A stretch of DNA of 54,346 nucleotides from an uncultured Verrucomicrobiales bacterium (lineage in GTDB: Bacteria > Verrucomicrobiota > Verrucomicrobiia > Verrucomicrobiales > Akkermansiaceae): the NCBI GenBank assembly GCA_937969495.1, contig CALBVY010000024.1:1-54346 (forward strand). The letters are read 5' to 3'. Made by a program: the position numbers and the translations under genes. Position 1 is the first letter of the stretch. Each line of letters opens with the position of its first letter. The notes beneath the pieces are model-generated. The model was not told where the DNA came from. It ran no database searches and saw only the letters and a list, made by a program, of their open reading frames with translations. Shown here one piece after another: positions 1 to 54,346 of the stretch.

Positions 1-2
1 TG

Positions 3-470
3 AAAGACATGGAAGTCAAAACCGGTGGCCGCAGGCGCAAGCGCGCTCCCATCGTCTATCAACCAGGTGGAATCTATGCCCTATCCAGTGGTATGATGAC
101 GGAAAAAACCGTTTCTAATAATTTCGCCAGAGGTTTTATCAGCAACCCTAAAAACTCCCTACTCTTCGTAGGCTATGCAGATCCAGATTCCCCCGCTGGC
201 CACATCCGCGCAGGTCAACAGGGTGACCTCATCAACCTAGACCCCGCTCAAGATCCAGTGCAGTTCAACTGCCCCATGGAAGTCTTTGACTTCTCCGGCC
301 ACGCCACGCGTGATGATCTACTCAGCTACATACTCCGCGTTGCGCCGAAGAAAACTTTCCTCGTACACGGAGACATCGCTGCCACAGAATGGTTCGCCCA
401 GCAGCTTAAGGAAAAGCTCCCTGAATGTGAGACGATCATCCCACTACCAGGCACCAAATACCCCATGTAA
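3..470 (+). CDS. Beta-CASP metallo-beta-lactamase RNA nuclease, 3' part
   Basis: This is the C-terminal ~155 residues of a metallo-beta-lactamase/beta-CASP RNA-processing nuclease. The reading frame is open at the left edge, so the gene starts outside the window. Visible family motifs are the beta-CASP segment with SSGMM, the G-Y-x-x-P-x-S-x-G-H segment, the motif with metal-ligand His in DFSGHATRDDLL, and the terminal VHGD, which supplies a late ligand region. These match the YSH1/CPSF-like bacterial exonucleases rather than RNase J, though this cannot be settled from a fragment. Family role: hydrolysis of RNA phosphodiesters by two zinc ions in the cytoplasm. It converges on the Bat operon, with only 20 bases between the two stops. 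Confidence 0.85.
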   Translation, partial: KDMEVKTGGRRRKRAPIVYQPGGIYALSSGMMTEKTVSNNFARGFISNPKNSLLFVGYADPDSPAGHIRAGQQGDLINLDPAQDPVQFNCPMEVFDFSGHATRDDLLSYILRVAPKKTFLVHGDIAATEWFAQQLKEKLPECETIIPLPGTKYPM

Positions 471-490
471 GGACTCCCACACTAAGTGCC

Positions 491-3400
491 TTAAGCGGCA
501 AATTTCTGACTCAAGCTTTGGCTCCACCGTTCTGTAATCTGCTGAAGCTCCTCTTGGCTCGGAGGATTCGTATCCGAGCTAAAGGAACGGGCCTCCAGCG
601 TAGTAATCTCGGCTAACAGATCAGAACTCTGAGTATCATCTAAACCTGCGTTCTGATGAAGCCTCTTCAAGAAAGCAATAGCCGTCACCGGAGTTAAGGT
701 GCTAGGTAGCTGTGGGCCTGATACAACCTCGTCATCAGGGTCATTGTTCTTCTTAAGAATCATCCAGCAGGCGATAGCTAGAACTGGCACAAGTAATAAG
801 GCAAACCAAGCATTCAAGTCTGAACCACTTCCTCCGCCAAGTTCTACAACAGCCTCAGCAGGCACCAGATCAACGTCATCATATTGCTGCAAAATGAGCG
901 AATCTTCTTCTGCTAGGCTGAGGTCTTTCTGGAGTTCTGGGAATGTGAATGATTCAGGTAATCGATCCGATTTAGGAGTGAGAATCAACCGCCACTCGCG
1001 TGTGCTAATAGGTGCTCCATCATCAGTCTCTGCATCAAGCTCAGCAACAAGCAGCTCGTTATCCGAATCAGTGGCGACATCAAAACCCTCGATATCCAAT
1101 TCTAGAATATGCTCCAGTGGTGGGACCAGTCCATGAGCTGATGCTTTGACTTCAAGAGCTATCTTATCTGTCTTCTCAGCCTCACGTTCGTCCAGTGTTA
1201 ATGTCATTTTTAGATCTCTGTGCGGTCGTAATACGCCTTCAACAGAAGCATCAATAGGGATCGCCGCTGAGGTAATTGGCAGCACGACGTAACCTGAGGT
1301 ATCAAGAAAATCGAGATCGATCTTCAATGGAGGAATCGAATCAATTTCTGGCCCCTTTGGCTTTAACAGAAAGTAAGCATAAGGTGTTACACTCCAACCA
1401 AGCTCGGAGTCCGTACGACTCTGAATTTTAGAATGATGGAAGGTAAGTGAAACAACTTCAAAATGCTCCTCAAGTGCCGCACGGGCAGACTTCTCAAACT
1501 TGTCGCGATAATCTTCCTGAGGTCGCCCGTAGTTATAGGAATACTGGGAGTTACTCTGATTAATCAAGTATCGCTGAAAGCCTCCAGACTCACGCTCAAT
1601 TTCAAGAGTATGACGAAGGTTCACAAATAACCCAAACGGCTGAGATCTATCAATCCGGTCAGCCCCATCCAGATAAACATCGAGCTGAATTTCAGTCACC
1701 AAATCTTGGTAATACTGGAAGACCTTGGTCGCATCAGAGATACGTTCGTGTTCTCCTGTAATGGGTAATGCGGATTCAAGGAAACGGTACTTTAAGTCGG
1801 GCCCAACGTTCGCTAAGCGCGTGTTCAGAGTCTTCGCAAATTGAGTCATATGCCTATCACGACAAGCAGCAGGCAGGGCATCAAGCGACTCTTTAATTTT
1901 AGCAAATTCACTTGGCACTGGTTGATGGAAACTCTTCAGCGCCGCTAAGTCAGGTGAACCTAAAGCTGCATAAAACCATGTCGTAAATGGTTCATCGGAC
2001 TCTTCTTTTTTATCTTTGAGTGGGAGTGTAGCAGCATAAGAAGCACACGCATTTGCAAAACCATTGAGCGCGCGTCGTTTATTAGAACTATGCTCAGGGT
2101 GAGAGCCGAGGCTAGAGCGATAGTTAGATTCCTCATAGATAAGTGAGGCCTGCTGAACCTGCAGCGCCCAATCGTCTGGGTGATTCTGTAGCAAATCAAC
2201 ACATAATTGACGAGCCGCAGCGTATCCCCGTAACACCTGTGCCTGTAATTCTTTATCTTTCCTCTTAGTCTTTGCCTCTGCCTGAACTTTTGGGTTCGGC
2301 CATAAATTGGCTAAATTCCCACGCATCCGTCGGAGTAGCGATGCTGCAGTACCGGTATCGAGTTTTTTTAAATCACCAAATACAGACTCCAGTGCTTCGA
2401 CACGCCAGACTTCTGCCTTTGAATGACATTGGATAAAGGCGTCAGCAAACTCCTTATCAAAAGCCTCCCCTAAACCAAAACCCTGAATGGTTTCAAGAAG
2501 ACCTGATAGCTCTTGTAAATTGCGCTCTTGTTTTGAGCGAGTCAAAGGGATTGTTTCCGCACGCTGATTGTAGCCAGAGAAGTAGTAGTAAGAGGAACGG
2601 TAGCGGCTTTTCTGGTTCGGGTTATTATTTTCAGCCCAGACGCGAATAAGCTCCCGACACAGAGTTTTTGCTTCTTCAGGATTTAGCTTAGCAAGAGTCG
2701 AGAGCAAAGGCAGCGCCTTTTGATGCTCCTTCACTTTCAGGTAGAGGTGAGCAGTCAGAGTCAGAGCTTGAACCCTAACCGACTCATCCAACAAGGCCAT
2801 CCATTTACTATCAGGGCCTTCACGAAGAAGATCTCCGGTATCAATCGCAGCCACCACCTTTCGACGATTAGAACTTTGCGCCGTCATAGATCGGTTCGCA
2901 TTACCCCGTAAGTAGTAAGGATTACCATACGCATCAAAGGACATCTGCGGTCGCATAGACGTCGATGAATCATATTTTTTGCTATGATTTGCCTCATGAA
3001 GCCAATTACGCGCATAGATATTAAGTATCTCTTGCCACGGTTTAGGATCAATACCCGGTGTGCTTAACAACGCCTGCACCGCTGAATTTTGTAATTTAAT
3101 CTGTTCAAGACGATAAGGAGGCGAACTATGCTGGCGCACTTGAGCAGCTAAAGTTCCAATAGTAGTGAGAATCTCAAAACCCTCTCCATCAGATGCGGAA
3201 AAGGTCTTATTTAACCAGTCCCGGCCTGTTTCACCCTCAAGATCTGGAACCAATCCTAACGCGCGATAGAGTGCCTCCGCACGATCATTATAGGGAGCCC
3301 TCTTATCGCCAACTAAGTTCAGCGAAATCTCCCACGCCTGAGGTAAATGCTCATTCCCCTCGCGCCCACGGTGAGCCTGAGCATGCCAACGAGCTAATAA

Positions 3401-4198
3401 ATTAAGTGCTTCGTAATCGTTCTTCTTCTGAGCCAGCTCGCGGCTCGGCAAGTATGGCTTCGCCTCATTGAGATACCCGGCATCCATAAGAAACAAAGCT
3501 GTTCGCAGGGAAGTTTTCCCATCGGAAGAACCAAAATAACGGCTCGACATAAGGCTGTCAAAAAACTCCTTAGGTGGCTCATCACTATTTCTCAAAAGTT
3601 GTGATAGTTTCCTAAGCGTAAACTTGTTAGGGAATCTAGGGGAGAGGTTGGCAATAGCCAATACATCCAAGGAGCGGAGATATTGTGGCTGCGGGTGTGG
3701 TCTAGCCCCGGCAGCTGCCAGCTCAGATCTAGGCACAACATTAACAGGCGCGGCTAACTGCTGGAGAATACGATTATACGCAACCTGTTTCTCATTCTCT
3801 TTCAGCGTATTAAAATAATCACCCGCTTTTTTCCAATCACCCAGATTCAAATGAAGCTGGAACTGCGCGATATCTCTCTTCACCTTTGCGAGCTCCTCTT
3901 GTGCAGGGCTTAGCGGGGATCTAGGTGGGCTATTAACTTCATCACCCTTTCTACGGGTCTCGTCTAAGCGGGACTTAAGAATACCGGCATTGGTTCGGTC
4001 AATCGTAAGTTTCTGGAGTAAATCCAGTTTTGCTTTAGCGGGATTAGTGGAAGGTTTCTTCGACTTGAGAGACTTAGCCCCAGCCGTTTTTGCATTAATC
4101 CGCGCTTGGACTTCAGCCGGCAAATTCTGCGCTTGAACGGAAAAAGAAATCAACAGAAAACCACTGATGAAAAAATTTGTTAGGAAAGGTAATCGCAT
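491..4198 (-). CDS. Giant BatD-like membrane protein, last gene of Bat operon
   Basis: A 1235-residue protein of unknown detailed function. A signal peptide occupies residues 1-23 (cleavage likely after VQA). A long, mostly helical TPR-like region follows to about residue 800. A beta-rich part at about 850-1110 comes next. A single membrane helix lies at about 1130-1148 (AWFALLLVPVLAIACWMIL), and a cytoplasmic tail ends the protein. The tail (AFLKRLHQNAGL and after) resembles the short helical C-terminal domain of BatD-type proteins. Most of the mass is therefore predicted to be periplasmic, anchored at its C-terminus, working with the VWA proteins encoded upstream. It starts 33 nt after the TAA of the read-through TPR gene. 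No Shine-Dalgarno is seen. The assignment as BatD-like rests on topology and position, not on a recognised catalytic motif. Confidence 0.75.
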   Translation of the reverse strand: MRLPFLTNFFISGFLLISFSVQAQNLPAEVQARINAKTAGAKSLKSKKPSTNPAKAKLDLLQKLTIDRTNAGILKSRLDETRRKGDEVNSPPRSPLSPAQEELAKVKRDIAQFQLHLNLGDWKKAGDYFNTLKENEKQVAYNRILQQLAAPVNVVPRSELAAAGARPHPQPQYLRSLDVLAIANLSPRFPNKFTLRKLSQLLRNSDEPPKEFFDSLMSSRYFGSSDGKTSLRTALFLMDAGYLNEAKPYLPSRELAQKKNDYEALNLLARWHAQAHRGREGNEHLPQAWEISLNLVGDKRAPYNDRAEALYRALGLVPDLEGETGRDWLNKTFSASDGEGFEILTTIGTLAAQVRQHSSPPYRLEQIKLQNSAVQALLSTPGIDPKPWQEILNIYARNWLHEANHSKKYDSSTSMRPQMSFDAYGNPYYLRGNANRSMTAQSSNRRKVVAAIDTGDLLREGPDSKWMALLDESVRVQALTLTAHLYLKVKEHQKALPLLSTLAKLNPEEAKTLCRELIRVWAENNNPNQKSRYRSSYYYFSGYNQRAETIPLTRSKQERNLQELSGLLETIQGFGLGEAFDKEFADAFIQCHSKAEVWRVEALESVFGDLKKLDTGTAASLLRRMRGNLANLWPNPKVQAEAKTKRKDKELQAQVLRGYAAARQLCVDLLQNHPDDWALQVQQASLIYEESNYRSSLGSHPEHSSNKRRALNGFANACASYAATLPLKDKKEESDEPFTTWFYAALGSPDLAALKSFHQPVPSEFAKIKESLDALPAACRDRHMTQFAKTLNTRLANVGPDLKYRFLESALPITGEHERISDATKVFQYYQDLVTEIQLDVYLDGADRIDRSQPFGLFVNLRHTLEIERESGGFQRYLINQSNSQYSYNYGRPQEDYRDKFEKSARAALEEHFEVVSLTFHHSKIQSRTDSELGWSVTPYAYFLLKPKGPEIDSIPPLKIDLDFLDTSGYVVLPITSAAIPIDASVEGVLRPHRDLKMTLTLDEREAEKTDKIALEVKASAHGLVPPLEHILELDIEGFDVATDSDNELLVAELDAETDDGAPISTREWRLILTPKSDRLPESFTFPELQKDLSLAEEDSLILQQYDDVDLVPAEAVVELGGGSGSDLNAWFALLLVPVLAIACWMILKKNNDPDDEVVSGPQLPSTLTPVTAIAFLKRLHQNAGLDDTQSSDLLAEITTLEARSFSSDTNPPSQEELQQITERWSQSLSQKFAA

Positions 4199-4231
4199 AA
4201 AAGTTTGGAAATATAATGAATGTTATAATGA

Positions 4232-4927
4232 TTAGGAACCAGCGCCATCAGGTGGAGGACCTTGACCGGCACCACGAGAATCTTTTGACTTCTGCTTAGA
4301 TGGTTTAAGACTAGGTTTCGAGCGACCGCCCGATGCACATCCTTGTCATTGGTTAGGAATAGGGAGACCATAAAGCTCAGTAGGATCTGCCCTAGCTAGA
4401 CGGATAGCAGCATCAAGATCTAACTTATGCTTGGCTTTATTTTCTCCAGTCATCGCAAGTAATTTGTATTCCTGTCTGGCTGCCTCAATCTCTGGCTCCC
4501 ATTCAGTCGCTGGCAGACCTTCTAACTTCATCAGGTAGGTCATATAATAACGTGCATTCGCCAAGGTGGATAAGGCGTCTTCTTTAAGGTCATCAGAGAC
4601 GCTCGCGTCCTCATTGATTTCAGCCACTAACTCAGCAAGATCCTCACGCGCCTCAGGCAAGGCTGCATTTTGCATTTTCGCCTTAGAAATCTCTAACTGA
4701 ATCCTACGTGCAGTATTTTTCTGATCCTTGGGAAGCTTGGAAAGTGCCTTCTGGTAGGCCACGATAGCACTACCCCATTGCTCTTCTTCCACCGCTCGGC
4801 GCGCCTCAGTCAAATAATTCTCAGTATCATCTAATGCCATTTTTTTCTGCCCAGGTCCATAATGGTAAGCTGCGATCCCTAGAGGAATGAGTAACCATAG
4901 CGTGGCGATAAGAATCCTTAGTTTCAT
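4232..4927 (-). CDS. BatC-like TPR protein, candidate selenoprotein (in-frame UGA as Sec194)
   Basis: A membrane-anchored TPR-type protein of the Bat operon. Residues 4-21 form a signal anchor, followed by AAYHYGPGQ, then helical TPR-like repeats (about 30-175) predicted to face the periplasm. A UGA at 4346-4348 would end it at 193 residues. The same frame then continues for 37 sense codons to TAA at 4232-4234, giving 231 residues with Sec194. The segment around the UGA reads PNQ-U-QGC-ASGGRS, a UxxC redox motif (Sec194, Cys197). A Lys/Ser-rich, then Gly/Pro-rich tail ends in PPPDGAGS. A SECIS-like hairpin follows the UGA. The extension closes a 147-nt gap to 33 nt in an operon whose other junctions overlap or lie within 4 nt. 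Alternatives are a true stop or a nonsense mutation (e.g. from TGG or TGT). The sel machinery is not in the window. I know of no described selenoprotein of this family. Confidence 0.82.
4318..4333 (-). promoter_or_regulatory. Bacterial SECIS-like hairpin after UGA
   Basis: Read on the minus strand, TCGGGC (4333-4328) pairs with GCTCGA (4323-4318) around the loop GGTC (4327-4324). This gives six pairs including one G-U. Exactly 18 nt separate the UGA (4348-4346) from the first loop base, the same distance and the same GGUC loop as in the E. coli fdhF SECIS bound by SelB (recalled from known biology). A short lower helix, AGG (4343-4341) with CCT (4315-4313), is also possible. The hairpin lies inside the coding sequence, as bacterial SECIS elements do. 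Confidence 0.78.
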
Positions 4928-4931
4928 TATG

Positions 4932-5942
4932 TTAATCTTTTAAGGTTGAAGGCATTAGGATGAAAACAAGTGGTAAAATAGCCAGCAAAAAAGAGGAAGA
5001 TGCACAGCCCATCAATGCATACTCTCTTGCCGTTAGCTTAAGCCCCTGATCATCCAGCTCAAGGGTACCCACACGAGCAAGCATCTCCGTTGGCACATGT
5101 TTGATATTACCATCATGGTATTCTCCACCAAGACGTGAAGCAATTTGGCGTAATGCACCTGTATCTTGCCGAGATTGACGTCCATCAATAAACGATCCCT
5201 TGCTAGGGTCACCCACTCCTAGCACGAGTACTCCGCCGATGGATTGAGGCATTTTAGGCATACCTGTCGAAGGCACGGTATCCCCATCACTAACAAGGAG
5301 AAGTGTGGTGGAATCAGCTGGCCATGGCTTGGCGATCTCTCCTGCCAGTTCAAGCCCATCAAAAATACGCGTCTTCCCAGTGGGGAAAACCTGATGAAGC
5401 GGCATATCATCTAGAAAATTAAGAATCACCTCAAGATCACGGCTTTCCTGAACAACAGGCTTTGCACCATTGTATACAGCTACCAAGGTAATATGAAGTT
5501 TGTTGTCGGTAGTGCGCTTCAGTAACGATTGAATTAATGCCGATGCTCTCTTGGTACGTGAAAGCCCATCGACTTCCCCTGCATCCTGAAGCTTCATGGA
5601 AGGCGAAACATCTAACACAAGCATCAGGTGATGCCTATCCTTGGGCTCAACCTCTGAAATCATCTTACTACGGTGTGCTTTTGGAGGTAATAGAAGAAGC
5701 GTAGTCAATGACCACGCCAGCACAGCAAGAGCAATGACGCGCACAGGGCTCGCAAGAATAGTCAGCCAATTCCCCTTCCCTGAAGGCCCAAAGGCCAAAT
5801 ATTTCACCTTACGAACACGCATCCAGTGAATCACCTCCGCACCTAAAGCGAGGATAGCAACAGCAAGACAGATGAGGATAGGTGTCAAAGGATGGATAAT
5901 TAAATGTGAACGTAGTTTACCACGGCGTGTAACGCAGCCCAA
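4932..5942 (-). CDS. BatB-like von Willebrand factor A membrane protein
   Basis: A VWA-domain inner-membrane protein of the Bat operon. Two N-terminal membrane helices lie at about 19-38 and 68-85. The VWA domain starts at about 106 with the MIDAS signature DVSPS (111-115), and later carries a metal-site Asp in LLVSDGD. A C-terminal helix lies at about 308-330. VWA domains bind a divalent metal and mediate protein contacts. In Bat systems BatA and BatB are thought to interact in the membrane and connect to the MoxR ATPase. The longest frame uses a TTG start overlapping the batA stop by 26 nt. A second TTG at codon 19, just before the first helix, is equally plausible, so the first 18 residues are uncertain. 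It ends 4 nt before the TPR selenoprotein candidate. Confidence 0.88.
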   Translation of the reverse strand: MGCVTRRGKLRSHLIIHPLTPILICLAVAILALGAEVIHWMRVRKVKYLAFGPSGKGNWLTILASPVRVIALAVLAWSLTTLLLLPPKAHRSKMISEVEPKDRHHLMLVLDVSPSMKLQDAGEVDGLSRTKRASALIQSLLKRTTDNKLHITLVAVYNGAKPVVQESRDLEVILNFLDDMPLHQVFPTGKTRIFDGLELAGEIAKPWPADSTTLLLVSDGDTVPSTGMPKMPQSIGGVLVLGVGDPSKGSFIDGRQSRQDTGALRQIASRLGGEYHDGNIKHVPTEMLARVGTLELDDQGLKLTAREYALMGCASSSFLLAILPLVFILMPSTLKD

Positions 5943-6834
5943 ATAGAGTCAGTAAATAAAGACCGCCAAGGGATAAAGATGTAATAATAAATGGCTGATA
6001 ATAATCTACAGGATCAGGTGTTAGTCTTTTCATCTCCGCCTGCTGCATCTCATCGATCTTACGAAAAATAGACTGCAGCGCCGCTGGATCTCCTGCGGAA
6101 AAAGTCTCTCCGCCAGTAATCGATGAAATAACCGAGACCTCCGGGGACACATCACCACGGCCAATATGTACCGCGTAGACAATGATATTGTTTGCCTTGA
6201 GACTCTGAGCAATTTCAACATCACTACCACCAGAAAGATCGGCACTTGCTCCATCAGAGAGAAGAATAATCATTCGATCACCAGTTTCCGTAGTCGTAAG
6301 ATATTTCTCTGACTGCTTGAGGGCCTTACCAATAAACGTTCCTCCAGAGAACCATTGTGGTAATTTATACGGATGCAAAAATGGTGGTGCAAATCTGAAA
6401 GCTGATACATCTGTGGTAAGAGGAACCCAACGCAATTGATGCCCACCAAAGACCATCAGTGAAAAGGCATCCCCTTTGCGGTAAGTCAAAAATCGATTCA
6501 GAGAATCCATCGCCACATCATATCTACTTTTTGCACCAAAAGAAGCGCCCATCGAACCAGACACATCTAGGCAAAACTGGATATTAGTCATCTCCCGCTC
6601 CGACTTTGGTCGCTCAAATTTACGTGGCCCTGCCAGCAGGAGAATAGCCAGAGCAAGAAGTAATGCCGGAAATATATTCACCACATTTAACAACCGCGCT
6701 AACCACTTAGCGTGTGCAACATCTTGGTGATCAAATGGCAACGCCAAAGGACGAGCATGCGCTCTCCATTGAAAAATAATCAACAAGATCGGTAAGGCTA
6801 ATGCTAAAAGCACATATGGATAAGCAAAAGTCAT
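5917..6834 (-). CDS. BatA-like von Willebrand factor A membrane protein
   Basis: A 305-residue BatA-type protein. The N-terminus (FAYPYVLLALALPILLII) is the typical BatA membrane helix (5-21), and a second helix lies at about 52-69. A VWA domain with intact MIDAS DVSGS (90-94) and MIILLSDGA follows. A C-terminal helix lies at about 281-300. It should sit in the inner membrane with a metal-binding VWA domain and pair with the BatB-like protein encoded next. Its ATG overlaps the TGA of the upstream gene by 4 nt (ATGA). This implies translational coupling, consistent with a fixed complex. The end overlaps the annotated batB start. Confidence 0.9.
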   Translation of the reverse strand: MTFAYPYVLLALALPILLIIFQWRAHARPLALPFDHQDVAHAKWLARLLNVVNIFPALLLALAILLLAGPRKFERPKSEREMTNIQFCLDVSGSMGASFGAKSRYDVAMDSLNRFLTYRKGDAFSLMVFGGHQLRWVPLTTDVSAFRFAPPFLHPYKLPQWFSGGTFIGKALKQSEKYLTTTETGDRMIILLSDGASADLSGGSDVEIAQSLKANNIIVYAVHIGRGDVSPEVSVISSITGGETFSAGDPAALQSIFRKIDEMQQAEMKRLTPDPVDYYQPFIITSLSLGGLYLLTLFGLRYTPW

Positions 6835-7649
6835 ACGTCACGAAAAGAATCTAACAAATTATTGATTGACTGCTGATCAATGGAAGGGTTAGGAGCATGC
6901 AGCCAATACTCAAGCTTAAGTAAAAGAGGTGATGCCTCTGGATGAGAGCGCAGGGTCACTAATGCCTCAGACGCAGGCAGATTTTCAATTTCTGGTAATT
7001 TTTGTTTCCAATGCCCGAGAATAAGTCTTTCAAGTTGCGATCGATCACTATCCGATAAGTCACCATGTGCAGCGGCACGGACAAGGTTGCCCAATTTCTC
7101 GTGTAGTGTAGGAGGTGGTTGCAAGAACTCTTCGGACTGAACTTTTTTCTTCCTCCAAAACAGAATAAGTAAAAAGACAACCCCCCAAATAACTAAACAT
7201 ACCGTCAATAGCACTCGATACCCTCCAACATTTTCTGGAGGCACATTCGCCAGCTCCTTCGGTTTTGGAATCCCTTCAAGATCGTGCTCCGTAACGATAG
7301 TAATTTGCTGGCTCAGCTGAGGTAATGACTCATTGCTACCAACATAACGAAAATAATCAGATAATCGATATGACCCAGGGTCTAGCCCATAAATTTCCAA
7401 ATCATAACGGAAACCATCTGCGGCAGGCTTAACCTCCAGCACCCGGATCACCAATGAAGATTCACTATCTATCCGAGGGATTGGCTCAGCTTTGCTTCCA
7501 GCGATATAGAAGTCATTCAGTACAATTGGTAAGCCGAGAGAAGATTCTAACTCTGGTTGATCTACCTCTGCGCTTACCTGAAGTCCAAGTATCCCCATTG
7601 CACAAAGCAATAAAGAAAAGCGACGAACGAACTGAAACACAACGATCAT
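6831..7649 (-). CDS. Small BatD/DUF4381-like membrane protein
   Basis: A 272-residue protein with a signal peptide (cleavage near VSA-EV, about residue 28). It has a beta-rich periplasmic domain to about 140, one membrane helix at about 145-165 (VLLTVCLVIWGVVFLLILFW), and a helical cytoplasmic domain of about 100 residues. Bat operons encode such proteins (BatD or DUF4381 type) between the DUF58 and VWA genes. The topology and position fit, but no catalytic motif is visible. Both ends overlap neighbours by 4 nt, as part of the tightly coupled DUF58-BatA series. Function is probably scaffolding of the envelope complex (inference). Confidence 0.7.
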   Translation of the reverse strand: MIVVFQFVRRFSLLLCAMGILGLQVSAEVDQPELESSLGLPIVLNDFYIAGSKAEPIPRIDSESSLVIRVLEVKPAADGFRYDLEIYGLDPGSYRLSDYFRYVGSNESLPQLSQQITIVTEHDLEGIPKPKELANVPPENVGGYRVLLTVCLVIWGVVFLLILFWRKKKVQSEEFLQPPPTLHEKLGNLVRAAAHGDLSDSDRSQLERLILGHWKQKLPEIENLPASEALVTLRSHPEASPLLLKLEYWLHAPNPSIDQQSINNLLDSFRDV

Positions 7650-8497
7650 CTAGAAAGCATATTACAGGACTTAAGATAAAGGCGAAGAGAAGCAAGGAAT
7701 GGGCGATCCGTATGAATGAGAAAATGATCAATAGATGCCTGCTTAAGTGCATCCGTAGTACCGTCCAACGTCGTAAAATTTTTATTTGCTCGCGCAGTAA
7801 ATGTATTTCCAGTCTCAATTTCCTGACCACGCAACAGACCTGCTCCAGCTAACGAATCCTCAGCAGGGTCTCTTAACATCAACACCGTTAGATCATGACG
7901 GTGACCTAATAGCTTAAGTGCTGGTATAGCGGTGGGATCATGCAGATCAGACAACACAAATATCAGACTCTTCTCATTCAATGATGGATTAAGCGAAACC
8001 AATTTACGCCCAAGGTGAGTAGGTTCTGAAAAATCAAAATGCCTAAGCCGGTGCAACCACTGAAGAACTGTTTCTCTAGAAAGCGATGGCTTGATATTAA
8101 TATCGCGCGCTCCAGCACCTAACAAACCTACAGGCGAGACACGATCCAAACAAGCCAATGCTAACCCACCTGCAATCTGGACAGCCAGTTGATATTTAGA
8201 AATCGTTGTCGATGCATGCGTCATCGATGCCGAGGTATCCACAATAAACCATACTGGCAGACTCTTGGGTGACTCATATTCTTTGATATGCGTCTTACCG
8301 GTGCGTGCCGTAACTCGCCAATCAATAGACCTCACAGGATCCCCAGGAGCATAATGCCTTGATTGCACGTACTCGAGCCCTTGCCCTAAAAACGGAGAAC
8401 TATCCGTGCCGTAGGAAAGAGAATCTGCCAATCTCTTCACCGCGATCAAAAACTGGCGCGAATCAAGAGGGCGAGTATCTTTAAGCTGCTTTTTCAC
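7646..8497 (-). CDS. DUF58 domain protein
   Basis: A 283-residue cytoplasmic protein without membrane helices. The DUF58 signature RSIDWRVTARTGKTHIKEY is at about 57-74. It is followed by a VWA-like fold with the MIDAS-type DTSAS at 87-91. DUF58 proteins almost always accompany MoxR ATPases and are regarded as the adaptor between the ATPase and the membrane VWA proteins. It starts 2 nt after the moxR stop and overlaps the next gene by 4 nt. Confidence 0.92.
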   Translation of the reverse strand: MKKQLKDTRPLDSRQFLIAVKRLADSLSYGTDSSPFLGQGLEYVQSRHYAPGDPVRSIDWRVTARTGKTHIKEYESPKSLPVWFIVDTSASMTHASTTISKYQLAVQIAGGLALACLDRVSPVGLLGAGARDINIKPSLSRETVLQWLHRLRHFDFSEPTHLGRKLVSLNPSLNEKSLIFVLSDLHDPTAIPALKLLGHRHDLTVLMLRDPAEDSLAGAGLLRGQEIETGNTFTARANKNFTTLDGTTDALKQASIDHFLIHTDRPFLASLRLYLKSCNMLSR

Positions 8498-8499
8498 AT

Positions 8500-9492
8500 C
8501 TAGGAGATTGATTCTTCAAGGATTTGCTGGAGAATCTGACGTGGTGTCTTCCCATCCGCCAAAGCTTCATAAGATAAGCGGATACGGTGCAAAATCACGT
8601 CTTCAGCCAAGGCAAACAAATCCTCGGAAACCGCGTAGTCGCGGCCATGAATAAGCGCGCGAGCACGAGATGCCTTTAGTAAAGAAATACCTGCACGAGG
8701 AGAACATCCCAACTCAAGGTCTGGGTGCTTACGAGTGCGCTCTACGATATCAACCACATGCTTTAGAAATACTTCACTAACATGAATATCATGTGTCGCC
8801 TCCATCGCAGCGACCAAATCCTCAGGAGTGCCCACGGCATCATCCGATACCAGATCAAATTCCGTCCGAGCTACCGCTCCGCCATCTTTTTTCTGGACCC
8901 CTAACTTTAAGTTCCTCCGGAGAATTTCCTCTTCGTCTTGCGGCTCAGGATAACTCAATCGATGACAGAGCATAAAACGATCTAACTGCGCCTCAGGGAG
9001 TTCGAACGTTCCAGACTGCTCGATTGGGTTTTGTGTAGCAATCACGAGAAATGGGGTAGGCAGTGGCATCGTCTGATTTCCAAGAGTCACTTTCCGCTCC
9101 TGCATCGCTTCTAGCAGAGCCCCTTGCACCTTGGGTGCTGCTCGGTTAATCTCATCCGCCAAAAGTAGATTGGTAAAAATCGGGCCATGATGAGTACGGA
9201 AACTACCGGATTTTTCATCGAGTATTTCACTGCCAATAATATCTGACGGTAACAGATCGATGGTAAACTGCACCCGACTGAAGTCCAAGTGAATCGCTTT
9301 TGAAATCGTGTTCACCAAAAGCGTCTTCGCTAAGCCCGGCATCCCTTCCAGCAGCAGGTGACCAGAGGTTAACAGAGAAATTAACGTCCGCTCCACAACA
9401 ACATCTTGCCCAACGACAATCTCTCCAACACGATCACGAATCTCTTTAAGATAAGAGGCAAGATGGTTATTTGAGGTACTTAATTGACTCAT
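8500..9492 (-). CDS. MoxR-family AAA+ ATPase
   Basis: A 330-residue AAA+ ATPase of the MoxR branch, first gene of the Bat operon. It shows the Walker A variant EGMPGLAKT, Walker B LLLADEINRA, sensor 1 ATQNPIEQ, and an arginine-rich lid region ending with SPRAGISLLKASRARA, all typical of MoxR. Family role: ATP-driven remodelling or maturation of VWA-linked client complexes. The chosen start is the ATG giving MSQLSTS. An upstream in-frame TTG at 9513 would add seven residues, but these lie outside the conserved domain. It is divergent from aspartokinase across about 150 nt, which should contain the operon promoter. Confidence 0.93.
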   Translation of the reverse strand: MSQLSTSNNHLASYLKEIRDRVGEIVVGQDVVVERTLISLLTSGHLLLEGMPGLAKTLLVNTISKAIHLDFSRVQFTIDLLPSDIIGSEILDEKSGSFRTHHGPIFTNLLLADEINRAAPKVQGALLEAMQERKVTLGNQTMPLPTPFLVIATQNPIEQSGTFELPEAQLDRFMLCHRLSYPEPQDEEEILRRNLKLGVQKKDGGAVARTEFDLVSDDAVGTPEDLVAAMEATHDIHVSEVFLKHVVDIVERTRKHPDLELGCSPRAGISLLKASRARALIHGRDYAVSEDLFALAEDVILHRIRLSYEALADGKTPRQILQQILEESIS

Positions 9493-9577
9493 TTTATGAA
9501 AAGTATAGAGCAATCACCTGCCGTCAACATACAAAGCAGCGGCTAGCATTTTAAATATCGGATCAAGCTCGTGATGC

Positions 9578-9605
9578 TTGACCTGATATTCTTCCTGACT
9601 ATGCT
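9578..9605 (+). promoter_or_regulatory. Possible sigma70-type promoter of lysC
   Basis: TTGACC (9578-9583), a 16-nt spacer and TATGCT (9600-9605) precede the aspartokinase ATG at 9643 by a leader of about 30 nt. The match is partial, so this is only a candidate in the divergent moxR-lysC region. Confidence 0.3.
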
Positions 9606-9642
9606 GCGCGTTCTCAGCAGTCAGATTTCTCGCACCTCTCAT

Positions 9643-10869
9643 ATGGCCTTAATTGTTCAAAAATACGGCGGCAGCTCCGTTGGCAGCCTTGATCGCATCC
9701 GCAATGTCGCTTCGCGTATCAAGCAGCTCCGCGATGAAGGCAATGAAGTGGTAGCCGTGGTATCAGCCATGGGTGGAGTCACAGATAAGCTCATCGGCAT
9801 GGCCAAGGAGCTTCACGAATCTCCTCCAGAACGAGAACTTGATGTTCTCCTCTCAAGTGGAGAGCAACAATCCATCGCCCTCCTCGCCACCGCATTACAA
9901 AGCATAGGAGTAGATGCTGTATCCGCCACTGGTAGGCAGGCAGGCATCACCACATCCGGTAGTCATACACGCGGGCGTATTGAGGATATCGATCCTAGCA
10001 TGCTACAGGATTATCTTAAAGAAGGTAAAGTGGTTATCGTTGCTGGATTCCAAGGAGTTACCCAGACAGGCCTCATTCACACTCTTGGCCGAGGAGGATC
10101 TGACCTTACCGCAATTGCTGTGGCAGCAGCATTAAAAGCAGACCTCTGCCAAATTCTCACTGATGTCGATGGAGTTTACACCTGTGATCCTAGGATCGTT
10201 CAAGAAGCACGCAAGCTGCCAGAAATTTCCTACGATGAAATGTTGGAAATGGCCTCATCAGGGAGTAAGGTCATGCAATCTCGCTCCGTCGAATTTGCCA
10301 AGAAATATGGAGTCGTCTTTGAAGTCTGCTCCAGCCTGAACCATAACCCTGGAACTTTAGTTACCGAAGAACACCCAACCATGGAAGCCGTAGTCATCCG
10401 AGGAGTCTCTATCGAGCGCTCCCAAGCCCGTGTCACTATCACCGATATCCCTGACCGCCCAGGGAACTCCGCCAAAATTCTAGGAGCCCTTGCTGAGGCA
10501 GAGATTAATGTCGATATGATTGTATCTAACATAGCAAGCGACGGTATGGCGCGCCACTCATTCACCATGCATACCAATGACCTAGGGCGTGCTCAGGCAG
10601 CACTTAAGCCAGTGCTCAGCAAGCTATCCGAAGATGCACAGATAGAAACTGAAGCTGGCCTCGCTAAGCTCAGCACGGTAGGTATTGGAATGCGCTCTCA
10701 CTCAGGAGTGGCTGCAAAAATGTTTAAAGCACTTGGTGATGCCGATATTAACATCGGTATGATCTCTACATCAGAAATCAAAATTGCTGTCACCGTAGAT
10801 GAAACTAGCATTGAGGATGCTGCCCGTGTCGTGCATGACGTCTTTGAGCTCGATAAAAAACCAGCCTAA
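9643..10869 (+). CDS. lysC: Aspartate kinase
   Basis: A 408-residue aspartokinase that phosphorylates L-aspartate with ATP, the first step towards Lys, Thr, Met and diaminopimelate. The N-terminal kinase domain has the hallmark VQKYGGSSVG, then GRGGSDLTA and the TDVDGVYTCDPR segment. Two C-terminal ACT domains (about 265-400) give feedback control by amino acids. Length and layout fit the monofunctional bacterial class. The ATG giving MALIVQKYGG was chosen. The 24 codons upstream in frame are outside the family consensus and overlap the likely promoter. No Shine-Dalgarno is visible. Confidence 0.96.
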   Translation: MALIVQKYGGSSVGSLDRIRNVASRIKQLRDEGNEVVAVVSAMGGVTDKLIGMAKELHESPPERELDVLLSSGEQQSIALLATALQSIGVDAVSATGRQAGITTSGSHTRGRIEDIDPSMLQDYLKEGKVVIVAGFQGVTQTGLIHTLGRGGSDLTAIAVAAALKADLCQILTDVDGVYTCDPRIVQEARKLPEISYDEMLEMASSGSKVMQSRSVEFAKKYGVVFEVCSSLNHNPGTLVTEEHPTMEAVVIRGVSIERSQARVTITDIPDRPGNSAKILGALAEAEINVDMIVSNIASDGMARHSFTMHTNDLGRAQAALKPVLSKLSEDAQIETEAGLAKLSTVGIGMRSHSGVAAKMFKALGDADINIGMISTSEIKIAVTVDETSIEDAARVVHDVFELDKKPA

Positions 10870-10889
10870 CAAACAGGCCAACTCATACC

Positions 10890-11603
10890 ATGGGGCAGAC
10901 ACCTCACAATCCTTACGCCACACCAACAGCCCAAGCCCATACCGAGGCAGCTGCGCCAAGTAGCATGGCCGGCTCCTATGGCGCATTCAGAGATAACGGC
11001 GCGCTTAAGACGGCACTTGTCTGCCTCCTCGTTCTTGATGCCCTATTCTATATCGTGAACACGGGGATCTTAAACTACATGAACATGCAGCGGTATGAGA
11101 GTGCCAGCTATCTCCCTACAGATAACACTTCCGAGTTAGAGGACATCATCTCTATTGCTAGTTTAGCACACGCGCTCTTTAGTATTGCTCTCATTGTTAC
11201 TTTCTTAGTTTGGGTGAATCGTTCCTGCAAAAACGCATGGCTATTAGACCCACCACGAATGGAAACCACCCCTGGCTGGGCAGTCGGATATTTTTTTATC
11301 CCCATCATCATGCTCTGGAAACCCTACGGTGCCATGAAGGAAATCCGCAGTGCAAGTTACGGTAAAGACCATCCACTCAAGACCCTTATACCACTGTGGT
11401 GGACCTTCTCATTAATCACGCTCTTTATCGGCACCTATACTGACACCCTCTATTCCAGCACAGATCTCGATGTATACCTTACCGCATGCAAACTTGACCT
11501 GATCTCTACCCCACTCAATGTGATTTTAAATTATCTAGTGATCGTGCTCGTCACCGGTATCACACTCGCTCAGCAGCGACGCATCCTTCATTGGCATCAG
11601 TAA
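10890..11603 (+). CDS. DUF4328-like membrane protein
   Basis: A 237-residue membrane protein. A proline/alanine-rich cytoplasmic start (NPYATPTAQA) is followed by helices at about 41-60, 85-110, 133-150 and later, ending near ILNYLVIVLVTGITLA. The central pattern W-V-N-R-S-C-K-N, then P-G-W-A-V-G-Y-F-F-I-P, then a K-P-Y-x-A-M-K-E segment is the DUF4328 signature. Function is unknown. It follows lysC by 20 nt and is probably cotranscribed with the next membrane protein. Confidence 0.75.
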   Translation: MGQTPHNPYATPTAQAHTEAAAPSSMAGSYGAFRDNGALKTALVCLLVLDALFYIVNTGILNYMNMQRYESASYLPTDNTSELEDIISIASLAHALFSIALIVTFLVWVNRSCKNAWLLDPPRMETTPGWAVGYFFIPIIMLWKPYGAMKEIRSASYGKDHPLKTLIPLWWTFSLITLFIGTYTDTLYSSTDLDVYLTACKLDLISTPLNVILNYLVIVLVTGITLAQQRRILHWHQ

Positions 11604-11662
11604 GGAAACTTACCCTAGACCAAATCCACTGCTTTACTTTACGCACGCATTCGCCAACCATC

Positions 11663-12172
11663 ATGGGGATGCGATTAATTGGAACTTTATGGGGCTTGAT
11701 CGGAGTGTCTGCACTCTTAGGCTCGGCTATTTACAGACTCGCCCCGCGGGCTAAGGAAGCCTTGGATATGGGTCTCAGTACGCCACAATGGATAGCTCTT
11801 ATCGGCTTTGCTCTGTTCATGATGATCGCTGAAGGATATCGAGGATTTCAAAAGAAATTCTCACCTCGGACTGCTGCACGCGTGAGGTATTTACGCGATC
11901 ATCCCAGCCTATTGCGTAGCTTACTGGCTCCATTTTTCTGTATGGGTTATTTCCACGCTACCAAAAAAACTCAGATTACCGCCATCGTCCTCACTTTAGG
12001 AATTATCATGCTCATTATACTGGTGTCATTCTGCCCTCAACCTTGGCGCGGCATTATTGACTTCGGCGTAGTTCTCGGTCTGAGCTGGGGACTAATCTCT
12101 TTTCTGATTTTTACAGCCAAGGCTCTCACTCAAAAGAGCTTTCCCCACTCACCAGAGACACCTAACACATAA
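11663..12172 (+). CDS. Uncharacterised membrane protein
   Basis: A protein of about 169 residues with four predicted helices and no motif I recognise. The middle segment (about 70-105) is soluble and basic, containing ARVRYLRDHPSLL. The frame opens further upstream at a TTG (11591), overlapping the DUF4328 gene. I chose ATG 11663 because the hydrophobic region starts right after it; ATG 11669 is equally possible. It converges on the thioesterase gene with only 3 nt between stops, so no terminator fits between them. Confidence 0.6.
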   Translation: MGMRLIGTLWGLIGVSALLGSAIYRLAPRAKEALDMGLSTPQWIALIGFALFMMIAEGYRGFQKKFSPRTAARVRYLRDHPSLLRSLLAPFFCMGYFHATKKTQITAIVLTLGIIMLIILVSFCPQPWRGIIDFGVVLGLSWGLISFLIFTAKALTQKSFPHSPETPNT

Positions 12173-12175
12173 AAC

Positions 12176-12553
12176 CTAACTTGTTAGTTTTTGACGCCAT
12201 TCGGAGGCTAGCGCCACTGCCTTACCTTCGGCGTTAACGCGCACAGTTTTCATATTTCCACTGGCGCAAATTTCACCTCCACAGCTTAATTGGAACCTCC
12301 AGACAATGGAACTTTCTCCGAGCTGTTCGGGGGAAATCATCACCTCTACAGTGTCCGCCGGCATAATGGGTGCGGTATAGCTACACTGCACATCCACACG
12401 TGGCCAGCCGCCATTTTCCAGTAATGGAATACTAAGACTCTCTAAGAATAAATGCTCAGCCTCCTCTACGTAGCAAAGGATACGAGAAAAATGCACCACC
12501 CCAGCCGCATCCGTATCGGAAAAAGAAACGCGGCGCTGGTAATGGTATTCCAT
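12176..12553 (-). CDS. Hotdog-fold acyl-CoA thioesterase (4HBT/YbgC type)
   Basis: A 125-residue single hotdog domain. The 4HBT active-site signature FSDTDAAGVVHFSRI sits at about 10-24, with the catalytic Asp expected in SDTDAAG. Length and motif match YbgC-like or DHNA-CoA-type thioesterases that hydrolyse acyl- or aromatic-CoA thioesters; the substrate cannot be told from sequence. It lies directly downstream of fabF on the same strand (14 nt), suggesting a link to acyl-chain metabolism. Confidence 0.88.
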   Translation of the reverse strand: MEYHYQRRVSFSDTDAAGVVHFSRILCYVEEAEHLFLESLSIPLLENGGWPRVDVQCSYTAPIMPADTVEVMISPEQLGESSIVWRFQLSCGGEICASGNMKTVRVNAEGKAVALASEWRQKLTS

Positions 12554-12567
12554 TTCAGACAGATCCC

Positions 12568-13815
12568 CTAGCTCATCTCACGCACCAGCACACTGGCATT
12601 ATGCCCACCAAATCCAAAGGAGTTACTAAGAGCACTCTTAACTTCTACTTCGCGTGCAATATTAGGAGTGTAATCTAAATCACACTCTGGATCTTGATCT
12701 TCGAGGTTAATCGTAGGAGGCACAATATTATCCTTCATTGCCATTAAACAGGCGGCAAGCTCCACTCCACCAGCAGCACCAAGAAGATGCCCCGTCATGG
12801 ACTTGGTAGAACTCACAATCAAATCGTCTTTGGCATGATTTCCAAACGTTTTTTTAATCGCTTTGGTTTCACAAATATCTCCGAGTGGCGTGGAAGTACC
12901 GTGCGCATTCACATAAGTAACCTCTTCCGGGTTCATCTTCGCGTGCTGAAGTGCCATATCCATACAGCGCGCTGCACCATGCCCTTCTGGATGCGGAGAG
13001 GTCATGTGATAAGCATCACAACTTACCCCATAGCCTACTAACTCTGCATAAATTTCTGCACCACGCTTTTTAGCGTGTTCATACTCTTCAATAACAACAA
13101 CACCTGCACCCTCTCCCATTACAAAACCGTCTCGCCCAGTATCAAAAGGCCTCGATGCACGCTCTGGCTCACCATTTCTCGTGCTAAGTGCTTTCATGTT
13201 ACTAAAACCTGACACCCCCATAGGAAGAATCGTTGCTTCAGCACCACCACAGACAAAAGCATCTGCATCACCGAACTTAATCATTCTCCAAGCCTCACCA
13301 ATGTTATGATTCGAGGTAGCACAGGCAGTAACAATAACCATATTAGGTCCCCCAAATCCATATTCCATGGCAAGAATACCACTGCCAATATTGGAAATCA
13401 TCATTGGAATCACAAAGGGAGAAACCCGGGAGGCACCACGCTTAATGAGCTTTTCATGCTCGTTTTCAAGTGTACCAAGCCCACCAATACCACTACCCAC
13501 CATGACTCCCACACGATCACGATCAATACCCTCAGAATCTAAATTAGCATCATTAATAGCCATCTTTGAGGCAGCGACGGCAAACTGCGCGTATCGATCA
13601 CAACGACGAGCATCCTTGGGATTGTTAAACCATGGAGCTGGATCAAAACCCTTCACTTCTCCTGCAATTTTACAGGGATAAGGATCAGAATCTATAAGTG
13701 TAATCGGGCCGATCCCACTCCGCCCCGCCTTCAGTCCATCCCAAGTGGATTGTAAATCATTTCCTAACGGGCTCAGTGCCCCAATACCTGTGATGACAAC
13801 TCTACGATCGTTCAT
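12568..13815 (-). CDS. fabF: Beta-ketoacyl-ACP synthase II
   Basis: A 415-residue KAS II enzyme that condenses malonyl-ACP with acyl-ACP in fatty acid elongation. The catalytic triad is visible: Cys165 in VTACATSNHN, one His in VNAHGTSTPLGD (about 305), and the second in SMTGHLLGAAGG (about 342). The glycine-rich SNSFGFGGHN is near the C-terminus. Length equals that of typical FabF. It carries its own A/T-rich upstream region without a Shine-Dalgarno. The downstream thioesterase is likely cotranscribed. Confidence 0.96.
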   Translation of the reverse strand: MNDRRVVITGIGALSPLGNDLQSTWDGLKAGRSGIGPITLIDSDPYPCKIAGEVKGFDPAPWFNNPKDARRCDRYAQFAVAASKMAINDANLDSEGIDRDRVGVMVGSGIGGLGTLENEHEKLIKRGASRVSPFVIPMMISNIGSGILAMEYGFGGPNMVIVTACATSNHNIGEAWRMIKFGDADAFVCGGAEATILPMGVSGFSNMKALSTRNGEPERASRPFDTGRDGFVMGEGAGVVVIEEYEHAKKRGAEIYAELVGYGVSCDAYHMTSPHPEGHGAARCMDMALQHAKMNPEEVTYVNAHGTSTPLGDICETKAIKKTFGNHAKDDLIVSSTKSMTGHLLGAAGGVELAACLMAMKDNIVPPTINLEDQDPECDLDYTPNIAREVEVKSALSNSFGFGGHNASVLVREMS

Positions 13816-13898
13816 AAAAATATAGCAAATTTTCCGCGCTGCGGTTGATCACGATTATTCCAGTTCCGTAGCGTTTGTGCAAGCACCAACCACCCAGC

Positions 13899-14141
13899 TC
13901 AACCGAGCCTCCGCGAACGTCCACGGTCATTAGCTCGATCACAACCTGGGCATCGAGGAGCCGGTTCCCTAGTCCAGTCTTGATAAAGATGACCACAGAC
14001 ACGGCAGCAGATCACGTTATTCTTAGCTTTTTTCTTTCTAGAACGACGACTCAGACCCACGAACACACAGTAAAGACCAATACCCACTAAGGGGCCACAG
14101 ACCACCCACAGAATAAACTCCTCCAAGGTTAGCTCAATCAT
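13899..14141 (-). CDS. Small zinc-ribbon membrane protein
   Basis: An 80-residue protein with one membrane helix at about 9-30 and a basic stretch (RRSRKKKAK). It then has a two-knuckle zinc ribbon: C-C-R-V-C at about 45-49 and R-C-P-G-C at about 64-68, each knuckle with CxxC. The tail is Arg-rich. No specific family was recognised. Its start overlaps the preceding TonB-like gene by 8 nt, so it is probably translated with the ExbB/ExbD cluster as its last member. The real gene status is supported by paired cysteines, a helix and coupling. Confidence 0.72.
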   Translation of the reverse strand: MIELTLEEFILWVVCGPLVGIGLYCVFVGLSRRSRKKKAKNNVICCRVCGHLYQDWTREPAPRCPGCDRANDRGRSRRLG

Positions 14142-14952
14142 CTGCGCGGAGAGCTTCTATTTGTAATTCTAACACCCCCCTGACAACAGGTGAACCTGCC
14201 GCAGATGCTAATCGTTGGCTGCGTAACCAAGCGGCTAGCAGCTTTTCCTTTTCCATGGGCTTCAGCGCCTCCAAAGACTCACCAGAAAGTGCTAGACAAT
14301 CTGTCACCACCCCTCGGTCATTAACACTGATATAAAATCGATACGTCTGCCCATACCACTCTTCCGCTACCAAGGCGCGCGGTAAACTAAGAGACTGATT
14401 AGGCAGGCGCTCTGTGATGTCTTTATCCGCGGTGATCCGCGCCTGCACATAAATATCCCCACGCGAAACCTGCCCCTCTCCCTGTGCCAGCTCCCACGAT
14501 CTCAAAGTCTCTCCAGTTAGCGCGCTAGAAGGCTTAATAACGGAAGGCAATACTCCCCCCTCCTCAGCGGTCGGTAATGGCTGCAGCTCAGGATGATATC
14601 CGCTAACATATCCAGCAAGAAGATTGGCCGAATCCCTGATTCTTCCCATGGTATCGTGATCATAGGCTGGATCCCAGCGACGAGGAAAAGGCGATCTTTC
14701 TTCAATTTGAACAAGTAATTGATAAGCATGGGGATCATCCTCATTAATCATAAATACAGTGCCTGCACGCTTGGAAAGTGATGTTTCTTGCCCAACATCA
14801 ATTCGAATAGCATAGACCGAAAAAGCAAAAAAACTGGCCGCCATCATCAAGGCTATCAGCTTCCCTGTATGGTGCCTTTTTGCTCCACGCCAACGAAAAA
14901 TAAGCCCAGCCTCTTGGTCGCGCCTCTCTCTTCTTTTACGTAAAAAATACAT
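14134..14952 (-). CDS. TonB-like periplasmic protein of ExbBD cluster
   Basis: A 272-residue protein with a strongly basic cytoplasmic start (about 33 residues), a single membrane helix at about 33-48 and a periplasmic remainder. The last ~90 residues (TYRFYISVNDRGVVTDC and SPVVRGVLELQI) resemble the TonB/TolA C-terminal fold, in which an output domain is joined to an ExbB/ExbD motor. There is no proline-rich linker of the usual TonB kind, so the match is weak. Gene order exbB-exbD-this gene supports an energy-transducer role, which remains inference. Confidence 0.55.
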   Translation of the reverse strand: MYFLRKRRERRDQEAGLIFRWRGAKRHHTGKLIALMMAASFFAFSVYAIRIDVGQETSLSKRAGTVFMINEDDPHAYQLLVQIEERSPFPRRWDPAYDHDTMGRIRDSANLLAGYVSGYHPELQPLPTAEEGGVLPSVIKPSSALTGETLRSWELAQGEGQVSRGDIYVQARITADKDITERLPNQSLSLPRALVAEEWYGQTYRFYISVNDRGVVTDCLALSGESLEALKPMEKEKLLAAWLRSQRLASAAGSPVVRGVLELQIEALRADD

Positions 14953-14971
14953 CGTGTAGTAAAAAGAATAA

Positions 14972-15388
14972 TTAATCCGCGCTGATTGGTCTACCAGCGA
15001 TACCGCAGTTAAGCCCCATTTTTAAAATACGATTAATCACCTCCTTCTCCACCCCACTGGGAACGGCCACATCCGCCCGAATCACTGCCGTGGTAATCAC
15101 TGTACCTTCCTCACGGAGTCGTTGAATTTCTTTTTCCAAATCTCCTATCGGCACAAGATTTTTATTTACCCAAAGTGGATTTCCCGGCCCCACACCTAAG
15201 GTGATAACAATAGGGCTATCCATCTGAGAGAGCCTCCAAGGGGACTCATGAACAGTAACCTCAATTCCTGTTTGCTGTGCAAATGATGGACCCAACAGAG
15301 GAAATACGAGAATCAATGCAATGATATCCAGACCAGCCAGTGTATGCAGGAATCCAGGCTTTGCTGGTAGTGTCAGCTTCAGCTTCAT
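14972..15388 (-). CDS. ExbD/TolR-like biopolymer transport protein
   Basis: A 138-residue protein with an N-terminal cytoplasmic segment, one membrane helix at about 17-38 (with an Asp, TLAGLDIIALILVF, in the position where ExbD/TolR carry the proton-path Asp) and a periplasmic domain with the ExbD-type end. It is shorter and more divergent than the second ExbD in this window. It overlaps exbB by 4 nt. It should form the stator with the upstream TolQ/ExbB protein and use the proton motive force. Confidence 0.78.
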   Translation of the reverse strand: MKLKLTLPAKPGFLHTLAGLDIIALILVFPLLGPSFAQQTGIEVTVHESPWRLSQMDSPIVITLGVGPGNPLWVNKNLVPIGDLEKEIQRLREEGTVITTAVIRADVAVPSGVEKEVINRILKMGLNCGIAGRPISAD

Positions 15389-16068
15389 TTTTTCACCTTT
15401 GCCTTTTTCTGATCTGCAATCTCATCCGCCTCTTCACGAAAGGAAACAATCTCGCCCTGATCACGCGCATCACAGACGATATTAACCATCTCAATACCAC
15501 AACGCTCGATTCTGTGCACCATCCGCGTCACACGGCCGTAGAAAAATAGATAGAAAAGATACACGGGAATCGCCACCGCAAGACCAAGCCCTGTGGTCAC
15601 TAGACTCTCATATACCCCACCAGACATAGCCGCAGGAGAGGAAAATGCCTTATCCTGATTCATTGTCATAAAAGTACCCACTAAACCATTCACCGTCCCT
15701 AACATACCCACCAATGGAGCAATAAGAGCTATACCGTAAAGAGCCCGCAGATTCCTCTCCATCCGGGGAACCTCCAGCTGACCAGCTTCCTGCGCAACAT
15801 CACGGAGATCTCGTCTAGGTAGACTTTTTCTCATCAGAACAGCATGAGCCACGCGTGCGGCCGGCCCTGGTGCCCTTGCCGCTTCATGCATAGCCTCTGC
15901 ATAGGCACCTTTACGCACATGATTAGCCAAACCAAGTAGCAGATCTCCTACATTTACTCTGACCTTCTGAAAAAAGAAAATACGCTCTACTATCAGCAGC
16001 ATACTCACAAAGGCAAGCACACCTAACACCCAGACAAACGGACCTCCTTGTTCTACAAGTTGTAACAT
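15385..16068 (-). CDS. ExbB/TolQ/MotA proton-channel family protein
   Basis: A 227-residue ExbB/TolQ protein. It has an N-terminal helix (about 10-33), a cytoplasmic helical region, and two further helices carrying the family core IAPLVGMLGTVNGLVGTF (about 134-152) and YESLVTTGLGLAVAIPVYLFY. The tail is Lys/Glu-rich. It conducts protons together with ExbD to power an envelope process. First gene of a four-gene cluster with exbD, a TonB-like gene and a zinc-ribbon gene. No receptor lies nearby, so the client is unknown. Confidence 0.9.
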   Translation of the reverse strand: MLQLVEQGGPFVWVLGVLAFVSMLLIVERIFFFQKVRVNVGDLLLGLANHVRKGAYAEAMHEAARAPGPAARVAHAVLMRKSLPRRDLRDVAQEAGQLEVPRMERNLRALYGIALIAPLVGMLGTVNGLVGTFMTMNQDKAFSSPAAMSGGVYESLVTTGLGLAVAIPVYLFYLFFYGRVTRMVHRIERCGIEMVNIVCDARDQGEIVSFREEADEIADQKKAKVKK

Positions 16069-16162
16069 CTTACGAGATTCTACACGACACCAGAAAATAT
16101 GCCAATTTCCAAATGATTAAAAACCACAGACTTATCTCTAATCCATTTCTGAAGAGCACGCA

Positions 16163-16477
16163 TCAGTCCAGATACGAACAGATATATTGGCAGATCCCTT
16201 CAGCCACAGTAATCGTAAAGCCAGAGTCCCCATCAACATCAAAATGCTCCCCAGAGCTATATCCAGCCTGCCCTTCTTCCCCATCAAGAATAACCGAACA
16301 TACTCCATCAATGACCTCCATCCTCTCCGCGGCAGCAGTACCAAAGTGATATGACCCCGGGTAAATCAAACCGAAACTTTTCTTACTCCCATCAGGCAGA
16401 GTAATACCGTGAGAAACAACTTTTCCATCAAAATAAATATTGGCCTTAGCCGTGGCGGTAACATTCGTAAATTCCAT
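16163..16477 (-). CDS. ppnP: Pyrimidine/purine nucleoside phosphorylase
   Basis: A 104-residue single cupin-like protein of the PpnP (YaiE/DUF1255) family, which phosphorolyses several nucleosides to base and ribose-1-phosphate. Family features are present: NIYFDGKVVSHG near the N-terminus, LIYPGSYHFGTAAAE, the E-hydrophobic-x-x-G-C segment MEVIDGVCSV and the end GICQYICSYL. Length is close to the usual 94 residues. It is a single gene between the exbB cluster and thiH (divergent). Confidence 0.92.
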   Translation of the reverse strand: MEFTNVTATAKANIYFDGKVVSHGITLPDGSKKSFGLIYPGSYHFGTAAAERMEVIDGVCSVILDGEEGQAGYSSGEHFDVDGDSGFTITVAEGICQYICSYLD

Positions 16478-16559
16478 GTGAGTAAACTTCCAGATCCCAA
16501 CTCATGGGGCAATACCGAAACGTGACTTTAAGCTAGAATATGCATTTTTCGAAATCCCT

Positions 16560-17738
16560 TTGACAAACGCCTCCGAAAGCTCGACCACTGCGTCAGTGAG
16601 TTTCTCAGAACACTACCGATCCAGTATCGACAAGCCATCCGCACTCTTACGGCGCTTCACCGCTCTGGTAACGCCTACAGATGCTGCTGGCTTGGAATCT
16701 ATGGCGAGAGAAAGCCAGCGGCTAACGCAACACCACTTTGGTAAAACAATGCGGATGTTCGCGCCACTTTACATTTCCAATGAGTGCGTCAATAACTGTT
16801 CTTACTGCGGCTTCTCACGCGATAACGCCATCCTTCGTACTACTCTAACCATTCCGCAGGTAGTGAAAGAAGCCAGATACCTCCATGGCCTGGGCTTTCG
16901 CAATATCCTCTTAGTCGCTGGCGAACACCCGAAGTTTGTCTCCGAGGGGTATTTGCAAGAGTGTATTGATGCCATTAAAGACTTTATTCCTACCATTGCT
17001 ATTGAAGTAGGCCCCATGAAAGATCATCAGTATGGTGAACTCGTTCAACACGGAGCGGAGGGGCTCATTGTCTATCAGGAAACATATCAACGTGAAACAT
17101 ACACCAAGCTCCACACCGCAGGACCAAAGAAAAACTTCGACTGGCGGCTGGACTGCCCAGAGCGAGCCTACGCAGGAGGATTCCGCCGCATAGGCATCGG
17201 CGCACTCTTCGGCCTAGCAGACTGGAAACAAGAAGCTCTCGCCTTAGCAGCTCATCTCGAATACCTTTACAAACACTGCTGGAAAGCAAGTTTCAACATC
17301 GCCTTCCCCCGCATGCGCCCCTATGCAGGAAATTATCAATACACTCCAGATCCAGATCTCTTTCTGAGTGACCGCCAGTTTGTACAGCTGGTATGTGCAT
17401 TCAGGATTTGCTTCCCTCAAGTTGGCATCGTCCTCAGCACCCGTGAACCAGCTCGCCTGAGAGACTCGCTAATCCCCCTAGGCATCACGCATATGTCCGC
17501 AGGCTCACAGACAGACCCCGGCGGCTACACTGGCGCAGGCACAGATGACCTTCACCTCACAGTGAAAGGGAAACGCGTAGAGTTAGATAACAGTCAACCT
17601 AAGTCCACATGCAGTAGAGCCACGGAGCAATTCACCATCGATGATCAGCGCTCGCCAGCAGACATCGCCACACTCCTTCGAGAAAAAGGCTATGATCCCG
17701 TGTGGAAAGACTGGGATCTGGAAATTCTAAAAACCTAA
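16560..17738 (+). CDS. thiH: 2-iminoacetate synthase (thiamine thiazole synthesis)
   Basis: A 392-residue radical-SAM enzyme that cleaves tyrosine to dehydroglycine (2-iminoacetate) and p-cresol for the thiazole ring of thiamine. The [4Fe-4S]-binding motif is C-V-N-N-C-S-Y-C at 76-83. Downstream blocks include VETYQRETYTKLH-like YQETYQRETY, GIGALFGLADW, NIAFPRMRP and SAGSQTDPGGY, all ThiH. The start appears to be TTG, because the next in-frame Met is deep inside the domain. No TPP riboswitch is seen in the ~80 nt upstream. It is followed after 14 nt by thiS. thiG is not in the window. Confidence 0.95.
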   Translation: MTNASESSTTASVSFSEHYRSSIDKPSALLRRFTALVTPTDAAGLESMARESQRLTQHHFGKTMRMFAPLYISNECVNNCSYCGFSRDNAILRTTLTIPQVVKEARYLHGLGFRNILLVAGEHPKFVSEGYLQECIDAIKDFIPTIAIEVGPMKDHQYGELVQHGAEGLIVYQETYQRETYTKLHTAGPKKNFDWRLDCPERAYAGGFRRIGIGALFGLADWKQEALALAAHLEYLYKHCWKASFNIAFPRMRPYAGNYQYTPDPDLFLSDRQFVQLVCAFRICFPQVGIVLSTREPARLRDSLIPLGITHMSAGSQTDPGGYTGAGTDDLHLTVKGKRVELDNSQPKSTCSRATEQFTIDDQRSPADIATLLREKGYDPVWKDWDLEILKT

Positions 17739-17752
17739 CGAGAACTACCCCC

Positions 17753-17953
17753 ATGACCATTCAACTCAATGGCAAAGCCCACCAGCTAGGTAACTCCATC
17801 AGCGTTACCGCATTACTAAAATCAATCGATCTAGGCGATCAACCTGTGGTAGTAGAACGTAACAAAGAGGCCCTTTTCCCTCGGGAGTATAGTACAACAA
17901 TACTCGAAGATGGCGATCAGTTAGAGGTTATCACCATCGCAGCGGGAGGCTAA
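17753..17953 (+). CDS. thiS: Sulfur carrier protein ThiS
   Basis: A 66-residue ubiquitin-like sulfur carrier ending in the diagnostic ITIAAGG. The C-terminal glycine is thiocarboxylated and delivers sulfur to the thiazole synthase. It has the ThiS pattern: short beta strands MTIQLNGK, then LEDGDQLEVI. ATG 17753 was chosen rather than an in-frame upstream start inside thiH. It overlaps the convergent SanA-like gene by 4 nt. Confidence 0.95.
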   Translation: MTIQLNGKAHQLGNSISVTALLKSIDLGDQPVVVERNKEALFPREYSTTILEDGDQLEVITIAAGG

Positions 17954-18681
17954 TCCCCCTCTTGCTCTGGTATTTCTTCTGGATCACCCAGATGTTTAGG
18001 TTGCTGATTAGTGATATTGATATCTATCCACATTTTTACTCGCGCCAGCACCTCTCGATCTTCTGTTTTACGCGCTGCGTAGCCTTCTACATCTTGGGCA
18101 TTATACCCCAGCACATCCATTCCATGTGCCTTAGCAATATACGCAGCTCGTTCATTCTGGAATTGCTGGCTCACAAAAGTCACCTCGTTCAAACCAAAGA
18201 TTTTTTTGGCACGAACCACAGAATCCAGTGTGCGCAGCCCCGCGTAATCACAGACAATTTTATTCAAAGGCACCCCAGCTTTCACAAGCGCATTACGCAT
18301 CGCCACTGGTTCATTGTAATATTTCTCTCTATTATCACCAGAAACAATCAGGAAATCCACCTTCCCTGCATGCCAGAGCTTCGCCGCAGCCTCGATTCTG
18401 TATTTAAAATATAAATTCTCACGCTGACCTAACTTCTCCGAACAACCAAAAACAAGCCCTGCCGAACGGTGTGGTATTTTTGCCACATCATCATAGAGGA
18501 TACCCTTACCTGCTTGGCTAGCAACATAGTTCGCATACCAGATCACAAAGAAAAACACCCCCGTAATCAGTAACAAAAGAATCAGAAAACGCTTCAGCCA
18601 GCGCACCCCCCAGCGCACCTTTGCCTTCTTTTTAGCACCCTCCTCATCAGGAGGGATGTTATTTTGCTCTATTGATTTCAT
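17950..18681 (-). CDS. SanA/YdcF-like (DUF218) membrane protein
   Basis: A 243-residue protein with a basic N-terminal cytoplasmic part, one membrane helix at about 30-50, and a periplasmic DUF218 domain. DUF218 marks are LVFGCSEKL, FLIVSGDN, GLRTLDSVVRAKKIF and VTFVSQQFQNERAAYIA. The closest known relative is SanA, tied to envelope barrier function and vancomycin sensitivity in enterobacteria. The exact biochemical role is not known. It ends with an acidic tail. Confidence 0.88.
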   Translation of the reverse strand: MKSIEQNNIPPDEEGAKKKAKVRWGVRWLKRFLILLLLITGVFFFVIWYANYVASQAGKGILYDDVAKIPHRSAGLVFGCSEKLGQRENLYFKYRIEAAAKLWHAGKVDFLIVSGDNREKYYNEPVAMRNALVKAGVPLNKIVCDYAGLRTLDSVVRAKKIFGLNEVTFVSQQFQNERAAYIAKAHGMDVLGYNAQDVEGYAARKTEDREVLARVKMWIDINITNQQPKHLGDPEEIPEQEGD

Positions 18682-18696
18682 GAAGCATGCAAAATG

Positions 18697-19638
18697 TTAT
18701 TCCACGTTTCTACGTGGAATGTTAACCAGAGTTTTCACCACAGACTCAAAGATTCTCTCTTTGGGATTCTCGGGAGCAATTACCCGCAACTTCCGCCTAG
18801 CTGGTTCAAGACTTACCATACTACCACGCCCAAGGTATTCGCCATCTGCCTCCAGCGGCACATCGCGGTTACATTCCACCTTAAAACTACGTGCCTGCAA
18901 ATATTGCACCGAGGAGTTCCCAGCATCAATCGCACCAGTGGCGATCCCTTTCACCGAATCTAACACAAGTTTATACCCCGCTTCGGTAAAAACCAAAGCA
19001 TCTAACATCTCATCAGCGTTATCTGCTTTACGGAAAAGTTTCACCTGCCCACCGTAGAGCGAGCCATTCCCTGCTAGCACGCAAACTCCCTCCTCTACAC
19101 GACCATCATCGCAGGTGATACGCATCTTAGGAGGCTTCTCACCGAGAACTCTCACTGCGGACATCAGATAGGCCAAGGGGCCAAACATTTTTTTTGTTTC
19201 CCAAGTAGTCTCCTCTATCACCTGCGCATCAAACCCGACTCCTGCCATCTGCACAAAGGCATGGCCATTGAGCTCAAAGAGATCCACTTCCTTGATATGC
19301 TCTTGATCAAGGACATCGAGAGATTTGCGCAAACTAGTAAAGGGGAAGCCAAGCTCTCGGGCAAAAACATTCATGGTTCCAGCTGGAAGCACCCCTAGCG
19401 CTGTAGAGCTACCAGCCAGCCCCTGCACCACTGCATTAAGAGTCCCATCTCCACCAGCTGCCACCACAACTGGCTCCCCTCTTTCAGCAAGATTAGTAGC
19501 TAACTCCATAGCATCATCAGCACTACGACTTGCATACAAGATAAACCGCTGCGCATGTGCCATCAGAAAGCGCATGGTCCTCCTGCCACGCTGACTGCGA
19601 GCACTCGGGTTAAAGATCACTGGATATCGGGTTACCAT
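18697..19638 (-). CDS. Diacylglycerol kinase-type lipid kinase (YegS/DagK family)
   Basis: A 313-residue lipid kinase of the DAGK catalytic family. The nucleotide-binding motif AAGGDGTLNAV is at about 61-70, followed by GVLPAGTMNVFARELG. The C-terminal beta-sandwich part includes a D-G-E-Y-L motif (ADGEYLGRG). Family function: ATP-dependent phosphorylation of diacylglycerol, sphingoid base or a similar lipid; the substrate is not predictable. It precedes the SanA-like gene by 15 nt on the same strand and may be cotranscribed with it. Confidence 0.9.
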   Translation of the reverse strand: MVTRYPVIFNPSARSQRGRRTMRFLMAHAQRFILYASRSADDAMELATNLAERGEPVVVAAGGDGTLNAVVQGLAGSSTALGVLPAGTMNVFARELGFPFTSLRKSLDVLDQEHIKEVDLFELNGHAFVQMAGVGFDAQVIEETTWETKKMFGPLAYLMSAVRVLGEKPPKMRITCDDGRVEEGVCVLAGNGSLYGGQVKLFRKADNADEMLDALVFTEAGYKLVLDSVKGIATGAIDAGNSSVQYLQARSFKVECNRDVPLEADGEYLGRGSMVSLEPARRKLRVIAPENPKERIFESVVKTLVNIPRRNVE

Positions 19639-19782
19639 CTACCTCCTATAGTGCACTGCCAAACATAATTTTCAAACCACGAAACCAAGGAATTTTTATC
19701 ATACTGAATCCCCCCTCAGCCGACCTTGTCTAACTTAGATTTGAAGCTTGCCGCAGCTCACTCGCTCAGCCAGAAATAGACT

Positions 19783-21114
19783 ATGACTAAGCAGCTAGAA
19801 GATCTTTTTTCCTTTCTACGTTTCCCCAGTATCTCCACAGACTCGGAACATGCAGACGATGTAAGAAATTGCGCTCATTGGCTCATCGAAAAACTCAATG
19901 GCATGGGACTAGATACTGAGCTTCATGAAACACCCAAACACCCAATCGTCATTGCTAGAAATAAGCACGAAGAAGGAAAAAAGACCTGCCTCATCTACGG
20001 ACACTATGACGTACAGCCCGTTGATCCCGTTGAACTTTGGGATTCTCCACCATTCGAACCTGAAATCCGTGATAACAAAATCTGGGCCCGTGGTGCTACC
20101 GATAACAAAGGCCAGATGCTTGCCCACATCCTTGGTGTGGAGAAAACTCTCCAAGAAAATGGCGAGCTCCCTGTAAATCTCATCTTTCTCTTCGAGGGTG
20201 AAGAGGAAATTGGTAGCCCTAATCTTGTCCCCTTCCTCAAGCAACACAAGGACGCACTGAAATGCGATGTTATCGCCGTGTCTGACACCGGCATGGTGGC
20301 ACAAGGCGTCCCCACGATGGGCTACGGTCTCCGCGGTATCACCTGCTGCGAAGTGCTTGTTAAAGGTCCATCTGGTGATCTCCACTCCGGTGTATACGGA
20401 GGGGCTGTGGCTAACCCTGCTTCCGCCGTTGCACAGCTAGTCGCTTCACTCCATGATGCCGATGGGAAAATCGCCATTGAAGGTTTTTACGATGACGTTC
20501 GACCTCTGGAAACATGGGAACGTGAAATGTGGGCACAGATCCCCGGTGTCAGCGAGAAGGACATGTTAGAAATAACAGGCTCTCCCAGCACCTTTGGCGA
20601 ACCAGGCTACAGCTCCGCCGAACGTCTCTGGGCACGACCAACAGCAGAGGTGAACGGTATCGGTGGTGGCTATCAAGGTGAAGGATCGAAGACCGTGCTC
20701 CCCGCAGAAGCTATGGCGAAATTTTCCTTCCGCCTCGTGCCAGATCAAGATCCAAAAGATATCGCTAATAAAGTGAAGACTCATCTGGAAAAACACACCC
20801 CCCCTGGAGTCACTGTGGAGGTGGTGGTAGGTCACGATGGCAAACCTTATATCTGTGACCCTCATTCAGAAAATGGCAAAGCTGGCCAAGCCGCCCTTGA
20901 AAAAGCTTTTGGTAAAGCGCCAGTCCTCATTCGTGAAGGGGGCTCCATCCCCATCATTCAGGATATGAAGGACATCCTTGAAGTCGACTCCCTCATGTTA
21001 GGCTTAGCGCTACCCGATTGCCAAATCCACGCACCTAACGAAAACTTCTACGTAGAGAACTTTGAAGGTGGTATTCGACTTAATCAAGTACTCCTCCAAG
21101 AGCTAGCGAAGTAG
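19783..21114 (+). CDS. M20 family metallopeptidase (dipeptidase)
   Basis: A 443-residue zinc peptidase of family M20. Metal and catalytic residues are seen: His74 and Asp76 in YGHYDVQP, Asp107 in ARGATDNKGQ, Glu140-142 in FEGEEEIGS, and the late SDTGM and GGSIPII segments. A dimerisation lid domain lies at about 190-330. The layout matches cytosolic dipeptidases of the CNDP/DUG1 group. Predicted role is hydrolysis of dipeptides. There is no signal peptide. It converges on ftsH across a hairpin terminator. Confidence 0.93.
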   Translation: MTKQLEDLFSFLRFPSISTDSEHADDVRNCAHWLIEKLNGMGLDTELHETPKHPIVIARNKHEEGKKTCLIYGHYDVQPVDPVELWDSPPFEPEIRDNKIWARGATDNKGQMLAHILGVEKTLQENGELPVNLIFLFEGEEEIGSPNLVPFLKQHKDALKCDVIAVSDTGMVAQGVPTMGYGLRGITCCEVLVKGPSGDLHSGVYGGAVANPASAVAQLVASLHDADGKIAIEGFYDDVRPLETWEREMWAQIPGVSEKDMLEITGSPSTFGEPGYSSAERLWARPTAEVNGIGGGYQGEGSKTVLPAEAMAKFSFRLVPDQDPKDIANKVKTHLEKHTPPGVTVEVVVGHDGKPYICDPHSENGKAGQAALEKAFGKAPVLIREGGSIPIIQDMKDILEVDSLMLGLALPDCQIHAPNENFYVENFEGGIRLNQVLLQELAK

Positions 21115-21177
21115 CCAGTCCCTACGCACACGTCCTTTCTCCTTTGAGTTTGTTAGCCACACTCGGTTGACACAGAA

Positions 21178-21206
21178 AAGCCTCTACCGAATTTCGGCAG
21201 AGGCTT
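21178..21206 (-). terminator. Hairpin terminator after ftsH
   Basis: AAGCCTCT (21178-21185) pairs with AGAGGCTT (21199-21206), with an inner CCGA/TCGG and a three-base loop. On the minus strand the hairpin is followed by TTTTCTG. This suits ftsH best; on the plus strand no T-run follows, although M20 transcripts could still stop here. Confidence 0.8.
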
Positions 21207-21222
21207 GAAAGTATTATCACCA

Positions 21223-23616
21223 CTAAGCAGGTGCGCCTACAGCCTCACCAGCGAGCGGATCATCATCACTAGAGGGTCCATCAACAACAGACTGTTTAGC
21301 CACACCTTCATCGGCCTGATTACCAGAGATTGTTGTGTTCTTAGGCGGCTTCGGTGGATCTTTCATCTCACCATGCTCAATGATCTCTTCCACTTGGTAG
21401 GCATCCAGAGTTTCATACTCGAGGAGTGCCTTGGAGAGATTAATCAAGGCCTCATTATACTCTAGGAGCATTGCCTTTGCCTTTGCGTAAGCATCATCAA
21501 TAAGCTTTTTAATTTCCTCATCGATCTTACGCGCTGTCACTTCTGAGTAGCCACGTGATGATCCTACATCTCGAGCAACAAAGACCTCACCTCTCTCTTC
21601 ACCATACTCCACCATACCGAGGTCTTCACTCATCCCCCATTCACAAACCATCTTACGAGCAATGTTTGTAGCCATGCGGATATCTCCCACGGCACCATTG
21701 GTGACATTTCCAAAAGTAATTTCTTCCGCAACCCGACCACCCATAGCAACCACAAGCTGATCAAGAAGCTCCTTCTGGCGATAAGTGAACTTGTCTTCTT
21801 CAGGCAGGAACATCGTAGAGCCGAGAGATGGCCCACGCGGAATAATGGTAACCTTATGCAGGGGATCAGTATGATCTAATAAAACATTGAGAATAGCGTG
21901 CCCTGCCTCATGGTAAGCCGTGTTTTCCTTTTCCTTTTCACTAAGAGCAAGACTGCGCCGCTCACGTCCCCAGCGGACTTTATCACGCGCTTCCTCCATC
22001 TCGAGAAGAGTAACAGCCTCTAGATTCTTCCGAGCTGCCAGCAGCGCTGCCTCATTAATAAGATTAGCGAGCTCTGCACCAGAGAAGCCAGGTGTGCCGC
22101 GCGCAATGACATTGAGATCGGTGTCTGGATCCATTTTAATCCGCTGCACATGAACTTTGAGAATTTCCTCACGTCCATTAACATCAGGTAAACCCACACT
22201 GACCTGACGATCAAATCGTCCCGGTCTAAGCAGTGCAGGATCAAGAACATCAGGTCTGTTTGTTGCGGCGATGATGATAACTCCAGTGCGGGTATCAAAA
22301 CCATCCATCTCTACAAGAAGCGCATTCAATGTCTGCTCACGCTCGTCATGCCCTCCTCCCATACCATGACCACGGTGGCGGCCTACGGCGTCAATCTCAT
22401 CAATAAAGATCAAGCATGGTGAATTCTTCTTCCCCTGCTCAAACATATCGCGCACACGGCTAGCACCAACACCGACAAACATTTCCACAAAGTCAGAGCC
22501 TGATATGGAGAAAAATGGCACGTCAGCTTCACCAGCAATGGCACGTGCGAGGAGGGTTTTCCCTGTTCCAGGAGGCCCTACCATAAGGAGGCCTTTAGGG
22601 AGATTTCCTCCGAGCTTTTGAAACTTCTTTGGATCGCGAAGATAATCAACAACTTCGACAAGCTCCTCCTTAGCCTCTTGGATTCCTGCCACGTCTTTAA
22701 AAGTAACGCGATTTTTATCCATCGTCAGCAGGCGGGCTTTACTTTTCCCAAAACTCATCGCACCTCTCCCCGCAGATTTCATCTGGTGGCGGAAGAGGAA
22801 GAAAATCACAAGAATGATCAGCATGATCGGCAGAAGCTGCACGAGAAGAAAACGCATCATCCCAGAGTCCGGCTGGAAGGGAGCGAGATTATTCACAAAA
22901 GAATCCTCAAAAGCCGGTAGCTCAGAGGTGTTTAGATCAATTTCAAAGGGAGCGATTTGCTCTTGCTCCGTAACCGATGCTTTCTCAGGAAAAACATAAC
23001 GTTTTCCAACAATGTATTTGTCATTAGAACCATCACGAGAAACGATCTCAAACTTGTTCTCAGGGTCATCCAGAATAACTTCACCCCTTGCCAGCATCTT
23101 ACGCAGATCGGAGAGATTAAGCTGCTCACCATCAGTCTCAGATGGCAGATCCGTAACAATGCGCAGTGGAATGGTCTGGCGCGCCTGAATGGCATCGAGC
23201 TGCTCTTTATTAAGTTGAGTATTAATAGGTATCCGGAAGGCACGCTGCTCAGCCTTCTCCTTATCATCATCCCAGGGGTCTTCTTTGATATAGAAACCTG
23301 ACACCGTATAAACCACTGATGACTCTCCGGATTTCTTCAAGGTATGACGAATATCAGGGAAACCCTCACCACGCTTGGGTAAATCTTGGTCAGAAATAAT
23401 TTTCCCAGAATCCACGTAATCGCGGAACTCAGAGTAAGTAAGGCGCTTAGGCTTACCATAATTACTCGACTGCCAAGCTAAGACAAGGATGCCTAGGGCA
23501 ATAGCCATAAGGATAATCACACGCCAGTTTGGCCCACTACTTGTGGACGGGTCTTTTTCTGAACTCTTGGAGCCGCGTGGAGTTGGCGGAGGTTCTGGAG
23601 GTTGCTGATTGGACAT
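21223..23616 (-). CDS. ftsH: ATP-dependent zinc metalloprotease FtsH
   Basis: A 797-residue membrane AAA+ protease that degrades misfolded and regulatory membrane proteins. Helices are at about 31-48 and 254-275. Walker A GPPGTGKT is at about 347-354, Walker B is [10 protein letters not shown], the second region of homology has [19 protein letters not shown]-type residues, and the zinc site HEAGH is at about 569-573. The periplasmic domain is about 205 residues, much larger than the ~75 of E. coli FtsH, and may hold two repeats. The tail is Pro/Asp/Ser-rich. The ATG giving MSNQQPPEP was chosen; an upstream frame adds 12 doubtful residues. Confidence 0.97.
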
Positions 23617-23721
23617 AAATAAAAATGAAAAAATACAGGTGGTGATAGCCAAGTTCTTAGCTCTCCCTATTGGAAAAGGCTGCGCTTAGAGGTAAGGCGC
23701 GGGAGAAACTAGCGCGGCTTT

Positions 23722-23743
23722 GAAAAAAGGAAATCCTTTTTTC
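23722..23743. repeat. Perfect inverted repeat between ftsH and ABC gene
   Basis: GAAAAAAGGA (23722-23731) and TCCTTTTTTC (23734-23743) form a perfect 10-bp inverted repeat with a two-base centre. It resembles a bidirectional intrinsic terminator but lies between divergent genes. The neighbouring TGATGATC (23744-23751) and GATCATCA (23782-23789) are another exact inverted repeat just before the ABC gene start. They may be an operator or leader structure. Confidence 0.5.
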
Positions 23744-23795
23744 TGATGATCCTATCCAGAATATCTGACAGAGATCCCTCTGATCATCAAGCAGG

Positions 23796-26700
23796 ATGCT
23801 TGCGCTACTCAAGATTCCAGCACAATATAACGCCGTGGCGACACCTCAAGATCAAGCTCCGCGTAAAAGACACTGGCTCAAAAGCTGGATAGAACACATC
23901 CCCGTGCTCCGCAGCTTCTCCAGCAGCGCGCGCGGTGGAGCCAGTAGACATACCGCAGGATTAATCGATATCTTTGCTTCCTTCGCAGCACTTGATCACA
24001 AGGTGGACCGCGCAGAGGCAGAAGTCGCCTTAGATCTACTACGGCACGCATTTCCAGAAGCAGACCACGGCTGGCTAGCACGCCGATTACACCGCGCACT
24101 CTCCTCGCCTCAAGCACCAGAAAAAGTGGCACGATCACTGCGGAAGGAGCTAGATACCGATGACCGGGTCTCCCTAGGACTTCAGCTCCACCTTCTCGTC
24201 ATCGCATCAGGCTCTCATTTCCGAGGCAAAGAGGCATTTACTAAAGTGATGCACAGCCTCCGCGCTCAGGATATTGGCACCGCCATTATTGATGAAATGG
24301 AGGATAATCCAAGCACCGGCCCTCTGCCTTTTGATAAGGTCATCTTCTCCACGACTCCTCATGAAGGTGTCCAATTACCCTCAAACGGAGGGGATTTCTC
24401 CTTCTGTGCTTACCGCTCCAAGGACCTCACCCTGATCAGAAACATAGGAGCTGAACCTATCTGGATCAGCGGTAGCTCACTCGCTCAAGGACAGAGTATG
24501 CGACTTCGTGCGCACCAGAACATCGGCCTCCCAGATTGGACGCTCTCGATGGATGATATCTCTTTTTTCCTAAACTCCGCACGTACCGATCACCGCCGTA
24601 CACTTTACCTCACGGAAAATGGCGACCAACTCACTGCCGAGCGCGTTAAGTCTAGACAGAGTGCTCTAAAGCTCGATTTCGGCCTTAATATCCACGCCAC
24701 CGCCCTCACGGAAACAGGCATACGCTTAAGCTCCGGGGAGGCATTTAAGTCTGGGGAAACTTATGAGCTAACTATGTGGGACCGGATCATACTCGAGAAT
24801 GGTAGTGAGACCAGCCTCGAACCACTGCGCAAGCAAGCCATGGCTACTGGTAGCCGTTTCCGTATCGATGCTGGTCGGCAGGAGTGTCTTGTCTCCAATG
24901 ATCCCTCAGCATTAAAGCGTGGTGATGTGCTACTCTCTCCTGGCCTCGCGCGTCGCGTCGTCCTGAGTATCAAGTTTGATCCCCAAACAGCCGAAGGCTA
25001 CCTCAAGATCATCAGCGCGGAACGTGTCGTGATGATCAATGGCCAGCCAGTCCGCTCAGAGGGTAAACTCATCGATGGCTCACTGATCCGGCTCAGCCCC
25101 AACCAAGCAGTTAGATGCCGATTTAGTGAAAGCCTATTAGACGAAGAGCGCACAGTCATTCACGATCTTCATATCGAGAGCCTCAACCATCGCTACGGCG
25201 CACAGACGGTATTGGATAACGTAGAATTCAGTGTCAAACGGGGTGAAATGCTCTGTATCATGGGGCCCAGCGGCAGTGGCAAAAGCACCCTTCTTTCCGC
25301 CATCGCTGGCCATCTGGAGCCAAACCGTGGACACATTAGACTCAATGGCTCCTCCCTCTATCAGCACCGTAAAGAGCTGGCATCATTTATCGCTAGCATG
25401 CCGCAGGAGGAAGCACTGAACCCTCAGCTCACCGTGCGCGAGCACCTCATGCATGCATCAATGATTCGCAGACCTCATCTAGCTCACATTGAGCACATGA
25501 AACGTGTGGACACCATCTTAGCAGAACTAGCCCTCCAGCCACTAGCTCACCGAAAAGCAGGATCACCCGGTGAGAAAACCATCAGTGGCGGTGAACGCGG
25601 CAGACTCAATCTCGGCTTAGACCTCAGTAGCGCTGCTGAGATCTTTCTCTTTGACGAGCCCATCTCAGGTCTCTCCTCCAAGGACTCCGAACATGTAGCG
25701 GAGACACTACACACCCTTTCTCGTGATAAGATTGTCATCACCTCTCTACACCGCCCAGGAGCACGGGTGTTAAGGTTATTTGATAAAGTTTTATTGTTAG
25801 ACAAAGGAGGGCGTGTAGCCTTCTTTGGCACGCCCGTAGAGATGAGCAGGTATTTCCGTGAGGCGAGTAAGGAGCTCCATATCCTTACACCACAGAGGAT
25901 GAAAGCTCAGCAAACAGGAGGCGCGGACTTTGTCTTTGATGTGTTAGAAACTCCACTCTACGGACAAGCAGGGCGTGAAACAGTGAGCGTCAGACGTTTC
26001 CCCCCCACATTTTGGCAAGAACGTTTTGAGGGTAGTCAGCTCGTTGATGATGTTGCACGTGGCGAACTACCAACAAAAAGCCAGCTCAATACCTCGGCCG
26101 TAAGCAATGGACAGATGGGCGTACCTACACAGTCAAAGCGGCAGCGGATCTTCGAGTGGGAGCGACTTCTCCGCACCCACTTCCACCGCACCATGCTTTC
26201 CAAGTTCAGGAATCGTGGCACTATTTACAGCATTTTGCTAGAGGCGCCACTGCTTGCCCTACTCATTGGAATCACCCTCCGGGCATCGCCAGAAGGTGCT
26301 TATTCCTTTCACAGCGGATTACACCTCCCCGTCTATATTTTCCTCACTGTTACCATAGGGATGTTTCTAGGCCTAACAAACAGCGCTACAGAAATCCTCA
26401 GAGACCTCCCCATCTTTCGCCGTGAGAGAAACTGCCGCACAGGCACGCTCCTCTATGTCTCCGCCAAGTTTATTGCCCTTGCTATTTTGGCCGCCTTACA
26501 GTGCGCCATCTATACTTGGATAGGTCATGAAATGCTCGATATCTACGGCATGTTCACCACCCACTGGCTATGGATGACTGGCACTGCCCTCTGTGGCACA
26601 GCGATGGCATTAGTCATCTCCTCCGTGGTCAAAACAGAACGTGCTGCCCTGAGCGCCGTACCACTTCTGTTAGTACCACAACTCCTTCTAGCAGGAGCCC

Positions 26701-27368
26701 TAGTATCCTTTGATGAAATGAACCGAGGCTTATTTCATGGAGCCGCAGATGGACGCGCTGCCAGAAATGAGCCTATCCCTGCTCGTATCATGCCATTACG
26801 CTACGCCTATGAAGGTATGATGCTCAGCCAGGCCACTCATAATCCATTTGAAAAAGAACGACGTAAAATTCAGGCAGAGATTGATCCACTTAAAGCCATC
26901 ATCGAACAAAGATACAATGGAGACTTAAGTCAAGAGCTCACGCCTAAGCAGGACCAAAGGCTCAAGATTTTAAAAGAGGCACTACGCAGACTCATGGCAG
27001 CAGAAGCCACCGATGCTACTGAAGCAAAATCTTTGATCTGGAAAATCTCTAACGCAGGCAGAAAAAAAACAATGGAGAAACTACAGGCAATACCTCCCTA
27101 CCCAGAAGATGAAACTATCGAAGTCAAACCCACCAGAGACTTTTTTGTCAATTCACGCACAGACCTGTTAGTCAGCAAAGCAGAGATTGATCGTGTCGAC
27201 TACAGACAAGAAAAGAACCGCAGCATCTTCCTCGCTGAATGGAAACACTGGTTCGGAATGACTACCAAAACCACACAAGCATGCCACTGGCTACTGGGGA
27301 CATTTATTACCCTTTGCTTAGCCATTACAGCCATTAATCTGCAAGTGCGCAAACAACGGGTAAAATAA
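23796..27368 (+). CDS. TerB/FHA-like/ABC-2 (ABCG-type) transporter fusion
   Basis: A 1190-residue single-chain exporter. Residues ~50-170 resemble a TerB-like helical domain (DIFASFAALDHKVDRAEAE). Residues ~195-445 hold two beta-rich, FHA-like domains, the second with INGQPVRSEGKLIDGSLIRL-type residues. The ABC domain has Walker A GPSGSGKST (490-498), signature ISGGERGRL (596-604) and Walker B IFLFDEP (616-622). An ABC-2/ABCG membrane domain (about 805-980) follows. A ~170-residue charged segment comes next, and one last helix ends the protein (about 1160-1180). The design recalls Rv1747 (FHA-ABC-TMD) and eukaryotic ABCG half-transporters. The substrate is unknown. Confidence 0.85.
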   Translation: MLALLKIPAQYNAVATPQDQAPRKRHWLKSWIEHIPVLRSFSSSARGGASRHTAGLIDIFASFAALDHKVDRAEAEVALDLLRHAFPEADHGWLARRLHRALSSPQAPEKVARSLRKELDTDDRVSLGLQLHLLVIASGSHFRGKEAFTKVMHSLRAQDIGTAIIDEMEDNPSTGPLPFDKVIFSTTPHEGVQLPSNGGDFSFCAYRSKDLTLIRNIGAEPIWISGSSLAQGQSMRLRAHQNIGLPDWTLSMDDISFFLNSARTDHRRTLYLTENGDQLTAERVKSRQSALKLDFGLNIHATALTETGIRLSSGEAFKSGETYELTMWDRIILENGSETSLEPLRKQAMATGSRFRIDAGRQECLVSNDPSALKRGDVLLSPGLARRVVLSIKFDPQTAEGYLKIISAERVVMINGQPVRSEGKLIDGSLIRLSPNQAVRCRFSESLLDEERTVIHDLHIESLNHRYGAQTVLDNVEFSVKRGEMLCIMGPSGSGKSTLLSAIAGHLEPNRGHIRLNGSSLYQHRKELASFIASMPQEEALNPQLTVREHLMHASMIRRPHLAHIEHMKRVDTILAELALQPLAHRKAGSPGEKTISGGERGRLNLGLDLSSAAEIFLFDEPISGLSSKDSEHVAETLHTLSRDKIVITSLHRPGARVLRLFDKVLLLDKGGRVAFFGTPVEMSRYFREASKELHILTPQRMKAQQTGGADFVFDVLETPLYGQAGRETVSVRRFPPTFWQERFEGSQLVDDVARGELPTKSQLNTSAVSNGQMGVPTQSKRQRIFEWERLLRTHFHRTMLSKFRNRGTIYSILLEAPLLALLIGITLRASPEGAYSFHSGLHLPVYIFLTVTIGMFLGLTNSATEILRDLPIFRRERNCRTGTLLYVSAKFIALAILAALQCAIYTWIGHEMLDIYGMFTTHWLWMTGTALCGTAMALVISSVVKTERAALSAVPLLLVPQLLLAGALVSFDEMNRGLFHGAADGRAARNEPIPARIMPLRYAYEGMMLSQATHNPFEKERRKIQAEIDPLKAIIEQRYNGDLSQELTPKQDQRLKILKEALRRLMAAEATDATEAKSLIWKISNAGRKKTMEKLQAIPPYPEDETIEVKPTRDFFVNSRTDLLVSKAEIDRVDYRQEKNRSIFLAEWKHWFGMTTKTTQACHWLLGTFITLCLAITAINLQVRKQRVK

Positions 27369-27381
27369 CTCCAAGCCGAGA

Positions 27382-28737
27382 CTAGCGCGCCGATTCCGCT
27401 AGGTTAACAATCGCATCACGATAGCTCTTAATTTCTTCGGTCACTTGAATTTTCAAAACAAAATCAAGCTGCTCAAGTGCCTCTTCATAGCGGGTGCGTG
27501 CCACGTACAGCTTAGCTAGCTCTATACGAGCTTCATACTCTCCACCCTCGATACTCGATGCTTGCTGGAGTAACATTTCAGCTTCCTGATAACGCTTTTC
27601 AGCCACTCGATGGCGAGCCAGAAGATTAAGAGCCACAGCGTCTAGAGGATCAGATTGAATCAAATCTTCTAAAACTTCAGCTCCGCGTTGAGGATTCTCA
27701 CCAGATTGAATATCAATGAGAGCACCAAGACGTTTTTGCTGACGCACAAGTTTCACCCCCTTAGCATCTGGCCACGCTTTCTGAATCGCATCAGCAAACT
27801 CACGCGCGAGCTTCCAGTCCTGATTACGGGTAACAAACTCTAGAAGATTCAGTGCAGACGAATACTGAGGCTGCTGCTCCATCGTAATAGCCGCTAACAT
27901 CAGCGGGCGTGCCAATTTTGAACTCCCTGAACGAAGATGCAGACTCGCTAACAAAAAGTGATTTTCTGCATCAAGCTTTCCCATACGGCGTACAAGTTCA
28001 AGATTTACCATGGCATCATCGATCTTCTCCACCGCAATCTGAATAGACGCTTGAAACAAGTAGTAAGAAACCTCGGTGGGGCGCACTTGGATCACTTCTT
28101 CAATCAATGCCAGAGCCTCTTCATTTCGATCTAAGTGCTGAAGACACTGAGCCACTCCAGCTTTCCAATCGACACTCTCTGGTTGAGTAAGCTGCGCGAG
28201 TCGATAAGCCTGCAGAGCGGAAGCATATTGACCATTCTGCGCCCTGCCGTAGGCAAGCTGACCATACGTAGCACCATCCTGATCTCCCAGTTTAATAGCC
28301 TCCTCCAGTGCTGGCATCGCCTTTTTCCACTCGTCACTGCGTACGTAAACAAAACCAAGGTTCCGGTGCGCTCGGCGAAAGCTAGGGAAAATCTTTACCG
28401 CACGCTGGTAATACTTTTCAGCAGACTTCATATCACCTAACTCAAACGCAATATTACCGGCATTAAAGGCAACCGCAGCAGATGTCTTCACCAAGGCACT
28501 CGAGGTGAGCTTCGCGAATGCTGTTTGCCTTTTCCCTCCTGCCATCAGCGGCTGAACAGAAACTAACAGCCCTCGCTCTGCAGAGCTAACGGCTGGCTCA
28601 ATACGCGCGTTAATTCTATACGAGCCGTTAAATGATTTCAAAAAAGCCTCATCTTTCCAGTAGTCCTTAGAAAGCGGTAAAGACTCCGCCGCAAGAAGTG
28701 GAGTAATGAACAAACAGGTAAATAAAAGGTATTTCAT
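27382..28737 (-). CDS. TPR protein at end of TonB operon
   Basis: A 451-residue secreted or periplasmic protein. The signal peptide is about residues 1-17 (MKYLLFTCLFITPLLAA). Then come many TPR repeats, e.g. AFNAGNIAFELGDMKSAEKYY, and RAHRNLGFVYVRSDEWKKA. It overlaps tonB by 4 nt and is the last gene of the operon. TPR proteins in this position are also found in TtpC-type TonB2 operons of Vibrio and Shewanella, where they probably help the TonB complex. It converges on the ABC gene with 13 nt between stops. Confidence 0.82.
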   Translation of the reverse strand: MKYLLFTCLFITPLLAAESLPLSKDYWKDEAFLKSFNGSYRINARIEPAVSSAERGLLVSVQPLMAGGKRQTAFAKLTSSALVKTSAAVAFNAGNIAFELGDMKSAEKYYQRAVKIFPSFRRAHRNLGFVYVRSDEWKKAMPALEEAIKLGDQDGATYGQLAYGRAQNGQYASALQAYRLAQLTQPESVDWKAGVAQCLQHLDRNEEALALIEEVIQVRPTEVSYYLFQASIQIAVEKIDDAMVNLELVRRMGKLDAENHFLLASLHLRSGSSKLARPLMLAAITMEQQPQYSSALNLLEFVTRNQDWKLAREFADAIQKAWPDAKGVKLVRQQKRLGALIDIQSGENPQRGAEVLEDLIQSDPLDAVALNLLARHRVAEKRYQEAEMLLQQASSIEGGEYEARIELAKLYVARTRYEEALEQLDFVLKIQVTEEIKSYRDAIVNLAESAR

Positions 28738-29444
28738 TTTTTAATAAAAATCGGCCAAGTCATCACAGCTTTAACCGCTTTACCTTGACGTGTGGGTGGA
28801 GTGAATCGAGAACCGTTAGCAATCCGCTTAGCCAAAGGTATCAGCGCTGGATACTGAGCAGAAATAACCGAAATGAACTGACTTTTCCCCGATGGGAGAA
28901 TGGCGACTTTTACCACCACTTTACCTTGGCTCGCATTCCGGATACTGCGAGGAAACTGCACAGAGGGGTTCCGAATCAACCTCGGCTTACGATCAAGTTC
29001 TCCAAGAGAGTAATAAGACTTTGGCTTAGGCGGCGCGGTTTTTACTCGTGGTCTAGATGGGGCCTTCCTCTTGGTGATGACTTTAGCTTTAACAACGGGC
29101 CGCTTAACGACTGGCTGAGGAAGTGGTGCTGGCGGCTGATCGGCAAAAAAGAGATCAACGGCAATACGCGGATCCACTTTAACATTCATCACTGGCAGGG
29201 CTGGCTGACTAACATCAAATGCAGGGGATAAGTCTGCGACGGCTGGAGGCGGAGGTGGAGGAAGTTCTTCCTCGGTCTGCTCCTGCGGTGCTGGAGGTGG
29301 CGGCTCAGGTAAAGTAACCGTATCCACCTGATGAATTTCAAACTCTGGCTCAACACGCGTGAGCAGCATCATCCGCGTTGCTACCAAAACAGTGATCAAG
29401 ACTGCTGTGGTGGCTATACCTAAGATGATGGATTTAAGCTTCAT
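28734..29444 (-). CDS. tonB: TonB energy transducer
   Basis: A 236-residue TonB. An N-terminal membrane helix lies at about 6-28. A proline-rich periplasmic linker follows (PEPPPPAPQ, then PPPPPPAV), with a Lys/Arg-rich middle. The C-terminal TonB domain (about 155-236) has PSVQFPRSIRNASQGKVVVKV-type residues and ends GKAVKAVMTWPIFIKK. It transmits proton-motive energy from ExbB/ExbD to the outer-membrane receptor encoded upstream. It overlaps the TPR gene by 4 nt. Confidence 0.9.
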   Translation of the reverse strand: MKLKSIILGIATTAVLITVLVATRMMLLTRVEPEFEIHQVDTVTLPEPPPPAPQEQTEEELPPPPPPAVADLSPAFDVSQPALPVMNVKVDPRIAVDLFFADQPPAPLPQPVVKRPVVKAKVITKRKAPSRPRVKTAPPKPKSYYSLGELDRKPRLIRNPSVQFPRSIRNASQGKVVVKVAILPSGKSQFISVISAQYPALIPLAKRIANGSRFTPPTRQGKAVKAVMTWPIFIKK

Positions 29445-29511
29445 TGGAAAACTTCGAGTCTTTGTTTGCGATAAGTAAAAAATTTCTAAGTGGTTACCTA
29501 AAGTTGAAAAA

Positions 29512-29916
29512 CTATTTTGTGGTAGCGAGACTCACCGTTTTGGCTCCGGCGAGTTTGGCGGCATTGATAACCTGAACGATAAGCCCATGGTTAGTATTGG
29601 TATCACCTTGAATAATAACTGGCGTTTTCTGATCAGATTCTAACATTGCAGCCACCACACTGCGCACACCGTTCACTCCTATACTGCGCCCGCCTTGATA
29701 CACCTGACCATTTGATGTCACAGCGATGAGGATAGAGTTTTTCTCCAAATCCTGTGCTGAACTTGCACGTGGCTTATTCACATCCACACCTGTTTCCTCC
29801 ACAAAAACAGTGGTTACAATAAAGAAAATCAGCAGAATAAACACCACATCGATCAAGGGAGAAATATTGATCTCCGAGGTGGAATCATCAGCTGAAAAAT
29901 GACGGAAGCGGCGCAT
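29512..29916 (-). CDS. exbD: ExbD biopolymer transport protein
   Basis: A 134-residue ExbD with a classical N-terminus INISPLIDVVFILLIFFIVTT, in which the Asp of PLIDVVF is the conserved proton-path residue. The periplasmic domain includes GANGVRSVVAAM-like residues and the end GAKTVSLATT. It works with the adjacent ExbB proteins in the same operon. Confidence 0.93.
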   Translation of the reverse strand: MRRFRHFSADDSTSEINISPLIDVVFILLIFFIVTTVFVEETGVDVNKPRASSAQDLEKNSILIAVTSNGQVYQGGRSIGVNGVRSVVAAMLESDQKTPVIIQGDTNTNHGLIVQVINAAKLAGAKTVSLATTK

Positions 29917-29940
29917 GAGAAAAACAGTGGAGTGAGCCCA

Positions 29941-30456
29941 TCAATGGCCAGTAATCAGTGATCGGTGAAGGTTCTGCTGCAGTGTGGCGTAGGCTGAGGC
30001 TGTTTGCCTCCGTAACAAAGCAAGAAGAAAAGCAGCGGGGATGGCGATGAGCAGCCCTGCTTGAGTAGTAATCAGAGCCTCGGCGATACCAACGGAAATC
30101 TTATCGATAGGCTTGGCCGTACTTCTGGTAGCGAGACCAGAAAATGTCACTAACATCCCCGAAACTGTTCCTAATAATCCAGCCAGCGGTGCTGCCCCAG
30201 CGAGCACACCAATAAATGGAAGACGGCGCTGAACCCATGCCAAACGATCCAGCTCATAGGTAACAAACTCCCCCTCCACAGAGCGCCTACCCCGCTCCGT
30301 AGCAGGTTGCAAATCTTCACCAGCCACTTCTTTTTTCACCTTACTCAGGCCGAGCCATGTAGAGGCCAGTATCGCGTAAAGCCCGACACCTAGCAGAAGC
30401 AGAGCCCAGAGAATCGGGCCACCCTGATGGAGGACATGCTGGAGTTCTGAGATCAT
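29941..30456 (-). CDS. exbB: ExbB/TolQ-type proton channel
   Basis: A 171-residue short ExbB. The first helix is at about 12-32. The core APLAGLLGTVSGMLVTF lies at about 87-103, followed by GIAEALITTQAGLLIAIPAAFLLALL. It partners ExbD. It overlaps the upstream TtpC-like gene by 4 nt, consistent with the TtpC-ExbB-ExbD-TonB arrangement. Confidence 0.93.
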   Translation of the reverse strand: MISELQHVLHQGGPILWALLLLGVGLYAILASTWLGLSKVKKEVAGEDLQPATERGRRSVEGEFVTYELDRLAWVQRRLPFIGVLAGAAPLAGLLGTVSGMLVTFSGLATRSTAKPIDKISVGIAEALITTQAGLLIAIPAAFLLALLRRQTASAYATLQQNLHRSLITGH

Positions 30457-31823
30457 TTTTCCGTATTAGATTGAACAAACCTTTCTCCACGTAAGCCATT
30501 AACTAAAGTCAAACCAAGCTTCTCCGTAGTCTGGGCAATCCCCTGACAGCGGCGCGAGAGCAGCGCATGGATAATCAGTGCAGGTATCGCTACCACGAGG
30601 CCAAAAAGTGTAGTCACCAATGCCTCAGAAATTCCTCCCGCAAGTGGTTTAGCATCCCCTGTGCCAGAAACAGTGATCACATTAAATGTGCGGATCATAC
30701 CAGAGACCGTCCCCAAAAGACCCAACAAAGGCGCGGTAGCCGCAGTCACAGCAATGAATGGCAGCCATGATTGCAATTTATTCTGCACCCCTATCAGCTG
30801 CTCATAAAGAACCTCCTCCACGACATCTGGTCCAGCTTTTACAAACCCCAAACACTTCCTAACAACACCAGCCGCAGGGTGATAAACTTTATCAGCCATC
30901 ACCTCAGCTGCCCCCTGATCGCCGGCTCGCAAAGCTTCAAGAATCCGTGAAATCCAATCACTATCTGGTGTACGAATACGAATAATCTGAGCAAACTTAA
31001 TGATCCCACAAATAGCAGACACCAAGGCGATGGCAAGGATCGGCCAGATCCAGAAACCTCCTTTGCGGAAAATATCAAGTTTATCCTCTTCCAGTGTCGC
31101 AAGAGCGAGCGCTTTACCACCGGTAACATCAATACTAACAGATGACTCCCCACCACTAATAATCGTTTTGATCTCACCGCGCTCTCCGGGCAAAACCTTA
31201 GGGCTACCTCGGCCTTTTTCGCGAACAACTGAGCCTGCTAGTGAGCCATCTTCCGCTACAAACCATGCAGAGGGCCCAGCTAAGGCGAAGGTTCCTTTTT
31301 TTACTGTCCCATCTGGAGCAACAGCTTCACCTTGCACACTGGTGCCACCTAAAAGGTTCTCTAATCGAGCCATCCCCGCCTCTAATGAAGCAAGGCGTTT
31401 TTGCATCTGTGCGCGTGGGGTTCCGCTCTGGCTATGGAGTCCATCAAGAGCACTCTGATAAGATGCCTGCTCACCAGGGAGGAGGAAAGTCTCCCACGTC
31501 AGACCATAATCGCGGAGCTTACCATCGATAAAGTTATAGTCCTGCTCAGAAAGGTAGTGTTTTTTTTCCAACTCACGGAATAAGGTCTTACGATCTTCTA
31601 CGGACATACGTGCTATGCGCACCTTTCTGCGCTTGTCTTTCAGCTCAGCGCGGGTGACTTCAAAGGACTTTGCCAGCGTAGGCTTCTCTGCCGCAATGGC
31701 GGTGCGTTGAGCGACCAACTCATCTTGAGCCTTAGTTAGGTCTTTTTTGATACTCGTTAGATCCTGCGCTATAGCAGGCAGAACCAGCAGAAAAAAAAGT
31801 GAAATATATCTCCAAAAGATCAT
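30453..31823 (-). CDS. TtpC-like long ExbB/MotA-family protein
   Basis: A 456-residue protein. The signal peptide is about 1-19. A coiled-coil region (about 22-165) and a periplasmic beta segment (about 165-255) follow. A MotA/TolQ/ExbB domain completes it, with a helix at about 262-285, the core ATAPLLGLLGTVSGMIRTF at about 365-383, and GGISEALVTTLFGLVVAIPALI. This is the layout of TtpC, the extra component of Vibrio TonB2 systems, which has a long periplasmic arm and an ExbB-like channel. It probably bridges the energy unit to the cell wall or receptor. It starts 8 nt after the DUF3450 gene. Confidence 0.85.
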   Translation of the reverse strand: MIFWRYISLFFLLVLPAIAQDLTSIKKDLTKAQDELVAQRTAIAAEKPTLAKSFEVTRAELKDKRRKVRIARMSVEDRKTLFRELEKKHYLSEQDYNFIDGKLRDYGLTWETFLLPGEQASYQSALDGLHSQSGTPRAQMQKRLASLEAGMARLENLLGGTSVQGEAVAPDGTVKKGTFALAGPSAWFVAEDGSLAGSVVREKGRGSPKVLPGERGEIKTIISGGESSVSIDVTGGKALALATLEEDKLDIFRKGGFWIWPILAIALVSAICGIIKFAQIIRIRTPDSDWISRILEALRAGDQGAAEVMADKVYHPAAGVVRKCLGFVKAGPDVVEEVLYEQLIGVQNKLQSWLPFIAVTAATAPLLGLLGTVSGMIRTFNVITVSGTGDAKPLAGGISEALVTTLFGLVVAIPALIIHALLSRRCQGIAQTTEKLGLTLVNGLRGERFVQSNTEK

Positions 31824-31831
31824 GACGAATA

Positions 31832-32614
31832 TTACTGATTAGCTTCTTGGTTAGATTTATTTAACCCCACAGGAAGCTGGATAAGCTGCGGCTGCTGGTC
31901 TTTTTTATACACCGCTATCGCACGCCTGATATCGTCTGCCAGCTCAGGCTTATCCTGCCAGTTCCAGCCATCTTCCCCCAGGGTAACAATACCTGAAGTA
32001 TCCCCCGCACTGGACGCAAAGTAAGCACGCGCAAGCCCTAGATAGAGCACATTCAACGTCATTTTTTCACCACTACCAAGCTCTCTGGTCTGTTCCGCCA
32101 CCGTCACACTGCGGTTAAACCTTCCTGCACTGGTAAGAACATTCAGGATGGATTTTAATACATCACGCGGCTTCTCCATAGCATCAGGAGAGCTGAGAAG
32201 ATCAATATCTGTAGAGAGCTCCTTCTGTAGCGGATCTGGGAGACGCTTGATCAGATTGCGTGTCCGTGGCAGCATATTTGTTAGGGAGTCAATCAGTAGT
32301 CGCTGAGCATCACGGTACGCTTTCAGTTCAGATTCCAGCTCTCCTTTCCTATCATCAGCAAGCTCGGCAGAGGCTCCGGCTTTTTCGATCTCCTCGTTCA
32401 GGAGTGTAAGTTCTTTTTGATAGATATTAAGCAAATCCTGCATCCGCTGCTTCTCCACCTTCCAGGTATTTTTCTCCTCAGTAATCAACCGCTCAGTCTG
32501 CACCCATTGTTTAATCAGCTCACGCTTGGCCGCGGGATCTAGCGTATCTTTTTTTCCCTGCGCACAAAGCGAGGAAGACAGCGATAACAGGGTGATAATG
32601 ATGTGTTTATTCAT
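31832..32614 (-). CDS. DUF3450 periplasmic coiled-coil protein
   Basis: A 260-residue DUF3450 protein. The signal peptide is about 1-19 (ending SSLCAQG). A long coiled coil spans about 30-110. Then come family blocks such as KRLPDPLQKEL and LYLGLARAYFASSAGDTSG. DUF3450 genes are typically adjacent to TtpC-type genes in TonB2 operons. Function is unknown, probably a periplasmic structural partner of the long ExbB protein. Confidence 0.87.
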   Translation of the reverse strand: MNKHIIITLLSLSSSLCAQGKKDTLDPAAKRELIKQWVQTERLITEEKNTWKVEKQRMQDLLNIYQKELTLLNEEIEKAGASAELADDRKGELESELKAYRDAQRLLIDSLTNMLPRTRNLIKRLPDPLQKELSTDIDLLSSPDAMEKPRDVLKSILNVLTSAGRFNRSVTVAEQTRELGSGEKMTLNVLYLGLARAYFASSAGDTSGIVTLGEDGWNWQDKPELADDIRRAIAVYKKDQQPQLIQLPVGLNKSNQEANQ

Positions 32615-32655
32615 CGGTAACTAGGAGTGGGGAAACGTAATACCTCAGATAATGA

Positions 32656-32686
32656 GAGCGGCACTTGTAAATAACAAGCACCGCTC
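32656..32686 (-). terminator. Hairpin between receptor and DUF3450 genes
   Basis: GAGCGG (32656-32661) pairs with CCGCTC (32681-32686), and inside it CTTGT (32664-32668) pairs with ACAAG (32674-32678). No strong T-run follows on the minus strand. It could be a partial terminator or RNA-stabilising hairpin that sets higher receptor expression than the energy genes. Confidence 0.5.
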
Positions 32687-32711
32687 CTACCAATTTATAA
32701 TTATTAGCAAA

Positions 32712-34976
32712 CTAGAACTTCACCTCAAAACCCGCGTAGAGGTGACGGCCACGTCCAACACGTGGACCATCTGCCAGACGGGAGGTAATACTTTCTTCAT
32801 CCAAGATATTGTAAACACCACCTACAAGTTTCCAGTTTTCATCAAGCTGATACCAACCAGAGAGGTCAAAGAGGAGAGCTTCATCGATCTTACCCTCACG
32901 GGCTGAGGTCACTGGGTCATCATGGTTTCCACCTGTGCCATACATAGCACTGGTCCATGTGGCATCAAGATTGGCGCCCCACTTGGTCATATCCACACCA
33001 ATACCCGCCGCGATTTTCCACTCAGGCACGTAAGGGATGTCATTGCCCGTTTCGTCTCCACCTTGGAAGTCAGAAAAGATGTTACCTGAATCTGCGGCAA
33101 TATCTTGCTCTAAGGTAGCCTTGGTCCAAGTAGCACTGACATACATTGGCAAGCGGTAGGATTTTCCAGCGGCAGAAGCAGGATCATAGCTGAACTGAGC
33201 TTCGATACCGTAGACACGCGCGGCACCACCATTAGCAGGATCATTCTGACCTACACCTGCTGCAGGCGCGAGGAGGCTATCAAAGTCTGTATAGAATCCA
33301 ACCAGCTCAAAGGCACGGTATGTATCCGCATCAGCATGACGCCATCCAAACTCATAGGAAATCGATGTTTCCTCGTCAGTTTGATCTTCAGGATCTGGAT
33401 TGGTAAACCCACTTGGACTTGGTGTAGACACACCACGATAAATACCACCAAAGAGCTTATCGGTAGCACAGAGCTCGTAAGTAAAACCAATACCACCAGC
33501 CCAAACATTCAGATCATCACTACGGGAACTTCCGCCATTAAAGTCCTCGTAATCATAGGCGATGTGCTCAAAGCGAAGACCTGGACGGAGTGTGAGATTC
33601 CCCATTTTCACAGAATCCTCAATGAAAAAGGCAACCGCATCTGTCTGCTGACGACGATTGGTTTCCTCCCCCTCAAATCCCTCACGAAGAATGTCAAATC
33701 CACCTGCACCATCAGCATCATAAATATCCACCCACTGTGCGCGGCGGATACGATCACGGTGCAAACGCACACCACTAGTGAGACTGTGCTCAACACCACC
33801 AAAGGTAAAGTCATACTGACCTGCAAACTGTATACCATAGCTGTAGTAATCACGGCTATTTGCCTTTACACCGATGGATCCAGGGGTATCACCTTGGATC
33901 ACCGCAAGCTCAGCAGGACTCATCAAAGCACTATGAATACTCGTACGCCCAGTAGCGATACGACCACGAGAGTCTGCACCTGGCATGACTGCAGTGCTGA
34001 CGTGATCGAGCTTATACCAATTACGGTTAAAACTATTATAGTATGCCGTAGCTTCCAGCTTAAGAGCATCCGATGGCTCAAGGGTATACTTCAAATAAGA
34101 ACGCGTCTGATGGGTATCGATATTATCAAACACTGTCGCGGCATAACGATCGTGTGGATTATCACTTGCGTCTGATTCTGTCAGACCTAAGTAAGTCTCG
34201 TTTGCGCCCATGTCAGTGTAGCCTGCCTTAAATTCTAGACGCTGCTTAAGCGGAGTATCAGGTTCCCAAAATAACTTCAACATTGGCTCAATACGCTCGA
34301 AGCCCGTGCTGCGATCACCGTAACCCTGAATAGAACGAAAGCCATCTGAGCGCTGGTAATGCATTTCTAATAGGTAGCCGAACTTACCGTTCTCAGTCTG
34401 GATCGTATTTCCATAATGAGCGTGGCCTAGGAAGGTATTGTCTGAACCATATGTAAATTTACCATAAAATGACTCCTGCTCTGGAACTGGTGTGGAGAGA
34501 TAGTTGATCACTCCACCCGTTGTGTGCGGACCATACTTAACTTGACTGGATCCTTTAAGAATTTCCAATCCACTCATTCTGCCAGCGTTAGGAGAATAGT
34601 ATGCAGATGGCGCTGAGTAGGGCGCAGGAGCCATGAGTATACCGTCCTCCATCACAGTGGTCTTCTCCGTGCGCGTCCCCAGATTACCTCGAATAGATAA
34701 GTTAGGAAATAGACCATAACCATCTTCCTCACGGGTATAGACACCAGGAACTTTGGCCAGTAGGCGATTGATATTGGTGTAGTTCTGCTGCTGGATATCA
34801 GCCGTATTCAGATACGCAGCAGAGCCCACGAGATCCGAAACGCGGTCTTTCCCTCCAACCACAGTCAGAGGTGTTAGCTCTCCATAGTTTTCATCAGCGA
34901 CCACAGAAAGAGCCGCAAAGTTACCCAAGCTGAATACAGCAAGAGCCAGACGTTTAGTTGATTGATTATGAGTCAT
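32712..34976 (-). CDS. TonB-dependent outer-membrane receptor (FecA-like)
   Basis: A 754-residue TonB-dependent receptor. A signal sequence of about 27 residues is followed by the TonB-box-like LTPLTVVGG. A plug domain (about 40-170) includes VPGVYTREEDGYGLFPNLSIRG and MSGLEILKGSSQVKYGPHTTGGVINY-type motifs. A 22-strand barrel follows, ending in the terminal aromatic YAGFEVKF. The closest resemblance is to FecA-like ferric citrate or siderophore receptors. A Fur-like box lies about 75 nt before the ATG. It heads the DUF3450-TtpC-ExbB-ExbD-TonB-TPR gene set, so receptor and motor lie together. Confidence 0.92.
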   Translation of the reverse strand: MTHNQSTKRLALAVFSLGNFAALSVVADENYGELTPLTVVGGKDRVSDLVGSAAYLNTADIQQQNYTNINRLLAKVPGVYTREEDGYGLFPNLSIRGNLGTRTEKTTVMEDGILMAPAPYSAPSAYYSPNAGRMSGLEILKGSSQVKYGPHTTGGVINYLSTPVPEQESFYGKFTYGSDNTFLGHAHYGNTIQTENGKFGYLLEMHYQRSDGFRSIQGYGDRSTGFERIEPMLKLFWEPDTPLKQRLEFKAGYTDMGANETYLGLTESDASDNPHDRYAATVFDNIDTHQTRSYLKYTLEPSDALKLEATAYYNSFNRNWYKLDHVSTAVMPGADSRGRIATGRTSIHSALMSPAELAVIQGDTPGSIGVKANSRDYYSYGIQFAGQYDFTFGGVEHSLTSGVRLHRDRIRRAQWVDIYDADGAGGFDILREGFEGEETNRRQQTDAVAFFIEDSVKMGNLTLRPGLRFEHIAYDYEDFNGGSSRSDDLNVWAGGIGFTYELCATDKLFGGIYRGVSTPSPSGFTNPDPEDQTDEETSISYEFGWRHADADTYRAFELVGFYTDFDSLLAPAAGVGQNDPANGGAARVYGIEAQFSYDPASAAGKSYRLPMYVSATWTKATLEQDIAADSGNIFSDFQGGDETGNDIPYVPEWKIAAGIGVDMTKWGANLDATWTSAMYGTGGNHDDPVTSAREGKIDEALLFDLSGWYQLDENWKLVGGVYNILDEESITSRLADGPRVGRGRHLYAGFEVKF

Positions 34977-35049
34977 GAAATGTTGTGCGAGTTTGTAAAT
35001 GAGACTTGCAAACCGCAGCCTCGTGGCGCGGTAAGGAGCTCTCTCTATT

Positions 35050-35068
35050 GATATTGATTCTCAATAAC
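35050..35068. promoter_or_regulatory. Fur box-like operator upstream of TonB receptor
   Basis: The 19-mer at 35050-35068 matches the classical Fur box in 14 of 19 positions by my count. It contains the perfect inverted repeat TATTGA-TTC-TCAATA (35053-35067 region). It lies between the receptor start (34976, minus) and the lepB start (35159, plus). Repression of the receptor by iron-loaded Fur is the likely role. Confidence 0.72.
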
Positions 35069-35158
35069 AAGAAAAATCTCTCCTTTTCTGGAAAACTCCT
35101 CGTAGAATCGCATTTTTCCCTTGCTGGATAGCAGTCTCTGACCGCTATTAAGCGCGAC

Positions 35159-36427
35159 ATGTTTGCATCCAAATGGAAAAAAGAAGCCTGTTTACTCTAC
35201 AAAGCGGCGAAGAAGTTTCTCAACTACAAACGCGATTTGTTAGAAGACCAGCAAATCGAGGAAATCAACTCACGCAGGAATGATCTCAAAGCTACCATCA
35301 AGGCAGGAGATAAGGAGAAATGCGCAGAGGCGAGTAAGCAGCTGCAAGCCACTTGTGAAGGCGCGCTACCACGCTATCAGTCACAAGGATGGGTGGAGGA
35401 AAATCTGGAGGTGTTCTTTGTAGCCATTGTCGTTGCGCTCGGACTGCGCGCCTATGTTGTGCAGCCTTTCCGCATTCCCACCGGCTCCATGCAGCCTACG
35501 TTAAATGGTATTGTGGCCACCGCTCTCCCAAACGATGAGGAGTTTCCTTCTTTTGCTGTGCGCGTGGCGCAAAAAGCCTCTCATGGACGCACCTACGTGG
35601 ATCTTGTCACTGAAGAAAATAAAACGCTCAGACAGGAAAACCCCATCGTAGAAAGGCAATCATTCCACTTTTTCACCAAAACCGATATTTTCTTCAGCGA
35701 TGGCAGCAAAATGACATTCCCTGGTCCAAAAGCGGCATTGGTAGGCAAAGGTAAAGATGGAAAAGGCTTTGGCTTCGGGGCACTCACACGCTACGTGCAT
35801 AGAAAACAGCTCATCCCAGAACAAATTGAAGACCTAAAACGCGCCAACGTGCCGTACGATGGTAGACCCGGCAATGAAGCGGCTTTCTATATTAGCCCTA
35901 ACATACCTGCTAACACCACCATTGCCCGTGGCTACATCGATACCGGTGACCTCATTCTCGTTGATAAAATGTCCTACCATTTCAGAACTCCCACTCGCGG
36001 TGAGGTCTTTGTTTTTGATACCCGTGAGATTCAATACATTCACAATGAGGCACGCGCCAATGGCAGCGTTGCTGGCTCCCATTACATCAAACGTCTTGCC
36101 GCTGTCCCTGGTGACGAACTGCAAATCAGAGGCACTGATCTTTATATAAATGGTGAAATCGCTCAAGAGCAGGGTTTCCTAAACGTCATGAGCAAGGAAA
36201 ACGGCTACCGTGGCTACCAAGCAACCAAACGCCTAGCAGGTAATAGCCTATTTAAAGCATCTCACTCCACCCGACCAGGCATGAGCGAATACATCGCGCT
36301 AGGTGATAATTCTGAAAACTCCTCAGACTCCAGACACTGGGGCACCGTCAAGGAGTTTAACGTCATCGGCCCAGCCGCCATTTCCCTCTGGCCCTTTGCT
36401 AGTGGGCACTGGGGACTTATCAAATAA
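35159..36427 (+). CDS. lepB: Signal peptidase I
   Basis: A 422-residue signal peptidase I, removing signal peptides of exported proteins at the outer face of the inner membrane. The catalytic Ser110 lies in RIPTGSMQPTL and Lys311 in HYIKRLAAVPGD. The late box is LGDNSENSSDSRHWG. One membrane helix lies at about 84-102. A charged ~80-residue coiled N-terminal extension precedes it. The Ser-Lys spacing is 201 residues, against 55 in E. coli LepB, because of a large insert. All catalytic elements are present, so activity is likely kept. Confidence 0.94.
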   Translation: MFASKWKKEACLLYKAAKKFLNYKRDLLEDQQIEEINSRRNDLKATIKAGDKEKCAEASKQLQATCEGALPRYQSQGWVEENLEVFFVAIVVALGLRAYVVQPFRIPTGSMQPTLNGIVATALPNDEEFPSFAVRVAQKASHGRTYVDLVTEENKTLRQENPIVERQSFHFFTKTDIFFSDGSKMTFPGPKAALVGKGKDGKGFGFGALTRYVHRKQLIPEQIEDLKRANVPYDGRPGNEAAFYISPNIPANTTIARGYIDTGDLILVDKMSYHFRTPTRGEVFVFDTREIQYIHNEARANGSVAGSHYIKRLAAVPGDELQIRGTDLYINGEIAQEQGFLNVMSKENGYRGYQATKRLAGNSLFKASHSTRPGMSEYIALGDNSENSSDSRHWGTVKEFNVIGPAAISLWPFASGHWGLIK

Positions 36428-36460
36428 GCAAACTTTGTATCAATAAACTGGCACGCCACC

Positions 36461-37285
36461 ATGGCTTCTTCCCAAGAAATTACACGGAAGGCGAAGTCCA
36501 ATCTCGCTATCACGCTCACTTGCCTCCCCAAGGAGCGCAAGCGTGATATGATCACCTTCTACGCCTTCTGCCGCGTCATCGATGACCTAGCAGACGATCT
36601 CGATGTTCCACTGGAAAAAAGAAAACATGGTCTTGCGGAATGGCGCGCTGGGATCGAGAACGGTTTTACCGCCGCTGATGAGCTTCAGGCAGAAGTGGTC
36701 GATCTCATCAAACGGTATGACATTTCTACCCAACCCTTCCTCGATCTCATCGATGGCTGCACCTCAGATCTCCAGCCTCAACGCTTTGGCTCATGGGCCG
36801 AACTGGAGAATTACACCTACCGCGTAGCGAGCTGCGTGGGGATTATCTCCACACGTATCTTTGGCTGTACCCACCCTGATTCAGAGAAATACGCAGTCGC
36901 ACTCGGCCATGCACTCCAGCTGACTAATATCCTCCGCGATATTGATGAAGACCTCCGCAATGGTGGACGTATTTACCTACCACTCGATGACTTCACCCGC
37001 TTCCAATACAGCGAGCGCGACCTCATCGGGCGCGTACACGATGGTCGCTTCATAGCCATGATGGCATGGCATGCAGACAGAGCGGAAAAATTCTACCAAG
37101 AAGCACTCAGCCACCTACAGAAAGAAGACGCGAAGGCACTCAAGGCGGCTGAAGCCATGCGTAAGATCTACCACAGTCTTCTCACCAAGATGCGTGCCGA
37201 TGGCTTCCAGGTATTCGCCCAGCGTTACTCCATTTCCAAACCACGTAAAATCGCCATCCTCATCTCCACATTCATCACCGGCTAA
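36461..37285 (+). CDS. Squalene/phytoene synthase family protein
   Basis: A 274-residue head-to-head prenyl synthase (trans-isoprenyl diphosphate synthase). The first Asp-rich motif is DDLADD at about 31-36, and the second is NILRDIDEDLRNGGRIYLP at about 157-175. Tyr/Arg residues typical of the family lie between (TYRVASCVG). Products could be presqualene diphosphate (HpnD-type), squalene or phytoene. Red carotenoid and squalene production is known in Rubritalea, so either fits. It starts 33 nt after lepB and is likely cotranscribed with it. Confidence 0.88.
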   Translation: MASSQEITRKAKSNLAITLTCLPKERKRDMITFYAFCRVIDDLADDLDVPLEKRKHGLAEWRAGIENGFTAADELQAEVVDLIKRYDISTQPFLDLIDGCTSDLQPQRFGSWAELENYTYRVASCVGIISTRIFGCTHPDSEKYAVALGHALQLTNILRDIDEDLRNGGRIYLPLDDFTRFQYSERDLIGRVHDGRFIAMMAWHADRAEKFYQEALSHLQKEDAKALKAAEAMRKIYHSLLTKMRADGFQVFAQRYSISKPRKIAILISTFITG

Positions 37286-37338
37286 AACACCTCACCTCAT
37301 TATCCACATTTCTTGATAGCCAGAATAATTCATCAGCG

Positions 37339-37344
37339 TATAAT
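37339..37344 (+). promoter_or_regulatory. Perfect -10 hexamer before lipoprotein gene
   Basis: TATAAT at 37339-37344 lies 43 nt before the lipoprotein ATG. TTGATA at 37313-37318 is the best -35 but is 20 nt away, longer than usual. It is therefore a weak promoter candidate. Confidence 0.35.
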
Positions 37345-37387
37345 TACAGACATCTTTTAAAATACTCAACTCATCCATAGATTACTC

Positions 37388-37729
37388 ATGAACATATCCC
37401 ACATTTCCCTCCTTACCCTCACCGCAGCAGCACTAGCCTCATGCGCCCCCTACCCACCATCACTGGCCAATCCATTCATACCTAACCAGCCGACTACTCA
37501 AGGTGAGGTTCCAGCTCCAACCGTGGATACCACCAACAGCATCCCCCTAGGCCGCCCTTCACCTGATGGTAACAAAAAAATGGTGATCAGCCCCTACAGC
37601 CCTTACAACATCATCGATATCACAGGCTACAGCAGTGGCGACATTGTCGGAGACCCCTCCACCGCTAGCCCCAACCCCTCCACAGGGAAATTAGACCTCA
37701 CCACTGCGAAACACTTCCGCCTCCCATAA
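37388..37729 (+). CDS. Small proline-rich lipoprotein
   Basis: A 113-residue predicted lipoprotein. The signal peptide ends in the lipobox LASC (Cys about 19). The mature part is rich in Pro, Ser and Thr, has NKKMVISPYSPYNIIDITGY in the middle, and ends KHFRLP. No family was recognised. The YNIIDITGYSSGDIVGDPST segment is similar in style to other verrucomicrobial lipoproteins. It is followed by an excellent intrinsic terminator, so it is likely a single-gene unit. Confidence 0.72.
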   Translation: MNISHISLLTLTAAALASCAPYPPSLANPFIPNQPTTQGEVPAPTVDTTNSIPLGRPSPDGNKKMVISPYSPYNIIDITGYSSGDIVGDPSTASPNPSTGKLDLTTAKHFRLP

Positions 37730-37751
37730 CTTAGCGCACTTATCCCTCCCC

Positions 37752-37794
37752 ATCCTCCCCTGCACTACCAAACAAGCATGGGAGGATTTTTTTT
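37752..37794 (+). terminator. Strong intrinsic terminator
   Basis: ATCCTCCC (37752-37759) pairs with GGGAGGAT (37780-37787), with a possible inner TGC/GCA pairing, and is followed by eight T residues (37787-37794). It ends the lipoprotein transcript just before the RND efflux operon. Confidence 0.93.
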
Positions 37795-37867
37795 CACCAG
37801 ACCCCACCCTCACGGCACTACTGAAATACGCTTTTTTGCTGATACCTAAAGGGCACCTTTTTATTGT

Positions 37868-39280
37868 ATGAAACCACACCTCTCCAACTCCGCTCGGCTT
37901 TGCAGCATCTGGGCTGCAGTTGTTAGTGGCGCTGTCTCATGCTCAACAATCGGCACCCCCACGATCTCAGAAAAAATCGCGGTCCCCACAGCATGGAAAG
38001 CCTCCACTGAAGGAACATCCAAAGAAATTAGCCGAGGCTGGGTGCGCGATCTTAACGATCCCCAGCTACCCTCTCTGGTTAACGAGGCCATGGGGAAAAA
38101 CCCCAGCATCCTCGCCACCGCAGAGCGCCTCAAGGCATCAAGGGCATCCCTCGTAAGGGCACAGGCTAACCGGATGCCCTCACTCAGCAGCTCAGCAGGA
38201 GCTAGCCGCACTCGCACCAATGCAGACGCCTCAGATAGTAGCACCAGCTACTCCAGCAACAAAAGAATCAGCCTAGGCGCCAGCTGGGAAATTGATCTTT
38301 GGGGAAGACTCCGCCACCTCCATACCGCCGCTCAAGCTAACTACGATACCACCGTGGCAGACCTCCGAGGAGCCCGTCTCTCACTCGCCGCCAACACCGC
38401 CAGCACATGGTATAATCTCATCACCGCAGAGAATCAGCTTAAACTCGCTAAAGAAACCCTAGCCAGCTACCAAAAGGTGGAAAAAATCATCGTCCGCAAC
38501 TACAAAGCCGGCACAGCACGCTCGCTGGAACTGCAGCTATCACGGAACAATGTCTTCAGCGCAGAACGTATCCTGAGAGCCCGGCTAAGAAACCGTGATG
38601 ATGCAAAACGTAATCTAGAAGTCATCTTAGGCCGCTACCCCTCCGCCACCATCAAGGCTCCAGCAGAACTACCTAACATACCTCAATCAATCCCCAGCGG
38701 CTTACCATCAGAGCTTATTGCACGCCGCCCAGACATCGTAGCATCTCGGCTAGATCTTGAAGCCTCATTCCACCTTGCCATGGCAGCCAAAAAAGACCTC
38801 CTACCAAGCCTAAGACTAACCAGCAGCAGTGGCACCAGTGCATCCAGCTACAAGAACCTACTCGATCCAGGATTCCTCATCTCCAGCATCTCCGCATCGG
38901 TGAGCCAGTCCCTCTTTGAAGCCGGAGCTAGCCGCGCAGACGCCCACGCCGCCCTAGCACGTAATCAAGCAGCCATCCATGATTATAGAGATACTGTTCT
39001 GGATGCCTACCGCGAGGTCGAGTCGGCCTTAGCCTCCGAAAGCTCGCTTAAACAACAGGAATTTTTCCTCCGCAAGGAGCTCCAGCAGGCAGCACTCGCC
39101 GAGAGACAAGCAGAGCGCGACTACGCCGAGGGAGTGGATGGCACAGACATCCTTGATTTACTAGAAAGCCAACGCCGTGCATCAAACGCCAGAAGCTCAC
39201 TCATTGATTTGCAAAATCAACGGATTCAAAACCGTATTAATCTCTACCTCGCTCTCGGTGGAGATTTCTCCACCCGTTAA
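37868..39280 (+). CDS. Outer-membrane efflux lipoprotein (NodT/OprM-type)
   Basis: A 470-residue outer-membrane factor. The signal peptide ends in a lipobox-like SGAVSC (Cys about 25). The N-terminal GWVRDLNDPQLPSLVNEAM block, WEIDLWGRLR, and the second repeat with LIARRPDIVASRLDLEA are typical of RND outer-membrane factors (OprM, NodT). It should trimerise into a channel through the outer membrane and periplasm. It is the first gene of a complete OMF-MFP-RND operon. Confidence 0.95.
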   Translation: MKPHLSNSARLCSIWAAVVSGAVSCSTIGTPTISEKIAVPTAWKASTEGTSKEISRGWVRDLNDPQLPSLVNEAMGKNPSILATAERLKASRASLVRAQANRMPSLSSSAGASRTRTNADASDSSTSYSSNKRISLGASWEIDLWGRLRHLHTAAQANYDTTVADLRGARLSLAANTASTWYNLITAENQLKLAKETLASYQKVEKIIVRNYKAGTARSLELQLSRNNVFSAERILRARLRNRDDAKRNLEVILGRYPSATIKAPAELPNIPQSIPSGLPSELIARRPDIVASRLDLEASFHLAMAAKKDLLPSLRLTSSSGTSASSYKNLLDPGFLISSISASVSQSLFEAGASRADAHAALARNQAAIHDYRDTVLDAYREVESALASESSLKQQEFFLRKELQQAALAERQAERDYAEGVDGTDILDLLESQRRASNARSSLIDLQNQRIQNRINLYLALGGDFSTR

Positions 39281-39298
39281 TCCATTTCCCATCCTCCT

Positions 39299-40528
39299 GT
39301 GCGCCATCTCATCCACATCGTGATTACCATTGCCATCCTCGGTGGCGGCTTCTTGGCGTTTCATTCTCTCAAAGGCTGCCAGAGCAATATCTTCAGCGAT
39401 CAAAAAAACGCTACCAAGGGAAACCCCTCCGCTAAGACAGGACAAGAAAAGCATCGTTCTAAACGCCCCCCCATCAAAACCACCGTCATCCCCTTGGAAA
39501 AAGGCGACTACACAGTCAAAGTCATCACCCAAGGTGAGGTACGAGCTCACCACAATACCGCACTAACACCGCAGGTAGGCGGCCGTATCACCAAAATCTC
39601 ACCCAAGTTCGAAGATGGTGCTTTTTTTAACCAAGGCGATATCCTTGTAGAGCTTGAAACGGCCGATTACTTAACAGAAATAGAAAATGCCAAAGCACAG
39701 CTCGCACGTACCGAGGCTACCTTCGCGCAGGAAAAAGCTCGGGCCAAACAAGCTCTACTCAACTGGAAAGACGCAGGCTTTCAAGAAGAACCCAGTGACC
39801 TCGTGCTACGCAAACCACAGCTCCGTGAAGCAGAGGCCAATGTCACCTCTGCCCGATCAAATCTTGAGCGCGCCGAACGTGATCTAGGCCGCACCAAAGT
39901 CAAAGCCCCCTACAATGGTAGAGTGAAAATCAGAAATGTAGGCATTGGCCAACAAGTAGGCGCAAACACCCCCTTAGGAGAAATCTTCACCACAGACATC
40001 GCAGAAGTTAGACTCCCCATCACAGCGCGCGATCTGGAATACTACACCCCACCCAACCAATCTAACAAACAAGATCAGGGGCCACAAAAAGCGACCTTCC
40101 ATTCTAGCATAGCTACCCACGGAGAGGAAAAAACATGGTCTGGAAACATCATCCGCACTGAAGGGGCACTGGACAAAGACTCACGGCAAATTTTTGTCAT
40201 CGCACGCATTCATGATCCTTTTGCATTAAAATCTAATAAAAAACCGCTCTACCTTGGGCAGCCTGTCAGAGTCACCATACCAGCGCATACCCTTAAGGAT
40301 GTCTACACCATCCCTCGGAGTACACTGAGTGATCTTAACCAGATCATTGTCATCCGCGAAGGCGGCATCAAGCGCGTGGAGATCCAGCCCATCTGGTCTA
40401 CCCAGAATGATATTGTTTTTAAGGAGAACATTCTCCCCGGCGACCTCCTAACAACTACCCGCATCCCCTATGCACCGGAAGGCGCACCCGTAGAAATCAT
40501 TCCAGATAAGCCCGAGAACGAGCAATAA
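39299..40528 (+). CDS. RND efflux periplasmic adaptor (MFP)
   Basis: A 409-residue membrane-fusion protein. The start is GTG (39299), giving a membrane helix at about 5-22. A lipoyl/beta-barrel scaffold follows with TPQVGGRITKISPKFEDGAFFNQGDILVELE-type motifs split by a coiled hairpin (NAKAQLARTEATFAQEKARA). KVKAPYNGRVKIRNVGIGQQV marks the second half. It should connect the outer-membrane factor with the RND pump that follows. There are 18 nt between its start and the OMF stop. Confidence 0.94.
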   Translation: MRHLIHIVITIAILGGGFLAFHSLKGCQSNIFSDQKNATKGNPSAKTGQEKHRSKRPPIKTTVIPLEKGDYTVKVITQGEVRAHHNTALTPQVGGRITKISPKFEDGAFFNQGDILVELETADYLTEIENAKAQLARTEATFAQEKARAKQALLNWKDAGFQEEPSDLVLRKPQLREAEANVTSARSNLERAERDLGRTKVKAPYNGRVKIRNVGIGQQVGANTPLGEIFTTDIAEVRLPITARDLEYYTPPNQSNKQDQGPQKATFHSSIATHGEEKTWSGNIIRTEGALDKDSRQIFVIARIHDPFALKSNKKPLYLGQPVRVTIPAHTLKDVYTIPRSTLSDLNQIIVIREGGIKRVEIQPIWSTQNDIVFKENILPGDLLTTTRIPYAPEGAPVEIIPDKPENEQ

Positions 40529-40568
40529 GCCATCTCTAGCATCTACTACTAACAACAACACACTCACC

Positions 40569-43500
40569 ATGATCCGCTGGTTTGCACGTAATAGCTACGC
40601 TGCTAATTTCCTCATGCTCGCCATCCTCTTGGCCGGAGCATACTCGGTGATGTACAAAATCCCCACGGAGGTTACCCCGTCTTACCGCTTTTCCTCTATC
40701 TACGTCAGAATCCCACTCCCAGGAGGCACCCCTAAAGAGGTGGAGCAAAAAATTGTCCTACCAGTGGAAAAAGCCCTTCAGGGTATGGCGGAAATAAAAA
40801 CAATCGGCGTAGAGGTGAAACGCACCCGTGCAGAGTTTATTATCGAAACCCATGATGGCGTCGATATGGATAAACTCCGCACTGAGGTTGAATCACGCAT
40901 CGATGCCATTAATACCTTCCCCCGTGAAATAGAGCGCCCCAGAGTGCACATCCCTGACACCGCGCAGTGGAAAGAAGTCATCTCCGTGGTCGTCTCTGGA
41001 GACATGCCAGAAAAAGACCTTCAGGCAGCAGCCAGAAAGATCCGCGATGACCTCACCGGACTACCAAGCATTTCTAACATCGACATCATTGGCGACCGCC
41101 AGCACCAGATCTCTATTGAAGTCAATCAGCACACACTCAATGACTACGGACTCACGCTGGATGATATTTCTCAAGCCATTCGGCAAAACTCCCTCGATCT
41201 ATCCGCTGGCTCTATCCGCACAGAATCTGCCCGAGTCCTACTCCGCTCTACTAATCAAGCTCTAGATCGATCGGCCTTTGAAAACATCATCATCACACGC
41301 AGCAACGGCGCAGAAGTTAAGCTAGGAGATCTTGCTAAGGTGATTGATAAATTCGATGAGGAGAAAAAAATCACACGCTTTAATGGTGACCGCTGTGTGC
41401 TCGTAGAAGTCAAACGCCAGGAAGGTGAAAGTGCTCTCACCATTGCGGATGCAGTACATGAATATGTCGAAAATGCGCCACAGAATTTCCCAGAGGGTGT
41501 TAAGCTATCCACATGGGATGATGATTCCGTTAGCCTACGTGGCCGTATTTCCACCCTCTTCTGGAATCTATTGCAAGGCAGCTTACTTGTATTTCTATTG
41601 TTAGGAATTTTCCTGCGCCTCTCACTCGCGTTCTGGGTGGTAGTGGGCATCCCCATCAGCTTTGCTGGCGGCCTTATCCTCATGCCCAGCATGGGCGTAA
41701 CGGCCAATGTCATGAGTTTATTTGGATTTATCATCGTGCTCGGCATTGTGGTGGATGACGCCATCGTCACCAGTGAACATATCTATTCCAAACTAAAAAC
41801 AGGCATGGACCCACTGGAGGCTACCGTTCTCGGCACCAAGGAAATCGCCGTGCCAGTTACCTTTGGCATCCTCACTACCATGGTGGCATTTACCCCCTTA
41901 GCATTCTTTGATGGATGGTTAGGCACACTGGCAAAGCAGATCCCCTACGTTGTGATCCCCGTGCTTCTGTTCTCTCTGATTGAGTCTAAGCTTATCCTCC
42001 CCTCACACCTCCGACATTTAAAAATAAACCGTGAGCGCAATCATATCATCACCCGTATTCAACATCGGGCATCTCAGCTCCTCGATCTCAGCATTAAGAA
42101 GATCTATAAACCCTCGATCACCATTGCCGTCAGATTCCGCTACGCTACCTTGGCCATTTTCCTAGCGATCGCGATGGGCAGTATCGGCTTTATTTCAAGC
42201 GGGATCATGGGCTTTGAATCTATCCCAACAGTTGACCGCTACTTCATCAGTGCCAAGCTTCGTATGTCTGAAGGCGCTAATTTTGAACAAACAGAATTAC
42301 AAATCAATCGCCTTGAACAAGCCGTCGATGAGCTCCGCAAAGAATTCACCGATGGCGCCGGTGGCAAGTCCCTCATCGGGAATGTAATGTCAACCACAGG
42401 TGGTAATCCTACCAAAAACTGGAACAATGAACGAGAGGGCTACGTTCTCATAGAAATCACTCCCCCAAGCCAACGCAAGTTCACTGGCCCAAAAAACCAA
42501 GAGATCGCAGATACCTGGCGAGAACTTGTCGGTGAAATCCCCGGATCACAATCACTATCATTCCGCACCGAGCGCTCAGGCGGCAGAATGATGCGTGATC
42601 AAGAAGACATTCACGTACAGCTACGCGGCACGGATAATGAGATCATGATCCCCGTAGCGGAAAAAATCAAAGAGATCATACGCAATCAATCTGGAATCAT
42701 TGGTGCCTATACAAACATTGAAAAAAACCAGGATGAGTTCCAAATTTCCCTCCTCCCATACGGACGCGAGCTTGGCCTTACCCAAGAACAGCTTGCTCGT
42801 CAGGTCCGACGCGCCTTTCATGGTGATGAAGCCCAGCGTATCCAGAAAGGAGAGGATAGCGTCAAGGTGATGGTGCGCTTCACCGAGCTAGAACGTAAAT
42901 CTCTCCACACTCTCGATGACCTTAAAATTAATCTCCCCAATGGCTCCAGCACCAGCCTCAATCAAGTTGCTAAGATCACACGCGGGGAATCACCACCCAC
43001 CATCAATCGCCAAGATGGCGCGCGCGTTTACAGCATCGCCGCTGCTCGCGCCAATAGAAGCGTAGATATCAATGCCATCGCAGAAAAGATTACCCCAATG
43101 ATCGATGAAATCGTTCATGCCACTCCTAGCCTGAGTTGGAGATACACTGGATCACTTGCGGAAACCAAAGCAAACAAACAACGTATCTGGGTGACTGGTG
43201 GACTCCTCCTCTTTGTTCTCTTTGCCCTCTTAGCCATCCCCTTCCGCTCAGTGACGCAGCCTATTTTTGTTCTCCTTGCCATCCCCTTTGGTGCAGTAGG
43301 CGCCATCTTTGGCCATGTCATCATGGATCTCACACCATCATTCCTGAGTTTCTTTGGCCTGCTCGCTCTCACTGGCGTTGTGGTCAATGACTCACTTGTC
43401 ATGGTCGATTTCACCAATGTCAAACGGCGTGAGGGAGCCTCTGCATATGATGCCGTGATCCACTCTGGAGCCTCCAGATTCCGCCCCATTTTACTCACCT

Positions 43501-43706
43501 CCATGACCACTTTCGCAGGACTCATGCCCCTGATCTTTGAGCGCTCCATTCAGGCGCAATTCCTCATTCCTATGGCAGTATCACTGGCCTTTGGTATCCT
43601 CTTTGCCACTGTGATCACCCTTTACCTCATTCCCTGTGCATATCTCGCCACTGAAGATGTGAAGCATTTTTTCAGTAAACTCTTTGGTAGAACCAAAAAA
43701 TCCTAA
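40569..43706 (+). CDS. RND multidrug/solute efflux transporter
   Basis: A 1045-residue RND pump (AcrB/MMPL-type hydrophobe exporter). Two six-helix halves are each preceded by a helix (RWFARNSYAANFLMLAIL at the start). Large periplasmic loops follow. The relay aspartates appear in LGIVVDDAIVTSEH, with a second half TGVVVNDSLVMVDF. Length is that of AcrB. Exported compounds are unknown. It is the last gene of the operon. Confidence 0.96.
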   Translation: MIRWFARNSYAANFLMLAILLAGAYSVMYKIPTEVTPSYRFSSIYVRIPLPGGTPKEVEQKIVLPVEKALQGMAEIKTIGVEVKRTRAEFIIETHDGVDMDKLRTEVESRIDAINTFPREIERPRVHIPDTAQWKEVISVVVSGDMPEKDLQAAARKIRDDLTGLPSISNIDIIGDRQHQISIEVNQHTLNDYGLTLDDISQAIRQNSLDLSAGSIRTESARVLLRSTNQALDRSAFENIIITRSNGAEVKLGDLAKVIDKFDEEKKITRFNGDRCVLVEVKRQEGESALTIADAVHEYVENAPQNFPEGVKLSTWDDDSVSLRGRISTLFWNLLQGSLLVFLLLGIFLRLSLAFWVVVGIPISFAGGLILMPSMGVTANVMSLFGFIIVLGIVVDDAIVTSEHIYSKLKTGMDPLEATVLGTKEIAVPVTFGILTTMVAFTPLAFFDGWLGTLAKQIPYVVIPVLLFSLIESKLILPSHLRHLKINRERNHIITRIQHRASQLLDLSIKKIYKPSITIAVRFRYATLAIFLAIAMGSIGFISSGIMGFESIPTVDRYFISAKLRMSEGANFEQTELQINRLEQAVDELRKEFTDGAGGKSLIGNVMSTTGGNPTKNWNNEREGYVLIEITPPSQRKFTGPKNQEIADTWRELVGEIPGSQSLSFRTERSGGRMMRDQEDIHVQLRGTDNEIMIPVAEKIKEIIRNQSGIIGAYTNIEKNQDEFQISLLPYGRELGLTQEQLARQVRRAFHGDEAQRIQKGEDSVKVMVRFTELERKSLHTLDDLKINLPNGSSTSLNQVAKITRGESPPTINRQDGARVYSIAAARANRSVDINAIAEKITPMIDEIVHATPSLSWRYTGSLAETKANKQRIWVTGGLLLFVLFALLAIPFRSVTQPIFVLLAIPFGAVGAIFGHVIMDLTPSFLSFFGLLALTGVVVNDSLVMVDFTNVKRREGASAYDAVIHSGASRFRPILLTSMTTFAGLMPLIFERSIQAQFLIPMAVSLAFGILFATVITLYLIPCAYLATEDVKHFFSKLFGRTKKS

Positions 43707-43780
43707 GAGAGCAAGGTGGCTTTTTAGAAATCTTTCTGTGTGTTCACCATTTTCCATGGTTAAATCTCCGCAGAAATCTT

Positions 43781-45133
43781 ATGGACTCGCTTTTCCCAGA
43801 ATCCATCCCACAGGCATCCGGCCCAGTAAAGACGACGGATGATGCACCGCTTGCCGCACGGATGAGACCACGCACCCTAGCAGAAGTAGCAGGACAGAAG
43901 CACATTCTCGCTGAAGGAAAACTACTACGCCGTGCAATTGAAGCAGACCGCTTTTCTTCCCTCATTTTTTACGGCCCACCAGGCACAGGGAAAACAACCC
44001 TCGCCACCGTCATAGCCCATAGCACGGATAGCCGCTTTGAGATGCTCAATGGAGTAGAATCAAATGTCGCAGAGATCCGGGAGAAAATCTCCCAAGCCCA
44101 GCAGTGGAAGCAGCTCCGCAACCAGACCACCATCTTGTTCATCGATGAAATCCACCGCTTTAACAAAGCCCAACAAGACGTCCTCCTCCCCCACGTAGAA
44201 CGCGGCACAGTGAGATTCATCGGCGCGACCACGCACAATCCTTACTTCTACGTAAACTCCCCCTTGGTCTCAAGATCACAGGTCTTCCAGCTTGAACCTG
44301 TGCCCACTGAGGAGCTCATTCAGCTCATGCAGCTAGCACTCAGTGATAAAGAACGGGGACTTGGAAAACTTCACATCACTGCAGACCCCGCCGCCCTCAA
44401 GCACATCGCCGAGAAGTCTGATGGCGATGCCCGCCGCGCACTCACTGCACTAGAACTCGCCACCCTAACAACACCAGAAAAAGCCGATGGAAAGATTCAC
44501 ATCAGCCTCGAAGTCTCCGCGGAGTCCATTCAGCAAAAAGCCATCGTCTATGATGCAAATGGAGATGCACACCACGATACCATCTCCGCTTTTATTAAGT
44601 CCATCCGCGGATCAGATCCTGATGCCGCACTCTACTGGCTTGCCAAGATGCTAGCCGCTGGTGAAGACCCACGCTTCATCGCACGGAGGCTGGTCATCTC
44701 CGCCAGCGAAGACATCGGACTAGCTGATTCTAACGGCCTCCGTGTGGCCATGGCAGCACAACAGGCTTTTGAGTTCATCGGCATGCCAGAAGGCCGTATC
44801 CCCCTCGCTCACGCTACCGTCTACCTAGCCACCGCACCCAAGTCCAATAGCGCATACGCCGCCTTAGGCGAGGCAATGCAAGACGTAGAACAAGGCCGCA
44901 CTCTGGCAGTCCCAGAACACCTCCGCACCAACACACGCAAAAAACTCGCCGCAGCATCTGGAGCCACCAATGAGCAGTTAGCTTACCACTACGCGCACGA
45001 TTACGAAGGTAACTACGTCCCCCAAGCATACCTACCCGAAGGTAAAACTTACTACACACCCTCAGAAAACGGCTTAGAAAAACGCATCAAAGAACGCCTA
45101 GATTACTGGCGTGAACAGTCTAAGAATGAGTGA
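43781..45133 (+). CDS. rarA: Replication-associated recombination protein RarA
   Basis: A 450-residue AAA+ ATPase of the RarA/MgsA/WRNIP1 family, working at stalled replication forks. The N-terminal PLAARMRPRTLAEVAGQ, Walker [11 protein letters not shown], Walker B ILFIDEIHRFNKAQQD, and sensor GATTHNPYFYVNSPL are the family motifs. The C-terminal clamp-loader-like tetramerisation part includes ASEDIGLADSNGL and the end YYTPSENGLEKRIKERL. Full length. It starts without a Shine-Dalgarno. Confidence 0.96.
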   Translation: MDSLFPESIPQASGPVKTTDDAPLAARMRPRTLAEVAGQKHILAEGKLLRRAIEADRFSSLIFYGPPGTGKTTLATVIAHSTDSRFEMLNGVESNVAEIREKISQAQQWKQLRNQTTILFIDEIHRFNKAQQDVLLPHVERGTVRFIGATTHNPYFYVNSPLVSRSQVFQLEPVPTEELIQLMQLALSDKERGLGKLHITADPAALKHIAEKSDGDARRALTALELATLTTPEKADGKIHISLEVSAESIQQKAIVYDANGDAHHDTISAFIKSIRGSDPDAALYWLAKMLAAGEDPRFIARRLVISASEDIGLADSNGLRVAMAAQQAFEFIGMPEGRIPLAHATVYLATAPKSNSAYAALGEAMQDVEQGRTLAVPEHLRTNTRKKLAAASGATNEQLAYHYAHDYEGNYVPQAYLPEGKTYYTPSENGLEKRIKERLDYWREQSKNE

Positions 45134-45175
45134 CTAAGCAGCCTATTTATTTAAAAATCTGAAAAAATATGATCT

Positions 45176-45207
45176 AGAACAAAAACTCCAGCCAGAGCGT
45201 TCTTTTT
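45176..45207 (+). terminator. Weak intrinsic terminator after rarA
   Basis: AGAAC (45176-45180) pairs with GTTCT (45199-45203), with inner CTC (45186-45188) and GAG (45195-45197), followed by TTTTT (45203-45207). The stem is short, so efficiency may be low. Confidence 0.4.
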
Positions 45208-45241
45208 CTCACCCTTACTTGACGAAACTGCCTAGCTAGCT

Positions 45242-45868
45242 ATGTGTTCCGCCATGCAGGACAAGGAACAAGACATCACTGAAGAAAACGAAGCTGACAC
45301 CACCAGTGCCGAGCAGGAAGTAGCTGATACTCCCGCTACGGAAAATGAAGCTGCAGAAACAGAAAAACAAGAGCTAGACCCATGGGAAGCTCTGGAGCTC
45401 GAAGCTGCCAAGTGGAAAGACCAAGCCATCCGAACTGCCGCAGAGCTAGATAACTACCGCAAGCGTATGGCACGCGAAAAGCAAGACGCCGTCCGCTACG
45501 GAAACCAACGTCTACTGGAAGAGCTCCTCCCCGTACTCGATAACTTTAACATGGGCATGCAAGCCGCAGCCCAAGAGCAAGGCTCAATGCTCTACATGGG
45601 CATGGATATGGTGCATAAACAGATCAGCGAGTTCCTCTCCGCCCAAAACGTAGAAGAGATTCCTGCTGAGGCTGGTTCAGATTTTGACCCCAATGTTCAC
45701 GAGGCGATCAGCCAAGAGACAAGTGAAGACATTGACGACGGCAAAATCATCCGCGTAGTCCGCAAGGGCTACCGCATCGGCGAGCGCCTGCTACGCCCAG
45801 CCAACGTCACCGTAGCCCACACCGAAACCGCCGATTCAGACGAGGAGCCTCCAACAGAAAACGAATAA
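45242..45868 (+). CDS. grpE: Nucleotide exchange factor GrpE
   Basis: A 208-residue GrpE, the ADP-ATP exchange factor of DnaK. An acidic Glu-rich N-terminus (about 1-60) precedes the long coiled coil ([23 protein letters not shown]). The head domain has [32 protein letters not shown] and ends with [22 protein letters not shown], all GrpE hallmarks. ATG 45242 or ATG 45254 could start it, and neither has a Shine-Dalgarno. A TTGACG (45219-45224) plus TATGTG at 45241 would place a start site at about 45253, so a leaderless mRNA at the second ATG is possible. It is adjacent to dnaJ (2-nt gap). Confidence 0.95.
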
Positions 45869-45870
45869 CC

Positions 45871-47031
45871 ATGGCTAATAAACGAGATTACTATGACATC
45901 CTAGGAGTCTCCAAGGATGTAACAGCCTCCGAGCTCAAAAAAGCTTATCGAAAACTGGCGATCAAATTCCACCCCGATAAAAACCCAGGAGATCAGGAAG
46001 CAGAGGAAAAGTTCAAAGAACTTGGTGAAGCCTATGAGGCCCTCAGTGATGACGATAAACGGGCGGCGTATGATCGCTACGGACACGCAGCCTTTGAAAA
46101 CGGCGGCGGTGGCGGAGGAGGTTTCGGCGGCGGTGGTTTCCATGATGCCTCAGATATTTTTTCCCAAGTCTTTGGGGGTGCCTTTGGTGGCGGCGGCGGT
46201 GGCTTCGAAGATCTTTTTGGCGGCGGCAGACGTAGGCGTAACCCCTCCGGCAGACAGCCTGGCAGTGATCTACGCTATGATTTAGAGATTTCCCTAGAAG
46301 AAGCAGCCACAGGTATCCAGAAAGAACTCGAAATTGAAAAACTCGAAGCCTGCAGCACCTGCAACAGCACTGGCTCCAAAAGTGGTAGCGGCAAAAATAC
46401 CTGCCCCACCTGCGGTGGCCAAGGTGCCGTCACCCGCCAAGCTGGTATTTTCATTCAGCAAACCGAATGCCCAGACTGCCATGGATCCGGACAAATCATC
46501 TCAGATCCATGTCCAGACTGCCACGGCGAAGGCCGCAAGACAGAGACATCTCGGATCAAGATCAATATCCCTGCGGGAGTAGATGATGGCACACGCCTAA
46601 GATCTACCGGTAATGGCGATGCAGGTATGCGTGGCGGTCAGCCAGGTGACCTCTACGTATTTCTCCATATCAAAAAACACGAGATCTTTGATCGTGATGG
46701 TGACGATCTCTTCTGCGAGGTCCCCATGCCCTTTGCCACAGCAGCTCTTGGTGGCGAGCTAGAGGTCCCCACACTAGAAGGAAAATCATCGATCAAAATC
46801 CCAGCAGGCACTCAGGGAGGCACCACCTTCAGACTACGTAATCGCGGTATCAAGGACCTCCGCACCGGAGGAAAGGGAGACTTACACGTAGAAGTTCAGG
46901 TCGAAGTCCCCTCCAAGCTTAATAGCGAACAAAAAGAAAAACTCACCGACTTCTCCGAGTCCATCGGCGTGAAAAACAACCCCATGCAGGAGTCATTCTT
47001 CGAGAAGGCTAAAAAATTCTTTGGCGCCTAA
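45871..47031 (+). CDS. dnaJ: Chaperone DnaJ
   Basis: A 386-residue type I J-protein. The J domain (about 4-70) holds the HPD motif in KFHPDKNPG. It is followed by a glycine-rich G/F region ([13 protein letters not shown]). The zinc domain has four CxxCxGxG-type repeats: [24 protein letters not shown] and CPDCHGEG. Then comes the C-terminal substrate domain. It works with DnaK and GrpE; dnaK itself is outside the window. It starts 2 nt after grpE, so they are coexpressed. Confidence 0.97.
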
Positions 47032-47048
47032 CTCAGAAGCACAAGGTC

Positions 47049-47777
47049 ATGGACCGCTACTACCTTCCAAGCGCCCAGTGGCATCAAGAGCCCCTCACCC
47101 TAACAGGAGAAGAGGCTCACCACGCCACACGCGTCATGCGCGCAAAGGCGGGTGACGAAATTGAAATCTTCGATGGCCATGGCAAGCACGCAGTCTGCAC
47201 GATCTCTCACGTAGAACGAAGTGCTGTAAGCTGCGAAATAAAACACGTGCAGCATGATCCAGCACCCCGGTTTCCCATCACCCTCTGCCAGTCCATCCCC
47301 AAGGGTGGAAACATGGAGTTCATCGTACAAAAAGCCGTGGAACTTGGAGTAACCACCATCCAGCCACTGATTACGCAGCGCACCGTGGCTCGGCCAGACT
47401 CACTCACCAAAAAACAGGAAAAATGGCAACGTATCGCCTTAGAAGCCTGCAAACAGTGTGGCCAGAATTACCTTCCTGAAATCGCCACCCCATTGCATTT
47501 CGCCCCGTGGCTCAAAGAGCTAAGCCTATATGACACCGCTCTCATTGCATCCTTGGATGAAAAGTCCATACACCTAAAGAGGTATTTAGAAAACTCCCCT
47601 CTCGCAGGCAGTATTGGTCTACTGATCGGACCAGAGGGGGATTTCTCACCAGAGGAGTATACCCAAGCCTACGATCATGGATTTCACCCTATCAGCTTCG
47701 GGGAAATTGTGATGCGTGTAGAAACGGCTTCCATCTACGGATTAAGCGTCATCCAGCACGAACGCTCATCTCTCTGA
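47049..47777 (+). CDS. rsmE: 16S rRNA m3U1498 methyltransferase RsmE
   Basis: A 242-residue SPOUT-class methyltransferase methylating U1498 of 16S rRNA (E. coli number). The N-terminal PUA-like part has EEAHHATRVMRAKAGDEIEIFDGHG, and the C-terminal SPOUT knot has IGLLIGPEGDFSPEEY and SFGEIVMRVETASIYGLSVI. Length fits. It is in the rarA-grpE-dnaJ series, 17 nt after dnaJ. Confidence 0.95.
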   Translation: MDRYYLPSAQWHQEPLTLTGEEAHHATRVMRAKAGDEIEIFDGHGKHAVCTISHVERSAVSCEIKHVQHDPAPRFPITLCQSIPKGGNMEFIVQKAVELGVTTIQPLITQRTVARPDSLTKKQEKWQRIALEACKQCGQNYLPEIATPLHFAPWLKELSLYDTALIASLDEKSIHLKRYLENSPLAGSIGLLIGPEGDFSPEEYTQAYDHGFHPISFGEIVMRVETASIYGLSVIQHERSSL

Positions 47778-47833
47778 GTTACTTGCTTATATAACGTGCG
47801 AGCATTATATTTTTTAATGTTACTAATCACCTA

Positions 47834-47862
47834 TTGACATAGGGTAATTTGATTAATATCAT
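47834..47862 (+). promoter_or_regulatory. Sigma70-type promoter of CAP-domain gene
   Basis: TTGACA (47834-47839, perfect -35), a 17-nt spacer and TATCAT (47857-47862, one mismatch to TATAAT) precede the ATG at 47895. Transcription would begin near 47869, leaving a leader of about 26 nt. The surrounding region is unusually A/T-rich. Confidence 0.75.
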
Positions 47863-47894
47863 ATTGTCACATTTTTTTTCAATTAAATCATCTC

Positions 47895-50096
47895 ATGAAA
47901 TTACCTTTGAAATATTCTGCTCTAGCAGCGATTTACTCTCTGATCGCGCTCCCATCACACGCTTGGAGCCCTGGCACTGGAAATGAATCTGCCACCACTG
48001 GATTTTCTGTAGATACCCAATCGCGTAACGATGTCATCTCCTTCTGGCACTGCGTCTACATGGAGTCCGAAGACTATCAAAGCAGCGCCACCTCCTCTCA
48101 GAGCTTTAAAGATGATGTGCAACGCCGGATCAACTACTACCGTGCCATGGCAGGTCTCAATGCAGATATTGATCTCACCAGCACCTCAACGGTTGTAATC
48201 AATGGCAGCACCCCAGCCGGAGCACAACCCAGTGCAAGCACAACCAAACAAGCTGCCGCACAGGCTGCTGCGGATATGATTTCTGACAACTCCTCAGAAT
48301 TTATCCAAGGTGGAGGTGTTGCCACAGGTGCACATGATCCTCATAATCCACCTACAAGCTGGATAAGTGACTCAAGCACTGCTCGTAACGGCGCGTATTA
48401 CTCTAACTTAGCCGTAGGCGTCTACGGACCAGGGGCTATCGATGCTTATATTTTAGAAGATGCACAAGCTGCTGCTGGGTCTGAAAATGATGAAGTCGGT
48501 CACCGCCGGCTTATCTTACGCTCAAGCCTACAAGAAGTAGCCACAGGTGATACTACCGCAGGCAGCAACATCTTTTCTGCCAATGCGCTCTACGTAATAG
48601 GGAACCTTTCATCTTCTACTCCCGCTCAGTTTGTAGCCTGGCCCAATGCCGGATATATCCCTGAAGCAATCACACCAGAACGCTGGTCCCTAAGCTACCC
48701 AAATGCCGATTTCTCCACTGCCACCGTCACTGTAACAGACGCCAACAGCGCAAATGTCCCAATCACCATCCAGTCCACTTCAGCCAATTACGGTGATAAT
48801 ACCATCATCTGGGAGTTTACTAGCAGCATTCCCTCCGCAGAGTCTACTGACCAGTCTTATCATGTCACCGTATCCAATATCGATATCGGCGGCACAACCA
48901 CCAGCCACAGCTATCAGGTGACGATTATTAATCCTGATCGGCTTTTAGAAAGCACCGATCTATCTGGAAGCACCAGCCCCCCTGACAGCGGCGCAAATTA
49001 TTTCTTTGATGCCGTGGAACACGCTGAGGATTATCACTTCAAGGTCTCATCACTATCATCACCCAGTACATGGGTTGAAAAAGCTGATAGTGCATCCACA
49101 ATTCTCAATGAAACCACTCTGACAGACAGCCAATTAAGAACAGCAGATCACTCCACATCTTCCAGCCTTTCTCTACGTTTGGCTTTTACTAGCAATACTG
49201 AAACTTTTTCAGCAGTGGAACTAAAGCACTTATTTATCCCTCGGACTGGCAGTCAGGTGAATATCAATACGCTAAGGGGTGTAATGCTCTCAACCACCAC
49301 TTGGGCTTTACAAATCCGATCAGGTAATGGCGCATGGCAAGATTTAAAAACCCTCACAAATCCAAACAGCTCTACATCGTTCCCTTTAGATAGCAGCTTT
49401 AAATCTGAAAGTGTTAATATTCCCGTAGAATTTCATGACAAAAGTGCTAGCCTACGCATTGTTTACCGAAAGTCTGCTACGGATACATCTTTTACGCTCT
49501 CTCAATCACCATTCATAGGAGTATTTGCAGATGATATCTCACTTACCTTATGTGATGATTTGAATAATTTAGGAGATTTTACCTACTCACCTGCAATCGC
49601 CTCTCATGTTTCATTAAACAATACCACGGCTGGTGAAACACTGGTCACGGGAAAAAAATATCTTCTCAGCTTTGCTGTCACAATAGGCTGCAAGACTTTC
49701 CCATTTGGAAATTCTCTCGAAGTCACTCCCGTAGCGGCCTCAAGCCTCAGTGACTATGTATTATGGTCCCGTAGTCAATATGCCATCATAGGAGACTTCT
49801 CGGATGATTACGATCAAGACGGAATCGCAAATGCCGTGGAGCGTGTTTTTGGCTTAAATCCCATGGACGCCACAGATGGCAACTCCGCTATCACACCACA
49901 AATTTCCGGAGGTAACATCCAGCTATCTCATGCTATTCTCCCCGGAGAAAGCATCAGTGCTGAGTATTCCTCAACCCTCTTGGCGGGCAGCTGGTCACCA
50001 GCTACAGTCACTGTTTCTGAGGGCGTGGCTACGGCATTCATCCCAGTCAGCTCCGGCGCAAACTTCCTCCGCTGGGTGATCGACAATGCGCCCTAA
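47895..50096 (+). CDS. Secreted CAP/SCP-domain protein with TSP3-like end
   Basis: A 733-residue extracellular protein. The signal peptide is about 1-23 (ending SHAWS). A CAP/SCP-type domain follows (about 45-215), with RRINYYRAMAGL, NLAVGVYGPGAIDAYI and the EVGHRRLIL segment. Beta-rich domains, possibly Ig-like, make up the middle. Near the end DDYDQDGIANAVERVFGLNP (about 632-652) is a TSP3-like calcium-binding element, followed by a ~80-residue beta domain of a kind common on verrucomicrobial exoproteins. It may be a calcium-bound surface or extracellular protein. A good promoter stands before it. The exact function is unknown. Confidence 0.75.
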   Translation: MKLPLKYSALAAIYSLIALPSHAWSPGTGNESATTGFSVDTQSRNDVISFWHCVYMESEDYQSSATSSQSFKDDVQRRINYYRAMAGLNADIDLTSTSTVVINGSTPAGAQPSASTTKQAAAQAAADMISDNSSEFIQGGGVATGAHDPHNPPTSWISDSSTARNGAYYSNLAVGVYGPGAIDAYILEDAQAAAGSENDEVGHRRLILRSSLQEVATGDTTAGSNIFSANALYVIGNLSSSTPAQFVAWPNAGYIPEAITPERWSLSYPNADFSTATVTVTDANSANVPITIQSTSANYGDNTIIWEFTSSIPSAESTDQSYHVTVSNIDIGGTTTSHSYQVTIINPDRLLESTDLSGSTSPPDSGANYFFDAVEHAEDYHFKVSSLSSPSTWVEKADSASTILNETTLTDSQLRTADHSTSSSLSLRLAFTSNTETFSAVELKHLFIPRTGSQVNINTLRGVMLSTTTWALQIRSGNGAWQDLKTLTNPNSSTSFPLDSSFKSESVNIPVEFHDKSASLRIVYRKSATDTSFTLSQSPFIGVFADDISLTLCDDLNNLGDFTYSPAIASHVSLNNTTAGETLVTGKKYLLSFAVTIGCKTFPFGNSLEVTPVAASSLSDYVLWSRSQYAIIGDFSDDYDQDGIANAVERVFGLNPMDATDGNSAITPQISGGNIQLSHAILPGESISAEYSSTLLAGSWSPATVTVSEGVATAFIPVSSGANFLRWVIDNAP

Positions 50097-50113
50097 GGGA
50101 TCTCGCAACAACC

Positions 50114-51136
50114 TTATCGCTTTCCCTTAATCGAAGCTTTATAAACTTCCACTGCGCGCACCAGCGCAGTGGCCATCGTCTTCTGAAAAACTGGCGAGTT
50201 AATCTTAGCGGCCTCAGTACGATTGGATAAAAATCCACCTTCAAAAAGCACCGCCGGGATCTGAATCCCCGTGAGCACATTAAAACGTGCACGCTTAATA
50301 CCACGATCCTTCATACGGAAGTTATTCCCTTTAGGATTATTGAGATAGAGCAAAGAACGTCCTTGAACGGCTGTAGCCAAGGCGATACTTGCAGAATCCA
50401 TGATATTACCCGGCACCATCTTAAAATCCCGATCTCGCACACCACGCCCCAAATGCGGCACCCCCACAGGAGACACCGTAAATGTCTCTATCCCATGAGC
50501 ACTCGAGCTGCCGGCGTTAAAATGGATACTAATAAAGATGGCACCCATATTCTTGTATTTATTAGCAGTCCGCACACGGTCTGCAAGACTGACAAAAACA
50601 TCAGAATTACGCGTCATCACCACACGGTAGCCTTTTCCCTGCAGTATATCGCGCACTATCCGTGCCACCTTAAGAGCATAGCTTTTCTCTGGGCCTAAGT
50701 GCCCCAGCGCTCCAGAATCACGGCCACCATGCCCAGCATCAATAACTACGGTATTAAAAACCTTAGCATTACCAATGTGGGATGGACGCATCACAGGATC
50801 AATCAGCTTTACCAGATCCGTGCGCGAGATGAGGTACTTACCATGATGAGATTTAATGGGGTGGCTGAGGACAAATAACAGACCATTCATCCGGCACTGC
50901 TGGCTACCAGAACGTAATTCCAGCTTTACCCCTTTATTTTCCAATATGATGGAACCCTTAAAAGATATTTTCTGAAAGCCATAAAAACTCTTCACACTAC
51001 GGAGGCTAACATAGTCCTTACCATTGAGCTTCACCGTATCCCAGCTAAAGGTCTGACCATGAACCCTAACAGAAAAGCAGACAATTAAACAAACAAGAAG
51101 GGCTAAAATGGAGGGAACGCGTAATTTTTTTACCAT
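50114..51136 (-). CDS. N-acetylmuramoyl-L-alanine amidase
   Basis: A 340-residue secreted amidase cleaving the amide bond between MurNAc and L-Ala in peptidoglycan. The signal peptide is about 1-27. An N-terminal beta-rich part (about 35-120) has VKLNGKDYVSLRSVKSFYG, of the copper-amine-oxidase-like/AMIN type. The zinc amidase_3 domain has His in VIDAGHGGRDSGA, Glu in LGPEKSYAL, His in SIHFNAGSS, and Glu in VLFEGGFLSN. The catalytic set is complete, so an active enzyme in cell separation or recycling is likely. Single gene, divergent from the SMP-30 gene. Confidence 0.92.
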   Translation of the reverse strand: MVKKLRVPSILALLVCLIVCFSVRVHGQTFSWDTVKLNGKDYVSLRSVKSFYGFQKISFKGSIILENKGVKLELRSGSQQCRMNGLLFVLSHPIKSHHGKYLISRTDLVKLIDPVMRPSHIGNAKVFNTVVIDAGHGGRDSGALGHLGPEKSYALKVARIVRDILQGKGYRVVMTRNSDVFVSLADRVRTANKYKNMGAIFISIHFNAGSSSAHGIETFTVSPVGVPHLGRGVRDRDFKMVPGNIMDSASIALATAVQGRSLLYLNNPKGNNFRMKDRGIKRARFNVLTGIQIPAVLFEGGFLSNRTEAAKINSPVFQKTMATALVRAVEVYKASIKGKR

Positions 51137-51327
51137 TGATCAGGTCAAGTTGGTGCAGCTATGGAAATAACTGGCGGTAAATTAATGTGTCTGACTGGAA
51201 TGACAATGGAATTTCTCCAGAATGACCCAGATGATTGCATTTAGATTACGAGACATGCTTATTCTGAGATCAAATAAGATATCACCATCTTGCCCGCTCG
51301 ACAGCCCACCACTTAACTGCTAGGCAT

Positions 51328-52203
51328 ATGGGCATGGAACATGTCAGCCCTATTGGAAATTACCGCGCCCAGTGGGGTGAAGGCCCACTCTGGTGGAATC
51401 ATCAGCTTCTCTATGTAGATATTGAAAAGCACCTCGTCCTAGAGTTTGATCCTGAGTCCGGTGAGGAAAAATCATGGGATGTCAGTGCCACGGTAGGACG
51501 TGTGGGAACGGTTGTCCCACGCGCCCAAAATACCGATTTACTCATAGCCGGCGATCATGGACTCCATTTCCTAAATCGGGAGACAGGGCATACCACCCCT
51601 ATCGCGGACCCAGAACCAGATAAAGAGAGTAATCGCTTTAATGATGGCAAATGCTCACCAGACGGTCGTTTTTTTGCGGGGACTATCAGCCTCATAAAAA
51701 ATCAAGGCGATGCCACCCTCTATCGCCTTGACCCTGATCTCTCCCTGCACACCGCCTTCTCTGGAGTCACCAACTCCAATGGCATCGTCTGGAATGCTGA
51801 AGGAACCACCTGCTACTACATTGACACCCCCAGACTAGAGGTCATCGCATTTGATTATTCAGCGACAACAGGACTACTCACCAATCCACGCACAGCATTT
51901 TCTACCAACAAAATTAACGCCTCGCCCGATGGAATGACGATCGATACCCACGGGCATCTATGGATCGCCTTCTGCCACGGTGCCTGTGTGGTATGCTATG
52001 ATCCCAGCACTGGCAAAGAGCTGCACCGCATCACACTCCCCTGCCTTGAGACCACTGCTTGTGCCTTTGGCGGTAAAAATCTTGATGAACTTTACGTCAC
52101 CACAGGTATTCACAAAAGCGAAGTAGAAGAACACGCTGGCCGCTTGTTTAAAGTAACAGGCCTAGGTGTGCAGGGATTACCAGCTCATGCATTTAAGGGT
52201 TAG
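51328..52203 (+). CDS. SMP-30/gluconolactonase family protein
   Basis: A 291-residue six-bladed beta-propeller lactonase (SMP-30/regucalcin/LRE). Metal-binding residues are visible: Glu in WGEGPLWW, Asn in NRFNDGKCSPDGRFF, Asn in TNSNGIVWN and Asp in SPDGMTID. These residues typically bind Ca2+ or Zn2+ and hydrolyse sugar lactones. No signal peptide. Product specificity is not known. It ends with two terminator-like hairpins. Confidence 0.9.
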   Translation: MGMEHVSPIGNYRAQWGEGPLWWNHQLLYVDIEKHLVLEFDPESGEEKSWDVSATVGRVGTVVPRAQNTDLLIAGDHGLHFLNRETGHTTPIADPEPDKESNRFNDGKCSPDGRFFAGTISLIKNQGDATLYRLDPDLSLHTAFSGVTNSNGIVWNAEGTTCYYIDTPRLEVIAFDYSATTGLLTNPRTAFSTNKINASPDGMTIDTHGHLWIAFCHGACVVCYDPSTGKELHRITLPCLETTACAFGGKNLDELYVTTGIHKSEVEEHAGRLFKVTGLGVQGLPAHAFKG

Positions 52204-52233
52204 TACCCCCCTAGACTCTGAAGTCCGGTAATT

Positions 52234-52258
52234 AGATCGTAAACTTTACCGATCTTTT
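52234..52258 (+). terminator. Intrinsic terminator 1 after SMP-30 gene
   Basis: AGATCG (52234-52239) pairs with CGATCT (52250-52255), with inner TAA/TTA pairing, and TTTT follows (52255-52258). Confidence 0.7.
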
Positions 52259-52303
52259 CCTTGCCTCAAGGCGATGAATTTCTATCATCTTCGGCACTTC
52301 TTG

Positions 52304-52329
52304 AAGCGGGATTGAAACCCCCGCTTTTT
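52304..52329 (+). terminator. Intrinsic terminator 2 after SMP-30 gene
   Basis: AAGCGGG (52304-52310) pairs with CCCGCTT (52320-52326), with a nine-base loop and a T-run (52325-52329), then GCTTTTT. This is a strong terminator before the pyrophosphatase. Confidence 0.8.
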
Positions 52330-52385
52330 GCTTTTTAGCAAAGGAAGCCTAATGCTCTTCTATAAAGTCAATTATCTAATCAACA

Positions 52386-54346
52386 ATGAACCCCGTCATC
52401 ACCCCTATTGCAGGCCTCGCAGGTCTGGGCATCGCTTTTATTATTCTCGCCAGCATCCTTAAACGCTCCGGCGGCGAGGGAAAGGTAAAGGAAATTTCCG
52501 ATAAAATCCAAAAAGGAGCCATGGTCTTCATGAAGCGGGAGTTTATCCTCATCTCCTTTTTCGCCCTCATCATCGCCATCCTCCTGTTCTTTTTTCAGAA
52601 AAGTGATTACGGTAAACATCAATCACTCTCCTTTGTGCTCGGCTGTCTGGCATCATCCTTTGCTGGATTTATTGGTATGTTTACTGCCACGCGTGCCAAT
52701 GTGCGCACGACTCTAGCAGCACGCGATAACGGACAGGCAGATGCTCTTGGCGTAGCATTCTTTGGTGGCTCAGTAATGGGGCTCACCGTAGCCTCCATGG
52801 GCTTAATCGGCCTAGGCGGATTATATTATTTTTACATGGATCACCCTGATGTTGCCGAGATCCTCGAAGGCTTCGCCATGGGAGCATCTCTCGTTGCACT
52901 CTTCTACCGCGTTGGTGGAGGCATCTTTACCAAAGCCGCTGATGTCGGTGCCGACCTCGTAGGTAAAGTGGAAGCTGGTATACCAGAAGACGACCCAAGA
53001 AACCCAGGCGTCATCGCCGATAACGTAGGTGATAATGTAGGTGATGTTGCCGGTATGGGCTCTGATATTTTTGAATCCTACTGTGGCGCCCAGATTGCCA
53101 CCGTCGCCATTGCAGGCGCCATTGCAGCAGATACCGCCAAGAACTCAGATCTGCTAGCAAAGCTAGGGACAACACCAGAAAAGGCTTCCGAGCTCATGTC
53201 CCTGCCACTTGCCCTAACCACCGTAGGGCTACTCTGCTCTGTGCTAGGTATCCTACTCGTAAAAATGATGGCCTCTAAGAATCCTGCCAGCGCTCTCCGC
53301 ATAGGCACCATCGGAGCAGCTATCATTTTCATCATTGCGTCATTTGGTTACACCAACATGCAGGGACTAGGGTCTAATGCCGCTTGCGCTGTGCTCTGCG
53401 GTGCCGTCGGAGGTATCATCATTGGCTTGATCACCGAGTATTACACCGGAGGTAAACCTATCCGCGATATCGCCAAATCTGGAGAAACGGGAGTAGCCAC
53501 AGTGATGATCAGCGGTTTAGCCGTAGGCCTCAAGTCTGTAGCCATCCCACTCATGACTTTAGCAGCCACCGTTTACGTTTCCTATGAATTCGCCGGCCTC
53601 TACGGCGTAGGGCTGGCCGCAGTCGGCATGCTCGGCACGGTAGGAATAACCATGGCCATCGATGCCTATGGCCCTGTAGCAGACAACGCCGGCGGCATTG
53701 CTGAAATGAGTGCCATGGGACCTGAAACACGGAAGATCACCGATGGCTTAGACGCAGTTGGCAATACCACCGCCGCTATCGGTAAAGGCTTTGCCATCGG
53801 CGCTGCCGGACTCGCCGCACTCGCACTGATCACTGCCTTTATTAAAAAATCCGGTGTTGGTACAGGTTTCAGCTTTGCTGATGAAGCCGTGCTCCGCACC
53901 TTCTTTGTCGGCCTCTTTATCGGAGGAATTATTCCATTTGTAAACGGAGCCATAACCATGAATGCCGTGGGTGGAGCCGCCTTTGAAATGATCAATGAAA
54001 TCCGCCGTCAGTTCCGCGAAATCCCTGGCTTACTAGAAGGCACTGGCGAGCCAGATTCTGACACCTGCGTAGATATCGCCACCCGTGCCGCCACCAAACG
54101 GATGATTATGCCCGCATTACTCGCAGTGGGTACTCCGCTCGTCGTAGGCTTTGGCTTTAATTTCGTAGGTGGTGCTGGCGAAGGCGCCATCGCACTTACA
54201 GGCACACTCTGCGGTGCCCTACTTGGCTGTATTCTCATGGCACTCTTCATGTCAAATGCTGGAGGAGCCTGGGACAACGCCAAGAAATACGTAGAAGAAG
54301 GACACTACGGCGGTAAAAACTCTGAGACACACAAAGGCTGCGTAGT
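52386..54346 (+). CDS. hppA: Membrane-bound ion-pumping pyrophosphatase, 5' part
   Basis: The first ~653 residues of a membrane pyrophosphatase coupling pyrophosphate hydrolysis to pumping of H+ (or Na+). The frame is open at the right edge of the window. Motifs: TKAADVGADLVGKVEAGIP and DNVGDNVGDVAGMGSD (catalytic and Mg-PPi binding), then EYYTGGKPIRDIA and LDAVGNTTAAIGKGFAIG. The Ala in GNTTAA (instead of the Lys of GNTTKA) points to the K+-dependent subfamily, whose members pump Na+ or H+. More than 12 hydrophobic segments are visible. The start ATG has no Shine-Dalgarno. Confidence 0.93.
   Translation, partial: MNPVITPIAGLAGLGIAFIILASILKRSGGEGKVKEISDKIQKGAMVFMKREFILISFFALIIAILLFFFQKSDYGKHQSLSFVLGCLASSFAGFIGMFTATRANVRTTLAARDNGQADALGVAFFGGSVMGLTVASMGLIGLGGLYYFYMDHPDVAEILEGFAMGASLVALFYRVGGGIFTKAADVGADLVGKVEAGIPEDDPRNPGVIADNVGDNVGDVAGMGSDIFESYCGAQIATVAIAGAIAADTAKNSDLLAKLGTTPEKASELMSLPLALTTVGLLCSVLGILLVKMMASKNPASALRIGTIGAAIIFIIASFGYTNMQGLGSNAACAVLCGAVGGIIIGLITEYYTGGKPIRDIAKSGETGVATVMISGLAVGLKSVAIPLMTLAATVYVSYEFAGLYGVGLAAVGMLGTVGITMAIDAYGPVADNAGGIAEMSAMGPETRKITDGLDAVGNTTAAIGKGFAIGAAGLAALALITAFIKKSGVGTGFSFADEAVLRTFFVGLFIGGIIPFVNGAITMNAVGGAAFEMINEIRRQFREIPGLLEGTGEPDSDTCVDIATRAATKRMIMPALLAVGTPLVVGFGFNFVGGAGEGAIALTGTLCGALLGCILMALFMSNAGGAWDNAKKYVEEGHYGGKNSETHKGCV

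Follow-up and report, generated by a model that had tools for sequence, protein, structure and literature searches.

The window, the whole 54,346-nt stretch of DNA that was analysed, carries on its minus strand a single operon encoding a MoxR ATPase, a DUF58 protein and two vWA proteins, which places it among the MoxR-Bat systems (Table 1). Within this operon lies a gene for a small TPR-like protein that opens with an ATG at 4927, reaches a UGA codon in the context PNQ-U-QGC and continues in frame through 37 sense codons to a TAA at 4232-4234. The upstream vWA gene ends at 4932, leaving a 4-nt gap, and the next gene starts at 4198, so that the gap to it measures 147 nt if counted from the UGA but only 33 nt from the TAA. 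The coordinates and gap sizes given by the initial annotation in its proposal of a candidate selenoprotein were reproduced by translation and by the gene positions. As it had cautioned, a bare open stretch of this length is not rare, with at least 37 open codons past the stop in 6 of the 38 long ORFs in the window, and so the extension on its own is weak evidence. TGA is an ordinary stop codon there, ending 10 of the 38 long ORFs. Another ORF of the window with a UGA extension (29512-30456) was rejected, as it consists of an ExbB-like gene ending in UGA and then an in-frame ExbD-like gene, an ordinary arrangement that mimics a UGA extension.

Table 1. Features of the operon and of the proposed selenoprotein gene, with positions in the window
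Feature	Position	Strand	Details and basis
1235-aa protein, next gene of the operon	491..4198	-	in every searched genome with the selenoprotein gene
Proposed selenoprotein gene (TPR protein of the MoxR-Bat operon), complete	4232..4927	-	231 residues, Sec at 194; translation, 37 UGA and 13 Cys homologues, TPR models, structural model with pLDDT 86.5
Translated 37-codon tail and TAA: UxxC arm, linker, C-terminal motif DSRGAGxGPPxDGxGS	4232..4345	-	pN/pS 0.27 in frame
Putative SECIS hairpin	4310..4328 (roughly 4327 to 4312, give or take a few bases at either end)	-	six-pair stem UCGGGC/GCUCGA, GGUC loop 19 nt past the UGA
UGA codon 194, very probably read as selenocysteine, UxxC with Cys197	4346..4348	-	UGA at 38 loci, Cys at 13, UAA or UAG at 0
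vWA protein, second in the operon (BatB-like position)	4932..5942	-	PF13519; adjacent in L001-L003 and most loci tested
vWA protein, BatA-like	5917..6834	-	PF00092/PF13519; NCBIfam VWA_BatA_Lepto E 1e-25, below cut-off
Membrane protein, at the position where BatD-like or DUF4381-like proteins usually stand	6831..7649	-	conserved in L001-L003; no Pfam or NCBIfam match
DUF58 protein	7646..8497	-	PF01882 E 1e-35
MoxR AAA+ ATPase	8500..9513	-	PF07726 E 4e-62

The order MoxR, DUF58, membrane protein, two vWA proteins, TPR protein and 1235-aa protein is kept at three other loci (L001, L002 and L003). Assignment of the small protein to the TPR proteins of Bat operons follows from TPR models that match up to 35 of 55 family members, matches that are weak but repeated and that do not imply orthology to BatC or BatE. 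L005 (G058) and L016 (G080) have the TPR and 1235-aa genes, but a search of the 1.5 kb upstream gave no second vWA gene, in contrast to most loci. In 13 genus-mates, some with incomplete genomes, neither the TPR gene nor the 1235-aa gene was found, and homologues 74% identical occur in another genus; loss and horizontal transfer are suggested alternatives. The contig of L002 is titled Akkermansia muciniphila and its tail is identical to that of L068, from genus g7 of the same family, which makes the species label doubtful.

What takes the extension of the TPR gene beyond chance is a UGA that recurs at one codon in 38 loci and gives way to Cys in 13 others, a covarying hairpin in the UGA loci only and a tail under purifying selection. 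Homologues were sought in public genomes, in 98 related genomes and in 387 genomes of the order. The 38 UGA loci comprise the window and 37 further ones, each with the same kind of conserved tail, and a base error at UGA 194 is therefore very unlikely. In 13 other genomes the frame is uninterrupted and the same tail follows a Cys (PKQC or PKPC), and neither UAA nor UAG occurs at the site in any locus. This is exactly the alternation of Cys and UGA at residue 194 that the initial annotation had predicted. Its expectation of a conserved Cys197 held in both the UGA and the Cys forms, apart from one locus (L110) where a UGA stands instead and the CNC-type Cys forms, in which the second Cys lies one residue nearer. 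Nor do the homologues end at PNQ, an outcome that had been named as speaking against the proposal; the tail is common to them. In the UGA loci it consists of xGC (xGU in L110), a Lys/Gly/Pro-rich linker and, mostly, a terminal DSRGAGxGPPxDGxGS, before a true stop that is TAA in 22, TAG in nine and TGA in six (one partial locus left out). In a tree built without the tail, the Cys forms make up two groups apart from each other, one of which branches from inside the UGA forms, so Sec has probably been replaced by Cys twice.

Translation of the 37-codon tail, and selection upon it, are strongly supported by the pattern of substitutions. Over the last 17 tail codons, the three codon positions diverge by 0.22/0.17/0.66, and an in-frame pN/pS of 0.27 stands against 1.95 and 2.08 when the other frames are read, which argues for a translated tail. 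In the 30 codons past the true stop, divergence is even over the three positions (0.70/0.71/0.72).

Downstream of the UGA, a hairpin with an invariant GGUC loop is found in 38 of 38 UGA loci and in none of the 13 Cys loci. Its loop starts 19 nt after the UGA in 19 loci, and at +22 (2 loci), +28 (16) or +34 nt (1) in the others. All six stem pairs show changes on both sides among 30 distinct sequences, and 88.3% of cells form pairs compared with 58.2% in shuffles. The covariation score of 0.655 (0.179 when shuffled) was reached by 0 of 500 shuffles and drops to 0.31 or less when the helix is slid along the alignment. Plain folding energy does not separate UGA from Cys loci (mean -14.9 and -13.1); loop identity and covariation do. 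Bacterial SECIS elements are described as having an apical loop of 3-9 nt with a G in the first two places and a stem of 4-16 bp, 16-37 nt past the UGA (PMC13188914), and the GGUC loop, the stem of about 4 to 7 bp and the spacing of +19 to +34 nt all lie within this description. Two loci have two in-frame UGAs before one hairpin, namely L110 (708-1421, minus strand), which reads U-Q-G-U with the second UGA in place of the conserved Cys197, and L096 (721-1398, plus strand), which reads U-Q-G-C-U; counted by eye, the loop of this sole hairpin lies +19 and +22 nt, respectively, from the second UGA. Both loci could possibly encode a diselenide form.

The genome of the window has all four selenium genes for which a search had been proposed, each over its curated cut-off: selA (501 bits), selB (308), selD (377) and a tRNA-Sec (selC, 57.6 bits) with a UCA anticodon. 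The SelA N-terminal model PF12390 has no match in this genome, a false negative given the score of the full selA model TIGR00474. Across the family, 33 of 37 UGA genomes have a selA match over cut-off and two more have fragments, against 0 of 13 Cys genomes, although this co-occurrence is weaker than the raw counts suggest, since the tree holds only about two independent Sec/Cys switches and thus few independent contrasts. The two UGA-form genomes in which selA was not found are MAGs of 53-59% completeness. Counting was restricted to matches over cut-off, because low-scoring hits of RF01852 and TIGR00475 extend to other tRNAs and elongation factors. Even so, some selA-less genomes have tRNAs just over the RF01852 cut-off, so that the two groups cannot be told apart by selC alone. 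The selD of the window's genome (L133, G000:C22:24700-26700) has an in-frame UGA of its own, followed by a possible hairpin, ACGCA-GGUUC-UGCGU.

An AlphaFold2 model of the protein (mean pLDDT 86.5) shows a long N-terminal helix, helical hairpins and a TPR-like domain. Many of the best Foldseek matches to the model are TPR domains, though no match is strong (E above 0.001 throughout), and the model contains no thioredoxin fold. From about residue 200 the tail, with the UxxC arm, is modelled at low confidence and is probably disordered. Since the N-terminal sequence MKLRILIATLWLLIPLGIAAYHYG resembles a signal anchor, the TPR domain would be periplasmic, and the protein is probably membrane-anchored and periplasmic with a flexible C-terminal UxxC arm.

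Taken together, the alternation of UGA and Cys, the covarying hairpin, the low pN/pS of the tail, the Sec machinery, the co-occurrence with selA and the UxxU of L110 argue that UGA 194 is decoded as selenocysteine, to which we assign a probability of about 95% on these comparative data. In this organism, with its complete machinery, the hairpin would act as a bSECIS element directing Sec insertion at the UGA. It is hardly credible that translation simply stops at the UGA and that the tail is a frame open by chance or the remains of a decayed C-terminus; the commonness of 37-codon open runs in the window would suit it, but the tail is conserved in 51 loci under the constraint described above, and divergence becomes even over codon positions only past the true stop. 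Tail conservation alone can't tell Sec insertion from near-cognate suppression or the use of another amino acid, by which the tail would be made without selenium. This too is very improbable, as homologues have Cys at the site rather than Trp or another residue, the hairpin is of the bSECIS type, selA accompanies the UGA form, and TGA serves as an ordinary stop in the window.

For the chemistry of the arm, the choice is chiefly between thiol redox work and metal binding. If Sec is inserted, Sec194 and Cys197 could form and break a selenylsulfide bond, and the pair would be a mobile redox arm through which the MoxR-Bat complex passes electrons to and from envelope thiols or partner proteins; the conserved C-terminal peptide may dock to a partner, for which a vWA domain is a candidate. 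The operon context, with MoxR, DUF58 and vWA genes, and the partial rescue of a Bacteroides bat mutant by reducing agents (Tang 1999, as reported in PMC3557215) point towards a redox role in the Bat complex, for which we consider the chances about even. Bat proteins were proposed in 1999 to reduce oxidised periplasmic proteins or repair them, or to export reducing power (Tang 1999, as relayed in PMC3557215); no organism has so far provided proof of a redox role (PMC5700661), and a study in Leptospira noted that no specific Bat function had been demonstrated (PMC3557215). The disorder of the modelled arm, its lack of a thioredoxin fold and the distant homologues L116-L118, whose tails have neither residue of the pair, also weigh against the overall reading. 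The narrower suggestion that the TPR selenoprotein is the dedicated envelope redox arm of that proposal, in some species as a diselenide (UxxU), is tentative and falls somewhat short of even chances. The main rival accepts Sec but has the UxxC arm bind a metal ion, for instance for delivery to vWA MIDAS sites, and do no thiol redox work. It draws on the extra Cys beside the site in Cys forms (CNGCCSGKC, CKNCKSGRC, CNCKSGKC), which resemble a ligand set, and on the proposal that MoxR loads metal into MIDAS sites (PMC3557215). However, UGA forms lack the extra Cys, leaving U and C as few ligands for a stable site, and most UxxC selenoproteins are taken as redox proteins (PMC13188914), so that metal binding seems unlikely.

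The TPR selenoprotein appears to represent an undescribed family. The initial annotation knew of no selenoprotein in the Bat/TPR family, in agreement with a 2026 catalogue of 119 prokaryotic selenoprotein families and subfamilies, Table 1 of which has no TPR or Bat entry (PMC13188914). Likewise, no NCBIfam model matches it above cut-off, and it is not named in a 2022 review, among the new families of deep-Sep or among the GOS families; this comparison was made by name, and an earlier report, for instance under an unnamed hypothetical family (GOS_A to GOS_C and others), is conceivable. A full-text search of a non-exhaustive literature collection for tetratricopeptide with selenoprotein, UGA and SECIS gave nothing relevant, and Verrucomicrobiales is not mentioned in the selenoproteome reviews consulted. 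With catalogued bacterial UxxC selenoproteins (PMC13188914) it shares the in-frame UGA, the downstream bSECIS, Cys homologues, the UxxC motif and genomic Sec machinery. Most characterised selenoproteins have a thioredoxin-like fold, whereas here the scaffold is TPR and the motif lies in a disordered C-terminal arm. The operon shares MoxR, DUF58, two vWA proteins and a membrane-anchored TPR protein with Bat (Bacteroides aerotolerance) operons, but differs in the C-terminal Sec or Cys arm of its TPR protein, in the additional 1235-aa protein and in a fifth protein that neither Pfam nor NCBIfam identifies as BatD. Mammalian thioredoxin reductase also carries a Sec/Cys pair on a flexible C-terminal arm, with the sequence GCUG. 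No homology is claimed, and the protein described here has no flavoprotein domain, a UxxC rather than a CU motif and a longer tail past the pair.

The finding would add a selenoprotein family built on a TPR scaffold. More important is its bearing on MoxR-Bat systems, whose biochemical role has yet to be settled. Conservation of a Sec/Cys pair at a precise site, where species without Sec machinery have Cys, suggests that redox or metal chemistry takes place at an identified residue and offers a direct experimental handle, and the old idea that Bat systems perform redox chemistry outside the cytoplasm becomes directly testable. Gene finders that take UGA as a stop truncate such genes at PNQ.

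Further variation surrounds the site. Cys forms of both Cys lineages, for example L012, L013 and L017, have one or two extra Cys just past it (SGKC, SGRC), and the UGA forms do not. A clade of five loci (L018-L020, L111 and L112) has a related tail with a single Cys (PKEGQC or PKEGRC), and selA is still present in one member genome, G067. Distant homologues from another group of the phylum (L116-L118, in G667, G578 and G563) carry no Sec and no Cys in their tails and still terminate in DARGSGLGERPEGxGS, so that the C-terminal motif appears to be more widely conserved than the Sec site.
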